From: Micromonospora sp. H61
GTDB lineage: Bacteria > Actinomycetota > Actinomycetes > Mycobacteriales > Micromonosporaceae
Direction of reading: 5' to 3'
Assembly (NCBI RefSeq): GCF_018070325.1
Contig: NZ_JAGPXY010000010.1
Coordinates: 1 to 64,000, forward strand
DNA length: 64,000 bases
Below the pieces are notes generated by a model. It was given only the letters and a program-made list of their open reading frames with translations. It was not told the origin of the DNA and did no database searches. Shown one piece after another: positions 1 to 64,000 of the stretch. Made by a program: the position numbers and the translations under genes. Numbering within the stretch: position 1 is the first letter of the stretch; every line of letters starts with the position of its first letter.

Positions 1-287
1 CCCTCGGTGATGTGGGCGCCGGTGCCGCTCTCCCGCCACAGTGGAAGCCGGCCGACACCGGCTACCTCATGACGACGACCTACCGGGCCGACTCCGACAC
101 AACTCCTCCATCGCCGTACACCGCACGTCTTCAGACCTCCGGCGATGTTGTCACCGCTATCGTTCTCGACCTTGAGGGGCAGGTCGCCGCGTCCGGCAGG
201 CTCACGACCGCCGACGCATTCGGGATCGTCGACCAGGTCGAAACCGCACCTGCACACCGGAGTCGCGGACTGGGCAACGTGGTCATG
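1..287 (+). pseudogene. Truncated GNAT acetyltransferase fragment
   Basis: The frame is open from the window edge. It carries the middle of a GNAT-family N-acetyltransferase, ending in the acetyl-CoA-binding loop region with VDQVETAPAHRSRGLG. In the family a helix of 40-60 residues should follow. Here the similarity stops at codon 285-287 and unrelated sequence continues in the same frame. The gene is therefore cut at its 3' end inside this window, and its 5' end lies outside. The break coincides with a short repeat (275-313) that recurs near 4.6 kb, which suggests recombination or loss of a mobile segment. The family call rests on the recognisable motif; the decay is inferred from the missing C-terminus. 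Confidence 0.6.
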
Positions 288-313
288 CCGCAGGTAGGGG
301 TGGGTGCAGTTGT
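275..313 (+). repeat. Short dispersed repeat, copy A
   Basis: This stretch contains GCCGCAGGTAGG followed closely by TGGGTGCAGT. It recurs with a few mismatches at 4619-4654, including the CAACGTG to its left. It sits exactly where the GNAT reading frame loses family similarity. It could be a junction or the end of an old insertion. Confidence 0.5.
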
Positions 314-413
314 GCGCCGTTCGGCGCCGTTGGACGCACTTCAAGGCCTTCAGGGCACCCTGCTGCTCCCAGCCTGCTCCCCCTGTCCGGACCCGGCACC
401 GCCTCCTTGTAAG

Positions 414-878
414 TCACAGGCAGCACCAGCAGTACAGGTCCTCGCCCGCGTCTCGGGCGCGCTGAGCAAGGGCGGCAACCTTCTCGATCACAGGCAGCAT
501 CTCGTCGTCAGACAGTGGCCTACTCCACGCCAGTTCCTCGATCCGCCCCCATTGCGCCGACAACTCCAGCGCCTGGGCGTTGCTGATAGAGGCGAGGGCG
601 TCCCGCGCAGCCCGGTCCAGCGACATCAGCCACGGCCCGTCCTGCTCGTCTCCGCTCCACAACAACTCGAGGTCGACCAGGCTCGCATCCCAGTCGACCT
701 GTCGAACGAGGCTGACAAGCTTGCCGAGGGTCACCGTCGGCTCGATGCCCTTCAGGTCAACCGCATCCACAGCTATGCCGCCGCGGCTGGCAGCGAACGG
801 TCCGGCCTCGAAATCCTTCATCAACCTGACAGCCGCAGCGTCGTCGTTGGCCCGGAAGTAGTCGTACAGCACACCCAT
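414..878 (-). CDS. Hypothetical protein (MGVLYDYFRA type)
   Basis: This 154-residue cytoplasmic-looking protein starts MGVLYDYFRANDDAAAVRLM, an N-terminus I associate with small uncharacterised actinobacterial proteins. I cannot assign a function. It is acidic and leucine/alanine rich, with no signal peptide or membrane segment. The ATG at 878 was chosen over the longer upstream frame because the upstream 41 codons look non-coding. It ends YCWCC-L, an unusual cysteine-rich tail. No operon partner is apparent; neighbours lie on the other strand. Confidence 0.65.
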   Translation of the reverse strand: MGVLYDYFRANDDAAAVRLMKDFEAGPFAASRGGIAVDAVDLKGIEPTVTLGKLVSLVRQVDWDASLVDLELLWSGDEQDGPWLMSLDRAARDALASISNAQALELSAQWGRIEELAWSRPLSDDEMLPVIEKVAALAQRARDAGEDLYCWCCL

Positions 879-1142
879 GGCACGGACTCCACCACAGGGA
901 TACGACAGCGGATGCCCCCACATCCGGGGGTCCGTCAGGATGCAGGTCCAGCGCTTCAATGGCGGCGCTGCCGTGGTGCGGGGCAGGTGACGATGTCCCA
1001 TGGTCCCAAAGGCGACCGCCGGCCGAACGGCGCAGTTATCGTGTCCGACGTGAACCTCGCGGATTGTGATCGATGCGGGCCAGCACAGATTCGGCGGCCT
1101 GGACGCGCGGGTGGATGGGTTCCGGGTGGGAAGGGTTGGATC

Positions 1143-1658
1143 GTGGGTATCGCGTGGCGCGAGTCGCCGGAAGAGCTGGTCGGGCTGCTACGCCGACACG
1201 GCCTGACTCCGGACCGGGTGGACAACGTCGAGGCGGCGTGGAAGGCGTTCCGCGAGTTTCTTGCCCGGCCGGTCGACGGCTTGGAGCCAGGGCCGGACAG
1301 CGACGCCGATGGCTTCATTGTTCAGTGGGGCCGGTACAGCTGGCACGATCGACTTCCCAGCCTGAGCTTCACCAGACAGTTCGCCGTCGACGTGCGGGGA
1401 AGCTGGACCGAGACCGACTGGTACCAACCAGAGATCTGGCAGGTGAGCCTGGAGTTGGTCTTCCCAGACGCACCCGCGCTCGCCGACCTAGGCCGGCTCA
1501 ACGTCCAGAACACCGGGTTCGACTTCAGTCCACCCGGTCCGGAGCGAGACCATGCGATTGGTGAAGCGGAGTGGGAGGTGCAGCGCTACCCCACCTTGCA
1601 AGCGCTGTGGGCGAGCACCCCCTTGCGCAGCGCCGTCATGCTGGACCGCGCAGACTAA
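1143..1658 (+). CDS. Hypothetical protein
   Basis: This 171-residue protein begins at a GTG (MGIAWRESPEELVGLL) preceded by a GGGAAGGG-like ribosome binding site. The frame stays open far upstream, but that part reads through the GNAT scar and has no protein character. The product is soluble, with several tryptophans and aromatic residues in the middle (QWGRYSWHD, ETDWYQPEIWQVSLELVF). I do not recognise the family. Its neighbours are other small unlinked genes, so context gives no clue to its role. Confidence 0.65.
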   Translation: MGIAWRESPEELVGLLRRHGLTPDRVDNVEAAWKAFREFLARPVDGLEPGPDSDADGFIVQWGRYSWHDRLPSLSFTRQFAVDVRGSWTETDWYQPEIWQVSLELVFPDAPALADLGRLNVQNTGFDFSPPGPERDHAIGEAEWEVQRYPTLQALWASTPLRSAVMLDRAD

Positions 1659-1775
1659 TCACCCGAACGCCCCAGCCGCACCCGGCTACGGATGCCGGTG
1701 AGTCACTTCCGACCGACAAGTGCGCGTGGTCTGCAGTGCAGATGCGCGCAGTTGTCTTCAGGTATCGTCGCCGGC

Positions 1776-2237
1776 ATGTCGCTGCCTGATCTGGTGCCGA
1801 TTTCGCGCGAACCGGACTACCGCACCGACAGGGTAGGGCGACACGCCGACGGCCAGTTCTTCGCGGGAATACACGGCGCGCATCGCGATGACGACCACGA
1901 GCCGGATCCGGACCGGGAACGGATCCGCTGGTACGCCTACCTGCACCTGTTCGACGCCAACGGCCGCCACCGCCGGACCGACATCTCGCTCGTGGCCACC
2001 GCTCCGTACCTACGAGGTGAGCTTGCTGACCAAGCCGAGGCCCGCTTGGCTGCCCTGCTCGATCAGCTACCTGAACGGCAGTACGGCGACATCGCCATCC
2101 AACTGTTCCGCGTGGTCCACGACGGTGTCACGTTCGGCTTGATCGACGAGTCTGACCCTGAGCGAGGCGACTGGGTCGAGTTGTATCCAGACCGCCTCGG
2201 GCTCACAGAACCCTGGGACGGGCTCTACAGCACCTGA
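1776..2237 (+). CDS. Hypothetical protein (HycA-annotated family)
   Basis: This is a 153-residue soluble protein beginning MSLPDLVPISREPDYRTD. The pattern 'xxYRTDxxGRxADGQFF...RWYAxLHxFDxxGRH...YGDIAIxLFRV...VELYPDxLGxxxPWDGLY' matches a family of small actinobacterial proteins that databases often label 'formate hydrogenlyase regulatory protein HycA'. I regard that label as unsupported and leave the function open. A TATCGT hexamer ends 7 bases before the ATG, so the transcript may be leaderless. No partner gene is evident. Confidence 0.7.
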   Translation: MSLPDLVPISREPDYRTDRVGRHADGQFFAGIHGAHRDDDHEPDPDRERIRWYAYLHLFDANGRHRRTDISLVATAPYLRGELADQAEARLAALLDQLPERQYGDIAIQLFRVVHDGVTFGLIDESDPERGDWVELYPDRLGLTEPWDGLYST

Positions 2238-2370
2238 TCGCCGAGCACCGCCAGCATCACGTCGCAGGTCAACGCCAGCCGTTAGACCCACGCTGACATA
2301 GGCACTATGGGCGTTTCATAGCCGCCGGAGGCGTGCCCGCGGCATCGGGTTGAATGCCGGGGTGATCACT

Positions 2371-2934
2371 ATGGAGGCGGTCATCGAGGTACCCGCGGTC
2401 ACCGACGGATCGCCGTGGCCGGTGGCAGCGATGGCGTCCGGATCGTGGTTGATGCTCAACGCCGGCTGTGCCGGCGACCAGGTCGGGCTGTTCGTGACGG
2501 CGCTCGCTGGCCGGATCGAGGTTCAGCCTCCTGGCGGCCGCGATGAGGTCGTAAACGCGCTGCTGGCTGACGAATTTCTCATCGCTGCCGGCGACCTGCA
2601 GGTCCGCGACCCCACCACCGGGACGGTGATGACGCCGGGCTGCTGTGCCGGGCTGGAGGACTGGCGCGACTGGGCGCAGGTGTTGATCGGCGACTCGCCG
2701 TGGCTGGGACATGACCCGGGTCCGGAGGTCGAGTTCGTCAGCGACGATCTGCGGGTGCGGCAGGACGGCGGCGAGACCCGGCATCGCGGCCGGTGGGCCG
2801 GCGTCCACGTTGACCTGCCACAAAGCGCGCTACCCGGGCTGCTGATCGGCGTGCAACGGGACCTGGTCGGCTTCTTCGACGCCCTCACCGGATGGGCCAC
2901 GCGAATCGGACTGCAGCGCCCGGGACCGCTCTAG
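2371..2934 (+). CDS. Hypothetical protein
   Basis: This 187-residue soluble protein is not assigned to a family I know. It is rich in aspartate, glycine and valine and includes the segment TPGCCAGLEDWRDWAQV with a double cysteine. The ATG at 2371 has a GGGG run about 8 bases upstream; a GTG at 2362 and a TTG at 2350 are alternatives. Codon use is typical of the window, so it is probably a real gene. It stands alone between unrelated genes. Confidence 0.6.
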   Translation: MEAVIEVPAVTDGSPWPVAAMASGSWLMLNAGCAGDQVGLFVTALAGRIEVQPPGGRDEVVNALLADEFLIAAGDLQVRDPTTGTVMTPGCCAGLEDWRDWAQVLIGDSPWLGHDPGPEVEFVSDDLRVRQDGGETRHRGRWAGVHVDLPQSALPGLLIGVQRDLVGFFDALTGWATRIGLQRPGPL

Positions 2935-3053
2935 TTAAAGCGATCGACAAGAACTTCGCGATCACGGCGCCGTTGGACGTACAGCACTTCCGCTAGCGCT
3001 GTCATCGGCAAACCACTCGACCAGCGCCGATCAGGATCGGTGACCTTGGCGCC

Positions 3054-3470
3054 TCAGCGGGCAGGTGCGCGACGTCCGGTGGCCCCAAGCAAGTCCCACC
3101 GGTTGCCGGCGATGTCGAGGAAGACCGCGACCCGGCCGTAGGGCTCGGTTCGTGGCGCTCGGACGAAGGTCACATCGGCCTCGACCATCCGCCGGTATGC
3201 GGCGTCGAAGTCGTCGACGCGGAGGAAGAACCCGACTCGGCCGGCTACCTGGTTACCGATTGCGGCGCGTTGGTGTTCTCCGTCGGCGCGAGCGAGCAGA
3301 ATCCCGGTCTGGGCGCCCGGCGGCCGGACGACGACCCACCGCTTGGGTCGACCGTCATTGGTCAGCGAGGGAGAGTCCTCGACGAGGTCGAAGCCGAGTA
3401 CGTCGGTGAAGAACGCGATCGCGGGGTCGTACTCGTCGACAATCAGGGCAACCAAGTCGATCTGCACCAC
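3054..3470 (-). CDS. VOC family (glyoxalase/bleomycin resistance) protein
   Basis: This is a single-domain vicinal oxygen chelate protein of 138 residues. The N-terminal half has the usual strand-helix opening (IDLVALIVDEYDPAIAFFTDVLGF) and the second module ends in VAVFLDIAGNRWDLLG, the typical final strand with its metal-ligand-like acidic position. Such proteins bind a divalent metal and act in isomerisation, dioxygenation or drug sequestration; the substrate cannot be read here. Start: a GTG pair at 3465-3470 gives MVQIDLVALI; the longer upstream frame is not coding-like. It is convergent with the gene at 3546 only if that weak call is right. Confidence 0.8.
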   Translation of the reverse strand: MVQIDLVALIVDEYDPAIAFFTDVLGFDLVEDSPSLTNDGRPKRWVVVRPPGAQTGILLARADGEHQRAAIGNQVAGRVGFFLRVDDFDAAYRRMVEADVTFVRAPRTEPYGRVAVFLDIAGNRWDLLGATGRRAPAR

Positions 3471-3545
3471 GGCACCGTACGTCGGACAGGTCCTTCTGGC
3501 CGCCCCGTGCGCCGACAAAGGGCAAAGAGGACGTCTGGTCCTGCG

Positions 3546-4028
3546 GTGTCCACACGACCTGACGGCGCCGCGGTCAAGGAGGATGCGCTGGCGGCAGCGT
3601 TGAACCTGACGGCCCTCACGGCGGACGCGGCTACCGCCCTGGCTGCCGTGACAGAACGCGACCCGCACGAAGTCCTGCGGACCCTTCAATCACCAAGCTC
3701 CGGGCGGTTGGTGCCACCTGCAGCTACAAGCGGCACCTCTGATTCACCGCCTGGACTGCAGATCGTCTATCCCGATGCCATGGACGAAAATGACTGGTCG
3801 ATGACCGAGTCCAAGGGGTGGATCGAGATAACGGTCCATTGGGCCGGTAGCGAGAAAGCGATCACCTTCTACGATCCGACCCGGCTGTCTCAGGAGGTGC
3901 AGAGCGCCCTGGCCGAGTCCGGCTACTTTGTCGAAAGAGCTGCGGTTGTCGTGCCGACACTGTCACAGCAAGCCATCGAAGCGGTCGTAGCCCTCATGGC
4001 GCGGCGAAACTTCGTGGACATCCGTTGA
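3546..4028 (+). CDS. Hypothetical protein, uncertain start
   Basis: The last 80 or so codons (from MDENDWSMTESKGWIEITVHW) look like a real small protein with an amphipathic C-terminal helix (QQAIEAVVALMARRNFVDIR). Upstream codons to a GTG at 3546 also read plausibly (ALAAALNLTALTADAATAL), so I place the start there; an ATG at 3780 is the main alternative. The family is not recognised. No good ribosome binding site decides the start. Given the decayed surroundings, it may itself be a remnant. Confidence 0.4.
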   Translation: MSTRPDGAAVKEDALAAALNLTALTADAATALAAVTERDPHEVLRTLQSPSSGRLVPPAATSGTSDSPPGLQIVYPDAMDENDWSMTESKGWIEITVHWAGSEKAITFYDPTRLSQEVQSALAESGYFVERAAVVVPTLSQQAIEAVVALMARRNFVDIR

Positions 4029-4120
4029 GGCGGGGTACGGGCGGGCCAGCCGCCATGGGCACTGCGAGCGCCCGCTCATCGGGTGATGGGATACCTCCAC
4101 GGCGAACGACACCGACGAAC

Positions 4121-4423
4121 GCTGACGCCTTCGGACCCGCCGAAGAGGTCACCGTTCAGGAAGCCCTGCTCAGAGGTTCGCCAGTGGGATCTGGGTCTCG
4201 GCTCGCGGGATCCGTACAGACGCCACCGCGGCGACAGTCAGAGCCGTGCATCGATGCGGGCTGGCCTCGTGATCGGTGTCGGCAGGCGTCAGTTCGACAG
4301 CCAGCAGCCAGTCGGAGGGCTGGAGGGTTGACCTCTTCGGTACCCACTGGGAGGTCACGCCGCACCGCTCCACCGCATCACCGCAGGTCAAAGCCCTCGC
4401 CTCTGTCCGGCGTCGGTGAGCAC
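4121..4423 (-). repeat. Dispersed repeat copy 1
   Basis: This is about 300 bp of degenerate sequence shared with 11002-11313 and, in its left part, with 12648-12752. Read on the minus strand, two blocks stand out: VLTDAGQRRGL-stop near 4390-4423, and ETQIPLANL-stop near 4168-4198. Each is followed by a conserved non-coding tail (for example GACCTCTTCGGCGGG). All copies retain the same stop-containing peptides but no intact gene, so this looks like the decayed 3' part of a once-mobile or duplicated gene family. The parent family is unknown to me. Confidence 0.6.
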
Positions 4424-4618
4424 TTCGGTCGCGGAGACCACTTCGCCAACCTGCACCCAATCTGCTCCCAGATGCAAGGCCCGGCCAACCAACGGCTCCT
4501 TACCGCCTTGACCTGCACACACTCCCCTGCCAGGAGACATAGAGCACTGTCGACCGCTGCGCAGAACCGCAGAGCACTCCGCGGTGAAACAGGACGCCAC
4601 ACCGACTCTGACCTGCGA

Positions 4619-4654
4619 CAACGTGAAGCCGCAGGTAGGCATGGGTGCAGTGGT
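4619..4654 (+). repeat. Short dispersed repeat, copy B
   Basis: This is the partner of 275-313 (CAACGTG, GCCGCAGGTAGG, TGGGTGCAGT kept). The remainder of 4029-4682 outside the larger repeat shows no gene I can support; long open frames here on both strands are GC-rich shadows. Confidence 0.5.
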
Positions 4655-4682
4655 CAGGCACGGCCGGGCGAACAACAAAACG

Positions 4683-4716
4683 ACGGTGCGGGCCGCCTCT
4701 GGGCGGCCCGCACCGT
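4683..4716 (-). terminator. Rho-independent terminator of the 4780 gene
   Basis: This is a perfect 15-bp stem (ACGGTGCGGGCCGCC) with a TCTG loop, about 65 bases beyond the stop at 4780. On the minus strand it is followed by CGTTTTGTTGTT, a T-rich tract, making it the most canonical terminator in the window. Confidence 0.85.
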
Positions 4717-4779
4717 TATCGAACGCCGGGCGGGCGCGTCCGCCCGTCTGCCGGAATGCTGGTGGGTGGCAGTTCCCGG

Positions 4780-5925
4780 CTACAGGTCGGCCTTCGTCAC
4801 GCGGGAGGATTCGTACGTCGTGGAGGCCCGGGGGAGGCCCGGCACGGTGGAGACGTCCTTGACCAGCATGCCGGTCGTGGCGTCGATGGTCAGCACCTCG
4901 CTGCCCTCGCCGCCGAACACCTCGGGGCCGGCGGTGATCGTCAGCGTGGCCTTGCCGTGGGTGGTCGAGTTCTTGACGCTGACCGCGGAGATGGTGGACA
5001 GCAGACGCAGCACACCGGCCCGGACCTGCGTGTTGCCGTCGCCAGCGGACAGCGCTTGGGTGCTGTACGTCCACAGGGCGTTGTCGAAGTGCCGCTGAAC
5101 GGCCTGGGGGCTGTACGGCTTCGGCTCGGCGTTGCCGCCCTTCTGCTTGATGATCACCTGGGCGTCCGCCTGCTGCTTGTCCCACACCGCCTTCTGCGCT
5201 GCGGGGTCGAGGCCGACCAGCGGATCCTTGGCTGCCTTGAGCATCTGGGTCCGGCCGTCGGCCGGGCTGCTGTCCGCCGCGGCGACGGCTGCCTTGAGGA
5301 GCGGAGCGTAGCCGCCGTCCGTCATCTGGTCCTGGTGACGGGCGATCGCACGCTTGATGTCCTTCACGCTGTTGCCCGTATAGATCGCGTGACCGTCGGT
5401 GTATAGCGTGTAGACGACCTGCATGGTCTTGGTGCCGTGGACCTGCGTCGCCTTCACCAGCCACGCGTCGCCCGCCGCCGGGGTGACCGTCTTGATGGAC
5501 CCGGCCAGGGTCATCAGCGGCGCGCGCTCGGCCGACCCGTCGACGGTGGTCGAGCCCGAGGTGGCGGCTGACGAATCCTTGCGGGCCTCCATGCCCCCGG
5601 TCGCCGACGAGTTGAGCACCACAGCGACGACTGCCGCCGCGGCGGCAACCCCCACCCCGGCGCCGATGCCCAATCGGCCCGCGATACCGATGCGGCGGCG
5701 GCGCTGAGGCGCCGGGCTGGATTCGTGGTCCCGCGTGGTTGTCGTCGTTTTCATGGTTGAAGTCGCCTCCATAGTCGTGTCCGCCGCTGATATCGCGCCC
5801 AGCAGCCGCACGGTTCCGGGGTCGGCCATAGCCGCCCGCAGCACCGCCCGCGCCCGCTGATACGCCTCCGGGCGTAGTGGTTCCGCGCTGCCCAACGCAC
5901 CGACCAGATCGAGCTCGTCGGTCAT
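4780..5925 (-). CDS. CU044_5270-type membrane-anchored protein, sigma factor partner
   Basis: This 381-residue protein has a cytoplasmic N-terminal region, a basic stretch (PQRRRRIGIAGRLG), one transmembrane helix at about residues 75-97 and a long extracytoplasmic part. It matches the actinobacterial 'CU044_5270 family' found next to ECF sigma factors, where it plausibly acts as a membrane-bound regulator or anti-sigma-like sensor; that role is inference. The start ATG at 5925 overlaps the sigma gene's stop as ATGA and has a GAAGGAGAG site, so the two are translationally coupled. No zinc-binding anti-sigma HxxxCxxC motif is visible. A strong terminator follows at 4683-4716. Confidence 0.8.
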   Translation of the reverse strand: MTDELDLVGALGSAEPLRPEAYQRARAVLRAAMADPGTVRLLGAISAADTTMEATSTMKTTTTTRDHESSPAPQRRRRIGIAGRLGIGAGVGVAAAAAVVAVVLNSSATGGMEARKDSSAATSGSTTVDGSAERAPLMTLAGSIKTVTPAAGDAWLVKATQVHGTKTMQVVYTLYTDGHAIYTGNSVKDIKRAIARHQDQMTDGGYAPLLKAAVAAADSSPADGRTQMLKAAKDPLVGLDPAAQKAVWDKQQADAQVIIKQKGGNAEPKPYSPQAVQRHFDNALWTYSTQALSAGDGNTQVRAGVLRLLSTISAVSVKNSTTHGKATLTITAGPEVFGGEGSEVLTIDATTGMLVKDVSTVPGLPRASTTYESSRVTKADL

Positions 5926-6494
5926 CGGTGTCTCTCCTTCGCGCTGTTGCGGTCCTTCGGAAGCGCGGACACCCCCGGGGCGTCGCGCAATGCCGTCCTG
6001 GCTTGGCTCAGCAGCCGCCGCGCGGTGCCGGCCGGTATGCCGAGTGCCCGCGCGGCGTCGGCTGCGGTCAGGTCCTCCCAGGCGACGAGCCTCAGGACCT
6101 CCCGCTCTTCGGGTTTGAGCCGCGTCAGGGCCGACCGGAGCACCGCCCGGGCGTCCACGCCGAGGTCCACCGCCGACCACGAATCCCATCCAGTAGCCAC
6201 GTCCGGCACGTCCGCGACCAGGTCCTCGGCCGGCCGGGACCGCCAGTAGCGCCGCAAGCGATTCAATGCCACCCCGTACAGCCACGGCCGCGCGTCGTTG
6301 TACGACCGGTCGTACGATCGCCGCGACTCGAACGCCGCAACCCAAACCTCGCCCAGGAGGTCCTCAGCCGCATCCCGCCCAGCCCGGCGAACGAGGTACG
6401 AACCGACGGCGGCCTCATGACGCTCGACCACCTCTACGAAGGCGTCGACGTCGCCATCCAGGGACCGGCCTATCAAATCCGCATCCGAAGCCAT
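5922..6494 (-). CDS. ECF-family RNA polymerase sigma factor
   Basis: This is a 190-residue sigma-70 of the extracytoplasmic-function group. Region 2 is at about residues 20-85 (AAEDLLGEVWVAAFESRRSYD, then WLYGVALNRLRRYWR). Region 4 is at about 120-175, with the helix-turn-helix EVLRLVAWEDLTAADAARALGIPAGTARRLLSQARTAL. It should recruit RNA polymerase to a small regulon when released by its partner. The ATG at 6494 was chosen because GAGGAGG lies just upstream; a TTG at 6509 is possible. The stop overlaps the start of the downstream CU044_5270 gene, a conserved pairing. Confidence 0.92.
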   Translation of the reverse strand: MASDADLIGRSLDGDVDAFVEVVERHEAAVGSYLVRRAGRDAAEDLLGEVWVAAFESRRSYDRSYNDARPWLYGVALNRLRRYWRSRPAEDLVADVPDVATGWDSWSAVDLGVDARAVLRSALTRLKPEEREVLRLVAWEDLTAADAARALGIPAGTARRLLSQARTALRDAPGVSALPKDRNSAKERHR

Positions 6495-6814
6495 GGCCCT
6501 CCTCGGCAAAGTTCGCGCTTCACCCTGACATTGCCGATCAGGCGGCGAAGTGTTCAGGCCCCGAGGTCCGACGGCAAGCGGTCGCCCAATAGCGACCTCT
6601 CGGCGGCATGAGCGGCTGCGGCGCGGTCAGCGTTGGGCCCAAGCGTGGCGCCCAGGCCAGGGCCGAGGGCCGAAGTCGGGAGGTAGAGGCAGCGTCGGCG
6701 GCGGCGAGGCTGCCACTCCACATCGACACTCTCTCCGCCGTTTCAGGGCTGGATCTGGTTCTCGATGGGGCTGCCGGAGGCGCCGAAAAATGGCGGCTCG
6801 CCCGACTTGGGCGC

Positions 6815-6911
6815 GACGACCGGGCCTACCGATCCGAGACTGCCCGACGAGCGGCCCTACCGCCTGGCGCCACGCCTACAATCACCACCGCCACCACACC
6901 GCACTCCTTGA
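6815..6911 (+). pseudogene. IS481-type transposase C-terminal scar
   Basis: In one frame the sequence reads AYRSETARRAALP. One base shift later it reads WRHAYNHHRHHTAL. Together they reproduce the C-terminal end of IS481-family DDE transposases ('AYxSExxRxxALxxWLHxYNxHRxHTAL'). A single base deletion around 6858-6862 breaks the frame, and nothing else of the element is recognisable in 6500-7050. The rest of this gap holds no gene I can support. Confidence 0.65.
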
Positions 6912-7052
6912 CCGGCACCGTGACCACGACGATGTCACCGGCCGCCGCGGCCTGCCCGCTGGTCGCCGCGAATGCCCGCGGCCCCAGCTCCGCGACCGTG
7001 TCCGCGCCCTCCTTGTCATGTGTCGGAATCATGGCGATTCGGGCCCTTGCCG

Positions 7053-7994
7053 TCAGCTGGCGGGGAAGTAGTGGCCGTTGTCTAGATCGGCGAGCAGGCG
7101 GGGCTGTGCGGGTTCCCAACCGAGCGTCCGGCGGGTGATGAGGTTGGACGCCGGATAGCTCTGCGTGACGATGTTCGCGAGGAACCCGAAGTATCCCGGC
7201 AGCACCAGTTCGTCCAGGGGAACGCTCACGGCGGGCAGGCCCAGACGGCCGCCGATGGCCTCGGCGATCACGCGGAACGGGATGCCTCCGTCGTCGACCG
7301 CATGCCAGTATCTGCCGGCTGGGCCCCTCTCCAACGCCAGGCGGAACACGGAGGCGACATCGCGGATGTGCACGGCAGTCCACAGGTTCGCGCCGTCTGC
7401 GGGGTAGCCGACGAAGCCCTTCTCCTTCGCGAGCGCGATCAGTGTGGGGAGGAAGCCGGCACGATCGGTCGTGTCATGCGCAATGTTGGCGATCCGCACG
7501 ACCGAAGACCGCACGCCCTGCTCGGCGAGGCCGATCACGGTGGTTTCCACGACGTTCCGAGCCCGCAGGGTGCCCTTGTGCTCATCGCCGCTGGGAAGGG
7601 CCGGGTCCTCCTCGGTGGCCGTCCGGCCTAGGAATCCCTGCCCAGGCGAGCCGATGCTCCCCGCCGCGACCAGCGGCTTTCCGGTGCCCGCCAGCGTCTC
7701 ACCGTAGGCGAGCATGATCGGGACCTCCGCGGCGGCCACGGCGTCGATCCCGCCGGAGAAAAGCAGGTCCTGCCGGTGCGCGACGTGGATGACGCCGTCG
7801 GAGTCCGCAGCCGCCTCCTGGAGCCCGTCGAGGTCCTGGAGGTCGCCGCGGCGCACCTTCGCGCCGAGCGCGGACAGCGCCGCCGCAGCAGTGTCCGACC
7901 GGGCCAAGCCGGTGACCTCATGCCCGGCGGCGATGAGCTCGGGGACGATGTACGAACCGGAATGGCCGGTCCCGCCAGTGACGAAAACGCGCAT
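7053..7994 (-). CDS. NAD(P)-dependent epimerase/dehydratase, atypical SDR
   Basis: This is a 313-residue Rossmann-fold protein. The N-terminal dinucleotide motif is TGGTGHSGSYI (residues 7-17), and LARSDTAAAALSALGAKVRRGDLQD gives the usual NADP-preferring second strand. There is no classical YxxxK in the standard place, as in the atypical (NmrA/extended) SDR group; a short-chain reductase or epimerase role is likely, with unknown substrate. The ATG at 7994 is the natural start. It is the last of a minus-strand set (8858-9592, 8200-8823, this gene) divergent from the LysR regulator at 9882, so co-regulation is likely. The gap of about 200 bases before it contains a gene remnant. Confidence 0.88.
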   Translation of the reverse strand: MRVFVTGGTGHSGSYIVPELIAAGHEVTGLARSDTAAAALSALGAKVRRGDLQDLDGLQEAAADSDGVIHVAHRQDLLFSGGIDAVAAAEVPIMLAYGETLAGTGKPLVAAGSIGSPGQGFLGRTATEEDPALPSGDEHKGTLRARNVVETTVIGLAEQGVRSSVVRIANIAHDTTDRAGFLPTLIALAKEKGFVGYPADGANLWTAVHIRDVASVFRLALERGPAGRYWHAVDDGGIPFRVIAEAIGGRLGLPAVSVPLDELVLPGYFGFLANIVTQSYPASNLITRRTLGWEPAQPRLLADLDNGHYFPAS

Positions 7995-8045
7995 GCTGCT
8001 GTCCTTGTCAGTGATGTGGCGCGAGAAGTGCGGGTGCGGGTGCGC

Positions 8046-8160
8046 TCAGCTGAAATTGCTGACGCCGAGGGTGAAGTTGAAGGTCCAACGCCGTGGCGGC
8101 CAGGCTGATCATTCGCAGGCCCGTCCCTTCCAGCCAGTGCGCCGTCTCCAGGCCCCGGCA
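8046..8160 (-). pseudogene. Remnant 3' end of an F420 reductase-like paralogue
   Basis: On the minus strand this reads ETAHWLEGTGL, then after a frameshift WTFNFTLGVSNFS-stop. It is clearly related to the C-terminus of the intact neighbour (MAHWLEGMGLV... HWDFALGVNEFTG). Nucleotide similarity to 8200-8320 is also visible (GACGCCGAGGG, CCTTCCAGCCAGTGCGCC). Only about 115 bp survive. This is either a tandem duplicate that decayed or the scar of a paralogue replaced by the present gene. Confidence 0.75.
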
Positions 8161-8199
8161 TTCAGGGGCTCTGTTCGTCGACTGTCTCGTCCCGAGGGC

Positions 8200-8823
8200 T
8201 CAGCCAGTGAATTCGTTGACGCCGAGGGCGAAGTCCCAGTGGGCGACCCCGTTGCCGGCGAGGCCCACCGTGACCAGGCCCATTCCTTCCAGCCAGTGCG
8301 CCATTCTCAGGCCGCCGACGTCCAGCGGATGCAGCCCGAGGCTCTCGACGAATGCCGCCACTCCCGCCTTGACCTGCGCATCGTCGCCAGCCATGAAGAC
8401 GTCGGGCCGGCCGTTCTCCAGGACATTACGAAAGATGGTGTTGAATGCCTTCACCACGCCGGCACCGGCCGGGGCCACCTTGGCGACTTCCTGCGCGATC
8501 GAGGTCTCCTCGCTGTGGGCCAGTCCGTCGAACGTGGCGTTGAACGGGTTGCTGATGTCGACGATGACCTTGCCCGCGAGGGCGTCTCCGTACTCGGTGA
8601 CGACCGGAACGACAGCGGCGTACAACAGGGCCGTGATGACGATGTCCCCGGCCGGGACGGCGCCCCACTCGCCCGCCGTCGTGCCGCCGCCCAGAGCCTT
8701 CGCCAGGTCATCGGCCTTGGACTGATCGCGTCCCATGACCTCGACGGTGTTGCCGCCCGCCACCGCGAGCGTGCCGATGGTGCGGGCCATGTTCCCCGTA
8801 CCGATGAGGGTGATGCTGCTCAT
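8200..8823 (-). CDS. NADPH-dependent F420 reductase-like oxidoreductase
   Basis: This 207-residue protein starts with the dinucleotide-binding motif IGTGNMARTIG (residues 7-17), followed by VEVMGRD at the end of strand 2. The fold matches the NADP-oxidoreductase (F420-dependent) family of about 200 residues. These enzymes transfer hydride between NADPH and F420 or act on small substrates; whether this copy uses F420 cannot be told. Start at ATG 8823, where the alignable protein begins; the longer upstream frame is a shadow. It lies 34 bases downstream of the SDR gene at 8858, so the two are probably co-transcribed. Confidence 0.85.
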   Translation of the reverse strand: MSSITLIGTGNMARTIGTLAVAGGNTVEVMGRDQSKADDLAKALGGGTTAGEWGAVPAGDIVITALLYAAVVPVVTEYGDALAGKVIVDISNPFNATFDGLAHSEETSIAQEVAKVAPAGAGVVKAFNTIFRNVLENGRPDVFMAGDDAQVKAGVAAFVESLGLHPLDVGGLRMAHWLEGMGLVTVGLAGNGVAHWDFALGVNEFTG

Positions 8824-8857
8824 GAGGTGTGCTCTCTTCCTGATTCCGGGTGTGTGT

Positions 8858-9592
8858 TCAGAGGGCGGTGGTGCCGCCGTCGGCGACCAGTTCCAGGCCG
8901 TTGACGTAGCTGGAGTCATCGGAGGCGAGGAACAGGGCGACGGTGGCGATCTCCTCGGGGCGGCCCATCTGCCCACGGGGGATGAGGGACTCGAAGGCGG
9001 CCCTGGTCGCCTCGTCGAACAGTTCTTCCTGTTTGGCAGTGCCGACCTGGCCGGGGGTCAGGACGTTGACCCGGATCTTGCGGTCGCGCAGTTCGTTGAG
9101 CCAGACGCGGGCCCATGCCTGCTGGACGGCTTTGCTTCCCGCGTAGAGGCTCCAGCCGGGGAAGGCGCCGAGGGAGGCGTTGGATCCGGTCATGAAGACT
9201 GAGCCGTTGTCGTTGATCAGCGGGAGTGCCTTCTGCACGGTGAATAGGGTGCCGCGCGCGTTGAGCGAGAAGGCGCGGTGGAACTGTTCCTCGGTGATCT
9301 CGCCGAGGACGGCGGGTTCGCCCATCCCGGCGCTGGCCCACAGCACGTCGATCGAGCCCTTTTCCCGCTTGACGGTGTCGTACAAGCGGTCTAGGTCGTC
9401 CAGGTCGGCCGCGTCGCCCTGGACGGCGGTGACGTTGCGGCCGATCAGCTTGACGGCGTCGTCCAGTGCTTCCTGCCGCCGGGCCTGGATGAAGACATGC
9501 GCGCCTTCCTCGACGAACAGTTTGGCGCCGGCCAGTGCCATGCCGGTGGATCCGCCGGTGATTACCGCAACCTTGCCATCGAGCTTTCCCAC
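8858..9592 (-). CDS. Classical short-chain dehydrogenase/reductase
   Basis: This is a 244-residue SDR. The cofactor motif near the N-terminus reads TGGSTGMA, with Met in place of the usual Ile. ASAGMG corresponds to the NAG motif, the catalytic serine is in TGSNASLG, and YAGSK supplies the catalytic Tyr and Lys. It is expected to be an NAD(P)H-dependent ketone/alcohol oxidoreductase. The GTG at 9592 gives the family-typical MGKLDGKVAVITGG start with GGAG upstream; a TTG at 9622 is an alternative. It is first in a set of three oxidoreductase genes facing away from a LysR gene, the usual layout for LysR-controlled targets. Confidence 0.9.
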   Translation of the reverse strand: MGKLDGKVAVITGGSTGMALAGAKLFVEEGAHVFIQARRQEALDDAVKLIGRNVTAVQGDAADLDDLDRLYDTVKREKGSIDVLWASAGMGEPAVLGEITEEQFHRAFSLNARGTLFTVQKALPLINDNGSVFMTGSNASLGAFPGWSLYAGSKAVQQAWARVWLNELRDRKIRVNVLTPGQVGTAKQEELFDEATRAAFESLIPRGQMGRPEEIATVALFLASDDSSYVNGLELVADGGTTAL

Positions 9593-9844
9593 GATCACTC
9601 CATTGAGTCGATGAGTATTCAAAACAGATGACTGGTCGGAGCGCCGTTGTCAACGGTTGTGTCGTCGAAACCGTCGAATGACGCAACGGGGCTCGGCTCA
9701 ATTCATCACCTGCCTATGCCGATCCCAGCTCGCTGCTGCCAAGTCCGAGGGCGAATTCTTATACCGATTTCACTCCGGTCCCATCGGGTACCCATGAAGC
9801 GTGCCATTGGCCTGAGTAGGTGTCCAAGACCTCTTTCAGTCGTT

Positions 9845-9865
9845 GCGATACCCTGAAGGCATCGC
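9845..9865 (+). promoter_or_regulatory. LysR-type dyad (GCGAT-N11-ATCGC)
   Basis: A perfect GCGAT / ATCGC inverted repeat with an 11-base spacer fits the T-N11-A rule for LysR-type regulators. It ends 16 bases before the lysR start at 9882, so autoregulation is the first guess. The rest of the 290-bp divergent region has weaker dyads (AGGT-N7-ACCT near 9820). Confidence 0.6.
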
Positions 9866-9881
9866 CCGACCGGGAGGCTCC

Positions 9882-10793
9882 ATGGATCTGGACCTGCGCA
9901 AGCTGCGCTACTTCGTCGCCGTCGCCGACAAACTGCACTTCGGCCGCGCCGCTGATGAGCTGCACATCGCGCAGCCGGTGCTCAGCCGCCAGATCCGCGC
10001 GCTGGAACACGATCTCGGCACCCCGCTGCTGATCAGGGACAGCCACGGCGTGGAACTGACCGACGCCGGCAGGCAGTTGCTGACCGACGCCGGCCCGCTG
10101 CTGGCCTCCGCGCACGCGGTCCGCCGCCGGGTGACCGTGGCCGCGCGCGGCAGCCAGCGGCTAATGGTCGGCTTCCGCGCGGGCATCACGGCCACCCCAG
10201 CGGTACGGCAGTTCGCCGTCCAGCACCCAAGCGTGATCGTGGACGTGCAGCGGATCGAAGGGGACGACCAGGCCACGCTGCTGCTCGACGGCCGCATCGA
10301 CGTCGCCTACGTGCGATTGCCCATCGACGAGACCGGCCTGCGCGTCACCCCGCTGTACACCGAGCCCCGGGTGGCGGTGCTGCCCGCCGGCCACCGGTTA
10401 GCCGGCAAGGAGCAGATCACCGAGGCCGACCTGGCCGGCGAGCCGTTGGTCTGGCATGCGGACACGAGCACGCAGCCCACCAGGCGCACGCACCCTAACG
10501 CCGGATACCTGGTACGCGGGGTGGACGAGACACTCGAGCATGTCGCGGCCGGCCGAGGCATCTCGTTCCTGGCCCGGTCGGCGACCGTGTTCTACTCACA
10601 TCCGGACGTCAGCTATGTCCCCATCCCGCAGCTGGCACCCGACCAGGTGTGCCTCGCTGTGGCGGCATCGCGCGCCTCGCCGCTAGTCGACGACTTCGTC
10701 ACCGCGGCTCAGGCGACGGCCGAGATCACGGCAGAATGTGGGAACTATGAAATGTGGCAGCTTGACGGCGGCGCCATTGCAAGAGACGGCTGA
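9882..10793 (+). CDS. LysR-family transcriptional regulator
   Basis: This is a 303-residue LysR protein. The winged helix-turn-helix is at residues 1-60 (LRKLRYFVAVADKLHFGRAADELHIAQPVLSRQIRALE), followed by a periplasmic-binding-protein-like effector domain at about 90-290. The ATG at 9882 has GGGAGG in front; 13 upstream codons in frame are not needed. It is transcribed divergently from the SDR/reductase set at 7053-9592, which it probably controls in response to an unknown small molecule. A T-N11-A dyad lies just upstream of its start. Confidence 0.92.
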   Translation: MDLDLRKLRYFVAVADKLHFGRAADELHIAQPVLSRQIRALEHDLGTPLLIRDSHGVELTDAGRQLLTDAGPLLASAHAVRRRVTVAARGSQRLMVGFRAGITATPAVRQFAVQHPSVIVDVQRIEGDDQATLLLDGRIDVAYVRLPIDETGLRVTPLYTEPRVAVLPAGHRLAGKEQITEADLAGEPLVWHADTSTQPTRRTHPNAGYLVRGVDETLEHVAAGRGISFLARSATVFYSHPDVSYVPIPQLAPDQVCLAVAASRASPLVDDFVTAAQATAEITAECGNYEMWQLDGGAIARDG

Positions 10794-11001
10794 TTAATCA
10801 GCGAGACAGTGTCACTCCTTTATTTCGATCTCATCGATAATGCGGAGAATCCGCGCGGATGGTGTGATCCGGCAAGGGTTGCCGAGATATCCCGAGGCAA
10901 TATGGGCCGACCGACGAAGTGGGTGTCGCAACCAATTCCAACAGAACGCTCTGTGCACTACATCGGCATGAGCAGACACCGCCCTCGCCTCTACAGAAAA
11001 C

Positions 11002-11313
11002 GCCGACGCCGACTCCTTCGGGTCCGCCGAAGAGGTCTCCACCCCGAAGCGCCTGGTCAGAGCGTTGCCTGTGGGATCGGAGTCTCAAATGACGAAACCG
11101 CGGCCGACCCCAGCAAGCCCCCACAACGCTTCACATCGACCTTTAGCACACCTACAGGCGTGGCGTTAGGCGGCCCGAGACGCCGGCCGGCGCCAGCCAT
11201 CCTGGGCGCAGCAACGCCTGACCAGTTCGACCTCTACTGGGAGGTCACGCCGCACCGCTCGACCTCCATCACCGCAGGTCAAGGCCCCTCGTCTCTCCGG
11301 CATCGGTGAGCAC
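11002..11313 (-). repeat. Dispersed repeat copy 2
   Basis: This copy aligns with 4121-4423 over two blocks at nearly the same spacing. The left block on the minus strand reads ETPIPQATL-stop; the right block reads VLTDAGETRGL and the conserved CACCGCAGGTCAA and GAGGTCACGCCGCACCGCTC stretches. No intact reading frame is present. The interval 10794-11439 holds nothing else that I can support. Confidence 0.6.
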
Positions 11314-11439
11314 GCCGCGGCCAGGAAGAGCACGAAGGGCCGCAGGTTGGCCCGGGACGATCCGCGCAGCTCAGCCGGGTTGAGCGCGGCTCGGCACCAG
11401 AACCCCTGGCCGCGTGGTCGAGTTGCGATGATGTTGTGG

Positions 11440-12477
11440 TCAACCGCGCGGCGCTCGGTCCGCAGGAGCGTCGCGACGCCGAGCTGCACGGCTCGGCGGT
11501 GCGGGGATGGTGCCGTCAGCGCGAGTCGTGGCCGGCGCAGTCGCAGCCGCAGCCTTGGATGTGCGGCGCTGGAGCGTGAGAGTCATGACCAGCACGACCA
11601 GCGCTCCGACGATCAGCCCGAGGATCGCGCTGGCCACCGTGTTGACGAGCCAGCCGAGGAGCCCGCCGAGAACACCCGTGGCGTCGTGGGCGGCGACCTC
11701 CACGTCATGCACGGCCTCGTACAGGAAGTGCAGGTTCAGCTCGTTCGTGCCGAGCAGCAGGATGTGCCCGCCCACCCACAGCATCGCCGCGGTGCCGACT
11801 ACCGTCAGCACGGTGAGGACCACCGGCATGGCCCTCACCAGACCGCGGCCGAACGTCGCGACGGCGCCGGAACGTTGCGACAGGCGCAGCCCGGCGTCGT
11901 CCATCTTGACGATCAGGGCCACCACGCCGTACACCAGAACGGTTATGACGACGGCGACGACAGCCAGGATCGCCAGGCGGGACCCGAACGCCTCATCGAT
12001 GACTTCGTTAAGGCTGATGACCATGATCTCCGCCGAGAGGATCAGGTCGGTTCGTACCGCCCCAGACACCAGTGTCGTCTCGTCCTGCACCTTCTCCTCG
12101 CCCGCGCCGGAGGCACCGTGATGGGCGATCTTGTCCCACACCTTCTCCGCGCCTTCATAACAGAGGTAGGCGCCGCCGAGCATGAGGATCGGAGTGAGCA
12201 GCCAAGGCACGAACTGACTGAGCAGCAGCACCGCCGGCAGGATGATGAAGAACTTGTTGCGCAGCGACCCCACGGCAATGCGCTTGATAATCGGCAACTC
12301 GCGCTCGGCCGCCAGGCTCCGCACGTACTGCGGCGTGACGGCAGCATCGTCGACGACGACGCCCGCAGCCTTGGCGCCGGCCTTCGCGGCGGCCGCCCCG
12401 ATGTCATCGATCGACGCGGCAGCGGCACGGGCCAGCACCGCCACGTCATCCAGCAGGGCTACGAGTCCACCGGCCAA
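11440..12477 (-). CDS. DUF808 (YedI-like) membrane protein
   Basis: This is a 345-residue integral membrane protein of the DUF808 family. The family opening AGGLVALLDDVAVLA is followed by the soluble segment with VDDAAVTPQYVRSLAAERELPII. About six hydrophobic segments follow between residues 75 and 310, for example FFIILPAVLLLSQFVPWLLTP and VLTVLTVVGTAAMLWVGGHILL. The function is unknown throughout the family. A TTG at 12477 is the probable start, with GGAAGGA upstream, because it gives the conserved N-terminus. The basic C-terminal tail (SRAARRRDAPADRAPRG) is cytoplasmic by the positive-inside rule. It stands between two decayed repeats, perhaps as a passenger of an old element. Confidence 0.88.
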   Translation of the reverse strand: MAGGLVALLDDVAVLARAAAASIDDIGAAAAKAGAKAAGVVVDDAAVTPQYVRSLAAERELPIIKRIAVGSLRNKFFIILPAVLLLSQFVPWLLTPILMLGGAYLCYEGAEKVWDKIAHHGASGAGEEKVQDETTLVSGAVRTDLILSAEIMVISLNEVIDEAFGSRLAILAVVAVVITVLVYGVVALIVKMDDAGLRLSQRSGAVATFGRGLVRAMPVVLTVLTVVGTAAMLWVGGHILLLGTNELNLHFLYEAVHDVEVAAHDATGVLGGLLGWLVNTVASAILGLIVGALVVLVMTLTLQRRTSKAAAATAPATTRADGTIPAPPSRAARRRDAPADRAPRG

Positions 12478-12647
12478 GGGAGGGTCCTTCCAGGGTTGCG
12501 CAGAATTCGAACTGGCCCATTCTCGCCCAAGTCCCCGCGCGCGGCACGCCACCGCCCGGTCGCATCTGGGGCGGGAAGCCGGGCGAGAGCTCGAGGTGAC
12601 CGGCTATCACGCTCAGCCGACGACCCACCACCACCGCACCCGGCCCG

Positions 12648-12752
12648 CGCCAGCCATTGCGGAACGACACGCCTGACCACCTCGGCCCCGCCGAAGGGGT
12701 CATCACAGAGGATGCGCTGGTCACGGGATCGCCAGTGGGATCGGTGTCTCAG
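12648..12752 (-). repeat. Dispersed repeat copy 3, partial
   Basis: This is a shorter version of the repeat at 4121 and 11002. It keeps CGCCGAAGGGGTCA, the GCTGGTC spacer and the block that reads ETPIPLAIP-stop on the minus strand. Its flank CGCCAGCCAT...ACGCCTGACCA also matches 11195-11225. It adjoins the recombinase remnant, tying the repeat family to an integrated element. Confidence 0.55.
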
Positions 12753-12789
12753 CTAACGGGACCAGCTACTGGTCCGGCACGGCGGGACT

Positions 12790-13325
12790 GTGCGCTCGAA
12801 CATCGATGAGGCCACCTTTGAACAGGCGCAGACGCTGCTCGTACGACACCGGTTGGGTCTGGACCTCCCGCAACGGCAACGCCGCGCCCGCAACCCGTAC
12901 GTCTTCCGCGGCCTGATCTACTGCGCCGCCTGCAACCGGCGGATGCAGGGCCAGTACAACCACGGCGCCGCCTACTACCGCTGCCGCTTCCCCCAGGAAT
13001 ACGCCCTCGCCAACGACGTCTCCCATCCCCGCAACGTCTACCTCCGCGAGGAGACCCAAGCTGAACGGACCCGAGCCGAAACCGAGCTGCACACGGGGAC
13101 CTCCGCCGCACCACGCCGGATGACCCAGGCAGAGATCACCGCGCTGGTTCACGCCCTCGGGAACATCGTCACCGTGCTCCGCGACGCGGACCCCGCCGAC
13201 AAAGCCGAGGTTCACCGCCACTCGGCCTGCGGCTGACATACCACCTCGAAGCGCAAACGGTGCACGCTGAAACCGATCTCAGCGCGCACCGTGGGCCTAT
13301 GGTTCGTGTCCGAGGGGGGACTTGA
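12790..13325 (+). pseudogene. Decayed large serine recombinase, C-terminal part
   Basis: The sequence preserves the end of a large serine integrase: NIDEATFEQAQTLL (end of the recombinase domain), the zinc beta-ribbon YVFRGLIYCAACNRRMQG ... YYRCRF, then NVYLREE. The coiled-coil is mostly deleted (LREE jumps directly to TQAERTRAE). The conserved tail ADPADKAEVHR is followed by a one-base deletion near 13230, after which LGLRLTYHLEAQTV... continues in the next frame to VRVRGGT-stop. The N-terminal catalytic domain is missing. The last 19 bases overlap the tRNA-Leu gene, a typical arrangement for an integrase at its attachment site. Confidence 0.8.
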
Positions 13326-13390
13326 ACCCCCACACCCTATACGGGTACTAGCACCTCAAGCTAGCGCGTCTGCCATTCCGCCACCCGGAC
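13307..13390 (-). tRNA. tRNA-Leu (anticodon GAG)
   Basis: This 84-nt gene has a 7-bp acceptor stem (GTCCGGG with CTCGGAC, including one G-U pair), discriminator A, a D-arm, an anticodon stem CTAGC/GCTAG with loop TTGAGGT (anticodon GAG), a long class II variable arm (ACCCGTATAGGGT) and T-arm GGGGGTTCAAGTCCCCC. CCA is not encoded. It is the probable attachment site of the decayed element at 10.8-13.3 kb. Confidence 0.95.
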
Positions 13391-13622
13391 CTACGCGTTC
13401 AGCCTACCTCGCCGACCAGATGATCTTTCATCCGGTGGTCGGCACAGCGGGCCGCACGGGGAGTTACTGTACACGCCGCTCGTGGATCATGCACATCGCC
13501 TTCCGGCGCCTCTCCCCCGGCGATCCTGCCGCTGCTCAAGCCGCCTCAAAACGGCCACACCGACACACCGTCGAGGCGTGTCCGGGTAGCGTCCGGCGGC
13601 CCTGTGACGGCAGCATTGCCAT

Positions 13623-16469
13623 GTGTCCCATCCCTCCCCCCTGGCAGCCGCCCAGCACCGAGCCCTCGCCCTACGCGCCGCGGGCGACCTCAGCGCCGCC
13701 CGGCAACTGCTCGCGGAGGCCGTCGAATCCGCTCCCCCGCCGTACGGTGACGACCATCCCGAGGTGCTGCACACCGCGCACCTGCTGGCCCGGCTGCACC
13801 GGGAGGGGGACGACCCGCTCGCCGCCCGCCGGTTGTTGGAGGAGGCGTTCGCGGCGGGCGAGCGCCGCTGGGAGCACTCCGACCCGCTGATGCTCGCGCT
13901 CGCCTTCGAGCTTGCCGAGGTGGCGGAGGAGCTCGGCAACCGACACGAGGCCCGCCGCAACTACACCCGCGTCGCCACCGCCGGGCCCGCCGCACTGGGG
14001 GAGAACCACCCGGCGGTACGCGCAGCCCGCGACTACCTCGGCCCACCCCCGTCGACGCCGGGCGAGCAGCACCCCGCGCCGACGCCCGGCCCGGCCCCGG
14101 TCGGCCCGGTGACCGAGCCCGGCGCCCGGTCGGCGCTCTCCGGCCCGACCCTGTCGCTGGCGACCCTCGCCGCGATGCGGCCCTCCGCCGGTGGCCCGCC
14201 GCCCGCCGTCTCGCCCTGGGCGCCGCAACCGCCGGCCGCACCCCAAAAAACTTCGCCAGCGGTACGCGCACCAGCCACACCCACGTCGCCCCGCGACGTC
14301 ACCCCGGCGCCGGTCCCAGCCCCTCGGGCGGCGCCCGTTCAGCCGGCAGCTTCCTTTATCGCGCCAGCGCAGCCCGGCCCGCCGACGGCCGCACCCAGAC
14401 CTGCGACGCCGCCCCGCCCACACGCCGACGCGCCACCGCCGGCGAATGCGATGTCACCCCGTCAACGCCTCGACGAGCAGGCGTCTGGACCGTCCCGGCC
14501 AGCGGTGGGTCCGATGCCCCGACCGAGGGCTGAAGGCCCGCCGACGACGCCGACCGGGCAGCGGTCACCAGACCGACCGCCGTCCGGGCCGGTCGTGGCA
14601 CCACGTCAACGGGTTGGTGGCCACGCCACCCCGCCGGCGGTCGACGTGCCGCCCACGATGTCGACCCCAACCGCCCCGGCATCGACCGCTCCGCCGGCGG
14701 TGCCGGGGGTGCCGGAACCTCACTGGGACAACCCCACCATCCAGGTACGGCAGATCGAGCCGCTGCTCGCCGAGGAGGCCGCCCGAGCCGCCGCCCGACC
14801 AACCGCGCCGAGCGAATCGCACAATGTGTCCGGCGCCGAGGCGACATCATCGGGCGGGCATTCCCCGACCGTTGGCCACCCGGGGCCGGCGTACCCGGTG
14901 AGCAGTCCACCGGCCCAGCCCATCAGCGCCCCGCCGGTGACTCCGCCTCCGATCTCCGCGCCCCCCAGCCAGCCGTACCCGGTCTCCGGACCACCGGCCC
15001 AGCCATACCCGGTCTCCGGACCACCCGGCCACGGCCAACCCGTCTCCGCACCACCGGGGCACAGCTACCCGGTGTCCGGACCACCCGGCTACGGCCAACC
15101 CGTCTCCGCACCACCCGGGCACACCTACCCGGTGTCCGCGCCGCCCGGTTTCGGGCCGCCCGTCTCGGGGCCGCCCTACGGACCACCCGTCTCTGCCCCT
15201 CCGGTGAGCGCACCACCCGTACCGCCCTGGGGGTTGACCGCACCGCCCTGGAGCAGCAGTGCCCCACCGCAGCCCCTGCCAACTCCAGGTGCCGACTCCG
15301 CCGCCCAGACCACGACGCCTACGCAGACCACGACGCCTACGCAGACCACGGCGGCTGCGCAGGCCGTCACCGCTGGGAGAGACACGCCCGCCGGGCAGAC
15401 CATGATGGACGCGGGTGGCACCGGTGCGGACGGTGACTCCGGGCTGGGCATCCTCGACGCCCCGGTGGTGCCGACTCAGCGGGCCCGTGGCGCGCTGTCC
15501 GACCGGACCGTGGTGTTGCCGTCCGTTCCGGCGCAGGGCGGCCCGGGTGCGGTCGAGGCCAATCTGGGCTGGCCCGCCGCCGCCCAGCCCACCCCGACGG
15601 CCCCGCAGACGAACCCCACCGCCGCGCACACGCACGTCACCGCGGCGCAGACGCACCCCGCGGCCGCCCAGACAAACCAGAGCAACACTCAGGCAAGCCC
15701 GATTACCGCGGAGCCGAGCCCCGCTGCGCAGCCGGCCTGGTCACCGGCCGTCAGCGCCGACCCGGCGCTGGCACCGCCGGCCGCACCGCCACCGGGCCAG
15801 CAGTACCACCACCAGCCGCCTCAGGCGCCGTACCCGACCCAGGACCAGCACCAGGCGCCGTACCCGGGCCAGCAGTACCACCACCAGCCGCCTCAGGCGC
15901 CGTACCCGACCCAGGACCAGCACCAGGCGCCGTACCCGGGCCAGCAGTACCACCCGGCGCCGGACGCGTACCGGCCGGCGTACGCCGATGACGGTGGGTC
16001 GACGGGCCGCAACCGGGCGGCGCTGATCGGCGCGGTAGTGGCGGCCGGGGTGGCCGTCGTGGCGGTGGCGGGCCTGGGTGCGGTGATGTTGACCCGCGAC
16101 GATCCGCCGCCGACCGGGACCGCGCCGACGGCGGCGGCACCGACGGTGGCCGGGCTTCCGCCGGGCGACCTGGAGCTGCGCGACGATTCGGCCACGATCA
16201 CGTTGACCTGGACGGACCCGACGGGCGGCGCGGTGCCGTTCATGGTCGCCGCGGGCAGGGCCGGGCAGGCCCTGGGCGTGATCGCCACCGTGGACCCGGG
16301 CCGGACCAGCTACACGGTCAACGGGTTGAACTCCCGAGTGGATCACTGTTTCACCGTGTTGGCGGTCTACTCCACTGACAGCTTTGCGACTTCCGGGCAG
16401 GTTTGCACCGCGCGGGAACGCGAAGCCACGTCGAGCGGGGAGCCGTCCGGCCGAGCGTCGCCGCGCTGA
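13623..16469 (+). CDS. TPR / proline-rich / Fn3 single-pass membrane protein
   Basis: This 948-residue protein has three parts. Residues 1-140 form a TPR-like helical domain (AAQHRALALRAAGDLSAARQLL ... LAELAEEL type repeats). Residues 140-795 are a very long Pro/Ala/Thr-rich, low-complexity region with YPVSGPPG repeats and a tandem 24-residue QQYHHQPPQ unit. One transmembrane helix at about 799-822 (ALIGAVVAAGVAVVAVAGLG) leads to a single Fn3-like domain to about 935. The TPR part is predicted inside and the Fn3 outside. The start is a GTG without a clear ribosome binding site. It directly precedes the Fn3-MoxR-DUF58-TgpA genes and shares their Fn3/membrane theme, so I infer a common cell-surface function. 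Confidence 0.8.
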   Translation: MSHPSPLAAAQHRALALRAAGDLSAARQLLAEAVESAPPPYGDDHPEVLHTAHLLARLHREGDDPLAARRLLEEAFAAGERRWEHSDPLMLALAFELAEVAEELGNRHEARRNYTRVATAGPAALGENHPAVRAARDYLGPPPSTPGEQHPAPTPGPAPVGPVTEPGARSALSGPTLSLATLAAMRPSAGGPPPAVSPWAPQPPAAPQKTSPAVRAPATPTSPRDVTPAPVPAPRAAPVQPAASFIAPAQPGPPTAAPRPATPPRPHADAPPPANAMSPRQRLDEQASGPSRPAVGPMPRPRAEGPPTTPTGQRSPDRPPSGPVVAPRQRVGGHATPPAVDVPPTMSTPTAPASTAPPAVPGVPEPHWDNPTIQVRQIEPLLAEEAARAAARPTAPSESHNVSGAEATSSGGHSPTVGHPGPAYPVSSPPAQPISAPPVTPPPISAPPSQPYPVSGPPAQPYPVSGPPGHGQPVSAPPGHSYPVSGPPGYGQPVSAPPGHTYPVSAPPGFGPPVSGPPYGPPVSAPPVSAPPVPPWGLTAPPWSSSAPPQPLPTPGADSAAQTTTPTQTTTPTQTTAAAQAVTAGRDTPAGQTMMDAGGTGADGDSGLGILDAPVVPTQRARGALSDRTVVLPSVPAQGGPGAVEANLGWPAAAQPTPTAPQTNPTAAHTHVTAAQTHPAAAQTNQSNTQASPITAEPSPAAQPAWSPAVSADPALAPPAAPPPGQQYHHQPPQAPYPTQDQHQAPYPGQQYHHQPPQAPYPTQDQHQAPYPGQQYHPAPDAYRPAYADDGGSTGRNRAALIGAVVAAGVAVVAVAGLGAVMLTRDDPPPTGTAPTAAAPTVAGLPPGDLELRDDSATITLTWTDPTGGAVPFMVAAGRAGQALGVIATVDPGRTSYTVNGLNSRVDHCFTVLAVYSTDSFATSGQVCTAREREATSSGEPSGRASPR
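14966..15210 (+). repeat. In-gene 30-bp repeat array (YPVSGPPG/QPVSAPPG)
   Basis: Imperfect 24-30 bp units encode alternating YPVSGPP and QPVSAPP motifs, about eight copies, inside the Pro-rich linker. Pro-rich tandem units like this extend as flexible wall-spanning rods and vary in copy number. Confidence 0.8.
15794..15955 (+). repeat. In-gene 72-bp tandem duplication
   Basis: Two near-identical 72-bp units (starting GGGCCAGCAGTACCACC) plus a partial third encode the 24-residue unit with QQYHHQPPQAPYPTQDQHQ. The identity is close to complete, so the duplication is recent or kept by recombination. Confidence 0.9.
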
Positions 16470-16661
16470 GCCGAGCCGAAACCACGTGGAGTCGAGCGGG
16501 AACCGGGCTGAGCTGGAGGTCCACAACGCACACTCTCGGTATCCACAGGGGTGACGGTGCGGGTTCCCCCGCCACCACCAGCGCCATATGATGGCACCCG
16601 GCTCAGGGGAGGGGTCGCCGGAAGGCGCGCCACCTGCCACGACTCAGGGAGGCAGCCGGCT

Positions 16662-19280
16662 GTGGCCAGCATCGACGACGCCGTACAGACCGAGGCCCCC
16701 CGCTCCCGGTCCCGGCTGCGCGGCGGGCTGGTGACCGTCGGCACGGTGGCCGCGCTGTTGGCGGCCATGGGGTTGACCGTCCTCGGGTTGGGCGCGGCGG
16801 ACAACGCGGTGGCCAACTACGACGCGAGTTCCTGGCTGTGGAGCGCGGCGCGCAGCGAGCTGGCCCGGGTCAACGGGGTCACCGCCCGGGTGGACACCCG
16901 CACCGAGATCCCCGGCGCCCGCCAGCATCCGATGCAGATCACCCAGACCGACCGGCTGCTGATCCTGCGGGACCTGCAGACCGGGCAGGTCAGCTCTCTG
17001 GATCTGGCCACCCTCCAGCTCAGCGCGACCACCCGGACCACCCCCGGCCTGGGCGTGAGTGTCGCCCTGCACGAGGACGCGGCGTTCGTCGTCGACGCCG
17101 TGCAGGGCATCGTCCGGCAGCTCGACCCACGATCGTTGACACCGGTCGGCGAGCCGGTGCGCTATCCGCCGGGCATCACCGGCGGCACCTTCGACGGTAA
17201 GGGTCGACTCTGGATCGCGGTGCCCAGCCAGGGCACCGTCTCGGCGATCACCGCCGCCAAGCTGCCGTCCGCGCCGGCGTCGGCCGCGGGTGCCGGGCTC
17301 AGTCCGCAGCGGGTCGAGTCGTACGACGTCGCCGACGCCAGCCACGAGTTGGTGGTCTCCACCCTGGACGACGGGGTGGCGGTGCTCGACCGGACGGCCG
17401 GGAAGCTGGTGCGGGTGCAGCACGGTGAGGTGCACCCGACGGCGCTGACGCTGTCCGGCCCGGCGGCGCTGCCCGCGCGCACCAGCGGCCCACGGGTGCC
17501 GGTCACGGTGACCGCCGACCGGCGGGTGCTGCTGGTGGGTGACGGTGGGCAGGAGAGCGGGTTCACCGTGCCGGGTGAGGGGGATCGGCTCAGGCCGGCG
17601 GTGGCCTGGGCGAACCGGTTCTACTGCGCCGACGAGGCCACCGGCACCATCTACTCCTTCGACGCGGCGGGTCAGCTGGTCGAGACCATCCGTGGGCGGG
17701 CCAACGGGCCGCTGGAGCTGGAGGTCCGGGAGAACCACCTGTTCATCAACTCCCCCGACTCGGCGACCGCCCGGGTGGTGGACGACAAGCACCAGGTGCG
17801 CGAGGTCAACAAGTACGCCAACGACGTGCTCGGCGGTGACCCGCCGCCGGTTCCCCCGCCGCCGCCTCCGCCGAAGAAGCCGCGGGTGGGCAAGCCGAGC
17901 GCGCCGCGCAGCGTCACCGCCGCCGCCGGTAACGCCCAGGCGCGGGTGAGTTGGCGCCCGGCCGCCGCCAACGGCGCCGAGATCATCAAGTACGTGGTGC
18001 AGGGCGCCGGGCAGCGCCTGGAGGTGGGCGCCAACCAGCGTGCGGTGGAGGTCAAGGGCCTGACCAACGGCGAGACGTACCGCTTCGCGGTGCACGCCGT
18101 CAACGCCAAGGGCGACGGCCCGCCGCGCAACAGCAACCCGGTGACCCCGACCGCCGCGGTCCCCGATCCACCGGCGAGCGTCACCGCGCAGGAGCGACCG
18201 GACGGCACGGTCCTGGTCAAGTGGCCTGCGGCGAACGGGCAGGGCAACACCATCGCGAGGTACGCGGTGACGGCCAGTTCGGCGGGGACGAACGCGCCGG
18301 CCGGCGAGTCGACCAAGACGGAGCTGGTGGTGCGCGCCGGTGAGTTGGAGTTCGGCACCCAGTACGCGTTCACAGTGGTGGCGGTCAACAGCAAAGGCGC
18401 CGGGTCGGCGGCGTCCCCGGTCAGCAACACTGTGGTGCCCTTCGCAGCGCCCGGTCGGCCGCTCAACCTGCGCGCCGGCACCGTCGCCAACCAGCCGGGC
18501 GCGGTGATGGTGCAGTGGGCGCCGGCCGAAGCCAACGGTCGGCCGGTGACGAAGTACCTGGTGGACGTCGGTGGGCGGGTCAGCGAGGTGACCGACACCC
18601 GCACGACCGTCACCGGGCTGGGCAACGGCCAGAACGTCACGGTGAAGGTGAAGGCGGTCAACGAGGCGGGGCCGGGCCCGGAGGCCACCGCCACCGCCCG
18701 CACGGTGGCCGAGCCACGGGTCACGGTGACCGGCTCGTCGTCGACGGCCACCGGGGCGACCGTCACGTTCACGGTGGACGCCGGTGGCGGTCAGGCCACC
18801 TGCACGCTGAGCAGGCCGGGCCAGACGCCGAAGGCCGGGGCGTGCTCCAGCATCACGATGACGGGCCTGACCCCGGGCACCGACTACACGTTCACGGTGA
18901 CGGCGAGCAACGCCGCCGGTAAGGGCACCGCGACGCGGGCCCAGAAGACGCAGCCGCTGTACGGGATCGCGACCTGCCGCAACGGCGCGTCCGGGCCCGA
19001 GTCGACCTACTGCGACCGGGACCGGGAAGGCCGCAACGGCAACGAGATCTTCTCGGTCGCCCGGCAGGACAACGACAAGCAGGTGGGTTGGGCAAAGCCT
19101 GGCAACCGGCTGCAGGCGTACTGCAAGAAGTCGGGCGAAGAGGTGTACGCCTACATCTACAACAATGACAAGCGCAGCACCTGGTGGGTGCAGGTGAACT
19201 ACGAGGGGAAGAACTACATCCCCTGGGCCTGGCTCAACCTGGAGGGCGGCGACAACATCAACGTCCTGCCCACCTGCTGA
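16662..19280 (+). CDS. Membrane-anchored beta-propeller / Fn3 surface protein
   Basis: This is an 872-residue protein. A short cytoplasmic N-terminus precedes one signal-anchor helix at about residues 22-48 (GGLVTVGTVAALLAAMGLTVLGLG). An extracellular region at about 60-420 has repeated 'V.ALHEDAAFVVD', 'GKGRLWIAVPSQGTV' blade-like strands. A PPPVPPPPPPPKKP linker at about 430 leads to three clear Fn3 domains plus a fourth degenerate one (about 445-800). A C-terminal cysteine-containing SH3-like module ends in WWVQVNYEGKNYIPWAWLN. The GTG at 16662 follows AGGGAGG. It is the first gene of a tight cluster with MoxR (28-bp gap), DUF58 and TgpA. A ligand-binding or adhesive role is inferred; no enzymatic motif is seen. 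Confidence 0.82.
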   Translation: MASIDDAVQTEAPRSRSRLRGGLVTVGTVAALLAAMGLTVLGLGAADNAVANYDASSWLWSAARSELARVNGVTARVDTRTEIPGARQHPMQITQTDRLLILRDLQTGQVSSLDLATLQLSATTRTTPGLGVSVALHEDAAFVVDAVQGIVRQLDPRSLTPVGEPVRYPPGITGGTFDGKGRLWIAVPSQGTVSAITAAKLPSAPASAAGAGLSPQRVESYDVADASHELVVSTLDDGVAVLDRTAGKLVRVQHGEVHPTALTLSGPAALPARTSGPRVPVTVTADRRVLLVGDGGQESGFTVPGEGDRLRPAVAWANRFYCADEATGTIYSFDAAGQLVETIRGRANGPLELEVRENHLFINSPDSATARVVDDKHQVREVNKYANDVLGGDPPPVPPPPPPPKKPRVGKPSAPRSVTAAAGNAQARVSWRPAAANGAEIIKYVVQGAGQRLEVGANQRAVEVKGLTNGETYRFAVHAVNAKGDGPPRNSNPVTPTAAVPDPPASVTAQERPDGTVLVKWPAANGQGNTIARYAVTASSAGTNAPAGESTKTELVVRAGELEFGTQYAFTVVAVNSKGAGSAASPVSNTVVPFAAPGRPLNLRAGTVANQPGAVMVQWAPAEANGRPVTKYLVDVGGRVSEVTDTRTTVTGLGNGQNVTVKVKAVNEAGPGPEATATARTVAEPRVTVTGSSSTATGATVTFTVDAGGGQATCTLSRPGQTPKAGACSSITMTGLTPGTDYTFTVTASNAAGKGTATRAQKTQPLYGIATCRNGASGPESTYCDRDREGRNGNEIFSVARQDNDKQVGWAKPGNRLQAYCKKSGEEVYAYIYNNDKRSTWWVQVNYEGKNYIPWAWLNLEGGDNINVLPTC

Positions 19281-19308
19281 GGACACCAGGCGAGGAGCAC
19301 CACCGACC

Positions 19309-20304
19309 GTGAACACCCACGAGCCGCTCACCCAGCCGGAGGTGCAGGGCTTCGCCGCCCTGGCCGCCCGGCTGGCCGAGAACGTCAACGCTGTGGTGCT
19401 CGGCAAGCCGCAGGTGGTGCGGCTGGCACTGACCGCGCTCTTCGCCCAGGGTCACGTGCTGCTGGAGGACGTGCCCGGGGTCGGTAAGACGACCCTGGCA
19501 CGGGCCGTCGCCGCCACTGTGAAGGGTGAGTGGCGGCGCATCCAGTTCACCCCCGACCTGCTCCCCTCGGACGTGTCCGGCGTGACGATCTTCAACCAGG
19601 CGACCCGGGACTTCGAGTTCCATCCGGGGCCGGTCTTCGCCAACATCGTCATCGCCGACGAGATCAACCGGGCGTCGCCGAAGACCCAGTCGGCGCTGCT
19701 GGAGGTGATGGAGGAACGCACTGTCACTGTGGACGGGGTCCGGCACCCGGTGCCGTCGCCGTTCCTGGTGGTCGCCACCCAGAACCCGGTGGAGATGGAC
19801 GGCACCTACCGGCTGCCCGAGGCGCAGTTGGACCGTTTCCTGGTGAAGCTCTCCGTCGGGTACCCGGACGAGGCAGTCGAGGTCGAGGTGCTGCGCGGCG
19901 CGACAGTGCGGTCCCCCGAGGCGCTCGCCCCGGTCACCGACACCGCCACCGTCGGCGAAATGGTCCGGATGGCCCGCCGGGTGCACATCGCCGAGCCGCT
20001 CTACGCGTACGCGGTCCGGTTGGCCGCGGCCACCCGCACCCACCCGCAGGTACGCGTCGGGGTCAGCCCCCGGGGCGTGATCGCGTTGACCCGTGCGGCG
20101 TGCGCGTACGCGCTGATCGACGGGCGGGGCTGGATCATGCCGGAGGATCTGAAGGCGCTCGTCGAGGCGGTGTTCGCGCACCGGCTGCTGCTCACCCCGG
20201 ACGCCCAGGTGCGCGGGATGACCCCTGCGGAGGTGCTGCGTCAGGCCGTCGCCTCGGTGCCGGTGCCGCTGCCGTCGGGGCAACCCGCTCCGGTGCAGGG
20301 CTGA
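19309..20304 (+). CDS. MoxR-family AAA+ ATPase
   Basis: This is a 331-residue AAA+ ATPase of the MoxR group. Walker A is GVGKTT (about residues 58-63), Walker B is IVIADEIN (about 111-118), sensor 1 is in VVATQNPVE, and the arginine finger region is PEAQLDRF. MoxR proteins act as chaperone-like assembly factors for proteins made from adjacent DUF58/VWA genes. It has a GTG start with GAGGAG about 11 bases upstream. Downstream is DUF58 (14-bp gap), then TgpA, the standard MoxR-DUF58-transglutaminase order. The extra upstream Fn3 protein suggests that these act on a surface complex. Confidence 0.95.
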   Translation: MNTHEPLTQPEVQGFAALAARLAENVNAVVLGKPQVVRLALTALFAQGHVLLEDVPGVGKTTLARAVAATVKGEWRRIQFTPDLLPSDVSGVTIFNQATRDFEFHPGPVFANIVIADEINRASPKTQSALLEVMEERTVTVDGVRHPVPSPFLVVATQNPVEMDGTYRLPEAQLDRFLVKLSVGYPDEAVEVEVLRGATVRSPEALAPVTDTATVGEMVRMARRVHIAEPLYAYAVRLAAATRTHPQVRVGVSPRGVIALTRAACAYALIDGRGWIMPEDLKALVEAVFAHRLLLTPDAQVRGMTPAEVLRQAVASVPVPLPSGQPAPVQG

Positions 20305-20318
20305 CCGGCAGCAGCGCG

Positions 20319-21518
20319 ATGGGGATCACCGCCCGTGGGGTCGGGCTGCTCGTCGCCGCCGTGGTGCTGTTGGGGGTGGGTTTCCGGTTCGCGTACCCCG
20401 AGTTGACGTTGCTCGGCGCGGCGGCCGGCGCGGCCGTCGGCTACGCCGCGCTGGTCGCGGCCTGGCGGCCCCGGCTGACGGTGACCCGCCGCGCGGACCC
20501 GGACCGGGTGGCGCGCGGCGAGCCGGCGAGCATGACGTTGACAGTGCGCAACACTGGGCGGCTGCGCTCGGCGAACCTGCTGGCCGAGGACCGGTGCGGG
20601 CAGCGGGCCGTGCCGGTGCCGGTGCTGCGCCTGCGGCCCGGTCGGGACACCGAGGTCCGCTACGACGTGCCGACCGACCGTCGTGGGGTGGTGCCGGTCG
20701 GTCCGCTGCGGGTGACCCGACGCGACCCGCTGGGGTTGGTGGCGCTGGCCCGCCCGTACGGCGCTGCGGTGCCGGTCTGGGTGCACCCCCGCATCCATCC
20801 GCTGACGGCGGTGCCTCGAGGCGCGGGGCGCAGCCTGGACGGCCGGGTGGACGGTGTCCCGCACGGGTCGATCACGTTCGACTCGCTGCGGGAGTACGTG
20901 GTCGGCGACGAGCTGCGCCGGGTGCACTGGCGCACCAGCGCCCGGGTGGGTGAGCTGATGGTGCGGGAGAACGTGGACACCAGCCTGCCGCGCCTGGTCG
21001 TCCTGCTGGACAACCGCGTCGCAGCGCACCCGCAGCGGGTCGGCGGGGTGGCGGAGTCGTTCGAGTCGGCCTGCGAGGCGGCCGCGTCGGTCGTCACCGC
21101 CGCGCACCGCGCCGACCTGCCGGTGCTGTTGCTGGTGGCCGCCGCGGAACCGGCGGAGCCGACAAGGCCGGCGGAGCCGGCGCAGGTCACGGGGCCCGAC
21201 GGCGAGGCCGACGGCCCGCTCGGGCCGCTGGACCGGCTCGCCGCCGCCGACCTGTCCGCCGACAATGACGCGGTGCGGGCGGCCACCACCAGGCTGCGGC
21301 AGGACCGGCTCGGCGACACGTTGATCTTCCTGACCGGGCCGGGGGGCCGCGACGAGCTGGGGCACCTCGGGGCGCTGCGCGGGGCGTACCCGTCGGTGGT
21401 GGTCGGGGTGTTCGGCGCGGCCGAGCCGACGCCGCCGGGCACCGCCGGCCTGGTAATCGTCGACGCTGCGGACGGCGCTCAGTTCGCCGCCGAGTGGGAC
21501 GGGGTACGCCGGTGGTGA
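20319..21518 (+). CDS. DUF58 domain-containing protein
   Basis: This 399-residue protein has two N-terminal transmembrane helices at about residues 7-50 (GLLVAAVVLLGVGFRFAYPELTLLGAAAGAAVGYAAL). A beta-rich segment follows, then the DUF58 core with DSLREYVVGDELRRVHWRTSAR at about 190-210, and a VWA-like C-terminus. An alanine/proline-rich insertion sits near 270 (EPAEPTRPAEPAQV). DUF58 proteins are partners of MoxR ATPases, usually tied to envelope or respiratory complexes. The ATG at 20319 gives MGITARGV. The stop overlaps the next start as GTGA. Confidence 0.92.
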   Translation: MGITARGVGLLVAAVVLLGVGFRFAYPELTLLGAAAGAAVGYAALVAAWRPRLTVTRRADPDRVARGEPASMTLTVRNTGRLRSANLLAEDRCGQRAVPVPVLRLRPGRDTEVRYDVPTDRRGVVPVGPLRVTRRDPLGLVALARPYGAAVPVWVHPRIHPLTAVPRGAGRSLDGRVDGVPHGSITFDSLREYVVGDELRRVHWRTSARVGELMVRENVDTSLPRLVVLLDNRVAAHPQRVGGVAESFESACEAAASVVTAAHRADLPVLLLVAAAEPAEPTRPAEPAQVTGPDGEADGPLGPLDRLAAADLSADNDAVRAATTRLRQDRLGDTLIFLTGPGGRDELGHLGALRGAYPSVVVGVFGAAEPTPPGTAGLVIVDAADGAQFAAEWDGVRRW

Positions 21519-23869
21519 CGGTCGCCGTGCGGGTGCTGCGGGCAGCGGTCCTGCCGCTGGCGCTGATCGGGCTGACGGCGCTCGCCGGGGTGGTGCTCGG
21601 CCGGGTGTACGCCGGTGGTCTGCTGACCTGGCTGGTCGTCGGCGCGGCGGCGGGTTCGGTGCTGGTCAGCGTGGCCGCACGGCGGCTGCCGTCCTGGCTG
21701 GTGGCGCCGGTGTCGGTGGCCGCGATGGCCGGCTGGACACTGTGGTCGCTGCGGCTGGCAGCCACCCGCGCCGAGTTGCCGGGCGACCTGCTGGAGGTCA
21801 CCGCGGACGCCGCCCGCAACGGCATCCCCCGGCTGCTCACCGCGATGATCCCGGTGGAGCCCACCCCGGACACGGTGCTGGTGCCGGTCGTCGCGGCCTG
21901 GCTGGCCGGGCTGACCGGCGCGGAGGTGGCGCTGCGCACCGGCCGGGTGCTGCTGGGTTACCTGCCGGCGGCGGGGCTCTACGCCGCCGCCCTCTACGTG
22001 GTCGGCCCGAACGCCGAACCGGCACTGGGGTCGACGCTGGCGTTCGTCGCGGTCGCGGCCCTCGGCCTGGCGACCCCCACCCGGACCGCCGCAGGCGGCG
22101 GCGATCCGACCGCCGAGCTGACCCCCCGGGTACGCGCCGCGGTGCGACTGCGGCTGGCCACCAGCGCGGCGCTCGGGGTGGCACTGGTGGTCGGGCTGGT
22201 GGCGTTGCTCGGCCCGGTCGTCGCGCAGCAGGTCGACGGCCGGCCGGTGGACCCGCGCCGGTACGTGGAACCGCCGCAGGTGCAGACGCTCGACGAGAAC
22301 CCGTTGATCCGGATCTCCGGCTGGGCGCTGCACCCGGAGCAGAAGCTCCTCGACGTGAGCACGCAACGCCTCGACGCGCCGCCCGCCGACGCACCGCCCG
22401 AGGCCGACCCGGCGGCGGACACCGCGCGCAGTGTGCGGATCCGGTTGGCGGTGCTCAGCGACTACGACGGGGTGACCTGGCGCGTCGGCGCGACGTACCG
22501 CAACGCCGGGCGGATCCTGCCCGCCGCGACAGCGGCCCGCGACAGCACGGTGCGGACGGTCCGGCAGCAGATCAGCGTGGCCGAGTTGAGCGGCCGGCTG
22601 CTGCCCGCAGTGGCGACACCCCGGGAGGTCAGTGGGGCTCGGGTGGCGTACGACCCGGCGAGCGGGACGCTGATCCGGCCGGAGGGACTGACGCCAGGGC
22701 TGCGGTACACGGTGACCTCCGCCGAGGAACGCCCCGACCAGAACCTGTTGGCCAGCGCGAACGTGCCCGCCGGCGACGAGGTGGCCCGGGTGCTGCGGGT
22801 CGCCGACGGGGTGCCCGACCCGATGCGCCGGCTGGCCACCCAACTCGCCGAGGAGAACGGCGCGCCGTACGCGCGGGCGTCGGCGATCGAGCAGTTCCTG
22901 GCCGAGCACTACCGGGTGGTGGCGGACGCCCCGAGCGGGCACGCGTACCCGAATCTGGGTTTCTTCCTGTTCGGGCCCCGCAACGGCGGCGGGCAGGAAG
23001 GCACCTCGGAGCAGTTCGCGGCGGCCTTCGCGGTCCTCGGCCGGCTCTCCGGGCTGCCCACGCGGGTGGTGGTGGGCTTCCGGACCAGCGGGCAGGGGCC
23101 GGTGCTGGCCGGTGACGCGTACGCCTGGCCGGAGGTGCTCTTCGACGGGCTGGGCTGGGTCGCCTTCGACCCGTTGCCCCGCCCCAACGACGAGCCGCGA
23201 CCGGTGGAGGAGGATTTCCGCCCGACGCCGGAGGACCCGCCGCCGTCGGAGGCGCCGGCACCAACCGCGGAGCCCAGCGCTTCACCGGAACCGGCGACTG
23301 CCGCCGACGCCCCACCCGGCTCGGACGGGGTCTCCACCCCGGTGCTGGTCGCCGGCGGCAGCGGCGGCCTGCTGCTGGTGGTGGGGGCACTCCTGCTCAC
23401 CCTGCTGGCGATGCGCCGATCCCTCACCCGCAGCCGACTCGTGCGCGGCGACCCCGGCCAGCGCATCGCCGGCGCCTGGCGGGAGGTCATCGACGCGCTC
23501 CGGCTGGCCGGCAGACCGGTCGGGGACGACCTGGCCGCCACCGAGGTCGCCGGGCACGCCCGCCGGATCCTCGCCGACGCCCGAGCGGCCACGATCGGCG
23601 ACGACACGACCGCCAACTCGGACGCCGTCGCGTCTACCGGCGGCACGGCGGCGGCAGACGCGTCCAGCCCGGCCGTCGACGAGTTGGCGGCCCTGCTCAA
23701 TCAGGTCGGCTTCGCCCCCGGCGCCGCCACGCCCGAACAGGCGGCTCGCGCCGCCGAAGTGGCCACCGCCTACGTGGCCACCCTGCGCTCCGCCCGCCCC
23801 TGGTGGCGCCGCCTCCTCTGGTCCGTGCACCCCACTCCCCTGCGCCGCGCCCGCCGTTCCCCGCGTTGA
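21515..23869 (+). CDS. TgpA-like transglutaminase-domain membrane protein, apparently catalytically dead
   Basis: This is a 784-residue protein of the DUF3488/TgpA type: six or so N-terminal membrane helices to about residue 240, an extracytoplasmic transglutaminase-like domain at about 430-560, a Pro/Ala-rich linker, one more helix at about 605-630 and a cytoplasmic tail. In active members the core reads 'GxCExFA ... DAHAW ... DPTP'. Here the Cys position is Ser498 (GTSEQFA) and the His position is Tyr536 (DAYAW); Asp552 (FDPLP) is kept. The domain is therefore probably structural or binding only. The start is the GTG inside the GTGA overlap with DUF58 (a GTG three bases earlier is equal). 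An intergenic palindrome overlaps the stop codon. Confidence 0.88.
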   Translation: MTVAVRVLRAAVLPLALIGLTALAGVVLGRVYAGGLLTWLVVGAAAGSVLVSVAARRLPSWLVAPVSVAAMAGWTLWSLRLAATRAELPGDLLEVTADAARNGIPRLLTAMIPVEPTPDTVLVPVVAAWLAGLTGAEVALRTGRVLLGYLPAAGLYAAALYVVGPNAEPALGSTLAFVAVAALGLATPTRTAAGGGDPTAELTPRVRAAVRLRLATSAALGVALVVGLVALLGPVVAQQVDGRPVDPRRYVEPPQVQTLDENPLIRISGWALHPEQKLLDVSTQRLDAPPADAPPEADPAADTARSVRIRLAVLSDYDGVTWRVGATYRNAGRILPAATAARDSTVRTVRQQISVAELSGRLLPAVATPREVSGARVAYDPASGTLIRPEGLTPGLRYTVTSAEERPDQNLLASANVPAGDEVARVLRVADGVPDPMRRLATQLAEENGAPYARASAIEQFLAEHYRVVADAPSGHAYPNLGFFLFGPRNGGGQEGTSEQFAAAFAVLGRLSGLPTRVVVGFRTSGQGPVLAGDAYAWPEVLFDGLGWVAFDPLPRPNDEPRPVEEDFRPTPEDPPPSEAPAPTAEPSASPEPATAADAPPGSDGVSTPVLVAGGSGGLLLVVGALLLTLLAMRRSLTRSRLVRGDPGQRIAGAWREVIDALRLAGRPVGDDLAATEVAGHARRILADARAATIGDDTTANSDAVASTGGTAAADASSPAVDELAALLNQVGFAPGAATPEQAARAAEVATAYVATLRSARPWWRRLLWSVHPTPLRRARRSPR

Positions 23870-23922
23870 TCAAGAGCTTTGCGTCGACTGCGGGCCCACT
23901 TCTGACGCAAACTTCTTGATCA
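23867..23922. repeat. Long intergenic palindrome (TGATCAAGA...)
   Basis: Two 19-base arms (TGATCAAGAGCTTTGCGTC and the complement of TGATCAAGAAGTTTGCGTC) differ at two positions and are separated by 18 bases. The left arm includes the TGA stop of the TgpA gene. It lies between convergent genes and may act as a bidirectional terminator. No T-tract follows. It resembles in style the palindromes at 46870 and 58772. Confidence 0.8.
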
Positions 23923-24084
23923 CCGACGGCAGGGCAGCGGCGCGAGGGGCGGCGAGCGGGCCGGCGCCCGACGCGGTCTTCGCCGCGGCGTTGGACCTGG
24001 CCCGGCTCTACAGCAGCGAGCCGGCGCTGATCAGTGCCAGCGCCCATCTCCTGGCCGTCGGGCACGTTCCGAAGCGGTAGCGGG

Positions 24085-24876
24085 TCAGGCGGTCAGCCGG
24101 CGGATGAGTTTGCGCATGCCGGCCTGCCAGCCGTCCGGGTCCTCGGCGCGGCGGCGCGCGTAGTCGGCGACCTCGGGGTGCGGCAGGATCAGGAACCGTT
24201 CCTCGGCCAGCCCGGCGATGGCCGCGTCGGCGACCTGGTCCGGGGTGAGCACCGCACCGGACGCGGCGACCACCCGGGCGCCCAGGTGACCGGCGGCGAG
24301 CCCGTCGGCGAGCATCGGGGTGTCCACCCCCTGCGGGCACAGCGCGCTGACCCGGATGCCCCGGTCCCGGTAGGTGATGGCCAACCACTCGGCGAACCCC
24401 ACCGAGGCGTGCTTCGTCGCGGTGTACGCGGCGTCGCCCACAGCGGTCAGCACACCGGCCGCGGAGCAGGTGTGCAGCAGGTGCCCGCCACCCCGGGCGA
24501 GCATCCCGGGCAGCACCGCGCGGGCCGAGTAGACGTGGGCCAGCACGTTGACCCGCCAGGAGCGGTCCCAGCCGGCGTCGTCGACCTCCACTCCCCCGCC
24601 GGTGGTCACCCCGGCATTGGCGCAGAACAGGTCGATCCGGCCGTACCGCTGCTCGGTGTCGGCGACCAGCGCGCGGACCTGCTCCTCGTCGGTGACGTCG
24701 AGGGCGATGGCGTGCGCGACCGGGCCGATGCCCTCGGCCACCGCGCGGGCCGCGTCGGCGTCCAGGTCGGCGACGACCACGGCGGCAGCTCCCTCGGCGG
24801 CGAACCGGCGCGACAGCGCCGCGCCGATGCCGCCGGCTCCGCCGGTGACCACCACGATCCGGTCGGTGAGGTTCAC
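24085..24876 (-). CDS. SDR family oxidoreductase
   Basis: This 263-residue classical SDR has the NAD(P) motif TGGAGGIG near residue 11, an acidic end of strand 2 (VVADLD, suggesting NAD(H)), CANAGVTTGG, the catalytic Ser in HTCSAAG, and YTATKHA with Tyr/Lys. It is probably an alcohol or acyl-CoA-linked dehydrogenase. The GTG at 24876 overlaps the stop of the LLM oxidoreductase (GTGA), so the two are translationally coupled and may act on successive or related substrates. No terminator is seen before the convergent TgpA gene other than the palindrome at 23867. Confidence 0.92.
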   Translation of the reverse strand: MNLTDRIVVVTGGAGGIGAALSRRFAAEGAAAVVVADLDADAARAVAEGIGPVAHAIALDVTDEEQVRALVADTEQRYGRIDLFCANAGVTTGGGVEVDDAGWDRSWRVNVLAHVYSARAVLPGMLARGGGHLLHTCSAAGVLTAVGDAAYTATKHASVGFAEWLAITYRDRGIRVSALCPQGVDTPMLADGLAAGHLGARVVAASGAVLTPDQVADAAIAGLAEERFLILPHPEVADYARRRAEDPDGWQAGMRKLIRRLTA

Positions 24877-25874
24877 GCGGACGCCTCCACGGAGTTGGCG
24901 CCCAACCGGGCGATGAGGCCGAGCAGCGCGGTGGCGCCGCCGTCGGTGACCTCGGGGGTGGGCAGCAGCGCGACGATCGGCACGTCCACCCCGTTGTCGG
25001 CGTAGCGGCGCACCTCGGCGCGACACCGCTCCGGCGAGCCGTGCAGCACCAGCGCGTCGACCACCTCGTCGGGCACCGCCGCGCTGGCCCCGCGCCGGTC
25101 ACCGGCGGCCCAGGCCGCCCACATGGGCGCGAGCGTCTCGTCGCGGCCGAGCCAGCGGTGGAACTCGGCGTACGCCGGAACGGTGAGGTAGCTGGTGATG
25201 AGCCGGCGGCCCAGCGCCCGGGCGTACGCGGCGTCCTCGGTGGGGCAGACGAAGATCCGGGCGGCGACCTCGAACCCGGCGCGGCGCTCGCCCAGCTCGG
25301 CGAGGGCGCGCGGCACGTCGTCGGCGCTGAGCCAGTTGAGGATGACCCCGTCGGCTTCCGCGCCGGCCAGCCGGAGCATCCCGGGGCGCAGCGCGGCGAG
25401 CAGGATCGGTGGCGGCACCGCCGGCGGTCGTTCCAGCGTGAACCGGCGGACGGTGAACGTGTCGTATGCCTCGTCGACGGTCTCGCCGGCCAGCGCGGCG
25501 CGCAGGAAGCGCAGCACGTCGCGGGTGCGGCGGAACGGCTCGTCGAACGGCACCGCGTTCCAGTCCCGCACCAGCACGGGTGAGGACGCGCCGATGCCGA
25601 GCGAGAACCGGCCCGGCGCGGCCTCGGCCAGCGCCGCCGCGCTCATCGCCAGCAGCCCGGGGCCCCGGGTGAAGACCGGTGTGATCGCGGTGCCGAGCCG
25701 CAGCCCTGGCTGCCAGGCCGCGGCGAGCGCCAGCGGGGTGAACGCGTCGGTCCCGGCGACCTCGGACGACCAGACGTCGGTGAACCCGGCCCGGTCGAGG
25801 GCCGCGTAGGCCGCGTCGTGCTGCGCCAGCGCGATTCCGCCCAGCGGCACCGTCATGCCCCATCGATTCGTCAC
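24873..25874 (-). CDS. LLM-class flavin/F420-dependent oxidoreductase
   Basis: This is a 333-residue luciferase-like TIM-barrel protein. It opens RWGMTVPLGGIALAQHDAAYAAL, has the conserved DVWSSEVAGTDAFTPLALAAA, then LRLGTAITPVFTRGPGLLAMSAAALAEAAPGRFSLGIGASS, which is the family's cofactor-binding signature. In actinomycetes many of these use F420 rather than FMN; this is inference. GTG at 25874 is the preferred start, with ATG 25856 as the alternative. It is coupled by a GTGA overlap to the SDR gene that follows. Confidence 0.9.
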   Translation of the reverse strand: MTNRWGMTVPLGGIALAQHDAAYAALDRAGFTDVWSSEVAGTDAFTPLALAAAWQPGLRLGTAITPVFTRGPGLLAMSAAALAEAAPGRFSLGIGASSPVLVRDWNAVPFDEPFRRTRDVLRFLRAALAGETVDEAYDTFTVRRFTLERPPAVPPPILLAALRPGMLRLAGAEADGVILNWLSADDVPRALAELGERRAGFEVAARIFVCPTEDAAYARALGRRLITSYLTVPAYAEFHRWLGRDETLAPMWAAWAAGDRRGASAAVPDEVVDALVLHGSPERCRAEVRRYADNGVDVPIVALLPTPEVTDGGATALLGLIARLGANSVEASA

Positions 25875-25962
25875 CGGTCGATCGTGCCCGTTGACGCGGG
25901 CCCGAGCAAGATCCCCGGGTTGGGCAGAATCGCCGGTTTCCGGCCCTGCGCGCCGGTGGGAG

Positions 25963-26091
25963 GTGCCGCTGCTGTACCTGCCCGGTGTGATCGCGACCGC
26001 GGTCGGAATGGTGGTGCTGGCCGCGGTCGCGGTGGTCGATGCCCGTCGCGCCCACGGCGCCGCACCGGAGGCCGCCGCGCCACCGTTCTGA
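25963..26091 (+). CDS. Possible small membrane protein
   Basis: This 42-codon frame encodes MPLLYLPGVIATAVGMVVLA and a short basic/alanine-rich tail, a single predicted transmembrane helix. Codon third positions look coding. GGTGGGA precedes the GTG, but the sequence is short and the call rests on composition only. It may be translated just upstream of the DUF1028 gene. Confidence 0.3.
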   Translation: MPLLYLPGVIATAVGMVVLAAVAVVDARRAHGAAPEAAAPPF

Positions 26092-26138
26092 GACTCGCGC
26101 GTCGATGTCGCGTCGGCGTGGACGGTTACTCTCGGCCG

Positions 26139-27002
26139 GTGACCTTCTCGCTCGTCGCCCGCTCCGCCGACGGCCGCCTGCACGGTGTGGCAGTCGCCAG
26201 CAAGTTCCTCGCCGCCGGGGCGTTGGTGCCGGCCGCCGCCGCCGAGGTGGGCGCGCTGGCCACCCAGGCGCACGTCAACCTGGCCTACCGCCCGCAGGGC
26301 CTCACCCTGCTGCGCACCGGGGTGGCCGCCGCCGACGTGGTGGCCGGGCTGATCGCCGCGGACCCCGAACGGGAGCACCGCCAGCTCGGCGTCGTGGGGG
26401 CCACCGGCGCGGGCGCCACCTGGACCGGGCCGGCCTGCCACCCGTGGGCCGGCGGGCGGACCGGCGACGGCTGGGCCGCGCAGGGCAACGTGCTCACCGG
26501 CCCGGAGGTCGTCGACGCCCTTGGTGAGGCCTGGCTGGCGGGATCGGCGCTGCCGTTCGCCGAGCGGCTGGTCGCCGCGCTGCGGTCCGGTGACGAGGCC
26601 GGCGGCGACCGGCGTGGCCGGCAGAGCGCCGGCCTGCTGGTGGTCGAGCGCGGCGGCGGGTACGGCGGCACCAGTGACGTGGTGGTGGACCTGCGCGTGG
26701 ACGACCACCCGAACCCGGTCGCCGAGCTGGGTCGCCTGCTCACTGTGCACACCATGCTGTTCGGCCGGCCCGACCCGGCCACACTGCTCGACCTGAGCGG
26801 CGCGGTCGCCGCCGAGGTGGCGGCGTTGCTCGGCGCGCTGGGCCATCCGGTGCACGAGGACGGCACGGAAGCGGCGTTGATCTCCTGGGCCGGGTTGGAG
26901 AACCTGGAGGAGCGGCTGGTGCCGGGGCGGATCGACCCGGTGGTGCTGACGCACCTGCGCGGTGTCGCCCCGCACGTCCCCGCACCCCGCGCCGCGAGCT
27001 GA
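26139..27002 (+). CDS. DUF1028 family protein
   Basis: This 287-residue soluble protein has the DUF1028 pattern: TFSLVARSADGRLHGVAVASKFLAAGALVPAAAAEVGALATQA at the N-terminus, then QLGVVGATGAGATWTGPACHPWAGGRTGDGWAAQGNVLTG. The family is related in fold to Ntn-type hydrolases and includes an LtrA-like Ntn group, but the reaction is unknown. The last third is an extra C-terminal domain seen in some members. GTG 26139 is preceded by TACTCT with a 6-base gap, so translation is probably leaderless, which fixes the start. Confidence 0.88.
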   Translation: MTFSLVARSADGRLHGVAVASKFLAAGALVPAAAAEVGALATQAHVNLAYRPQGLTLLRTGVAAADVVAGLIAADPEREHRQLGVVGATGAGATWTGPACHPWAGGRTGDGWAAQGNVLTGPEVVDALGEAWLAGSALPFAERLVAALRSGDEAGGDRRGRQSAGLLVVERGGGYGGTSDVVVDLRVDDHPNPVAELGRLLTVHTMLFGRPDPATLLDLSGAVAAEVAALLGALGHPVHEDGTEAALISWAGLENLEERLVPGRIDPVVLTHLRGVAPHVPAPRAAS

Positions 27003-27041
27003 CCCCGGCCGCCCTGACCCGAGGCGGCTACACCGGCTGGC

Positions 27042-27923
27042 TCAGCCCTTGACCCGGGGCACCAGCCGGTGCACGACGGTGAGCGCCAACGCCATCACCA
27101 CAGCCATCGTGCCGGCGATCCCGGCGGCGCTGCCCGCGTACCCGACGAACAGTGGGCGGCGGGCCAGCTCCTCCGGCCCGGTGCCGCGCAGGTCGAGCAA
27201 CCAGGTCAGGGAGAGTCCGCAGACCACCAGGGCGAGCACACCACCGAGCCCGAGCACGAGTGCCGCGACCCGGTGCGCGTCACCGGGGGCGATCTCGGCC
27301 TGCTCCCGCTGGGTGACCAGCAGCAGCAACCCCGCCAACGCCGCCCACACACCCACCACCAGGTACGCGGCGACGGCGTCGCTGGGCCGGTGCCAGCCGG
27401 CGGAGAGGGTGGCGACCCCGGCGACGGCGGCGTAGCCGGCACCGATGAAGGCGCCGACGGCCCGCACCTTGCGCGGCAGCACGAGCATCAGCGCGACCGC
27501 CACCGAGGCGGCCACCGTGGCGTGCCCGCTCGGGAGGCTGTTGCCCACTGCGGCGCGTTCCGGGTCGACGCCGTAGTCGGGCCGGTTCAGCCCGTACTTG
27601 AGAAGCTGGGTGGTGACGTTCGCTCCGGCGATCAGCAGGGTCGCGGTGATCGCCAGGGCGATCCGCCCCCGGATCAGCGCGATGAACCCGATCGTCGCGG
27701 TGACGGCCAGCAGCGAGACCACCGACATCGCGTTGAGGATCCGGTCGACCGGGCCGTCGATGGTGTCCTGCCCGATCCGGTTGCCGGTGAGGGCGACCGT
27801 GTCCACCCACTGACCGATCTCGAGGTGCACGGCCACCCGCCACACGGCGAGGAAGGCGGCCGCCTGGACGAGGGCCAGTACGACCAACCAGACCGCGGTC
27901 CAACCCCGTGCCGTCGCGCGCAT
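27042..27923 (-). CDS. PAP2-superfamily membrane phosphatase
   Basis: This is a 293-residue integral membrane protein. The phosphatidic-acid-phosphatase motifs appear in order: KYGLNRPDYG (C1-like KxxxxxxRP) near residue 118, SLPSGHATVAA (C2, PSGH) near 140, and SAGWHRPSDAVAAY (C3, SRxxxxxHxxxD variant) near 183. It probably dephosphorylates a lipid phosphate such as undecaprenyl pyrophosphate or phosphatidate on the outer face. Seven or eight hydrophobic segments are visible. The ATG at 27923 sits 6 bases after TACGGT, a leaderless-type promoter. It is divergent from the DUF3159 gene. Confidence 0.9.
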   Translation of the reverse strand: MRATARGWTAVWLVVLALVQAAAFLAVWRVAVHLEIGQWVDTVALTGNRIGQDTIDGPVDRILNAMSVVSLLAVTATIGFIALIRGRIALAITATLLIAGANVTTQLLKYGLNRPDYGVDPERAAVGNSLPSGHATVAASVAVALMLVLPRKVRAVGAFIGAGYAAVAGVATLSAGWHRPSDAVAAYLVVGVWAALAGLLLLVTQREQAEIAPGDAHRVAALVLGLGGVLALVVCGLSLTWLLDLRGTGPEELARRPLFVGYAGSAAGIAGTMAVVMALALTVVHRLVPRVKG

Positions 27924-28012
27924 CCGCACACCGTAGCGGCAGGTGTCGGCGGTCCGACCGGTGGCCCGCCGCCAATCGCCGGTTAGGTTGTGCCGGAGGC
28001 GAGGAGGCGGTG

Positions 28013-28762
28013 GTGAGTGGAACACCGGAGCGCGACAGCGGCCCGGCCGAACCCGGTCCGGAGCAGCGTGAAGGCGACAATCCGGGGCCGGTGCGGGCCG
28101 GCGCCGACGCCGGTCCGGGTGGGCCGGTGCGGGCCGAGTCGCTGACGGATCTGCTGGGCGGGCGACGCGGTGCCATCGACGCCACCCTGCCGCCGCTGGC
28201 GTTCGCGGTGGGCTGGTTGCTGGGCGGCGAGTCGCTGTGGGGCGGGGTCGGCGCGGCGCTGGCCGTGGGCGCGGTGGTGGCCGGCGTACGGCTGCGTCGG
28301 GGTGACCGGCCGCGCTCGGTGCTGATCGGGCTGCTGGCCGTCTGCGTGGCGGCGTTGATCGCGGTGCGCACCGGCCGGGCCGAGAACTTCTTCCTGATCC
28401 AGGTGTTGTCGAACGCCGCGAGTGCTCTGGCGTGGACGGTCAGCATCGTGGTGCGGTGGCCACTGCTCGGTGTGCTGGTCGGCGCGGTGCTGGGCCAACG
28501 GGCCCGGTGGCGGCGCGATCCGGCGCTGCTGCGCGGCTACGGCCGGGCCAGTTGGGTGTGGACGGCGACCTACCTGCTGCGGCTCGCCGTGTTCGTGCCG
28601 CTCTACCTGGGTGGGCAGGTGCTCGCGCTGGTGGTGGCCCGGGTGGCGCTGACCTGGCCGCTGGTCGCCGCGGCGCTGGCGCTGAGCTGGGTGGTGCTGC
28701 GTCGCTCGCTGCCGGCCGGGCACCCGGGGCTGCGTCACCCGGTGGCCCCGCCGCCTCGCTGA
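28013..28762 (+). CDS. DUF3159 family membrane protein
   Basis: This is a 249-residue protein. A hydrophilic Pro/Gly/Glu-rich N-terminus of about 40 residues precedes SLTDLLGGRRGAIDATLPPLAFAVGW, the DUF3159 signature. Five or six transmembrane helices follow to about 230. The family is actinobacterial and of unknown function, often beside OB-fold or potassium-transport genes, but not here. GTG 28013 has a GAGGAGG site. A strong hairpin terminator lies about 60 bases beyond the stop. Confidence 0.88.
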   Translation: MSGTPERDSGPAEPGPEQREGDNPGPVRAGADAGPGGPVRAESLTDLLGGRRGAIDATLPPLAFAVGWLLGGESLWGGVGAALAVGAVVAGVRLRRGDRPRSVLIGLLAVCVAALIAVRTGRAENFFLIQVLSNAASALAWTVSIVVRWPLLGVLVGAVLGQRARWRRDPALLRGYGRASWVWTATYLLRLAVFVPLYLGGQVLALVVARVALTWPLVAAALALSWVVLRRSLPAGHPGLRHPVAPPPR

Positions 28763-28822
28763 AACCGGCCCCGCGCGGCCGGACTCGGGGCCGGGAAGCG
28801 GCCGGACTCGGGGCAAAAAGGT

Positions 28823-28854
28823 GGAGAGGCCGCCACGGGGGGAGCGGCCTCTCC
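28823..28854 (+). terminator. Hairpin terminator after the DUF3159 gene
   Basis: Perfect 11-bp stem GGAGAGGCCGC / GCGGCCTCTCC with a 10-base loop, 61 bases past the stop at 28762. No T-tract follows, as is common in GC-rich actinobacteria. The rest of 28855-29102 contains smaller GC-rich inverted repeats but no gene I can support. Confidence 0.75.
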
Positions 28855-29102
28855 GGTGACGTACGTTACTCCGTCACGGACCTCGGTGTGATCCCGCGAG
28901 GGCCCGAATTTCTGGGCTTTTTCGCGGCTGGCTTCAGTCCGGGCGGTGGGGTGGGCCAGCCGATCCGCTGCGTCGGCCAGATGGCCGGCCCACCCCGGCC
29001 TGACCGTGGGTGTCAGGCCGTCCCGCCGGCCCCGGTCCGTCGTTCCCCGGACCCGGGCCGGATCCCGGGGTGGGCGGTCCACGCCACCCACCCCGGGTCG
29101 TC

Positions 29103-32009
29103 TCAGCCGTTCGGGAACATGCTGCCGTAGTCGGCGTACGCCATGGCGACGTCAGCCTGCGCCCAGAACCGGTGGTAGTTGAAGCTCGGCTCCGGACCAC
29201 CGTCCAGGTACGCCTGCACCTTGGGCCACTCCGGGTCGTTCTTGTAGAAGGACCGGATGTCGAGGAAGCTCTTGCCGGCGGCGATGGCGTCGCCGTTCGG
29301 CATCGTCCCGGTCCAGCCCGACGGGACGTAGAGGCCCTGCCCGGTGGACGCGTTGTAGACGTCGTCGAAGCGCCGGTAGTCGCCACGCTTCTCGGTGGTG
29401 GAGACACCCTTGGCGTCGCTGGCGGCCGACAGCGCGTCGAGCAGCCCCTTGGCGGTGTCCTTCGCCGCCACGTTGCCCGACTTGGCCGCGTACGCGATCA
29501 GGATCCGGGCGTAGGCGGCGGTGACACCGACGTCCTGACCCTTGCTGATCACCTCGACGTGCAGGCCGGTGTTGGGCTGCGGGTTGGACGGGTTCCAGGT
29601 GGTCGGCTGACCGGTCCACGCCATGTCCGACGGGATCGACCAGTTGGTGCCGAGGGTGGTGTTGGCGATCGCCCAGGGCACCCACTTGTCCAGCAGCGCC
29701 TTGGCCTTCGCGTTGCCGGTCTGCTGGTACAGCTCGGCGATGCGCTGCATCGACCAGGCCTGCATACCGAACCACTGGTTCGACGGCGGGTCGTTGTAGA
29801 CCGGGTCGACGTCGTAGAACATGCCGTAGAAGGTGCTGGTGCCGGCCGGCGGCTGGGCGTAGCTACCGTCCCAGCTGTTGGTGGCGCCACCGGCGATGCC
29901 GCCCTCGGCGGACTGCAACCAGGTGTAGAACTCCAGCTGCCGCTCGAAGCTCTTGGTCCAGTCGGCGACAGCTGTCGACGACTGCGGCTTCAGCTCCGGG
30001 GTGTTGGTCAGCGCCCAGGCCGCGAACGGGTTCTGGTAGCCGAAGTGGTTGTGGCTGGAGCCGATCCGCCAGGACCAGTTCTGGCTGGCGTCGTACGCGC
30101 CGCCCCAGGCGTAGTACCAGGACAGCAGGTAGTGCGCCGAGTCCTTGCCGCTGCCGGCGGGGCAGGTGCTGGCCCCGACGCAGTTGCCGATCTTCTTGAA
30201 GTACTTGTCGAACATCGCGTACCGCAGGTAGTCGCCCATCTTCGCGGCCTTGGTGATGGTGGCCGCGACGTCGGCCTGCTTGTTCTGCGCCTTGGACCAG
30301 GTCAGCGCCCAGTACGCGGCCTGCACGGCGCGGGCGTCGGCGTCCGGGGCGTTCGTGTACTTCCACTGCTTGGCGGGCGCGCCGGTGTCCTTGACGAACA
30401 GGTCGAGGTAGCCGTACTGACCGCCGTGCTCGAAGGTGTCGCAGGAGGGCTGCGGAACGGTCTCCCACACCGACTCCTGGGTGCCCCGCTGGAAGGTGTT
30501 GATGTAGGCCGGCTTGGTGGTGCCGTCACCGCAGCGGCCGAAGCCGTAGGTGTTGTCGACGTCCATCAGCCAGTGCATGCCGTAGATGTCGCCGGTGCCG
30601 TAGGTGGACTGCAACTCCGAGCGCAGCGGGTCCTGGCCGACCGAGACGTTCGGGTTCAGCGCCGACGGGTACTGGCTGGGCAGGTTGTACTCCGCGGCGT
30701 ACTGCGGGGTGCCCGCGGAGCCGGCGGTCGGCTGGTCGGCGTGGGTGGGGATGATGTACTTCTCCATCACCGTCCAGGCGTTGTTGAACGGGGCCCAGTT
30801 CTGGGTGACCTTGCCGTAGTAGGCCTCCAGCCAGAGCCAGAAGCTGAACGCCTCCGACGTGGTCTCGTGACCGTGGTCGGGCGCCTCGACGATCAGCGTC
30901 TCCACCGAGTGGTACGGCACGCCCTCGGGGCTGAAGTAGCCCGAGTTCTTGATCTTGCCGTACTGCTCGAGGAACTTCGCGGTGTAGGCGTTGTCGCCGC
31001 CGGGGGTGTCGTTGTCGATCTCGGTGGCGCTGACCGCCAGCGAAGCGAGACCGGTGGCGGAGGCGGTGATGGTGGCGGCGCCGCCGACGGTGTCGGTGTC
31101 CTCCGCCGCGGCGACCGTGACGGTGACCCCGGTGTTCCAGTTGCTCGGGGTCAGCGTGGTGGTGGCCGGCGAGACCGTGACGTCGGTGTCACCGGTGCGG
31201 GTGAGGGTGACCGGCACGTTGGCCGTCGGGGCGGCGCTGAGCTTCAGGTTGAAGGTGGCGCTGCCACCCTCGGTGACGCTCACAGCGGACGGGGTGGCGA
31301 CCAGTGTCGGGCCGTTGGCGGCCCCGACGGTGAACGCCTTCTCGTCGACACCGATGCCGTTGGCGTTGTCGTACGCCTTGGCCTGGACGGTGTAGCTGCC
31401 GGCCGGCAGGTCCTCCTGCGTGTACGCGTACGGAGCGGAGGTGTCGGTGTTGATCAGCAGGCCGTTGCGGTAGAACTCGACCTTGCTGATCGTCCCGTCC
31501 GGGTCGCTGGCGGTGGCCGTTAGCGGCACGTCGGCCGGCGCGGTGAACGGCCCGGCCGGCAGGCCGAGGGAGACCGTCGGCGGCTGGTTGGCCGGGGTGC
31601 CGTTGCAGGGAGTGCCGTTGAGCGTGAACGAGGTCGGCTTCGGGTTGCTGCCCGAGTGGGCGCCGTTGAAGCCGATGGTGGTGGAGGCCCCGGTGGCAAG
31701 GTTGCCGTTGTACGACTCGTTGGTGGCGGTGACCTCGCTGCCGGTCTGGCTGAATCTGGCCGACCAGCCCTGGGTGACCCGCTGACCGCTGGTCGGGAAG
31801 GTCCACTTGAGCGTCCAGTTGCTCACCGCGTCACCCAGGTTCTTGATGGTGACGTTCGCGGTGAAGCCGGTGTTCCAGTCGTTGGTCGCGTAGACCACGT
31901 CGCAGGCGGGTGCGGCCTGTGCGGCGCCGGCCGGCAGGGTCACCCCGCCGACGGCGAGCAGCGCGGCGGCGGCGAGCGCCACGCGCCGGCGTATTGCCAG
32001 TTGTCTCAT
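29103..32009 (-). CDS. Secreted GH48 exocellulase with CBM2, Ig-like and Calx-beta-like modules
   Basis: This is a 968-residue secreted enzyme. A signal peptide is at residues 1-32 (RRRVALAAAALLAVGG ... GAAQA-AP). A family 2 cellulose-binding module at about 33-138 is bounded by Cys34 and Cys136 with surface Trp (NDWNTGFTANV, WTLKWTF, QGWSARFSQ). An Ig-like domain at about 145-235 and a Calx-beta-like domain at about 240-330 (SVTEGGSATFNLKLS) precede the GH48 catalytic domain from about 345 to the end. HETTSEAFSFW near 381 carries the glutamate known as the proton donor in this family. GH48 enzymes release cellobiose processively from chain ends. ATG 32009 follows GAGGAGA. A CebR-type operator sits in the promoter about 260 bases upstream, implying a long 5' leader. 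Confidence 0.95.
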   Translation of the reverse strand: MRQLAIRRRVALAAAALLAVGGVTLPAGAAQAAPACDVVYATNDWNTGFTANVTIKNLGDAVSNWTLKWTFPTSGQRVTQGWSARFSQTGSEVTATNESYNGNLATGASTTIGFNGAHSGSNPKPTSFTLNGTPCNGTPANQPPTVSLGLPAGPFTAPADVPLTATASDPDGTISKVEFYRNGLLINTDTSAPYAYTQEDLPAGSYTVQAKAYDNANGIGVDEKAFTVGAANGPTLVATPSAVSVTEGGSATFNLKLSAAPTANVPVTLTRTGDTDVTVSPATTTLTPSNWNTGVTVTVAAAEDTDTVGGAATITASATGLASLAVSATEIDNDTPGGDNAYTAKFLEQYGKIKNSGYFSPEGVPYHSVETLIVEAPDHGHETTSEAFSFWLWLEAYYGKVTQNWAPFNNAWTVMEKYIIPTHADQPTAGSAGTPQYAAEYNLPSQYPSALNPNVSVGQDPLRSELQSTYGTGDIYGMHWLMDVDNTYGFGRCGDGTTKPAYINTFQRGTQESVWETVPQPSCDTFEHGGQYGYLDLFVKDTGAPAKQWKYTNAPDADARAVQAAYWALTWSKAQNKQADVAATITKAAKMGDYLRYAMFDKYFKKIGNCVGASTCPAGSGKDSAHYLLSWYYAWGGAYDASQNWSWRIGSSHNHFGYQNPFAAWALTNTPELKPQSSTAVADWTKSFERQLEFYTWLQSAEGGIAGGATNSWDGSYAQPPAGTSTFYGMFYDVDPVYNDPPSNQWFGMQAWSMQRIAELYQQTGNAKAKALLDKWVPWAIANTTLGTNWSIPSDMAWTGQPTTWNPSNPQPNTGLHVEVISKGQDVGVTAAYARILIAYAAKSGNVAAKDTAKGLLDALSAASDAKGVSTTEKRGDYRRFDDVYNASTGQGLYVPSGWTGTMPNGDAIAAGKSFLDIRSFYKNDPEWPKVQAYLDGGPEPSFNYHRFWAQADVAMAYADYGSMFPNG

Positions 32010-32265
32010 GTGCGCGGTGTCTCCTCGGACCAGGCCGGGATGGTCCCCGGCGAGGCGCCTGCCCGCGAGGGTGGTGGTGGTCCGCGGGGATGTCGAGGCG
32101 CCGGGAAGGTGGTCTTCCCCGGGCCCGGCCGGGGTAGGGCGTGCGGCCCGCACGGGAAGGGGTCCCGCCGGCTGCGCTCGGGTGACCGTGACCGGAGCTG
32201 GTGCTGCCGGCTGCCCTCGGTGGACCCGCACTCACGCGATGTGGCTCCTGTCGCGTCGAATCGAC

Positions 32266-32294
32266 AGTGTGCCATGGAAGCGCTCCCACAACAA
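32266..32294 (-). promoter_or_regulatory. GH48 promoter with CebR-type operator between -35 and -10
   Basis: On the minus strand a TTGTTG hexamer (32289-32294) and CACACT (32266-32271) are separated by 17 bases. That spacer contains TGGGAGCGCTTCCA (32275-32288), one mismatch from the CebR palindrome TGGGAGCGCTCCCA. A repressor bound there would directly occlude RNA polymerase. Confidence 0.7.
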
Positions 32295-32386
32295 GCGCAC
32301 GGAGCGCCGGATCAGCTCCTTGTTTCGATCTCGTTTTGGGTCTTTCACAAAGGCGTGACGGGCGTTACAGTCGCAACATCGGTCGA

Positions 32387-32400
32387 TGGGAGCGCTTCCA
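32387..32400. promoter_or_regulatory. CebR-type operator, second box
   Basis: TGGGAGCGCTTCCA is the same one-mismatch form of the CebR box, 112 bp from the first and on the far side of the GH48 promoter. It could support looping or serve a second promoter. Confidence 0.75.
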
Positions 32401-32804
32401 TCGACAAGGTTCCAACAAGAAGATCGCTGGGGTCGTTCCTGACGAGCCCAGGGAACCAGACCGAGGGCCGACGACGGGCCAGCCCGGACGCCGTCGTCAG
32501 CCATCGTCCCGCCACAGGGAGGGAGGTGGAACCAGAGCCACTCGCGTGGCCCGGCTCCCGCGCGACACGCACGGCAGGACCCAAATTTTGCCCGTGTGTG
32601 TGCAGTTACGGTGGGGACGGGGGTTGCCCTCCCCCGTCCCCACACTAAACCCCCGTACACGATAGGAAAAGAGGCCGACGGGACAGGCGCGCCGCGCCGC
32701 CCGGACGGCCTCGTTCGCTGCCCGGGGCCACACACCCGCCTCCCACCCGCCAGCGCCGGCCGTCCTGACGGCCGGCAGACCGGCCGGCAGCGTCTGCCCT
32801 ATCA

Positions 32805-32818
32805 TGGGAGCGCTCCCG
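32805..32818. promoter_or_regulatory. CebR-type operator of the GH1 gene
   Basis: TGGGAGCGCTCCCG matches the CebR palindrome in 13 of 14 positions. It starts at the last base of a TATCAT -10-like hexamer (32800-32805), 40 bases before the beta-glucosidase start, so it covers the likely transcription start. Confidence 0.8.
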
Positions 32819-32857
32819 AATCTTTCGGCGGTGGCCCCGTATCCATGAGGAGAATCC

Positions 32858-34201
32858 ATGTCGATACCTATCGGGCCCGCCGGCCCGCTGCGCTTCCCGG
32901 ACAACTTCGGCTGGGGCGCGGCCACCTCCGCCTACCAGATCGAGGGCGCCGCCAAGGAGGACGGGCGCGGCGAATCAGTCTGGGACACCTTCAGCCGCGT
33001 CCCAGGGCGCACCCGCAACGGCGACACCGGCGACGTGGCCATCGACCACTACCACCGCTACGCCGAGGACCTCGACCTCATGCGCGACCTCGGGTTGCGC
33101 AGCTACCGCTTCTCCATCTCCTGGCCCCGGATCCAGCCCGACGGCACCGGCACGCCCAACCAACGCGGCCTCGACTTCTACCGCCGCCTCCTCGACGGCC
33201 TGCACGAGCGCGGAATCACCCCAATGGCCACCCTGTTCCACTGGGACCTCCCGCAGGCGCTCCAGGACGCCGGCGGCTGGGAGTCACGCGACACCGCCCA
33301 CCGCTTCGCCGACTACGCCGACGTGGTCTTCCGCGCCCTCGGCGACCGGGTACCGGCCTGGCTCACCATCAACGAACCCAAGACCGTGGTGCAGAACGGC
33401 TACCTCACCGGCCACCACGCCCCCGGGCGGCAGGACCCGGACGCCGCCTACCTGGTCGCCCACCACCTGCAACTCGCCCACGGGTACGCCGTCGCCGCGC
33501 TGCGGGCCACCGGCAGCGACAGCCGCATCGGCCCCGCGCTCAACCTGCACCCCTGCTATCCCGCCGACGACTCCCCGCAGGCTGCCGCGGCCGCCCACCT
33601 CTACGACGCCTACGAGAACCGCCTCTACCTCGACTCCCTGCTCAAGGGCAGCTACCCGGAGGACCTGCTGGCCGACCTGGGCCCGCAGAGCCGGATGGTC
33701 CAGGGCATCCGCGACGGCGACCTGCAGACCATCTCCGCGCCGATCGACCTGCTGGCCGTGCAGTACTACACCCCGATCTACGTCACCGGCGACGGCGGCA
33801 CCGCGCACCGCTGGGCGACCTCCGAGGCCGAATGGCAGCAGATCTACCCCGAGGGGATGTACGACCTGCTGACCCGGATCACCCGCGAATACGGGCCGAT
33901 CCCGCTCACCATCACCGAGAACGGGCTGCCCACACCGGACACCCTCGGCGCGGACGACACCGTCCAGGACGCCGGCCGGATCAGCTTCCTACGCGACCAC
34001 CTCACCGCCGCGCACCGGGCCATCGCCGACGGCGTGCCGCTGGAGAGCTTCCACGTCTGGTCACTGCTGGACAACTTCGAGTGGGACCAGGGCTACGACC
34101 AGCGCTGGGGCCTGGTCTACGTGGACTACGCCACCCAGCGTCGGGTGCTCAAGAACTCCGCCACCTGGTACCGCTCCGTCATCGCCGACGGCGGCTTCTG
34201 A
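32858..34201 (+). CDS. bglC: GH1 beta-glucosidase (cellobiase)
   Basis: This is a 447-residue family 1 glycoside hydrolase with no signal peptide, so cytoplasmic. The N-terminal FGWGAATSAYQIEG is the family signature. The acid/base is Glu173 in TINEP and the nucleophile is Glu354 in ITENG; WSLLDNFEW near 395-405 forms the +1 site. It hydrolyses imported cellobiose and short cello-oligosaccharides to glucose. Start ATG 32858 with AGGAG. It is divergent from the GH48 exocellulase, and both have CebR-like boxes, matching the Streptomyces CebR/BglC logic, but cebEFG and cebR are not in this window. A shared hairpin separates it from the convergent roadblock gene. Confidence 0.93.
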   Translation: MSIPIGPAGPLRFPDNFGWGAATSAYQIEGAAKEDGRGESVWDTFSRVPGRTRNGDTGDVAIDHYHRYAEDLDLMRDLGLRSYRFSISWPRIQPDGTGTPNQRGLDFYRRLLDGLHERGITPMATLFHWDLPQALQDAGGWESRDTAHRFADYADVVFRALGDRVPAWLTINEPKTVVQNGYLTGHHAPGRQDPDAAYLVAHHLQLAHGYAVAALRATGSDSRIGPALNLHPCYPADDSPQAAAAAHLYDAYENRLYLDSLLKGSYPEDLLADLGPQSRMVQGIRDGDLQTISAPIDLLAVQYYTPIYVTGDGGTAHRWATSEAEWQQIYPEGMYDLLTRITREYGPIPLTITENGLPTPDTLGADDTVQDAGRISFLRDHLTAAHRAIADGVPLESFHVWSLLDNFEWDQGYDQRWGLVYVDYATQRRVLKNSATWYRSVIADGGF

Positions 34202-34224
34202 CCGCGCCGCCACCCGGACGGCCG

Positions 34225-34267
34225 GGCCCGGACGGCTCGGCTCGGGTGAGCCGTGACCGTCCGGGCC
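34225..34267. terminator. Bidirectional hairpin between bglC and roadblock gene
   Basis: Perfect 11-bp outer stem GGCCCGGACGG / CCGTCCGGGCC with an inner CGGCTC / GAGCCG stem. It lies between stops at 34201 (+) and 34281 (-). Confidence 0.75.
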
Positions 34268-34280
34268 TCGGCCGGCTCAC

Positions 34281-34703
34281 TCAGCGGGGCAGCGCCTGCT
34301 GCAACTCCGCCCGCAGGGCCGGGGTGAGCATCTCCCCCGCCTGCTTGGCCAACCGGGCCATCTCGTAGCCCACCACGCCGATGTCCGCGTCACCGGCGGC
34401 CAGCGTGGCCAGAATCGAACCGTCGCGGATCTGCATCACCAGGAAGTAGCCACGGCCCATCTCGACCACCGTCTGCTTGACGACATCGCCGTCGAACATC
34501 GAGGCCGCGCCCGCGGTGATACTCATCAGCCCGGAGGTCACCGCGGCGAGCTTGTCCGCGTTGTCACGCGGCAGGTGATCGGAGATCGCCACCAGCAGCC
34601 CGTCAGAGGAGACCACCACCGCGTGCGCCACACCCGGCACCCGCTCCGCGAACGCGCTCACCAGCCAGCTCAGGTCACGCGCCTCCTGGCTCAACGTCGT
34701 CAC
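34281..34703 (-). CDS. Roadblock/LC7 domain protein (CvnB-like)
   Basis: This 140-residue protein has the roadblock/LC7 fold: [34 protein letters not shown], then [22 protein letters not shown], then [27 protein letters not shown]. In actinomycete conservons the roadblock protein (CvnB) follows the sensor kinase (CvnA) and modulates a small GTPase (CvnD). Its GTG start overlaps the kinase stop by GTGA. The expected DUF742 (cvnC) and GTPase (cvnD) genes do not follow; the next feature is a hairpin and the end of bglC. It therefore belongs to a two-gene conservon remnant or a reduced version. Confidence 0.92.
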
Positions 34704-37237
34704 TGTCGTCGTCCCCCTTCGTCGTGCCCCCCGGACGGTGGCACGGGTATCTCGGTGGTGTCCTCAGCCTCGGCGCGCCGTACTCCGCTGTAGAGCCGCG
34801 AGAGCATGCCGCCGACCGCCTCCGGGTCCGGGTCGGTGCGGGTCGGTGCCGTCATCGGTTGTGCCGAACGGGTGACCGCGCTCAACTGCGCCATGGGCAC
34901 CCGCACCGGCAATCCCCGCTCATTGGTGCCGGCGGTCACCGGGATCGTCGGTGGCGCCGCCGCAGCGGGCACCACCGGCGCGGTCGGGCCCTGCCGCGAA
35001 TACCAGCCCCCGCCTGCACCGCGAGCAGCGGCGGGGGTCAACACGTCCTCGGCGCGTACCGGCACCGGGCGGCCCTGACGCGGCACGCCGACGCCCGGCG
35101 GGCGGCCGGCCACCGGCAGGTCCCGCACCGCGCCGTTCGACATCGGGCCAGGGCCCTGCCGGGCTGCCCCGGACTGCGCAACCAGCCCTCGCGCCGCGCT
35201 CGCCGCCAGCATCCGCGCCGACGGGGGCGCGTCCAGCTCCACACTGCCCGCCGGCGCCAGCAACACGGCGGGCAGGGCGAGCCGGGCGACCAGGCCGTCC
35301 TCGCCGCCCTCCAACCGCACGCGGACGCCCAACCGGGCGGCGAGGTGACTGACCACGAAGAGCCCCATCCGCTCCACCGCCGCGACGTCAGCGGCCGGAG
35401 GGCTGGCCAGCACCTCGTTCGCCTGCACCAACGCGGTCGGGCTCATACCCAGACCCCGGTCGACGATCTCGATCAGCGCACCCCCCGCCTCGACCCGGGC
35501 GGTCACCACCACGACGGTGTCCGGGCGGGAGAAGGCAGTGGCGTTCTCCAGCAGCTCGGCCAGCAGGTGCACCAACTCGCCGACCGCGTGCCCGACCGCG
35601 TGCACATCGGCCACCGACTCGATCCGGACCCGCTGGTACTGCTCGATCTCCGCGGCGGCGGCCAGCAGCACCGCACCGAGCCCGACCGGCCGGTTCCACC
35701 GGCGGGTCGAGTCGGTGCCGGCGAGCACCAGCAGGCTCTCGTCGTTACGGCGCATCCGGGCGGCCAGGTGATCGAGCTTGAACAGGTTCTCCAGCTGGTC
35801 CGGGTCGCTCTCCTCGCGCTCCAGGTCGTCCAGCAGCTCCAGTTGACGCTCCACCAGCACCTGGCTACGGCGGGCCAGGTTGACGAACATCGCGTTGACG
35901 TTGCGCCGCATCAGCGCCTGCTCGACGGCGACGGTGACCGCGCTGCGGTGCACCGCCACGAACGCCTCGGCCAGCTCGCCGATCTCGTCGAGTGAGCGGA
36001 CCACCGCCGGCGCGACATCGATGCGCGGCACCCCACCGGTGACGGTCTTCAGTCGGTCCAGGGCGTCCGGCAACTCGACCTGAGCGATCCGCAGCGCCTG
36101 GCTGCGCAGCATCCTCATGGACCGCGCGACCGACCGCCCGATGAGCAACGAGATCAGCAGGGCGGCCAGCAGGACCGTGACCACCCCGCCGACGACCAGC
36201 AGGGTCGTCCGCAGCTGATCGTCGCTGGCCTCCTCGGCCTGCCGTACGGCGTCGTCGAGCACACCCGCCTCAAGCTGACGCAGCAACTCCTGACGCTGCT
36301 GGCTGGCCGACCACCACTGCTCCGACGGCAGCACCTGCGGCGACGCGGCGCCGGAGGACAGGCTGCGCTCCTCCAACCCGGTGGCGACCAGGAAACTCGG
36401 CGACACCGAGGTCTCGTCGTAGCGGCGGATCTGCGCACTGGTCGCTGCCACCCGGAACGCGCCGAGCGCGGTGAGTTGCTGACCGCGCAGGTCGGCGAGG
36501 ACCACCCGGTCCTCGGTGCCGTACGCACCGGCGCGGGCGGCGGCGTAGAGCTGGCCCCGCACCCGGGAGGAGAGTTCCTTGACCCGGGCCAACTGGACGT
36601 AGCGCAGCACCGCGTCGTTCAACGCCGGCTGGTTCTGCCCCGGCGTCGGTTCGGCGAGCAGGTCGAGCAACGCCCCGACGGCCCGGTGGTAGTTGCTCAG
36701 GATGGTCTCGGTGCTGAGCACCGCCGGCGGAATCGCCGAGCGGATGTCGACCACCTGGTCGTACGCCTCCAGCGCCTCGGAGAAGGCCACCCGCCAGGAC
36801 GCGTCCGCGTCCGCCAACGGCTCGGCGGCCCGGCTCAAATCCACGATGGCCTTGTCGGTGGCCGCCTGCAACGGCTTCAGGTCGTTCGCGGCGGCCTGCC
36901 GGTCACCACCCTTACGCAGCTCACCCAGCTCGCCCGCCGAACGGTCACGCTCCTGCTGGAGCTGGTGCACCGCCGCGGTGATCTGCCGGCCGATGCCGAC
37001 CTGACTGGAGAAGTCGTTCAACGCCGTCGTCCGCCCCACCAGGGTGCTGGTCTGCACCCCGGCGAGCAGGAGGAACGCCATCGACGGCACCAGCAGCACG
37101 GTGGCGAGCTTCGTGCTCATCCGCCAGTCGCGCAGCCGGAACGGCGACCGCCGTCGATGCGGAACGACTCGGACATCGAAGCGGCGTCGGCGATGGTTCG
37201 ACACCGCGCCGTTCGCCGGGTCGGGACCTGCCGCCAC
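34700..37237 (-). CDS. Nitrate/sulfonate-sensing-type histidine kinase (CvnA-like)
   Basis: This is an 845-residue sensor kinase. A basic N-terminus precedes transmembrane helix 1 at about residues 42-62. The extracytoplasmic nitrate/nitrite-sensor-type helical domain spans about 65-345, helix 2 is at about 349-369, and a HAMP-like linker follows. The atypical kinase core is at about 440-680, with [21 protein letters not shown] in the dimerisation helix and [18 protein letters not shown] as the N-box of the ATPase. A Pro-rich, disordered tail follows to the end. The usual phospho-acceptor His is not obvious, as in other conservon kinases. GTG 37237 follows GGAGGAG. It is coupled to the roadblock gene. 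Signal and output are unknown. Confidence 0.92.
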
Positions 37238-37336
37238 CCTGTCTCCTCCGTCCTACCGCGTCCACCGCGGTCGGGGGAGCGCAGTCCATCCAACCAGGCT
37301 CGGTACCGCTGTCAACGGCCCGGGCGAGGCCGAGGT

Positions 37337-38749
37337 TCAGGAAGGATACTGCGGGTGGGAACCTCCTGCCGTGGTCGGTAAAACCAGCTCGTCCGTCCGG
37401 CCGATGTCGGCGAGCTCGATCGCGTCACCGAAGCGCCCCAGCGCCACCAACGCGGCACCGGTGGCGCCGATCTCCGGGTTGCGTTGATGCGACACCGGTC
37501 TCGGTGCCAGCGCGGTCGCGAAGGCCTGCCGCCACCACACCGAGGCGGCCACCGCACCGCCCCCCAGCACCACGCCGACCGGTTTGTCGATCGTGGACTC
37601 CAGCACCCCGAGATCCTCGGCGACCAGCTCGCACAACCCCTGCATCAGCCCGGCCAGGATGTCGACCGAGGTGGTGCTGAAACTCAGACCGCGCAGCTCA
37701 CCGCTGCCCGCCGGCGCCAACCCGGGCGGCCGGTCGCCACCGAAGCGGGGGTCCGCCGGTCGGCCACCACCCGCCGGCACCAGCGCCAGCGCCGCGTCCA
37801 GCTCGGCGCCCCGCGGCAACCGCAGCTCCCGGTTCGCCCAGGCGAACAGGTTGCCCCCGTTGGCGTACGCGGCCCCGGTCACCACGTGGTCGTGGTCGAC
37901 CCGGTACCGCCACAACCGTTCGGGCAGGCGCGGCATCGGCTCGCCCGCCGGGATCCGCTGCATCAACCGTACGGCTGCGGAGGTGCCCACTGTGACGGCG
38001 GCCCGGCTCGGGTCGACGCAGCCCGAGCCGACGTTCGACGCCCCACCGTCGCCCACCGGCGGCGACCATCGGGCCTGCGCCAACTGCGGCCACCGACGGG
38101 CCAGGTCGGACCGGAGCCGGCCGTGCCAGTCCAGCTCGCCGAGTGGCGGCAGCTCCTCCGGTCGCGCTTCGGCCAGCGTCAGCGCCTCCTCGTCCCAGCT
38201 CAGGGTGCGCAGATCCAGCAGACCGGTCCCGGAGGCCTGGGAGATCGACATCGGCGCCGCGTCGAGCAGTTCGCCCAGCACGTACTCGGGCAGACCGACG
38301 AACCGGGCGATCTGGGTGCCGGACTGCTCACGCAACCAGGGCAACCGCATCGACCAGTACGACCGGTGCCACCAGCAGCCGGTGCGCTGGTGGAAGCCGT
38401 CCGGGTCGGCCGGCCCGGCGGTGCGCCCGACCGGGGCGGGCCGGGTGTCCAGCCAGGTGATCACCGGGCCCATGGGGGCGCCGTCGCGGCCCAGCGGGAG
38501 CACCGAGTGCCACTGGGCGGAGATCGCCACCAGGCCGACGTCGTGCAGGTGGCCCGAGTCGGCCAGCTCGTCCAGGCACTCGACCAGGCTCGCCAGATAG
38601 TCCCGGGCGGACAGCGTGCCGGTGCCGTCGTCGCCCATGGCGAGGTCGACCTTGCGGCGGGCCAGGGCACCCGGCAGCGGCTGGGTGCCCGCGTCCAGCA
38701 CCAGCCCGCGTACCGAGGAGGTGCCCAGGTCGAGCGCGAGAATGTTCAT
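37337..38749 (-). CDS. FGGY-family carbohydrate kinase (gluconokinase-like)
   Basis: This is a 470-residue FGGY kinase of the actin/hexokinase fold. LALDLGTSSVRGLVLD is the N-terminal phosphate loop, ISAQWHS contacts substrate, VTVGTSAAVR is phosphate motif 2 and VVLGGGAVAASVWW is the adenosine motif near residue 410. Most likely the substrate is gluconate or a related sugar acid/xylulose; specificity cannot be read. Start ATG 38749. It is divergent from the trp leader and anthranilate synthase gene. No sugar-acid dehydratase or transporter is adjacent. Confidence 0.85.
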   Translation of the reverse strand: MNILALDLGTSSVRGLVLDAGTQPLPGALARRKVDLAMGDDGTGTLSARDYLASLVECLDELADSGHLHDVGLVAISAQWHSVLPLGRDGAPMGPVITWLDTRPAPVGRTAGPADPDGFHQRTGCWWHRSYWSMRLPWLREQSGTQIARFVGLPEYVLGELLDAAPMSISQASGTGLLDLRTLSWDEEALTLAEARPEELPPLGELDWHGRLRSDLARRWPQLAQARWSPPVGDGGASNVGSGCVDPSRAAVTVGTSAAVRLMQRIPAGEPMPRLPERLWRYRVDHDHVVTGAAYANGGNLFAWANRELRLPRGAELDAALALVPAGGGRPADPRFGGDRPPGLAPAGSGELRGLSFSTTSVDILAGLMQGLCELVAEDLGVLESTIDKPVGVVLGGGAVAASVWWRQAFATALAPRPVSHQRNPEIGATGAALVALGRFGDAIELADIGRTDELVLPTTAGGSHPQYPS

Positions 38750-38803
38750 CGCCGGTCAAGTTACCCCGTGCCAGCCGGCCGACGGGCGCGTAGGGTGGAT
38801 CAC

Positions 38804-38863
38804 ATGCTCGCGCAGTTGACCAGTTGGTGGCCCGCCGACCCGGCGGCCATCTCCCGCGCGTAG
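38804..38863 (+). CDS. trp-type attenuator leader peptide
   Basis: The 19-codon frame encodes MLAQLTSWWPADPAAISRA with two adjacent Trp codons (38825-38830), followed by TAG and then GC-rich inverted repeats ahead of the anthranilate synthase gene. This is the hallmark of Trp-dependent ribosome stalling. TAGGGT at 38791-38796 is a -10-like hexamer 7 bases before the ATG, so the leader mRNA is probably leaderless. Its role as the sensor of charged tRNA-Trp is inferred. Confidence 0.8.
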   Translation: MLAQLTSWWPADPAAISRA

Positions 38864-38931
38864 CTCCATCCACGCGGCCGCCATCGAGGCGGTCGCCGGA
38901 TCTCCCGGCTCCAGGGCCGCCCGACGGCGGC
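38841..38931 (+). promoter_or_regulatory. Candidate attenuator hairpins ahead of the anthranilate synthase gene
   Basis: GGCGGCC (38842-38848, inside the leader after the Trp codons) can pair perfectly with GGCCGCC (38876-38882). That second segment can instead pair with GGCGGTC (38888-38894). A further hairpin GCCGCC-CGAC-GGCGGC lies at 38916-38931, before the ribosome binding site. These mutually exclusive pairings are what an attenuator needs. No T-tract is present, so termination or translational masking are both possible. Confidence 0.55.
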
Positions 38932-38953
38932 ACCCAGCCCGACGGAGACTCCG

Positions 38954-40876
38954 ATGACCCACCTGACCGACCTGCTCGCCGCCGTCGCGCACGGCGTCGA
39001 CCCCGGCCCCTTCGCGCTGCTGCGCCGCGAGGGCGCGGACGAACTGGACCTGTTCACCGGCCCGATCGACACCGTCGAAGCGCTCACCGACCTCCCGTTG
39101 CCGGCGGGCCCGCCCGGGGCACGGACGCTGGCCCTGGTGCCGTACCGGCAGATCACCGAACGCGGCTTCGCCTGCGTCGACGACGGCGCCCCGCTGGAGT
39201 TCCTCCAGGTCCGCGAGCACCAACGGATCGCGCTGGCCGACGCCCTCGCCGCGCTGCCCGACGAACCGGTGCACACCACCGACGCCGGCTTCGACGTCAG
39301 CGACGAGGAGTACGCGCGGACCGTGCAGCGGGTGCTGTCCGAGGAGATCGGCCGCGGCGAGGGCGCGAACTTCGTCATCCATCGCGCCCTGCACGCCACG
39401 GTGCAGGGCCCACCGCTGGGGGCCGCGCTGGCCGCACTGCGCCGGCTGCTGATCGCCGAACGCGGCGCATACTGGACGTTCGTGGTGCACACCGGCACCC
39501 GGACGCTGGTCGGCGCCAGCCCGGAGCGCCACGTCAGCGTCGACGACGGACTGGTGATGATGAACCCGATCAGCGGCACCCTCCGCTGCCCCGGTGGCGT
39601 CGCGGACCGGGCGGCCCTGCTGCGTTTCCTCGCCGATGAGAAGGAGACCGAAGAGCTGTACATGGTGCTCGACGAGGAGCTGAAGATGATGGCCACCGTC
39701 GCCGAGCACGGTGGGCAGGTGATCGGGCCGTACCTGAAGGAGATGTCGCACCTGGCGCACACCGAGTACCTGCTCGCCGGGCGGGGCACCCGTGACGTGC
39801 GGGAGGTGCTGCGCGAGACGATGTTCGCCCCCACCGTCACCGGCAGCCCGATCGAGAACGCCTGCCGGGTGATCGCCCGCCACGAACACCGGGGCCGGGG
39901 CTACTACGGGGGCGTGCTGGCACTGCTCGGCCAGGACGACGCCGGCCGGCAGACGCTCGACGCCCCGATCCTGATCCGGACCGCCGAGATCTCCCCCACC
40001 GGCCGACTGCGGGTGCCGGTCGGCGCGACCCTGGTCCGGCACTCGACGGCGGCCGGCGAGGTGGCCGAGACGCACGCCAAGGCCGCCGGCGTGCTGGCCG
40101 CGCTCGGCCTCGGGCCGGCGGCGTCCGTCGGCGACAGCGGGCCGGTCGCGCGGCTGACCGACGACCCGGCGGTACGCGACGCGCTGGCCGCCCGCAACGC
40201 ACCGCTGGCGCGGTTCTGGCTGGACCAACGCGCACCGGACGCGCCCGGACTGCCCGGACTGGTCGGCCGCCGGGTGTTGATCGTGGACGCCGAGGACACC
40301 TTCACCGGAATGCTGGCCCACCAACTGAGCGCGTTGGGTCTCGCGGTGACCACCCGTCCCTGGCACGCGAGCGGCCCGGTCGACGACTACGACCTGGTGG
40401 TCGCCGGTCCCGGACCGGGCGACCCGGGCAGCGCGGACGAGCCGAAGATGCTGGCGCTGCGCAAGCTGCTGACCGGACTGCTGACCACCGGCCGTCCCAC
40501 CCTCGCGGTCTGCCTCGGCCATCAGGTGCTGGCCGGGCTGCTGGGGCTGACGCTGCACCGCCGGGACGCGCCCTACCAGGGGTTGCAGCGGGAGGTGACG
40601 CTGTTCGGCCGGGCCCGCCGGGTCGGGTTCTACTCGACGTTCACCGCCCGCGCCGAGGCCGACCGGCTGGCCACCGCGTACGGGCCGGTGGAGCTGGCCC
40701 GCGACCCGGACGACGGCGCCGTGCACGCCCTGCGGGGGCACGGCTTCGCCGGCGTGCAGTTCCACGCGGAGTCGGTGCTCAGCCCGGACGGGCTCGCCGT
40801 GCTCAGTGAGCTGTTGACCGGGCTGCTGCCCGCGCCGCGCCCGGACGAGCTGTCCGCGACGCGCGGAGGCGCATAG
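38954..40876 (+). CDS. Fused anthranilate synthase (TrpE-TrpG / PhzE-like)
   Basis: This is a 640-residue two-domain enzyme. The chorismate-binding TrpE-like part spans about 1-410, with GASPERHVSV, NPISGTLR and the catalytic region AEISPTGRLRVPVGATLVRHS. A class I glutamine amidotransferase follows at about 435-625, with the nucleophile Cys520 in AVCLGHQ and the triad HAES near the end. The order and length resemble PhzE-type anthranilate/ADIC synthases. It converts chorismate plus glutamine to anthranilate (or aminodeoxyisochorismate). The Trp-Trp leader upstream argues for a tryptophan-biosynthetic or tryptophan-sensitive role. No other trp or phenazine gene is adjacent. ATG 38954 with GGAG upstream. 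Confidence 0.93.
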   Translation: MTHLTDLLAAVAHGVDPGPFALLRREGADELDLFTGPIDTVEALTDLPLPAGPPGARTLALVPYRQITERGFACVDDGAPLEFLQVREHQRIALADALAALPDEPVHTTDAGFDVSDEEYARTVQRVLSEEIGRGEGANFVIHRALHATVQGPPLGAALAALRRLLIAERGAYWTFVVHTGTRTLVGASPERHVSVDDGLVMMNPISGTLRCPGGVADRAALLRFLADEKETEELYMVLDEELKMMATVAEHGGQVIGPYLKEMSHLAHTEYLLAGRGTRDVREVLRETMFAPTVTGSPIENACRVIARHEHRGRGYYGGVLALLGQDDAGRQTLDAPILIRTAEISPTGRLRVPVGATLVRHSTAAGEVAETHAKAAGVLAALGLGPAASVGDSGPVARLTDDPAVRDALAARNAPLARFWLDQRAPDAPGLPGLVGRRVLIVDAEDTFTGMLAHQLSALGLAVTTRPWHASGPVDDYDLVVAGPGPGDPGSADEPKMLALRKLLTGLLTTGRPTLAVCLGHQVLAGLLGLTLHRRDAPYQGLQREVTLFGRARRVGFYSTFTARAEADRLATAYGPVELARDPDDGAVHALRGHGFAGVQFHAESVLSPDGLAVLSELLTGLLPAPRPDELSATRGGA

Positions 40877-40971
40877 TCGCCCCGGCCCGGGGGTAGGGCT
40901 GAATGGACCGGTGGCGCGGACGGACCGAGAGCCTCCGCCCGCGCCGCCGGTCGCCTCGCCCCGTCAGCCGG

Positions 40972-41589
40972 TCAGCCGGCCAGGCCCGCCTTCAGCGCGG
41001 CACCCATCTGTACTGCGCGCCGGGCGGTCAGCGCGCAGGCCCCGAGCGCCACGGCGTCCGGGGCGATCTCCCCGTTGTTGCTGGTGTGCGAGGGGCCGTA
41101 GGGGTTACCGGCGATGAACTGACTGGTGTCGGTGTAACCGGGGGTGACCACCACACCGCCCCAGTGGTAGAAGACGTTGAACAGCGAGGTCAGCGTGGTC
41201 TCCTGACCCCCGTGCGACGTCGCCGTCGAGGTGAAGGCGGAGTAGACCTTGTTGGCCAGCGCGCCCTGGGCCCAGAGCGGGCCGGTGGTGTCGATGAACT
41301 GCTTCAGCTGCGCCGCGACCATGCCGTACCGGGTCGGCGCGCCGAGGATCACCACGTCGGCCCAGGCCAGGTCGTCGACCATCGCCTCGGGCACGTCCTG
41401 GGTCTCCAGGCGGTGCGCCTGCCAGCCGGAGTTGGAGCGGATCGCCTCGTCGGGCGCCAACTCGCGCACCTTGCGCAGGCGCACGTCGGCACCGGCGTCC
41501 CCGGCGGCCTCACACACGGCCTGCGCCATCTGGTACGTGATGCCGGTGGCGCTGTAGTAGATCACCGCTACCTTGGTCTGGGCAGCCAT
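40972..41589 (-). CDS. wrbA: NAD(P)H:quinone oxidoreductase, WrbA type
   Basis: This is a 205-residue flavodoxin-like protein. YYSATGITYQMA (residues 11-22) binds the FMN phosphate, GAPTRYGMVAAQLKQFID is the WrbA signature around 83-100, and TATSHGGQETTLTSL with HWGGVVVTPGY forms the rest of the flavin site. It reduces quinones by two electrons, protecting against redox cycling. Start ATG 41589 with AAGGGGA upstream. It is a single gene, convergent with the anthranilate synthase. Confidence 0.95.
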   Translation of the reverse strand: MAAQTKVAVIYYSATGITYQMAQAVCEAAGDAGADVRLRKVRELAPDEAIRSNSGWQAHRLETQDVPEAMVDDLAWADVVILGAPTRYGMVAAQLKQFIDTTGPLWAQGALANKVYSAFTSTATSHGGQETTLTSLFNVFYHWGGVVVTPGYTDTSQFIAGNPYGPSHTSNNGEIAPDAVALGACALTARRAVQMGAALKAGLAG

Positions 41590-41883
41590 CAGAGTGTCCC
41601 CTTCTTTTTTTCGGATCAGCTCCCGCGACTACCCGCTGCGGACGTGCTCTAACGACTGCCCGTGGCGCTGCCGGCTACCGGTCCGTCTGCTCAAGTTTTC
41701 CGCAACTTCCCGGTCGTTTCGGCCCGACGTCGCGCGCGGACCGCGATCCTGGTGCCATCGGTGCCGGCGGGATCGAGCCGCCGCCCCGCACCGGGCACCT
41801 GAACGGGGGATCGCGCTCCGCCGGCAACGGCGCTGGCGTAGCGCGATCAGGGGACGATCACCGTTCCCACGCCCCGCTCCGGC

Positions 41884-42252
41884 TCAGTGGACCAGGGCCG
41901 CCATCAGCCGGTCCAGCTCGGCCGCCGGGTCGACGGTGAGACCGGTGTGCACCGGCCCCGTCTGGATCATCGTGCTGCGCGGCGCGGCCAGCCAGTGGAA
42001 CCGCTCACCGAGCCGCATCCGGGTCGCCGGCCCGTCACCGGAGCAGGTCCGGTCCCAGGAGTCGAGCACCGCGGCCACCGCCGGCAGGTCGACGTCGGGC
42101 GCCAGCGCGCGAACCCGGTCGGCGTCCAGGTGCGTCCGCGCGGCCAGGAAGTCGCGCTGCTGGCAGTAGAGCAACACCCCGACGTTGATCTGCTCACCGC
42201 GCTCGATTCGGGGCACGAGCCGGATCAGCGCGTACTCGAAGGGTTGCCTCAT
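41884..42252 (-). CDS. DUF3037 domain-containing protein
   Basis: This 122-residue soluble protein reads MRQPFEYALIRLVPRIERGEQINVGVLLYC at its start, the DUF3037 signature, and ends with a helix (PAAELDRLMAALVH). Function unknown. The ATG overlaps the stop of the HipA-family kinase by ATGA, so the two are co-translated. DUF3037 and HipA-like genes are a recurrent pair in bacteria, suggesting a regulator, substrate or antidote relationship that is not established. The 294-bp gap before the wrbA start shows nothing further. Confidence 0.88.
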   Translation of the reverse strand: MRQPFEYALIRLVPRIERGEQINVGVLLYCQQRDFLAARTHLDADRVRALAPDVDLPAVAAVLDSWDRTCSGDGPATRMRLGERFHWLAAPRSTMIQTGPVHTGLTVDPAAELDRLMAALVH

Positions 42253-43007
42253 GCCCCGCTCCCCGATGGCAGCCAGTCGGCCGTGCGGGCGACCCGGCGG
42301 GACAGGTGATCCAGGTACGCGCCGCGCGCCGCGTCGGCCGTCTCGAAGTCGGCGGCGGTCAACCACTCCCCCGGCACCAGGGCCAGCACCTCGGTGAGCA
42401 GCTCCGGGGTGACCTGGGGGGCCAGCTCGGCGTCGGCCTCGGCCAGCCGCGACGCGTACGGGCCCAGCACGTGATCCTCAGCGCGGTAGGCCCGGTGCAC
42501 AGCGGCCTCGGCGCGCGGCCAGTTGTGGTGGAAGTACAGGCAGGCGCCGTGGTCGATCAGCCACAGCTCCCGGTGCCAGACGAGCAGGTTCGGGTTGCGC
42601 CAACTCCGGTCGACGTTTTCCACGAACGCGTCGAACCAGAGCACCCGGGAGGCCAACGCCGGGTCGACGGGGTGCGCCACCGGGTCGAAGCCCAGCGCCC
42701 CGGGCAGGAAGTCCATCCCGAGGTTGGCGCCGCCGCTGTTGCGCAGCAGCTCCTGCACCTCCTGGTCGGGCTCGGCCCGCCCGATCACCGGGTCGATGTC
42801 GAGGACCACCAGCGGCGGCACCCGCAACCCCAGCCGGCGCGCCAACTCACCGCAGATCACCTCGGCGATCAGCGCCTTGGGCCCCTGACCGGCGCCTCGG
42901 AACTTCGCCACGTAGGTGCCCAGGTCGTCGGCCTCCACCACGCCCGGCAGCGACCCACCCTCGCGCAGCGGGGTGACGTAACGGATCGCGGTGACCTGGC
43001 GGAGCAC
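42249..43007 (-). CDS. HipA-family kinase
   Basis: This is a 252-residue kinase-fold protein, shorter than classical HipA (about 440). The N-terminal region has YVAKFRGAGQGPKALIAEVICGELARRLGL with the ATP-contacting lysine. The catalytic loop is FVENVDRSWRNPN near 140-152 (Asp, Asn), and the metal-binding acid lies in LWLIDHGACLYF. It may phosphorylate a protein; the target is unknown. GTG 43007 lies 7 bases after TAGGGT on this strand, a leaderless promoter that decides the start. There is no HipB-like antitoxin; the coupled partner is DUF3037 instead. Confidence 0.85.
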   Translation of the reverse strand: MLRQVTAIRYVTPLREGGSLPGVVEADDLGTYVAKFRGAGQGPKALIAEVICGELARRLGLRVPPLVVLDIDPVIGRAEPDQEVQELLRNSGGANLGMDFLPGALGFDPVAHPVDPALASRVLWFDAFVENVDRSWRNPNLLVWHRELWLIDHGACLYFHHNWPRAEAAVHRAYRAEDHVLGPYASRLAEADAELAPQVTPELLTEVLALVPGEWLTAADFETADAARGAYLDHLSRRVARTADWLPSGSGA

Positions 43008-43071
43008 GCCGCCCACCCTACTGTGGCCGGCCGGGACGGGTGGCGGGCCGGCCCAGACCGGCACGCGCGGG

Positions 43072-43464
43072 TCAGTCGAGCTTGTCGCGCAGGTTGTCGA
43101 CCTGGGTCTGCAGGCGGTCCACCGCGTTCTCGTTGTTGACGAACGTGGTGATGCCCGCGGCCAGACCGAGCCCGATCAGCACGGCCAGGATGCTGAGCAC
43201 CAGACCGCCGATCGACACGCCACGACCGGTGACCCCGGGTCGGCGCGCCATCTTGAGGCCGACGATGCCGAGGATGATCCCGATGATGCCGAGCACCAAC
43301 CCCAGCCAGGCGAGGATCGCCGTCAGCACGCTGAACAGAGCGGCCACTCCGAACACCAGGGCGAAGGTCGCCGCGGCACTCGTCTTCGCGCGGGTGTCCC
43401 CCCGATGGCCGCGGGACCCGGCCGTTACGCCGGCGCCCCGCGCCGGCTCGCTTGCGGCAGTCAT
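43072..43464 (-). CDS. DUF4190-like small membrane protein
   Basis: This 130-residue protein has a basic cytoplasmic N-terminus (RGHRGDTRAKTS) and two or three hydrophobic segments (ATFALVFGVAALFSVLTAILAWLGLVLGIIGIILGIVGLKMA, then SIGGLVLSILAVLIGLGLAAGI), with the helical tail NAVDRLQTQVDNLRDKLD that could form a short coiled coil. It matches DUF4190/DUF4064-type small membrane proteins. Function unknown. ATG 43464 follows GGAAGGG. Confidence 0.82.
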   Translation of the reverse strand: MTAASEPARGAGVTAGSRGHRGDTRAKTSAAATFALVFGVAALFSVLTAILAWLGLVLGIIGIILGIVGLKMARRPGVTGRGVSIGGLVLSILAVLIGLGLAAGITTFVNNENAVDRLQTQVDNLRDKLD

Positions 43465-43602
43465 GAGATTCCCTTCCGTACGCGCGGCGCGCGCACTTCC
43501 GGCGAGCCGCATTCCCCCGACGACCGCCGTTACGCCTCCCACCAGCAGAAGTGTCGGTGGTCGGCCCTAGGCTGGCCGCCCGGCCACGAAAAGGAGCGCC
43601 CG

Positions 43603-44712
43603 ATGCCTGTCGACCTCAGCGCTGCCGACGCGCTGGCGCTGCGGATGACCAGCCTGCTGCTGCGCCCACACCCGAGCACCCGACCCGGCAGCGTCGCCGA
43701 GGTGGTCGAGTGGTTCGGCGCGATGCAGGCACAGGATCTGGCCAGCGGGCTGTGGTCGCTGGGCGCCCGGCTACCCGGTCGCGGCGTGGCCGACGTGCAG
43801 GCGGCGTTGGAGCGGCGTGAGGCGCTGCGCACCTGGCCGATGCGGGGCACCGTGCACCTCGTCCCGCCCGCCGACGCCCGCTGGATGCTGGAGCTGACCG
43901 GCGTACGATCCCTGGCCGGCGTGGCGACCCGGCGCGCGCAGCTCGGGCTCACCGAGGCCGACGCGGACCGGGCGGTGGACGTCCTCGGCACCGCGTTGGC
44001 CGGCGGCGGTCGACTCACCCGCGCGCAGTGCCTGGCCACCCTGCGGGCGGCCGGCCTGGGCACCGACGGGCAGCGTGGCTACCACCTGCTGTGGTATGCG
44101 AGCGTTCGCGGCGTGACGTGCGTGGCGCCGAACGTCGGCACCGAGCAGACCTTCGCCCTGCTCGACGAGTGGGCACCCACGTCCCACCGGCTGGAGCGGG
44201 ACGAGGCGCTGGCCCTGCTCGCCCACCGCTACGTCCGCGGCCACGGCCCGGTCACCGACCGGGAGTTCGCCGGGTGGAGCGGCCTCACCCTCACCGACGC
44301 CCGACGCGGCCTGGCCGCCGCCGACGACGCACTGAGCACGGTACGCGTCGACGGCACTCCGATGTACGTCGACGCGGCAGTGGCCGACGCGCCGCGCACC
44401 GCGCCGGACGACGTGTTGGCGCTGCCCGGCTTCGACGAGTATCTGCTCGGCTTCCGGGACCGCACGTTGATGCTCGACCCCGCCCACCAGGCGGCCGTCG
44501 TGCCGGGCAACAACGGCATCTTCCAGGCCACAGTGGTCCGCGCCGGTCGGGTGGTGGGCGTGTGGAAGCGCCGGATCGGCCGCACCGCGGTGACCGTGAC
44601 GATCCAGCCGCTCACGACGCTCGACGTCGCGGCGCGGGCCCGGGTGGAGCGGGCGCTCGGGCGCTACGCCGACTTCCTCGGGCTGCCGGCCCGCTTCGAC
44701 TGGCTGACCTGA
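43603..44712 (+). CDS. Winged-helix DNA-binding protein, AlkZ-like (HTH_42)
   Basis: This is a 369-residue protein of the HTH_42/AlkZ superfamily, three tandem winged-helix units plus a beta-barrel. It carries GAMQAQDLASGLWSL with the Gln-x-Gln (Q42-A-Q44) that catalyses base excision in AlkZ and YcaQ glycosylases, then TWPMRGTVHLVPPADARWML. In Streptomyces AlkZ repairs azinomycin crosslinks; the present copy is a housekeeping-type homologue by context, and glycosylase activity is an inference. ATG 43603 with AAGGAG. It converges with malQ, only 10 bp between stops. Confidence 0.88.
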   Translation: MPVDLSAADALALRMTSLLLRPHPSTRPGSVAEVVEWFGAMQAQDLASGLWSLGARLPGRGVADVQAALERREALRTWPMRGTVHLVPPADARWMLELTGVRSLAGVATRRAQLGLTEADADRAVDVLGTALAGGGRLTRAQCLATLRAAGLGTDGQRGYHLLWYASVRGVTCVAPNVGTEQTFALLDEWAPTSHRLERDEALALLAHRYVRGHGPVTDREFAGWSGLTLTDARRGLAAADDALSTVRVDGTPMYVDAAVADAPRTAPDDVLALPGFDEYLLGFRDRTLMLDPAHQAAVVPGNNGIFQATVVRAGRVVGVWKRRIGRTAVTVTIQPLTTLDVAARARVERALGRYADFLGLPARFDWLT

Positions 44713-44722
44713 GCGGGCCGCG

Positions 44723-46780
44723 TCACTCGTCGGCGGCCGGCGTCGGGGCCGCCGGTCGTGGGCGGGCGGCGCTGAGCAGGCCGACGATGCGGGCCACCCG
44801 GGGGTCGGCGCGGATCTGCGCCACGCTGGCCGGCAGCGGCAGCCGCCAGTTCGGGTACTCGTCCACAGTGCCCGGCATGTTGGGTTGGCGCACCTCGCCC
44901 AGCACGTCGTAGAGGGAGACACCGAGCAGCCGGGTCGGGCTGGCCGCGAGCGCGGCGTGCATGGCCACCACCACCTCGCCGTCGTCGGGCGTCGCCGTCG
45001 CCTCAGGCAACGCCGGATCGGCATCCGTCCTTTGCTCTGCACCCGCGGAGGCGACAGTCACGGTCGGTAGCTGCGGTGTCGGCTCGGGCAGCAGGTTCTC
45101 AGCCCGCAACATCGTGAGCAGCCGATCCCGATCGGCGGCGGCGCGGGCCCGCTCCACCGCCACGTCGGTGCCGAGCAGCTTCAGCTCGTCACGCACCCGC
45201 ACGTGCTCGCCGGTCAGGAAGCCCGGCGCGGTGGGCAGGTCGTGGGTGGAGATGGTGGCGAGGGCGTTGCGCGGCCACCGGGCCGGCGGGACGAAGTCAC
45301 CGGCCTCGTCGCGCGCGAACCACAGCACTGTCGAGCCGAGCATGTTGCGCCCCCGCAACCCTCGGGTCACCGCCGGTTGGACAGTGCCGAGGTCCTCACC
45401 GACCACCACCGCGCCGGCCCGGTGCGCCTCCAACGCGAGGATGCCGAGCATCGCCTCGGCGTCGTAGCGCACGTAGGTGCCCTCGGCCGCGCCGCCGCCC
45501 GGCGGCACCCACCACAGCCGCCACAGGCCGGCGACGTGGTCGACCCGCAGACCACCGGCGTGCCGCAGGACGCGGCGCAGCATGTCCCGGTACGCGGCGT
45601 AGCCGGTGGCGGCGAGCCGGTCTGGACGCCACGCGGCGAGCCCCCAGTCCTGGCCGAGCTGGTTGAAGTCGTCCGGCGGCGCGCCGACCCGCACACCCTG
45701 GGCCAGCACGTCGGCGAGCTGCCACCCGTCCGCGCCGCCCGGGTCGATGCCGACGGCCAGGTCGTGCACGACGCCGACCGGCATCCCGGCCGAGCGGGCC
45801 GCCGCCGTGACGGCGTCGAGTTGCTCGTCGCAGAGGTGTTGCAACCAGGCGTGGAAGGCGACCCGGTCGGCGAGGCGCCGACGCTGCTCGGCGACCGCCG
45901 GGGCGTCGGGGTGGTGCAGCTCCGCCGGCCAGGCACGCCAGTCATTGCCGTGCCGCTCGGCGAGCGCGCACCAGGTGGCGAAGCTGGCCAGCGCCGGGTC
46001 CGCGGCAAGATCCACCGGCTGGGCGTACGGGTGCAGCAACTCCAGGGCGCGCCGCTTGGCGGCCCACACCTCGTCGTAGTCGATCAGCGGCCCCCGGTCG
46101 GGACGCAGCGCGTCGACCACCGCACGGGTCGCCGGGTCCGCCGCCCGGTACGCGGCGGTGTCGCTGACCCGCAGGTAGAGCGGATTGACGAAGCGTCGAC
46201 TGGCCGGCGAATACGGTGAGGTGGCCACCGGGTGCGCCGGCCCGACCGCGTGCAGCGGGTTGAGCAGCACCAGCCCCGCCCCGTTGGCACCCGCCCATTC
46301 GGTGAACTCGGCGAGGTCACCGAGGTCACCCATGCCCCAGGAGCGCTCCGAGGTGAGCGCGTAGAGCTGGAGCATCCACCCCCAGCTCGACGGCGGCACC
46401 GGCAGTCGGCGCGGCACCACCACCACTGTCACCTCGCGGTCGGCGCAGGCCAGCCGGTGCCACCCCAGCGGCAGGTCCGCTGGCAGCTCACCGTCGACCG
46501 CGCGACGGCGACCGTCCTCCAGTGCCACCACCCCCGGGCCGGGCAGCGCCCGGCTGCGGCCGTGGGTGAGCACGACCGTCTCCGGCAGGGCGCTCCGGTC
46601 GACAGCACGGGCGGCGGCGAGTGCGTCGGCGATCGCCGACGGGCTGGTGGCGTCCACGCCGAGCAGCCCCAGCACACCCACCACGGTCTCCGGTGCGACA
46701 GCGACGCGGCGGTGCCGCCAATCCTCGTACCAGGTGGAAACACCGTGCGCGTTTGCCAGCGCGGCCAACCGTCGGTTCAT
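44723..46780 (-). CDS. malQ: 4-alpha-glucanotransferase (GH77)
   Basis: This is a 685-residue amylomaltase. An N-terminal extension of about 130 residues is followed by the GH77 barrel: WGMLQLYALTSERSWGMGDLGDLAEF near 150, SPYSPASRRFVNPLYL near 200, the nucleophile Asp in LRVDHVAGLWRLWW, acid/base Glu in VVGEDLG and STHDLPT. It transfers alpha-1,4-glucan chains between malto-oligosaccharides, feeding glycogen or maltodextrin use. Cytoplasmic. ATG 46780 starts the recognisable protein; the frame upstream is not coding-like. It is separated from the sugar importer by a 19-bp palindrome, so transcription is probably independent. Confidence 0.94.
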   Translation of the reverse strand: MNRRLAALANAHGVSTWYEDWRHRRVAVAPETVVGVLGLLGVDATSPSAIADALAAARAVDRSALPETVVLTHGRSRALPGPGVVALEDGRRRAVDGELPADLPLGWHRLACADREVTVVVVPRRLPVPPSSWGWMLQLYALTSERSWGMGDLGDLAEFTEWAGANGAGLVLLNPLHAVGPAHPVATSPYSPASRRFVNPLYLRVSDTAAYRAADPATRAVVDALRPDRGPLIDYDEVWAAKRRALELLHPYAQPVDLAADPALASFATWCALAERHGNDWRAWPAELHHPDAPAVAEQRRRLADRVAFHAWLQHLCDEQLDAVTAAARSAGMPVGVVHDLAVGIDPGGADGWQLADVLAQGVRVGAPPDDFNQLGQDWGLAAWRPDRLAATGYAAYRDMLRRVLRHAGGLRVDHVAGLWRLWWVPPGGGAAEGTYVRYDAEAMLGILALEAHRAGAVVVGEDLGTVQPAVTRGLRGRNMLGSTVLWFARDEAGDFVPPARWPRNALATISTHDLPTAPGFLTGEHVRVRDELKLLGTDVAVERARAAADRDRLLTMLRAENLLPEPTPQLPTVTVASAGAEQRTDADPALPEATATPDDGEVVVAMHAALAASPTRLLGVSLYDVLGEVRQPNMPGTVDEYPNWRLPLPASVAQIRADPRVARIVGLLSAARPRPAAPTPAADE

Positions 46781-46869
46781 CCCGCCCCCCGCTTCACGAC
46801 GAAACCTGCGACCACCCTGCCACGCCCGCCCCCACCCCGCAGGACACGGCGGGCCGCCCCGAACCCCCA

Positions 46870-46947
46870 GCGCCGATCTTGCACTTTCTGTCCCGACACA
46901 AGGGGCAGTCCACCCCATGTCGACAACCGAAAGTGCAAGATCGGCGC
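46870..46947. repeat. Long perfect intergenic palindrome (GCGCCGATCTTGCAC...)
   Basis: 19-base arms (GCGCCGATCTTGCACTTTC and its exact complement) are separated by 40 bases. It lies between the sugar-importer ATPase stop (46959) and the malQ start (46780), both on the minus strand. It could terminate the importer operon. It has no T-tract and resembles the elements at 23867 and 58772. Confidence 0.85.
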
Positions 46948-46958
46948 GAAATGGACCG

Positions 46959-48167
46959 TCAGTCGGCGAGCGCTCCGGCGGCCCGGCCCTCGTGCAGGGT
47001 CAGGTTGCGGCCGTTTGCCGGGTCGAACAGGTGGATCTTCTCCAGGTTGAACCAGACCCGCCGGGACTGCCCCTCGGCGACGCCGGACTCGGCGGACAGC
47101 CGGGTCACCAGGTTGCCGCCGGCGCCGGCGAAGTCGGCGGCGCCGGCGTCGGCGGCCAGCTCCTCCAACTCGGCGGCGCTGGCCTTCTCCCCCTCGACGG
47201 TGAAGTAGACGTACTTGTCCGAGCCCATCGACTCGACGATGTCCACCGGCGCCTCGAACTCCATGCCCCGCCGACGGGTGTCGTCGTCGACCAGTTCGGC
47301 GTCCTCGAAGTGCTCGGGTCGGATGCCGAGGATCAGCTCGCGGGGCGCGTCGGCCGACTCCAGCTCCCGGCGGACCCGGTCACCGATCGGCACCTTGCCC
47401 AGGGCGGTGTGCAGCTCGCCGTCCTGCACTGCGGCGTGCAGGAAGTTCATCGACGGCGAGCCGATGAAGCCGGCCACGAAGAGGTTCTTCGGGTGGTCGT
47501 ACAGCTCCTGCGGCGGCCCGACCTGCTGCACCGCGCCGCCGCGCATGATCACCACGCGGTCGCCGAGGGTCATCGCCTCGGTCTGGTCGTGGGTGACGTA
47601 GACGGTGGTGGTGCCGAGCTGCTTCTGCAGGCGGGACACCACGGTGCGCATCTGCACCCGCAGCTTGGCGTCGAGGTTGGACAGCGGCTCGTCCATCAGG
47701 AACGCCTTCGGCTGCCGGACGATCGCCCGGCCCATCGCCACCCGCTGACGCTGGCCACCCGAGAGGTTGGCCGGTTTGCGGTCCAGCAGCGAGGTCAGCT
47801 CCAGCACCTTCGCCGCCTCGTCGACCTTGCGGTCGATGGTCTCCTTGTCGAGCTTCGCCAGCCGCAGCGGGAACGCCATGTTCTCCCGCACTGTCATGTT
47901 CGGGTACAGCGCGTACGACTGGAACACCATGGCGATGTCCCGGTCCCGGGGAGCCTTGTCGTTGACCCGCTGCCCGGCGATGCGCAGCTCACCGGAGCTG
48001 ATGTCCTCCAGCCCGGCGATCATGTTGAGGGTGGTGGACTTGCCGCAGCCCGAGGGCCCGACCAGGATCACGAACTCGCCGTCGGCGATCTCCAGGTCGA
48101 CGTCCTGCACGGCGACGGTCCCGTCCGGGAAGCTCTTGCTCACCTTGTCCAGCACGATGTCAGCCAT
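46959..48167 (-). CDS. Sugar ABC transporter ATPase (SugC/MsmK/UgpC type)
   Basis: This is a 402-residue nucleotide-binding subunit. Walker A GPSGCGKST is at residues 37-45, the Q-loop in FQSYALYP, signature LSGGQRQRVAMG near 135, Walker B FLMDEPLSNLD near 157, the H-loop in YVTHDQTEAM. A C-terminal regulatory OB (TOBE) domain spans about 240-400. It powers uptake through the two permeases upstream. Order SBP, permease, permease, ATPase equals lpqY-sugA-sugB-sugC of mycobacteria. It starts 10 bases after the permease stop and has ATG 48167. Confidence 0.95.
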   Translation of the reverse strand: MADIVLDKVSKSFPDGTVAVQDVDLEIADGEFVILVGPSGCGKSTTLNMIAGLEDISSGELRIAGQRVNDKAPRDRDIAMVFQSYALYPNMTVRENMAFPLRLAKLDKETIDRKVDEAAKVLELTSLLDRKPANLSGGQRQRVAMGRAIVRQPKAFLMDEPLSNLDAKLRVQMRTVVSRLQKQLGTTTVYVTHDQTEAMTLGDRVVIMRGGAVQQVGPPQELYDHPKNLFVAGFIGSPSMNFLHAAVQDGELHTALGKVPIGDRVRRELESADAPRELILGIRPEHFEDAELVDDDTRRRGMEFEAPVDIVESMGSDKYVYFTVEGEKASAAELEELAADAGAADFAGAGGNLVTRLSAESGVAEGQSRRVWFNLEKIHLFDPANGRNLTLHEGRAAGALAD

Positions 48168-48177
48168 GACTACCCAC

Positions 48178-49014
48178 CTATCCCTTGACCGCGCCGGAGG
48201 TCAGACCGGACACGATGCGACGCTGGAAGAAGAGAACGAACAGGATGATCGGAACGGTGATCACCACGGCGGCGGCGCAGATCGCCCCGGTGGGGTCCTC
48301 GAACTGGGACGCGCCGGTGAAGAACGACAACGCGGCCGGCACCGTGCGGGACCGCTCGGTCGAGGTGAGCGAGATGGCGAACAGGAAGTCGTTCCAGCAG
48401 AAGATGAAGACCAGGATCGCCGTGGTGAACAGCCCGGGCGCGGCCAGTGGCGCGATCACCCGCCGGAACGCCTGCCCCTGGGTGGCGCCGTCCATCTTCG
48501 CTGCCTTCTCCAGGTCCCACGGGATCTGCTTGAAGAACGCCGACAGCGTGTAGATCGCCAGCGGTAGCGCGAAGGTGATGTACGGCAGGATCAGCCCCAG
48601 CCAGGTGTCGAAGATCTTGAGCTGACGCTCGATCTCGAACAGCGGCGACACCAGTGACACCTGCGGGAACATCGCGATCAGCAGGGAGACGCCGACCAGC
48701 AGCTTCTTACCGGGGAAGTCCAGCCGGCTGATCGCGTACGCGGCCATCGCGCCGAGCACCACAGCGATCAGCGTGGCGATCAGCGCGATGCCGATGGAGT
48801 TGACCAGCGCCCGGACGAACTGGTCGGTGTCGAAGATGGTCCGGTAGTTGTCCAGCGTCCACTCCCGGGGGATGAAGTTCCCGTCGGTGAGGGTGGCCGG
48901 TGTCTTGAACGACAGCGACGCGATCCACAGCACCGGGACCAGCGCGAAGACGACCACGAGGACGTCGAGCAGGCCCCAGCGCAGCTTTGCCCTGGTAGTG
49001 GTTTCGACAGCCAT
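48178..49014 (-). CDS. Carbohydrate ABC transporter permease (SugB/MalG type)
   Basis: This is a 278-residue inner-membrane permease with six transmembrane helices. The first is at about residues 13-32 ([20 protein letters not shown]) and the ATPase-contacting EAA-like loop is [26 protein letters not shown] near 192-217. It forms the channel with the preceding permease. It begins 1 base after the other permease's stop region (49016), so the genes are one operon. ATG start. Confidence 0.95.
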
Positions 49015-49015
49015 G

Positions 49016-49999
49016 TCAGCGCCTCTCTCCGTCGTCGCTGCCCGGAGCAGCGGTGCCGAACAGCTTCACGAAGACGAAGGCGATGATCGCCACGGTGATG
49101 AAGATCAGCACCGACATCGTCGAACCGATGCCGAGGTTGAGGCCCCGGATCAGGTTGTTGTAGGCGAGCATCGACACCGACGACGTCTCGTTGCCTCCGG
49201 CGGTCAACACGAAAATGTTGTCGAAGACCCGGAACGCGTCCAGGGTGCGGAACAGCAACGCGACCAGGATCGCCGGCTTCATCACCGGCAGCATCACCTT
49301 GGTGAACTTCTGCCAGGCGGTCGCGCCGTCGGTGGAGGCCGCCTTGAGCAGGTCCTCCGGGACCAGCGCCAGGCCGGCCATCAGCAGCAGCGCCATGAAC
49401 GGGGTGGTCTTCCAGATCTCCGCCAGCATGATGATCGCCAGGGAGCTGGCCCGTTCGGTGAGCGGCGCGCCGTCGCTGAACAGGTCGGCCAGGTAGCCGG
49501 TGCCGGGCGTCCAGGCGTACCGCCAGGAGAACGCGGCGACCACTGTGACGATCCCGTACGGGATCAGCGCCGAGGTCCGGACCAGGCCGCGCCCGATCAG
49601 GGTGCGGTGCATGATGATCGCCAGGCCCATGCCGAGCACCAGCTCGACGGCGACGGTGACCACCGTGATCAGCATGGTCACCCCGAACGCGGTCCACCAG
49701 AACTCGTTGGTGAGCACAGTGACGTAGTTCTCCAGCCCGATGAACTCACGCTGGTCGGGGAAGCGCAGGTCGAAGCGCTGCAACGACAGCCAGACCGAGT
49801 AGATGATCGGGTACGCGGTCACCGCGATCATGACCAGCGCGGCTGGCGCGCAGAGCAGCAGACCGAGCCGGCGTTCGGCCTTCTTGTTCTCGCTCAACGG
49901 GGGCTTGCGACGGCCGCCGCGTTGCTTCGGTACGGCGGCGGGCCGGCGGGTCTCCTCAGCGGCGACGTCGGCGCCGGTCGGCGTGGCGTTGATACTCAC
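49016..49999 (-). CDS. Carbohydrate ABC transporter permease (SugA/MalF type)
   Basis: This is a 327-residue permease with a basic cytoplasmic N-terminus ([21 protein letters not shown]) and six transmembrane helices from about residue 45. The EAA loop [25 protein letters not shown] is near 230-255. The GTG at 49999 overlaps the substrate-binding protein's stop as GTGA. Confidence 0.95.
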
Positions 50000-51282
50000 G
50001 GCAGGACCCCCTTGGACTGGAGGGCGTCGGCGATGGCGCCGCGCAGCTCGTCGGCGGTCTGCTGCGGGCGGATCCCGGACGGCGGCGACAGGATCGCCGA
50101 CATCACTGTGGAGATGCTCTGGTAGGCGGGGGTCAGCGGACGCGTCGCGGGCTCCTTCAGCTCCTCCAGGATGGTGTCCTTCATCGGGTACGCCTCGGTC
50201 ATCTCCGGGTCGTCGAAGACGGCCTCGATGGTCGGCGGCACACCGTCGTTGATGGCGGAGAACTTCTGATGCTCGGCGCTGCGGATGCACCGGGCCGCCT
50301 CGAAGGACTGCTCCGGGTGCTTGGAGTAGGAGCTGACCGCCAGGTTGACCCCACCGATGGTGACCTTGCTGGGGGTGCCCTCGTCGATGCCCGGGATCCG
50401 AGCCCAGCCGACCTGCTTGGCCAGCTCCGGGTTCGCCTCCTGAAGTGCGGGGTAGACGAACGGCCAGTTCACCTGGAACGCGCCCGCGCCGGACTGGAAC
50501 TCCAGCCGAACCGGGTCCTCGGTGGCGTTGCTGAACGACGGCGAGGTCACGCCCGACGTGGCGAACGTCTTCAGCTGCTCCAACGCCCGGACCGTGCCCT
50601 CGTCCATCACGGCCTTCGTACCGTCGTCGTTGAGGATCTTCCCGCCGGCGCTTTCGGCGAGGGTGTTGTAGAGGACGACCAGACCCTCGTACTGCGCGCC
50701 CATGGTGAGCACCTGGTACGGCTTGCCCTGGTCCTTGAGCTGCTGGGCCGCGTTGATCATCTGGTCCCAGGTGGTCGGCGGCTGCGGCACCAGGTCCTTG
50801 CGGTACCAGAGCAACTGGACATTGGTGTTCTTCGGCGCCGCGTACAACTTGTCCTCGTACCGGGCGGTGTCCAACGGCCCGGCGAGGGTGCCCTGCTCGA
50901 CCTCGGCCTTGTCCTGGCCGGTCCACTCGCGGATCCAGTCGGCGCTGGCGAACTCCTGGGTCCACGTGACGTCGAGCCCGAGCAGATCCATCCCGCTGTC
51001 CTCGGCGGCCAGCCGGCGCACCATCTGCACCCGCTGGTCGTCGGCCTGCCGGGGCAGCACCCGATAGGCGATCTCGTACCGTCCCTGAGCCTGCGCGTTG
51101 CAGTCGTCGACGACCTTCTGCAGGTTCTGCTCCGGCGGGTAGTACAGGTTGATCGTCGGTGGGCCACCGGCGTCGTCCGCGCCACACGCGGCCAGCGGCG
51201 CCACGAGTGCCAGTGCGGCAGCCGCCGCGCCCAGCCGAACAACCGGCCGGCGTCGGTGTCGAGCCGTTTCGGGGTCCGTCAT
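49996..51282 (-). CDS. Sugar-binding lipoprotein (LpqY/trehalose-maltose type)
   Basis: This is a 428-residue extracellular binding lipoprotein. An N-terminal basic stretch and helix (AAAAALALVAPLAACG) end in lipobox LAAC with Cys33. The mature protein has the family 1 solute-binding fold with MDLLGLDVTWTQEFASADWI, similar to LpqY/ThuE proteins that bind trehalose or alpha-glucosides. It delivers substrate to the permeases encoded directly downstream. ATG 51282 has a purine-rich GAGGAGAGGGGG site. The true sugar is not decided by sequence; gene order favours trehalose. Confidence 0.93.
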   Translation of the reverse strand: MTDPETARHRRRPVVRLGAAAAALALVAPLAACGADDAGGPPTINLYYPPEQNLQKVVDDCNAQAQGRYEIAYRVLPRQADDQRVQMVRRLAAEDSGMDLLGLDVTWTQEFASADWIREWTGQDKAEVEQGTLAGPLDTARYEDKLYAAPKNTNVQLLWYRKDLVPQPPTTWDQMINAAQQLKDQGKPYQVLTMGAQYEGLVVLYNTLAESAGGKILNDDGTKAVMDEGTVRALEQLKTFATSGVTSPSFSNATEDPVRLEFQSGAGAFQVNWPFVYPALQEANPELAKQVGWARIPGIDEGTPSKVTIGGVNLAVSSYSKHPEQSFEAARCIRSAEHQKFSAINDGVPPTIEAVFDDPEMTEAYPMKDTILEELKEPATRPLTPAYQSISTVMSAILSPPSGIRPQQTADELRGAIADALQSKGVLP

Positions 51283-51776
51283 CGCCCTCCCCCTCTCCTC
51301 GGCGAAAGACCGGGGAGGGCATCCGTGCCCCGGCGCACGGCGAGCCGATTCCGAGTCGGCAAGCTGCGGAAACTCCGGCCCGGATGCTCTGTAGCGGCTA
51401 CTCTGCCCCACCCGCGAAGTCGCGAAACCTGGCTGTCACACCGAGAGTGCACACAGCGACCGGCCCTCGGTGCCCTGCGCCCCGACCGCGCGTGATCGCG
51501 CTGGCAGCGGAGGGTTCGGCAGTAACCGACGGGCGGTGTGAGCATGATCGGCGCGCGGGCGGGTAGCGGCAGCGCACCGACTCCTCGCCAAGTTTGGAAG
51601 GCACCCATGCGAACACCGCTGTGTCGAGGTTCGAGACCTACCCGAAGTCGGTCAACCTCGGCCGGGCGGGATCAGGCCGATAGGCACGAGCATTGCCGCT
51701 GGCACCCCGACTCGCCGCGCCGCGCCGCACAGGCCCGCTCAGGTGACGTGCAAGACATCGGCGACCCTAGACGCCG
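51283..51776. other. Divergent intergenic region, importer and copper ATPase promoters
   Basis: About 500 bp without a supportable gene. Short open frames on both strands are shadows. It must hold the promoters of the importer operon (-) and the copper ATPase (+). I found no CebR-like or other LacI-type box for the importer. Confidence 0.6.
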
Positions 51777-51793
51777 ATACCCCCCGGGGGTAT
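51777..51793. promoter_or_regulatory. CsoR-type copper operator
   Basis: ATACCCCCCGGGGGTAT is a near-perfect GC-rich palindrome flanked by AT, the pattern bound by copper-sensing CsoR repressors in actinobacteria. It lies 25 bases before the start of a heavy-metal ATPase, in the expected promoter zone. Confidence 0.8.
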
Positions 51794-51817
51794 GTTGGGA
51801 GCGAGGAGGCGATCGTG

Positions 51818-53965
51818 ATGTCGCACGACCACCAGCACCACCAGATGAACATCTCCACCCAGGCGATAGACCGGATGAACGGACACGGTGACCACGCCGG
51901 TCACTCGAAGGAACCCGGCGGGCGCGATGCCCCCGCAGGAAAGCACGACGCGCACGCCGGGCATGACAAGCACGCCGGGCATGACCCGGAGGCGTTTCGG
52001 CGCAAGTTTTGGCTGAGTCTGGCGTTGACGGTGCCGATCGTGGTGACCAGTCACATGGTGATGGACTGGTTCGGCTATCAGTTGGACTTCCCGGGCATCG
52101 GGTGGGTGGGTCCGGTGCTGGGCACTGTGGTGTTTGCCTACGGCGGGTGGCCGTTCCTGCAGGGCGCGGTGCGGGAGTTCCGCGACCGGGCGCCGGGAAT
52201 GATGCTGCTGATCGCGATGGCGATCACCGTCGCTTACGTCGCTTCTCTGGCGACGGCGGTGGGCGCGTTCGACCTGGACTTCTGGTGGGAGCTGGCTGCC
52301 CTGGTCACGATCATGCTGCTCGGGCACTGGCAGGAGATGAAGGCCATCGGCCAGGCCCAGGGCGCGCTGTCCGCTTTGGCGGCGCTGCTGCCCGACGACG
52401 CCGAACGTCTCGGTGGCGACGGTCAGCCCGAGCAGGTGCGCGTCAGTGACCTGGACGTCGGCGATGTGGTGCTCGTGCGACCAGGCGGGCGGGTGCCGGC
52501 CGACGGGCGGATCTCCGACGGCCGGGCGGAGCTTGACGAGTCGATGATCACCGGTGAGTCCCGTCCGGTGCCGCGCGAGGCGGGGGATCGGGTGGTGGCC
52601 GGCACGGTGGCCACCGACGCGGCTATCCGGGTCCGGGTCGAGGCCGTCGGTGAGGGCACCGCCCTGGCCGGGATCCAGCGCCTGGTCGCGCAGGCGCAGC
52701 AGTCCAGCGGCCGGGCGCAGGTGCTGGCCGACCGGTTCGCCGCCTGGCTGTTCTACATCGCCACCGCCACAGCCGTGGTGACGCTGCTGGCCTGGACGGT
52801 GTTCGGCAACCTCGACGAGGCGGTCGTGCGCACGGTGACGGTGCTGGTGATCGCCTGCCCGCACGCGCTCGGCCTGGCCATACCTCTGGTGATCGCTCTG
52901 TCCACCGCCGTCGCCGCCAAGGGCGGCATCCTGATCAAGGACCGCCTCGCCCTGGAACGGATGCGCACGGTCGACGCGGTGTTGTTCGACAAGACCGGCA
53001 CCCTCACCCGCGGCGAACACGCCGTCACCGGCGTCGCCGCCGCCACCGGAAGCAGCGACGCCGACGTCCTGGCGATCGCGGCGGCGGTGGAGGCCGACAG
53101 CGAGCATCCCCTCGCCCGGGCCATCGTCACTGCCGCCGCCCAGCAGGGGGCCCGGCGCACCGCGACGGGGTTCCGGTCACTGACCGGGCGCGGGGTACGC
53201 GCCGAGGTCGACGGCGTCAGCTACGCCGTCGGCGGGCCCGCGCTGCTGCGCGAACTGCACGCCACGGCGCCGGATGACCTGCGCCGCCAGCACGACGAGT
53301 GGTCGGGCCGGGGAGCCGCGGTGCTGCACCTGCTGCGCCTCGACGACGATCAGGCCAGCGTGATCGGCGCCCTCGCCCTCGAAGACCAGGTCCGCCCCGA
53401 AGCGCGGCAAGCCATCGCCGAACTACGCCAGCAGGGCATCCGCAAGATCGCCATGATCACCGGTGACGCCCGTCCGGTCGCCGAGGCGGTCGCCGCGGAC
53501 CTGGGCTTCCGCCCGGGCGAGGATGAGGTGTTCGCCGAGGTGCTGCCGGCGGACAAGGACGACGCCGTGGCCGAACTACAGAAACGCGGACTACGAGTGG
53601 CGATGGTCGGCGACGGCGTCAACGACGCCCCCGCGCTGGCCCGCGCCGACGTCGGGATCGCGATCGGCGCCGGCACCGACGTCGCCATCGAGTCCGCCGG
53701 GGTGGTCCTCGCCTCCTCCGACCCGCGCGCAGTCGCAGGGGTGATCCGACTGTCGCGCGCCTCCTACCGAAAGATGATCCAGAACCTGGCCTGGGCCGCC
53801 GGTTACAACGTGATCGCCCTCCCGTTGGCCGCCGGCGTGCTCGCCTGGGCTGGGGTGACCCTCAGCCCCGCGGTCGGGGCGGTGTTGATGTCCGCCTCCA
53901 CCATCGTGGTCGCCCTCAACGCCCAACTCCTGCGCCGCGTGCACCTACGCCCCGCCGACGACTGA
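51818..53965 (+). CDS. CopB-type copper P-type ATPase
   Basis: This is a 715-residue P1B ATPase. A His-rich N-terminus (HDHQHHQ, HGDHAGHSK, KHDAHAGHDKHAGHD) replaces the usual CxxC metal-binding domain. Membrane helices begin near residue 64. TGES (245-248) is the actuator loop; the ion motif is CPHALGLA (CPH at 347-349), typical of CopB rather than CPC of CopA; DKTGT with the phosphorylated Asp391; EHPLA; and GDGVNDAPALA. CPH ATPases export Cu, probably Cu(II) or Ag. ATG 51818 has GAGGAGG; GTG 51815 is alternative. A CsoR-like operator upstream and DUF6153/DUF305 genes downstream support copper handling. Confidence 0.94.
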   Translation: MSHDHQHHQMNISTQAIDRMNGHGDHAGHSKEPGGRDAPAGKHDAHAGHDKHAGHDPEAFRRKFWLSLALTVPIVVTSHMVMDWFGYQLDFPGIGWVGPVLGTVVFAYGGWPFLQGAVREFRDRAPGMMLLIAMAITVAYVASLATAVGAFDLDFWWELAALVTIMLLGHWQEMKAIGQAQGALSALAALLPDDAERLGGDGQPEQVRVSDLDVGDVVLVRPGGRVPADGRISDGRAELDESMITGESRPVPREAGDRVVAGTVATDAAIRVRVEAVGEGTALAGIQRLVAQAQQSSGRAQVLADRFAAWLFYIATATAVVTLLAWTVFGNLDEAVVRTVTVLVIACPHALGLAIPLVIALSTAVAAKGGILIKDRLALERMRTVDAVLFDKTGTLTRGEHAVTGVAAATGSSDADVLAIAAAVEADSEHPLARAIVTAAAQQGARRTATGFRSLTGRGVRAEVDGVSYAVGGPALLRELHATAPDDLRRQHDEWSGRGAAVLHLLRLDDDQASVIGALALEDQVRPEARQAIAELRQQGIRKIAMITGDARPVAEAVAADLGFRPGEDEVFAEVLPADKDDAVAELQKRGLRVAMVGDGVNDAPALARADVGIAIGAGTDVAIESAGVVLASSDPRAVAGVIRLSRASYRKMIQNLAWAAGYNVIALPLAAGVLAWAGVTLSPAVGAVLMSASTIVVALNAQLLRRVHLRPADD

Positions 53966-54025
53966 GGCACGGCGATCGCGGGATCGGCGGGAATGAGCGC
54001 CCGGCGGCACGCTAGCGTGGAGCGC

Positions 54026-54466
54026 ATGACCCAGCCAGCAGCACGAACCGGACATCTGGTCCGGTTCGTGCTGCTGGCCTGCACCCTCATCGGGCTGGCC
54101 GCCATGCACAGCCTCGGCCACGACCCGTCCTCGATGCAATCCGACGGTGGGCACAGCGGGCACAGCAGCCCCACCACCGCCGTACTGGCCCCGCCCGCCG
54201 CCCAAGACGGATGCACCAGCGACACCTGCGACCAGCAAACGGTTACACCGGCCGGCCACGGCAACGGGCACATGCCCGGCTGGCAGGTGTGCCTGGCCGT
54301 GGTCACCGCTCTCAGCCTCGCGGTTGTCCTCGGTCTCCTGCTGTTCACGCGCACCAGCCGCGCCCACACCCGCATCCGCTCTGCCTGCCGTGCCACAAGT
54401 TGCCGGGCACCGCCCGCGCGCAGGCTCGGACTACACCTGGCCTCGGTGTCGGTGCTGCGCACATAG
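54026..54466 (+). CDS. DUF6153 family membrane protein
   Basis: This is a 146-residue protein. An N-terminal transmembrane helix at about 15-35 (LVRFVLLACTLIGLAAMHSLGH) and a second at about 90-110 (WQVCLAVVTALSLAVVLGLLLF) bracket a His/Ser-rich outer loop with HSGHSS and TSDTCDQQ. It matches DUF6153-type proteins found near copper ATPases and DUF305 genes in actinobacteria. A metal-binding role is inferred from His/Cys content and neighbours. ATG 54026 is preceded by GTGGAG. A perfect 20-bp hairpin covers codons 3-18. Confidence 0.75.
   Translation: MTQPAARTGHLVRFVLLACTLIGLAAMHSLGHDPSSMQSDGGHSGHSSPTTAVLAPPAAQDGCTSDTCDQQTVTPAGHGNGHMPGWQVCLAVVTALSLAVVLGLLLFTRTSRAHTRIRSACRATSCRAPPARRLGLHLASVSVLRT
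54034..54078 (+). promoter_or_regulatory. Perfect 20-bp hairpin inside the start of the DUF6153 gene
   Basis: GCCAGCAGCACGAACCGGAC (54034-54053) is exactly complementary to 54059-54078, with a 5-base loop ATCTG. It begins 8 bases after the presumed ATG. In mRNA it would be a very stable stem that could block translation or terminate transcription. If the gene starts later, it would be a 5' leader element. Confidence 0.75.
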
Positions 54467-54562
54467 GGGCACCCGCGTCGCCCGGCGGGTACCTCCGTCG
54501 GCTGCGTCGCGCGCCTGTCCCATGCACGCAGTTTTCCTTGACACCGAAAGGCACAACCCGCG

Positions 54563-55225
54563 ATGACTCGCACTCGCCTGCGCCGCGCCGTCATGGCCGC
54601 GCTCACCTTCACCGCCGCCGTCATCCTCACGGGATGCGGCGCCGGCGACCACAGCTCCGCCGCGGGCGGGCACAGCTCCACCATGGCCAGCCCGACCGCC
54701 ACCAGCGGCCAGAACACCAGCCCTGGGGCCGGCAACCCGGCTGACGTCATGTTCGCCCAGATGATGATCCCGCACCACCAGCAGGCCGTGCAGATGGCCG
54801 ACCTCGCCGCCACCCGCGCCACCGGCCCCGAGGTCAAGCAACTCGCCGCCCAGATCAAGGCCGCCCAAGGGCCAGAGATCGACACCATGACCCAGTGGCT
54901 GGCCGCCTGGGGCACTCCCACACCGACGGCCAACAACACCGGCATGCACCACGGCACGAGCCCCAGCGCCATGCCCGGCATGGACCACAGCATGCCCGGC
55001 ATGATGACCGACGCCGACATGGCCAAACTCGCCGCCGCCACCGGCACCAAGTTCGACAAGCAGTTCCTCACCATGATGATCGCCCACCACCAGGGCGCTA
55101 TCACCATGGCCAAGGACGAGACCACAAACGGCGCCAACGCCGACGCCAAGGCCCTCGCCCAGCAGATCATCGATGACCAGCAGGCCGAGATCGCCACCAT
55201 GAACAAGATCCTCGCCCTGATCTAA
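54563..55225 (+). CDS. DUF305 lipoprotein
   Basis: This is a 220-residue exported lipoprotein. The signal peptide ends in lipobox LTGC with Cys25 and is followed by a Ser/Thr/His linker. Two DUF305 helical halves each carry a paired-His motif: MMIPHHQQAVQMA and MMIAHHQGAITMA. Between them is a Met/His-rich loop (GMHHGTSPSAMPGMDHSMPGMM) typical of copper-binding proteins. It probably binds copper outside the membrane. ATG 54563; a TTGACA lies just upstream at 54538. It is followed by a strong terminator. Context with the CopB-type ATPase and DUF6153 gives a copper locus. Confidence 0.9.
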   Translation: MTRTRLRRAVMAALTFTAAVILTGCGAGDHSSAAGGHSSTMASPTATSGQNTSPGAGNPADVMFAQMMIPHHQQAVQMADLAATRATGPEVKQLAAQIKAAQGPEIDTMTQWLAAWGTPTPTANNTGMHHGTSPSAMPGMDHSMPGMMTDADMAKLAAATGTKFDKQFLTMMIAHHQGAITMAKDETTNGANADAKALAQQIIDDQQAEIATMNKILALI

Positions 55226-55233
55226 CGATCGGT

Positions 55234-55261
55234 TGCCCGGGCGTCTCACGACGCCCGGGCA
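55234..55261 (+). terminator. Terminator of the DUF305 gene
   Basis: Perfect 12-bp stem TGCCCGGGCGTC / GACGCCCGGGCA with a TCAC loop, 8 bases past the stop. No T-tract. Confidence 0.85.
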
Positions 55262-55679
55262 CTCGCCACCTTCTCGCTGGCAGGGCAGGTTGCGCCTGGC
55301 CGTGCGCACTTCGACGGCGAGCCGTCGAAGTCGCCCTTCAGAAAACATGCAATCTACGTAAAGACACAGATCAGGGTCATCTCTGAAGCGCTGGCGGTCG
55401 GTAGAAGCAACGTCGTTCAGAAAGCCAACGTCGCCGGACCGAGGATGACTCTGTTCCCGCTCGGGCCGACTGGGACGACGCTCGACTGCCCGCCGGCCTG
55501 CACAGCCGAGCACACCAGGACATGCATGCTGGTGAACTCGAGGTTTCGCTGCTTCTGCACGTTGCGCTCGAGGTGGTGCGTGATGGCCGCCAGGATGCCG
55601 ACCACCCGGGTAGCGAGCGCTCCGCGGCATGTCAGTGGACGTGATCTTCGGTTGGCCGATCTGATTCCCGTAGTCGGGA
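55262..55679. other. Intergenic region with no clear gene
   Basis: About 420 bp of lower GC than the surroundings. It holds a 10-bp hairpin (ACTTCGACGG-CGAG-CCGTCGAAGT, 55308-55331). A minus-strand frame near 55417-55605 (ending NRVILGPATLAF) may be a remnant; I cannot support a gene. Confidence 0.5.
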
Positions 55680-55713
55680 CTTTGGTCGGCAGCCCTTCGG
55701 AAGCCGACCAAAG
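55680..55713 (-). terminator. Terminator of the NTF2-like gene
   Basis: Perfect 11-bp stem CTTTGGTCGGC / GCCGACCAAAG with a 12-base loop, 10 bases beyond the minus-strand stop at 55723. Confidence 0.8.
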
Positions 55714-55722
55714 ACTTCGAGG

Positions 55723-56115
55723 TCAGGCGGTCAGTTGCCGAAGCATCTCGGCTGAATCGTGCAGGTTCGTCATCTGCACGAATCGACCGTCACTGACTTT
55801 GTAAATCGCGTATTCGACGATTTCGAACGAGGCACCGGAAGGAGGAACACCCAGCCACTCCTTCGCCGGAGTGCCGGTGTTGATCGCGCGTACGGCGATT
55901 CCGTCACGGTCGAAGAGCAGTTCCTTGACCTCCCAGTGAATGTCGGGAACGGCATCGACGATTCCCTTCAGGACCGTGACGACGTCGTCCCGGGTGCCAG
56001 GCTCGCCGTTCAGCAGGACCTGGTCGTTGATGAACTCGTCCATGCCGTCGAACTCATGGGCGTTGAGCGCTGCGGCGTACCGCATGTACCAGCTACGTAG
56101 CTCGTCTTCAGCCAT
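55723..56115 (-). CDS. NTF2-like / SnoaL-like (ester cyclase-type) protein
   Basis: This is a 130-residue cone-shaped NTF2-fold protein: [71 protein letters not shown], then [32 protein letters not shown]. This layout matches the SnoaL/ester-cyclase group, small ligand-binding or cyclase proteins. Substrate unknown. ATG 56115 with AAAGGGGC. It is divergent from a TetR gene, and the intervening region carries two identical-core palindromes, so it is almost certainly the TetR target. Confidence 0.88.
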
Positions 56116-56170
56116 CGGATTGCCCCTTTCGTTGGTGCCGCTCGATGCGAAGCATCTGCGCTCCACAGAT

Positions 56171-56192
56171 TTCGGCACCGATCGGTGCCGAA
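56171..56192. promoter_or_regulatory. TetR operator, site 1
   Basis: A perfect 22-bp palindrome centred on GCACCGATCGGTGC, flanked by TTCG and CGAA. It lies in the divergent region, 56 bases from the NTF2-like start. Confidence 0.85.
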
Positions 56193-56210
56193 CCTGACAC
56201 TAGCAGTTCA

Positions 56211-56224
56211 GCACCGATCGGTGC
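56211..56224. promoter_or_regulatory. TetR operator, site 2
   Basis: Second copy of the 14-bp core GCACCGATCGGTGC, 36 bp centre-to-centre from site 1 and 36 bases before the tetR start. TAGAAT at 56233-56238 may be the tetR -10. Confidence 0.85.
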
Positions 56225-56259
56225 ACAAGCAGTAGAATGCTGTGATGGAGGAGACACGA

Positions 56260-56844
56260 ATGGGCCGGCCGCGAGCGTTCGACGCCGACGCCGCGCTCGA
56301 AAAGGCAATGGTGATCTTCTGGGAGCAAGGCTACGAGGGAGCCAGCCTCACTGACCTGACCGAAGCCATGGGCATCTCCCGCAAGAGCATGTACGCGGCC
56401 TTCGGCAACAAGGAGCAGCTCTTCCGAAAGGCGTTGCAGCGATACACCGAAGGCCCCGGCGCCTACGTCAGCCAGGCGTTACAAGCACCCACCGCCCGCG
56501 AGGTGGCCACGATGTTCCTCGCCGGCTCCATTCGGGCCAACACCCTGCCCGGATGGCCCACGGGATGCCTGGGCGTGCAGGGCGCGCTGGCCGTCGGCAA
56601 GACCGGGCGAATCGCGCACGACACCCTGACCGAGTGGCGCGCCCACGGCCAGGCGCACCTACGCGAGCGGTTCCAGCGGGCCGTCGAGGAGAGCGACCTG
56701 CCCGCCGACGCCGACCCAGACCTGATCGCCCGCTTCATCATGACGATCGCGAACGGCATGGCCGTGCAAGCGGCGGGTGGTGCGGAACGCGAGGACCTCC
56801 GACGCGTCGCCGACACCGCTCTGCGATGCTGGCCGCCAGCCTGA
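56260..56844 (+). CDS. TetR-family transcriptional repressor
   Basis: This is a 194-residue TetR protein. The DNA-binding domain opens RPRAFDADAALEKAMVIFWEQGYEGASLTDLTEAMGISRKSMYAAFGNKEQLF. The C-terminal ligand domain contains GCLGVQGALAVG, as in the TetR_C group near 16. It should bind the two GCACCGATCGGTGC sites upstream and control both itself and the NTF2-like gene. ATG 56260 (MGRPRAF) is chosen because GGAGGAG lies 6 bases upstream; earlier GTG and ATG codons are possible. Confidence 0.93.
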   Translation: MGRPRAFDADAALEKAMVIFWEQGYEGASLTDLTEAMGISRKSMYAAFGNKEQLFRKALQRYTEGPGAYVSQALQAPTAREVATMFLAGSIRANTLPGWPTGCLGVQGALAVGKTGRIAHDTLTEWRAHGQAHLRERFQRAVEESDLPADADPDLIARFIMTIANGMAVQAAGGAEREDLRRVADTALRCWPPA

Positions 56845-56847
56845 CAA

Positions 56848-56982
56848 ATGCCGCTCACACGATTAGGCGTGGAAGCCGAGTGGCCCTCGGAGCGGTTCGA
56901 GGCGGAGCGCGCCAAGATCAACGCCGCCGTGGAAGCCGAAATGAACGGCGACGACGCCGCTCCCCGCGCCGATGCCGCATGA
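56848..56982 (+). CDS. Small hypothetical protein
   Basis: This 44-codon frame reads MPLTRLGVEAEWPSERFEAE, then RAKINAAVEAEMNGDD and an alanine-rich end. It is helix-forming and acidic, with third-position GC typical of coding. It begins 3 bases after the TetR stop and overlaps the next small frame by ATGA. Similar tiny genes occur near DUF397/DUF5753 loci. Function unknown. Confidence 0.45.
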   Translation: MPLTRLGVEAEWPSERFEAERAKINAAVEAEMNGDDAAPRADAA

Positions 56983-57161
56983 CCTCGGAGCCGCAGCCAC
57001 CAGGCCGACTGATCCTGGACCGGTCGCCCCTGCTGGGATACGCCGTCCTTCTGCGGGAGTCGGCCTTCTGGCAGCGCAGGACCCGCCGCTTCGACCTGGC
57101 GGCGGCCGCCGTGGCGGGCCTGATCCACGACGCCGCGGTGCTCACCGGCGAGGGGCCCTGA
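56979..57161 (+). CDS. Small hypothetical protein
   Basis: A 60-residue basic protein (MTSEPQPPGRLILDRSPLLG, later RESAFWQRRTRRFDLAAAAV) coupled by ATGA to the preceding small gene. No domain recognised. The coupling and coding-like composition support reality; length limits confidence. Confidence 0.45.
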   Translation: MTSEPQPPGRLILDRSPLLGYAVLLRESAFWQRRTRRFDLAAAAVAGLIHDAAVLTGEGP

Positions 57162-57218
57162 TACTCCGACGGGGTGTCGCTGATCCACTTTCCGGGATGA
57201 ACGACGGCGGGCCGAGCG

Positions 57219-57473
57219 TCAGCTTCGGGCCCTGGCCCAGGAGAGGAAACGCTCGGTCATCCTGGTCGGTGGATGATCCGGGTGGAGTTGGGTGAGCTGG
57301 TTCGTCGCCTCGTGCATCAGAGTGCCGAGGTAGATCAGCAGTGCGGTCCGGCTGGTCCGGTACTCCGTCAGCAGGGCGAGCTTGGCCGGTTGGCAGGGCC
57401 ACTCGGCGCCACAGTTGCGGCACCGCCACAGCGGACGCATGGCGACGTGCGGGACGGGCGGCCGGACCACCAT
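57219..57473 (-). CDS. Small zinc-ribbon-like protein of the DUF5753/DUF397 neighbourhood
   Basis: This 84-residue protein has WRCRNCGAEWPC near residues 17-28, a possible one-metal knuckle, then an all-helical remainder (AKLALLTEYRTSRTALLIYLGTLMHEATNQL). It resembles small actinobacterial proteins seen beside XRE-DUF5753 genes and sometimes mislabelled flavin reductase. ATG 57473 is tentative; the frame continues upstream without a good start. It is divergent from the XRE regulator, with about 280 bp between. Confidence 0.6.
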   Translation of the reverse strand: MVVRPPVPHVAMRPLWRCRNCGAEWPCQPAKLALLTEYRTSRTALLIYLGTLMHEATNQLTQLHPDHPPTRMTERFLSWARARS

Positions 57474-57753
57474 CACCGCCACCGCGCCGAGGGCTGCTGG
57501 GTTGTCGGGGTGAGCACATCGACCTCCTCGGGGACGGGCAAGGGGCCGCTCCCGCAAGGGGGAGACGGGAGCGACCCCGGAGGGCAGGGCCCGCCGCCGC
57601 CATTCCGGCCACCAGCGGACCCGCCACTGGTGACAGTGTGGTGATGAGGCGACTACCGTCGATACGTGCTCGCGCCGTTTGTGCAGCTCAGCGGTCCAGG
57701 TGAGCACCCACGAGGGACACGCCGGGCCAGACTGAGCGAAGGTTGGGGAATCA

Positions 57754-58554
57754 ATGGGGACCGTCACCGACTACGTGCTGGAGGAACTGCGTCTGTTCCG
57801 GGCGGGGTCCGGGCTCAGTCAGGACGACTTCGGCAGGGGCATCGGCTATTCGGGTTCGCACGTCAGCTCGGTGGAGACCGGCGGGCGACCGCCCACGAAG
57901 GAGTACATGAGGGCGGTCGACAACCACCACCAGACCGGCGGACGCTTCCTCCGCATGCTGGACGGGTTGGCCCGGCTCGACGCCGAGCCGGCCTGGCTGC
58001 GCGAGTGGATCGAGTTCGAGCGGGAGGCGACCACGCTGCGCTGGTTCGAGTTGGCGTACGTGCCGGGCCTGCTCCAGACCGAGCGGTACGCCCGCGCGAC
58101 GCTGGCCGGTGGCCGGTTCGACGCCGAGGATGTGGACCGAATCGTCGCCTCCCGGCTGGAGCGCCAGGCGATCCTGCACCGCCCGCGCCCGCCGCAGCTC
58201 ATCGCCGTACTGGACGAGGCGGTGCTGCGCCGGCCGGTGCTCGACCAGCCGGGTCTCATGGTCGAGCAGTGCGAGCACCTGGCCCAGTTGGCGACGGCGG
58301 AGCATATCCAGGTGCACATCGTGCCGGTGGATGCTGGGATGTATATGGGATTGGCCGGTCAGTTCATCATCGCCGAGATGCCGGACGGTGAGCGGGTGGC
58401 TCACGCCGACAACCAGCTCACCGCGCAGTTCGTCGATGCACCGACCGACGTCGCTAAGCTGGCGAAGACGTGGGAGATCGTGCGGAACGAGGCGCTCCCC
58501 CGCCGGCAGTCAATCGAGCTGATCAAGGAAGTGGCGAAGTCATGGGCATGCTGA
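57754..58554 (+). CDS. XRE-family HTH regulator with DUF5753
   Basis: This is a 266-residue protein. The helix-turn-helix is at about residues 8-65 (LRLFRAGSGLSQDDFGRGIGYSGSHVSSVETGGRPPTKEYM). The DUF5753 domain fills about 85-260 with ELAYVPGLLQTERYARA and HIVPVDAGMYMGLAGQFIIAE. These are WhiJ-like actinobacterial regulators that act with a DUF397 partner in development or as toxin-antitoxin-like pairs. ATG 57754 follows AAGGTTGGGG. Its 3' end overlaps the DUF397 gene. Confidence 0.93.
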   Translation: MGTVTDYVLEELRLFRAGSGLSQDDFGRGIGYSGSHVSSVETGGRPPTKEYMRAVDNHHQTGGRFLRMLDGLARLDAEPAWLREWIEFEREATTLRWFELAYVPGLLQTERYARATLAGGRFDAEDVDRIVASRLERQAILHRPRPPQLIAVLDEAVLRRPVLDQPGLMVEQCEHLAQLATAEHIQVHIVPVDAGMYMGLAGQFIIAEMPDGERVAHADNQLTAQFVDAPTDVAKLAKTWEIVRNEALPRRQSIELIKEVAKSWAC

Positions 58555-58730
58555 CCCCACAGTGGCGGAAGTCGACCCGGTCCGGCGGCAACGGCGGGTC
58601 CTGCGTCGAGGTCGCCGACAACCTGCCGAGCGTGGTGCTGGTGCGCGACACCAAGGACCGCGACGGCGGCACCCTGCACGTCGACCCGACCGCCTGGAAG
58701 ACGTTCGTCGCGTACGCCAAGCAGCACTGA
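58542..58730 (+). CDS. DUF397 protein
   Basis: This 62-residue protein has the DUF397 pattern WRKSTRSGGNGGSCVEVAD ... VVLVRDTKDRDGG ... FVAYAK. It overlaps the DUF5753 regulator by 13 bases (ATG 58542; ATG 58548 is alternative), so translation is coupled. DUF397 proteins bind or modulate the partner regulator. A 21-bp palindrome lies about 40 bases downstream. Confidence 0.92.
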   Translation: MGMLTPQWRKSTRSGGNGGSCVEVADNLPSVVLVRDTKDRDGGTLHVDPTAWKTFVAYAKQH

Positions 58731-58771
58731 ACACGAAACTCGGAGAAGACCCCTCTACCTAGGGCACTCTG

Positions 58772-58820
58772 AGATCTTGGACAGTTTCCGTTATGACAGA
58801 ACGGAAACTGTCCAAGATCT
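58772..58820. terminator. Perfect 21-bp palindrome between DUF397 and membrane-protein genes
   Basis: Arms of 21 bases (start AGATCTTGGACAGTTTCCG) are exactly complementary around a 7-base loop ATGACAG. It lies between convergent stops at 58730 and 58903 and would form the stablest hairpin in the window. It is probably a bidirectional terminator, and it belongs to the same class of long intergenic palindromes as 23867 and 46870. Confidence 0.8.
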
Positions 58821-58902
58821 ACCCTGAAAAGTCCCGCGACCGCCGGCAGTCAGTTCGATGACGAACTACCGCCCCGGCCATCGGACAGCAGCGGCCTGAG
58901 CC

Positions 58903-59976
58903 TCAGCTTGCTATCGCTGCTTCCTGCGTTTCCGGCTGGGTGCCCGGACGGGCGAGCCGGGTCGTGGCACCCGCGAGCACGGCACCGGCGATGGTCAGGG
59001 CGAGAATCTGCCAGGCCGGTCCGAACGGGTAGTAGGGGCCGGGTGTGAATGCGCTGTGCACGGTGAAGACCGGACCGACGTCGCCGTGATCTCGGAATGT
59101 CCGCAACACGTTGCCGTACAGGGCTACTGCCGGCAGAGCGAGCGCGATCAGAGCGACGGCCCAGAGCCCGGCGGAGGCGCGTCGCCGTTCGGCCGACGCC
59201 TCCACGATCCGGTAGGCGAGTGCCGCTGGGAACAGCCACCCGACGACAAGTCCGATCAGGATGCCCATCACGATCAGAGGTAGGAACATGGGCCTGCTCT
59301 GCGCCCAACCGTCGAGGTGGACAGAACCGTGGTCGGCGGTGAGGTAGCCCCGCACCTGGAGTGTCAGCCCGTTCGACGTGGCGGTGAACGTTGAGTTGCG
59401 CATCGGCAGGTCGACGAAGGATTTGGTGTCGGGATTGAACGCGACCGCTTTGCCGCCGAGCGGCGTGATGTCGGAAACGGACCAGCCGTCAGCGGCGAAC
59501 CGCTGCCGGGCCTTCTCAGCGTCCCAGGCGCCATCGACTTCGGTAGTCGTCGAGATCGACTCCTCCACCCACGGTGACGCGACACGCAGCTGGCTGGAAT
59601 CGCTGGCGGCACCGCTGGCCCGCTGGGCCAGGCTGGCGATCGTGGCGTCGTCGGGTAGGTCCGCGAACGTCTGGGAACCTGCCCACGACCCTGCGGCCCC
59701 ACCGAAAGCGCCCATCGTCAGGGCGAGGAGGACCGCCGCGACAACCGCAAACGGCCGGCGTGCGGGGAGCCGGAGCCGGTGGCGCACGCCGCTGGCGAGC
59801 AGGTGCAGGGCTTCCCCGGGCCGAGGGCGGCGCTGCCCGGGGGCCGCCATCTCGAGGAGCGTCGTGATCATCTCGTTGCCGTACCGCTGCCGGTGCCGGC
59901 CCGGGTATGCCAGCAGCAGCGTGCGGTAGTGGCGTTCGAGACTGTGGTCGTCGGTCGACCAGGCGGCGGCGGTCAT
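58903..59976 (-). CDS. Membrane protein coupled to PadR regulator
   Basis: This is a 357-residue protein. The N-terminal cytoplasmic helical region (LERHYRTLLLAYPGRHRQRYGNEMITTLLEMAA) resembles 'permease prefix'/HAAS domains. Then come one helix at about 75-100, a large outer domain, and three helices near 235-350. Function unknown; such genes are commonly the target of their PadR partner. The ATG overlaps the PadR stop (ATGA). Confidence 0.8.
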   Translation of the reverse strand: MTAAAWSTDDHSLERHYRTLLLAYPGRHRQRYGNEMITTLLEMAAPGQRRPRPGEALHLLASGVRHRLRLPARRPFAVVAAVLLALTMGAFGGAAGSWAGSQTFADLPDDATIASLAQRASGAASDSSQLRVASPWVEESISTTTEVDGAWDAEKARQRFAADGWSVSDITPLGGKAVAFNPDTKSFVDLPMRNSTFTATSNGLTLQVRGYLTADHGSVHLDGWAQSRPMFLPLIVMGILIGLVVGWLFPAALAYRIVEASAERRRASAGLWAVALIALALPAVALYGNVLRTFRDHGDVGPVFTVHSAFTPGPYYPFGPAWQILALTIAGAVLAGATTRLARPGTQPETQEAAIAS

Positions 59977-60314
59977 GCGATCACCGTCCCGAAGCCCGGG
60001 GCACCACCGAGGCGCTTGCTCAACTGGGTATCGGCCGCCGTGGCGTGCCGACGCAACCGCTCGGCCTGGGTTTGCAGGGCGGCCGCTCCCGCCTCGTTGA
60101 GCCGGTAGTAGCGACGCAGCCTCCCGTCGACGACCTCCTCCCGGTCAACCTCGATCAGGTCCTGCTCGACCAGGCGGTCGAGCGCGCCGTAGAGCGTGCC
60201 AGGCCGCAGCTTGACGTCACCCGCCGACAACTCCTCCACCGCTTGCACGACTCCATAGCCATGCAACGGCTGCGCGGCCAGAGCGGTGAGGATGAGGAAG
60301 GTAGATTCATGCAT
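59973..60314 (-). CDS. PadR-family transcriptional regulator
   Basis: This is a 113-residue winged-helix PadR protein: TFLILTALAAQPLHGYGVVQAVEEL, then LRPGTLYGALDRLVEQDLIEV and GRLRRYYRLNEAGAAAL. It probably represses its own two-gene operon. Start ATG 60314. An AT-rich palindrome lies 20 bases upstream. Confidence 0.93.
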   Translation of the reverse strand: MHESTFLILTALAAQPLHGYGVVQAVEELSAGDVKLRPGTLYGALDRLVEQDLIEVDREEVVDGRLRRYYRLNEAGAAALQTQAERLRRHATAADTQLSKRLGGAPGFGTVIA

Positions 60315-60333
60315 GAGCGCATAGTACGTGCGG

Positions 60334-60345
60334 CGTTATATAACG
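60334..60345. promoter_or_regulatory. Palindrome in the padR promoter
   Basis: CGTTATATAACG is a perfect 12-bp palindrome that contains TATAAC, a -10-like hexamer on the minus strand. PadR binding here would block the operon promoter. Confidence 0.6.
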
Positions 60346-60423
60346 GCAAGGATTCTATTTGGGATCGCTCCGGCCCAGAACCTCTGCCCGGACACGTTCG
60401 CCCGGACCAGGCATGCTGGGACG

Positions 60424-61128
60424 ATGATCGCGCGCTTCAAGGACCTCTGTCTCGACGCCACCGACCCGCTCGCGCTCGGCGCCTTCTGGGCCCGGATGCT
60501 CGACGGTGACGTGGCCGATGCCGGTGACGACGACACCCGGGTGGACCCGCGCTCGGCGCGCTCGAACGCCGAGTCCATCTGGGTGAACAAGGTGCCCGAG
60601 CCTCGGGTCGGCAAGACCCGCGTACACCTGGATCTGCGGTTGGCTGGGGCGGACCCGGCGGCGTTGGTCGCGGATGGCGCCCGGCTGGTTCGCGAACCGG
60701 GTGGCGAGGCGACCTGGTGGGTGCTCGACGACCCGGAGGGCAACGAGTTCTGCGCGTTCCCGGCCCGCGACGGCACCCGACCGGGCCCGTTCGAGCTGGT
60801 CGTGGACTCGGCCGACCCGGCGGCGCAGGCGACCTGGTGGGCCGGGGTGGTCGGCGGCACCGTCGAGCACGAGCCGAGCACCTCGTCGGTGGTCGGCGCG
60901 TCCGGTTTCCCCTGGGACTACTGGGTGTTCGTCGGGGTGCCCGAGCCCAAGACGGTCAAGAACCGGCTGCACTGGGACGTCGACCTGGTCGACCCGGAGC
61001 CGATGGCGCTGATCGCGGCGGGCGCGACGCTGCTGAGTGAGCCGCTCGACGAGGCGCACTGGTGGTGGGTGCTGGCCGACCCGGAGGGCAACGAGTTCTG
61101 CGCCTTCACCCCACGCCCCACCGGGTGA
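60424..61128 (+). CDS. Two-domain VOC protein
   Basis: This is a 234-residue vicinal oxygen chelate protein with two fused modules. Each has the N-terminal FKDLCLDATDPLALGAFWARML-type helix and ends in DDPEGNEFCAF / ADPEGNEFCAF, the metal-site strand. It belongs to the glyoxalase-like domain proteins common in actinobacteria; substrate unknown. ATG 60424. Confidence 0.9.
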   Translation: MIARFKDLCLDATDPLALGAFWARMLDGDVADAGDDDTRVDPRSARSNAESIWVNKVPEPRVGKTRVHLDLRLAGADPAALVADGARLVREPGGEATWWVLDDPEGNEFCAFPARDGTRPGPFELVVDSADPAAQATWWAGVVGGTVEHEPSTSSVVGASGFPWDYWVFVGVPEPKTVKNRLHWDVDLVDPEPMALIAAGATLLSEPLDEAHWWWVLADPEGNEFCAFTPRPTG

Positions 61129-61313
61129 ACGACCGACTACCGAGCGCGGGCGTCGTCGGCTAGCGTTTTCCTAGCGCCGTAGCCAGCGCGTTCGCCGCCG
61201 CCGTCGACACGCCTCCGGCCGACCCATGCCTGCCCGATCGGTTGGTAATCGCGGGAACGTCCCACCGCCGCTCCCCCGGTTCGGCAGGATCGTCCCAACG
61301 AGGAGGTGCCGTC

Positions 61314-61745
61314 GTGCAGGACACCCGCGCTCTCGCCCTGACGTTCGAGGTGAGCGGCCTGCCACCGGTCAAGACCGAAGCGTTGTCCATCTTCGCCGCC
61401 GGGCACCGGCAGGCGACGAGGGTCCGCACCCTGCTCCAGGCCGCCCTCGCCGCGGCCCAGCGCACCGGCTGGACGCCGTTGCCCGGGCCGATCGAGGTGG
61501 ACCTGGTGTTGCGCTGCCCGCCAGGGCACCGTACGTCCGACGCCAGCACCCTTCTCGGCGGCGTCTGTGCGGTGTTGCAGGACAAGAAGCGGGTGTCGAA
61601 CATCGGCCTCGCCCACCTCGGCGTGCTGGTGGACGTCGCCCTCTACGACGACGACCGGCAGATCCGCCGGCTGTCGTACCACGAGGAGCCGGCGGAGGAG
61701 TTCTCGTACCAGGTGCGGGTCGCCGCCGTACCGACCGGGGTTTGA
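61314..61745 (+). CDS. Hypothetical protein, RusA-like size and features
   Basis: This is a 143-residue protein starting at GTG after AGGAGG. It contains IEVDLVLRCPPGHRTSDASTLLGGVCAVLQDKKRVSNIGLAHLGVLVDVALYDDDRQIRRLSYHEE. A conserved Asp cluster after a beta strand (DVALYDDDRQI) is reminiscent of RusA-type Holliday resolvases, but the fit is loose and I do not assign it. No phage genes adjoin. Confidence 0.6.
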   Translation: MQDTRALALTFEVSGLPPVKTEALSIFAAGHRQATRVRTLLQAALAAAQRTGWTPLPGPIEVDLVLRCPPGHRTSDASTLLGGVCAVLQDKKRVSNIGLAHLGVLVDVALYDDDRQIRRLSYHEEPAEEFSYQVRVAAVPTGV

Positions 61746-61792
61746 CCGACGTCCGCGGTGGGGTATCGCGGACGCCGACGAAGGGAGCACCG

Positions 61793-62068
61793 ATGTCGGA
61801 GCCACATGTCACGCTCGACCCCCGCGGGCTCGATCCCGTGCAGCAGAAGCTGCGCGGCCCGCTGGAGGAGCAGCTGACCTCGGCGCTTCAGGCGGCCACC
61901 GAGCGGGTCCGCTCCGGCTACGCCGGTGAACCGGTAGAGCAGGTCTGCCAGCGGTTGTTGGAGGAGACCCGCTCCGGGTTGCATCCCGACATCGCTGCCG
62001 GGTTCAACCCGGACATGGACGAGTTCTGCCGGGTGGCGGTGGCGATCGTCCGCCGCGAGGCCGGCTGA
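61793..62068 (+). CDS. Small hypothetical protein
   Basis: A 91-residue helical, acidic protein (MSEPHVTLDPRGLDPVQQKL, later VCQRLLEETRSGLHPDIAAGFNPD). It begins 47 bases after the preceding gene with AAGGGAG, probably the same transcript. Function unknown. Confidence 0.7.
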   Translation: MSEPHVTLDPRGLDPVQQKLRGPLEEQLTSALQAATERVRSGYAGEPVEQVCQRLLEETRSGLHPDIAAGFNPDMDEFCRVAVAIVRREAG

Positions 62069-62527
62069 GCCGCAGCGGCTCTCAGTATCGGCTGAGCTGA
62101 GGAGAGATCTGCGCTTCATGCCGCCGTCCTGACAGTCGAACCGGCGCGCGGTCTGCCCCGCTCGCAACGGTCGAACGATTCGCGGGCGGGTCAGGACCGG
62201 GTCCGCAACTACCCGGCCCTGACCCTCGGCCGTCCGACAGGGAAGCGGACAGCTCCGGCACCCCGCCGCGCGGGCGTGGCACGACGCCGCGCGCCAGAAC
62301 GGGGTGAGCCAGCCACTTCGCACTCAGCTCCACGGTGCTCACCCGCCGAACGTCGACGCGCCCCGACACACCCCGAAGGGCCGTGAGCGCCGGACCAGGT
62401 TAGGCGCGCTCCGACCGGCCGGACAAGCCGCGTCGGACGACCGGCGGCAGGACTTCTTCCACGCTGAAAATCGGGCAGGTCGGCGTAACGCGACCATGAT
62501 CCCCGACGCTGTTCGGCGTCGGTACGG
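62069..62527. other. Intergenic region with no gene seen
   Basis: About 460 bp. Long frames here are shadows. GC-rich with a few short inverted repeats; nothing I can name. Confidence 0.6.
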
Positions 62528-63238
62528 TCAGAAGTGGCGCAGCAGGTCCCGGAACGCGGCGAGCCGCAGCACCCCACCGTCTGTCGGGTCCAGCTCGTCG
62601 TCCTCCAGCACCCAGGTGTTCGCGTTCGGAATGAACACCGCGTTCAACCCGGCGGCCCGCGCCGGCAGGATGTCGGACTTCGGGGAGTTGCCGATCATCC
62701 ACGCGCCGTCCGGCGCGAAGCCGTGCTCCCGAGTGAGCCACCGGTACGTGTCGACGTTCTTCTCGGCGACGATGTGCGCGGCGCCGAAGTGGTGCAGCAG
62801 ACCGCAGGCGTCCAGCTTGCGCTGCTGCTCCTCCCGATCGCCCTTGGTGAGCAGCAGCAACTCGTGCCGGCCGCCCAACTCGTCGAGCGCGTCGGCCACC
62901 CCGGGCATCAGCTCCACCTGGTGCTCGACGAGGGCCACCGCCAGCCGGTCGATCTCCTGACGTTCGGAGTCGGTGGCCGGCCGCTCGCGCAGCCGCTCCA
63001 GGCACTCCGCCAGGCTGCGCAGAAAGACCTTGCTGCCGTACCCGTGCGCCACCGCGTTGGCCCGCTCGATGTCGTCGAGGACGGCCCGCAGCGCGGCCCG
63101 GTCCAGGGTGGGATGGTCCAGCCAGCCCAGGAAGTCGTCGATCACCCGCTCGAAGACGACGTTGTTCTCCCACAACGTGTCGTCCGCATCGAAGATCAAC
63201 ACCTGTGCCTGTCGTCGCGCCGCCACGCCGACCGTCAT
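62528..63238 (-). CDS. HAD-superfamily hydrolase
   Basis: This is a 236-residue HAD phosphatase. Motif I is LIFDADDTLWENN near 14-26 (two Asp), motif II LLLTKGD near 140, motif III lysine near 180 (VAEKNVDTY) and motif IV MIGNSPKSDILPA near 190. A cap helix bundle lies between I and II. Phosphatase of unknown small substrate. ATG 63238 with GGGAGGGG. Confidence 0.92.
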   Translation of the reverse strand: MTVGVAARRQAQVLIFDADDTLWENNVVFERVIDDFLGWLDHPTLDRAALRAVLDDIERANAVAHGYGSKVFLRSLAECLERLRERPATDSERQEIDRLAVALVEHQVELMPGVADALDELGGRHELLLLTKGDREEQQRKLDACGLLHHFGAAHIVAEKNVDTYRWLTREHGFAPDGAWMIGNSPKSDILPARAAGLNAVFIPNANTWVLEDDELDPTDGGVLRLAAFRDLLRHF

Positions 63239-63392
63239 GCCATCCCCTCCCCGTGCCACCGCCCCCAAGGCCGAGAGACAGGATAGGCGGGAGATCGATT
63301 TGAGATCTTCCGGATTTTCGTGAACCGTTCCGGCACGGCCGTCGTCATGCGGAGGCGACATCAGGTTCGGGACGGCTCTTGAGGAGTGCGGC

Positions 63393-64000
63393 ATGTTCAC
63401 CACGAAGTGGGTCACCGGGGCGGCGATGCTGGCCTGCGCCAGCGCGCTGGTGGCGTGCCAGGGCGGTGCGGACAAGGCGCCGGGCGCCGCGGCGGGCACG
63501 CCGACGCCGTCGGGCACCGTGACAGGCGCGCCGACACCGACGGCAGCGGGACCGACCACGTCGTCGGCAGCGGCGACCGACCCACTGCTGTCCGGCAAGC
63601 GCGAGGTCACGATCACCCGCGTGCAGGGTTCGGGGCAGCCGTTGGAGATCAGCGGGCGACTCGAGGAGGGCGGCGACACCGGCGGTCGCATCCTGTTCGT
63701 GCCGACACCGATCGGCGGCGACCGGTACGTGATCAGGGCATTCGGCACCAGGGACGACCACCCCGTCAATGACGACCCGTCCTGCTGGCAGGTGAACGGC
63801 CTGGACATCGAGCCCGAACTGACCATCGGGGCCGTCGTCTGCGACCAGGACGACCCGATCCAGCGGTTCACCATCATCGCCAAGGGCGACGGCACGTACG
63901 CGATCGGCAGCGAGACCCGATTCCTGCAGCACCTCCCCGGCAACGGTCTCGTCCTCAAGGAGTTGGGCAACGCCAAGCTGAACACCACGTTCCGGTTCAC
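63393..64000 (+). CDS. Secreted lipoprotein, cut by the window end
   Basis: The frame is open from ATG 63393 (GAGGAG upstream) to the window edge, at least 202 codons. The N-terminus (MFTTKWVTGAAMLACASALV, then ACQGG) is a lipoprotein signal, followed by a Pro/Thr-rich linker (GTPTPSGTVTGAPTPT) and a beta-rich C-terminal domain. Function unknown. It is divergent from the HAD gene. Confidence 0.75.
   Translation, partial: MFTTKWVTGAAMLACASALVACQGGADKAPGAAAGTPTPSGTVTGAPTPTAAGPTTSSAAATDPLLSGKREVTITRVQGSGQPLEISGRLEEGGDTGGRILFVPTPIGGDRYVIRAFGTRDDHPVNDDPSCWQVNGLDIEPELTIGAVVCDQDDPIQRFTIIAKGDGTYAIGSETRFLQHLPGNGLVLKELGNAKLNTTFRF

Follow-up and report, generated by a model that had tools for sequence, protein, structure and literature searches.

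Does a short open reading frame with two adjacent tryptophan codons, lying ahead of a fused anthranilate synthase gene in Micromonospora sp. H61, belong to a transcription attenuator, and what would that attenuator control? A preliminary description had read the locus in this way from the letters of the window (the whole stretch of DNA analysed, 64,000 nucleotides). We compared the locus with its orthologues, folded the leader RNA and placed the fused enzyme among its relatives.

A tandem-tryptophan leader before a fused gene

The elements named in the preliminary description are all present at base resolution. The 19-codon frame with TGG TGG runs exactly as described; the hexamer TAGGGT is followed by 7 nt and then by the ATG at 38804; GGCGGCC, GGCCGCC and GGCGGTC (38888–38894) succeed one another so that the middle 7-mer pairs with either neighbour; and the downstream TrpE–TrpG fusion carries chorismate-binding and GATase domains. 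The features of the locus are as follows.

38791–38796, plus strand: −10 promoter hexamer TAGGGT, 7 nt 5′ of the leader ATG; TANNNT in 110 of 110 Micromonospora loci
38804–38863, plus strand: trpL leader ORF, 19 codons, MLAQLTSWWPADPAAISRA, stop TAG; this length and WWPA conserved in 110 of 110; presumably leaderless
38809–38813, plus strand: segment 1a, CGCGC, codons 2–4, 5′ side of the outer 1:2 stem, pairing with 38856–38860 (covariation and duplex test)
38825–38830, plus strand: regulatory TGG TGG, codons 8–9; WW in 110 of 110
38829–38836, plus strand: segment 1b, GGCCCGCC, 5′ side of the inner 1:2 stem, sharing bases with the second Trp codon (covariation and duplex test)
38842–38848, plus strand: segment 2, GGCGGCC, partner of segment 1b or segment 3 (alignment pairing counts, folding)
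38856–38861, plus strand: segment 2b, GCGCGT, leader end; partner of segment 1a or, through its GCGT, of ACGC at 38872–38875 inside the antiterminator
38876–38882, plus strand: segment 3, GGCCGCC, with the terminator arm extending to 38874; antiterminator with 38842–38848 or terminator with 38888–38894
38888–38896, plus strand: segment 4, GGCGGTCGC, 3′ arm of a terminator-like 9-bp hairpin; 98.6% of cells paired (23 sequences); no U-tract follows in Micromonospora
38897–38953, plus strand: second G+C-rich hairpin region, with predicted pairing of the Shine–Dalgarno (SD) sequence GGAG (38944–38947) to CUCC (38902–38905); putative role, from folding
38954–40876, plus strand: fused anthranilate synthase TrpE–TrpG, PhzE-like, 640 residues (domains, similarity, tree); presumed regulated gene

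The leader frame sits inside a longer open frame, and 90 nt separate its stop codon from the start of the fused gene. In a two-strand scan it was the single frame of fewer than 35 codons in the 64-kb window that combines TGG TGG with a TANNNT hexamer at this kind of spacing, and the 30 kb searched around the two other chorismate-binding loci of the genome held none. At the gathering score, Rfam identified one tRNA in the window and no attenuator. The fused gene is flanked by a divergent FGGY kinase gene and, downstream, by a gene for a WrbA-type flavoprotein; further on, on the minus strand (41884–43064), the gene for a HipA-like kinase (HipA_2) and a DUF3037 gene overlap.

The −10 spacing fits the leaderless leader transcript that had been proposed, whose start would lie at or beside the ATG. 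A TTGAC-like −35 element was absent in the window, and at the corresponding position the genus consensus reads TTCC. This stretch lies 20 nt upstream of the −10 hexamer and is conserved at 74–94% per base in 110 genus loci, a pattern from which the window departs. It differs from the TTGAC at the −35 position of leaderless genes of Streptomyces lividans, as passages of PMC8079986 give it.

Aligning the leaders of orthologous loci had been suggested as a check. Across Micromonospora, a 19-codon leader with WWPA at residues 8–11 was present in 110 of 110 upstream regions, and the stem arms were conserved; these regions comprise 30 loci from the match search and 80 more chosen down its list, not at random, and one of the 110 is the window itself. 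The distance from TANNNT to the leader start was 7 nt in 61 loci and 6 nt in 49, and the leader stop lay 86 to 111 nt from the protein match where this was measured. Orthologues lacking both the Trp codons and the alternative stems, the case named in advance as fatal to the idea, were looked for and not found among these loci.

The fused protein itself was matched in 159 of the 160 genus genomes. A covariance model of the attenuator, applied to ten genus genomes with odd results, matched in five and failed to match in five; among the latter, the fused protein had no match in one and a weaker match in four. These five (G101, G121, G127, G143 and G025) have neither an attenuator match nor a full-strength fused gene, and in two of them, G127 and G143, both single contigs, canonical TrpE also falls below its cut-off.

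Competing helices and the point of decision

Over 23 diverse sequences, 96.3% of the cells of the combined 1:2 and 3:4 structure were paired, compared with 30–59% when the partners were slid by 1–3 columns. Six pairs had changes on both sides, a number reached in 0 of 500 shuffles, and yet the +3 slide came out nearly equal to the structure on covariation (score 0.100 with 12 pair types, against 0.105 with 12). The outer stem 1a:2b (38809–38813 with 38856–38860) was paired in 545 of 550 cells in the genus and in 91.3% over the 23 sequences, where two of its five pairs had changed on both sides; the segment 1b arm was paired in 96.9%. For the 2:3 core the figures were 98.1% paired and one double change, found in Kutzneria where segments 1b, 2 and 3 are altered together, with 38 of 500 shuffles as high. 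Adding the inner antiterminator helix (GCGT with ACGC, 81.3% paired by itself) gave 92.1% paired and two double changes, with 3 of 500 shuffles as high. The +2 slide outscored the 2:3 pairing on some covariation measures, both for the core alone and with the inner helix. Because slid controls come close to the structure or exceed it, the covariation evidence is weakened and our confidence in the attenuator slightly lowered. The second leader alignment omits five Streptomyces rows and those of Yinghuangia, Embleya and L059, since the first alignment had misplaced segment 3 of Streptomyces.

In a comparison that needs no alignment, the duplex energy of each leader's own arms was set against that of swapped arms in 5,000 permutations. 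The 31 representatives were hand-picked, all have TGG TGG (a one-Trp Pseudofrankia row was excluded) and are related to each other, so the counts are not independent. Own arms were better than swapped arms for 1a:2b (−14.2 versus −11.3; better in 28 of 31), for 1b:2 (−15.5 versus −14.4; 24 of 31) and for 3:4 (−21.7 versus −18.6; 30 of 31), each with 0 of 5,000 permutations as good. For 2:3 the difference was not significant (−16.4 versus −16.2; 23 of 31; 449 of 5,000 permutations). Covariation by itself is modest, and the weight of the argument lies with the paired cells and this duplex comparison. Mutually exclusive 1:2, 2:3 and 3:4 helices of the classical kind are conserved, with a 2:3 core that hardly covaries. 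The outer stem occupies codons 2–4, and in Embleya, where the arms were read by eye, it takes in the GTG start codon.

Folding of the 31 representatives predicts a switch as long as segment 4 has not been made. When the RNA ended with segment 3 and the Trp codons were masked (the stretch under a stalled ribosome removed), 2:3 formed in 31 of 31. Naked RNA of the same length preferred 1b:2 over 2:3 in 29 of 31, and removal of the stretch under a terminating ribosome left 2:3 with less than one expected pair in 28 of 31. The ribosome footprint in these folds is an assumed value. With segment 4 present, 3:4 won at equilibrium in all three states and in all 31 leaders; an antiterminator from equilibrium folding of complete leaders with masked Trp codons was obtained in 0 of 31. 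Since 3:4 always wins once segment 4 exists, the decision must be kinetic, as it is in classical attenuators. We also considered a relay (F:G) into the hairpin before the SD sequence, which is pairable (737 of 758 cells) and is disfavoured by the folds.

These results lead us to support the preliminary reading: with a probability of about 0.86, the leader is a ribosome-mediated transcription attenuator that senses charged tRNA-Trp and controls the fused trpEG gene. A short tandem-Trp leader frame stands before a probable gene for tryptophan biosynthesis, and its Trp codons and stems are conserved. Transcription would begin at or beside the leader ATG, and the leaderless RNA would take up a ribosome at its 5′ end. 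When tryptophan is scarce, the ribosome would stall on UGG UGG and cover segments 1a and 1b. Segment 2 could then pair with segment 3 while segment 4 has yet to be transcribed, and RNA polymerase would enter trpEG. When tryptophan is plentiful, a ribosome at the stop codon would cover segment 2; with no ribosome on the RNA, 1:2 would form. Either way, segment 3 would be left free for the 3:4 hairpin and transcription would stop, in Micromonospora without the help of a U-tract.

In lacking a U-tract, Micromonospora departs from a classical attenuator. None was found after the genus 3:4 hairpin: the 10 nt after segment 4 hold a mean of 2.4 T, and the longest T run in the following 18 nt is 1 in 82, 2 in 23 and 3 in 5 of the 110 loci. 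A U-tract (6–8 T in 10 nt) is present in three Kutzneria, in three of four Catellatospora and in one Embleya. Both PMC8079986 and PMC1262725 describe a U-rich stretch or poly-U in Streptomyces, whereas the five Streptomyces rows here have 2–4 T among the first 10 nt past the stem.

The absence of a U-tract speaks for another reading, in which the leader and stems still sense tryptophan but intrinsic termination does not decide in Micromonospora. The decision would fall to Rho, acting in the stretch between the leader and trpEG, or to translation initiation, with the 38897–38953 hairpin hiding the trpEG SD sequence. Over 60 loci the SD pairing probability was 0.82 compared with 0.68 in shuffles, and 47 loci exceeded their own shuffle mean, although these are related and not independent; in the window it was 1.0. 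However, the hairpin was predicted alike with the Trp codons masked and with the stop codon masked, and is thus uncoupled from the switch. Outside Micromonospora the effect was small (0.76 versus 0.65; 20 of 27 loci), and the 3:4 hairpin is still almost fully paired over the 23 sequences. The predicted SD hiding amounts to a weak trend, and we consider a decision by Rho or at translation unlikely. The hairpin over the fused gene's SD sequence is itself a strong prediction in the window and close relatives, and some Streptomyces rows have a counterpart of it, GTTCCTCTCC...GGAAGGAAC.

The fused enzyme and its canonical counterpart

The nearest named records come from M. foliorum, with 95% over 392 residues, and from M. 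chokoriensis, with 92%. The fused protein lies below every NCBIfam cut-off among the best 25 of 38 families (top score 149 bits, versus 645) and lacks the LLES motif, and so has neither mark of a canonical TrpE. Its best solved relative is the phenazine enzyme PhzE (3r74; E = 1.1 × 10^−174, over almost the whole length). The label PhzE-like is therefore apt as a statement of similarity. In a tree of 68 rows (67 of 80 loci plus the window, with 13 near-duplicate or partial rows omitted), however, the protein groups with those of Frankiaceae and Micromonosporaceae. It falls outside a clade of 28 rows, supported at 100/99, that holds three Pseudomonas proteins, Pseudomonas PhzE among them, and many from Streptomyces; support for the deepest forks of the tree is weak.

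The leader follows the same division. It was found in 52 of the 80 named relatives, in 51 within 450 nt upstream and in Dactylosporangium vinaceum beyond that distance because of an extended protein start. The 28 relatives without it, scanned over 450 nt upstream, are the single clade that contains Pseudomonas PhzE. In D. vinaceum (L037, about 2452–3100) a long repetitive stretch follows the leader region, ahead of where the protein usually starts, and was read as an extension of the enzyme. One of the 52 leaders, that of a Pseudofrankia, carries TGG CGG where the others have TGG TGG; this record (L023) and L203, perhaps the same species, keep the stem arms and represent a natural one-Trp variant.

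Isochorismatase (PhzD) is linked to phenazine clusters. We examined 15 flanking frames from 14 of the 28 clade loci, picked by length and place, some of which may be non-coding. Nine of the 11 upstream frames were isochorismatases, as expected for PhzD, and the other two had no family; none of the four downstream frames was one. Among the identified neighbours in the window there was no isochorismatase. Neither in its clade nor in these neighbours does the gene match a phenazine-cluster phzE.

These comparisons bear on the possibility that the fused gene serves a specialized metabolite by way of ADIC, as phenazine PhzE does, with the leader merely coupling that pathway to tryptophan status. 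The sequence match to PhzE as the closest solved protein, the lack of LLES and the presence of a canonical TrpE in the same genome all speak for it. Yet a gene matched in 159 of 160 genus genomes is more widespread than expected of a cluster gene, and it lies outside the leader-negative clade whose loci, where tested, mostly carry an upstream isochorismatase, which was not found among the identified window neighbours. We regard a role in specialized metabolism as improbable. The fused enzyme probably starts tryptophan synthesis, and its product would be anthranilate.

Applied to the class, the covariance model matched 109 of 394 genomes and 20 of 137 genera. Apart from the window, 29 matching loci were inspected. 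In 25 of them a TGG TGG leader stands ahead of a gene related to the fused one, and in one the leader is of the TGG CGG form; of the remaining three, two lie upstream of trpD and the third upstream of trpS. The trpD cases come from two genomes of one family (f19) and the trpS case from another genome (module loci L218 from 1501, L227 on the minus strand and L226 from 370). GGCGGCC-type repeats are common in G+C-rich DNA, but a chance frame beside chance repeats is refuted by the orthologues, which keep the length of the frame, its Trp codons, the −10 spacing and the paired arms; this explanation is left with a negligible probability.

The preliminary description had called the fused gene unlinked to other trp genes, and it does lie apart from them: a canonical TrpE, over its cut-off, is encoded with trpC and trpB in a his–trp cluster on another contig (C257), and trpD is on a third (C200). 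Canonical TrpE was over its cut-off in 95 of 101 genus genomes, so the two enzymes normally coexist. The canonical enzyme has LLES, part of the allosteric Trp site according to passages of PMC6437058. The motif was absent from all 38 leader-type and 28 other relatives of the fused enzyme, in a scan that began at the tblastn match start and may miss a few N-terminal residues. No Trp leader with TGG TGG was found around the genome's own canonical trpE, and no TANNNT-spaced Trp leader before its trpD or its two trpS genes. A second covariance-model match in this genome (C214, E = 0.037) is a false positive, a post-gene hairpin with no leader frame; a third (C254) had E = 3.7.

We tentatively suggest, as a possibility rather than the probable case, that the fused paralogue is a Trp-insensitive synthase checked by attenuation alone, beside a presumably feedback-inhibited LLES-bearing TrpE, and that the 1a:2b stem adds a rule for ribosome loading. 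If so, the LLES-less enzyme would be opened only when tRNA-Trp is uncharged, and the leaderless RNA would need its ribosome before about 57 nt are made; otherwise the start region would be locked and the terminator would form.

Precedent and significance

In the E. coli trp leader, tandem Trp codons govern the choice among 1:2, 2:3 and 3:4 helices. The Micromonospora locus shares this logic and the tandem codons and differs in that it precedes a single fused gene apart from the other trp genes, is probably leaderless and has no Rfam match at the gathering score.

Closer precedents exist. In S. lividans, passages of PMC8079986 report that trpL1 (SLIV_27122; MFAHSTRNWWWTAHPAAH) is leaderless by RNA-seq, precedes monocistronic trpE (SLIV_27120) and has hairpins and a U-rich stretch, and that trpL2 precedes trpS. 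Common to both loci are a short, leaderless ORF (presumptively so in Micromonospora) that contains consecutive Trp codons, hairpins and a single trpE-type gene downstream; trpL1 has three Trp codons and an AAGGCC-flanked hairpin, whereas the Micromonospora leader has two Trp codons. A peptide nearly identical to trpL1, MFAHSTQNWWWTAHPAAR, precedes a fused gene in L065, from which we infer that SLIV_27120 is of the fused type. In PMC1262725, attenuators of the classical type are predicted for trp genes of Streptomyces and Corynebacterium and for S. avermitilis trpS2, with a gGCC-rGCy-GGCC triple in Streptomyces; that paper and PMC4833913 both refer to Lin et al. 1998 for experimental work on S. 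venezuelae. The Micromonospora locus shares with the Streptomyces type a related fused gene, TANNNT at 6–7 nt and a GGCC-type triple, and from the spacing alone a leaderless start would be expected as well. In Sinorhizobium meliloti, according to passages of PMC7298713, the transcript starts at the trpL ATG before trpE(G) and is controlled by transcription attenuation. The start at a short trpL ATG would be common to both; S. meliloti belongs to another phylum and has a 14-residue leader with trans-acting roles for RNA and peptide, in contrast to the 19 codons of Micromonospora.

The element is thus of a type already known from Streptomyces, and Micromonospora is a further member. The preliminary description was right in its observations and, as far as the letters of the DNA can tell, in its mechanism; it also noted that Trp attenuation is known in actinobacteria. 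It rated the novelty too high and understated the precedent, since a leaderless leader before trpE of S. lividans is published (PMC8079986, in the passages cited above).

For Micromonospora, no report of an attenuator was found in the open literature, at the level of titles and abstract starts; Wolf et al. 2017 is reportedly a study of Actinoplanes. For Streptomyces a leader before trpS has been published, and no report of a trpD leader was found in the partial texts consulted. What is added here is the wider spread, a covarying stem close to the start codon, the module before trpD, the Micromonospora hairpin with no U-tract behind it and, encoded in the same genome, a canonical TrpE that has LLES and for which no attenuator was found.

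The Trp leader is a conserved mark of one group of fused anthranilate synthases and separates them from phenazine PhzE, which is the closest by sequence among solved proteins. Attenuation on a leaderless RNA could be studied at this locus in its natural setting, and so could a terminator-like hairpin with no U-tract. It also presents a testable division of labour, in which two anthranilate synthases of one cell may be controlled by allostery and by attenuation, respectively.
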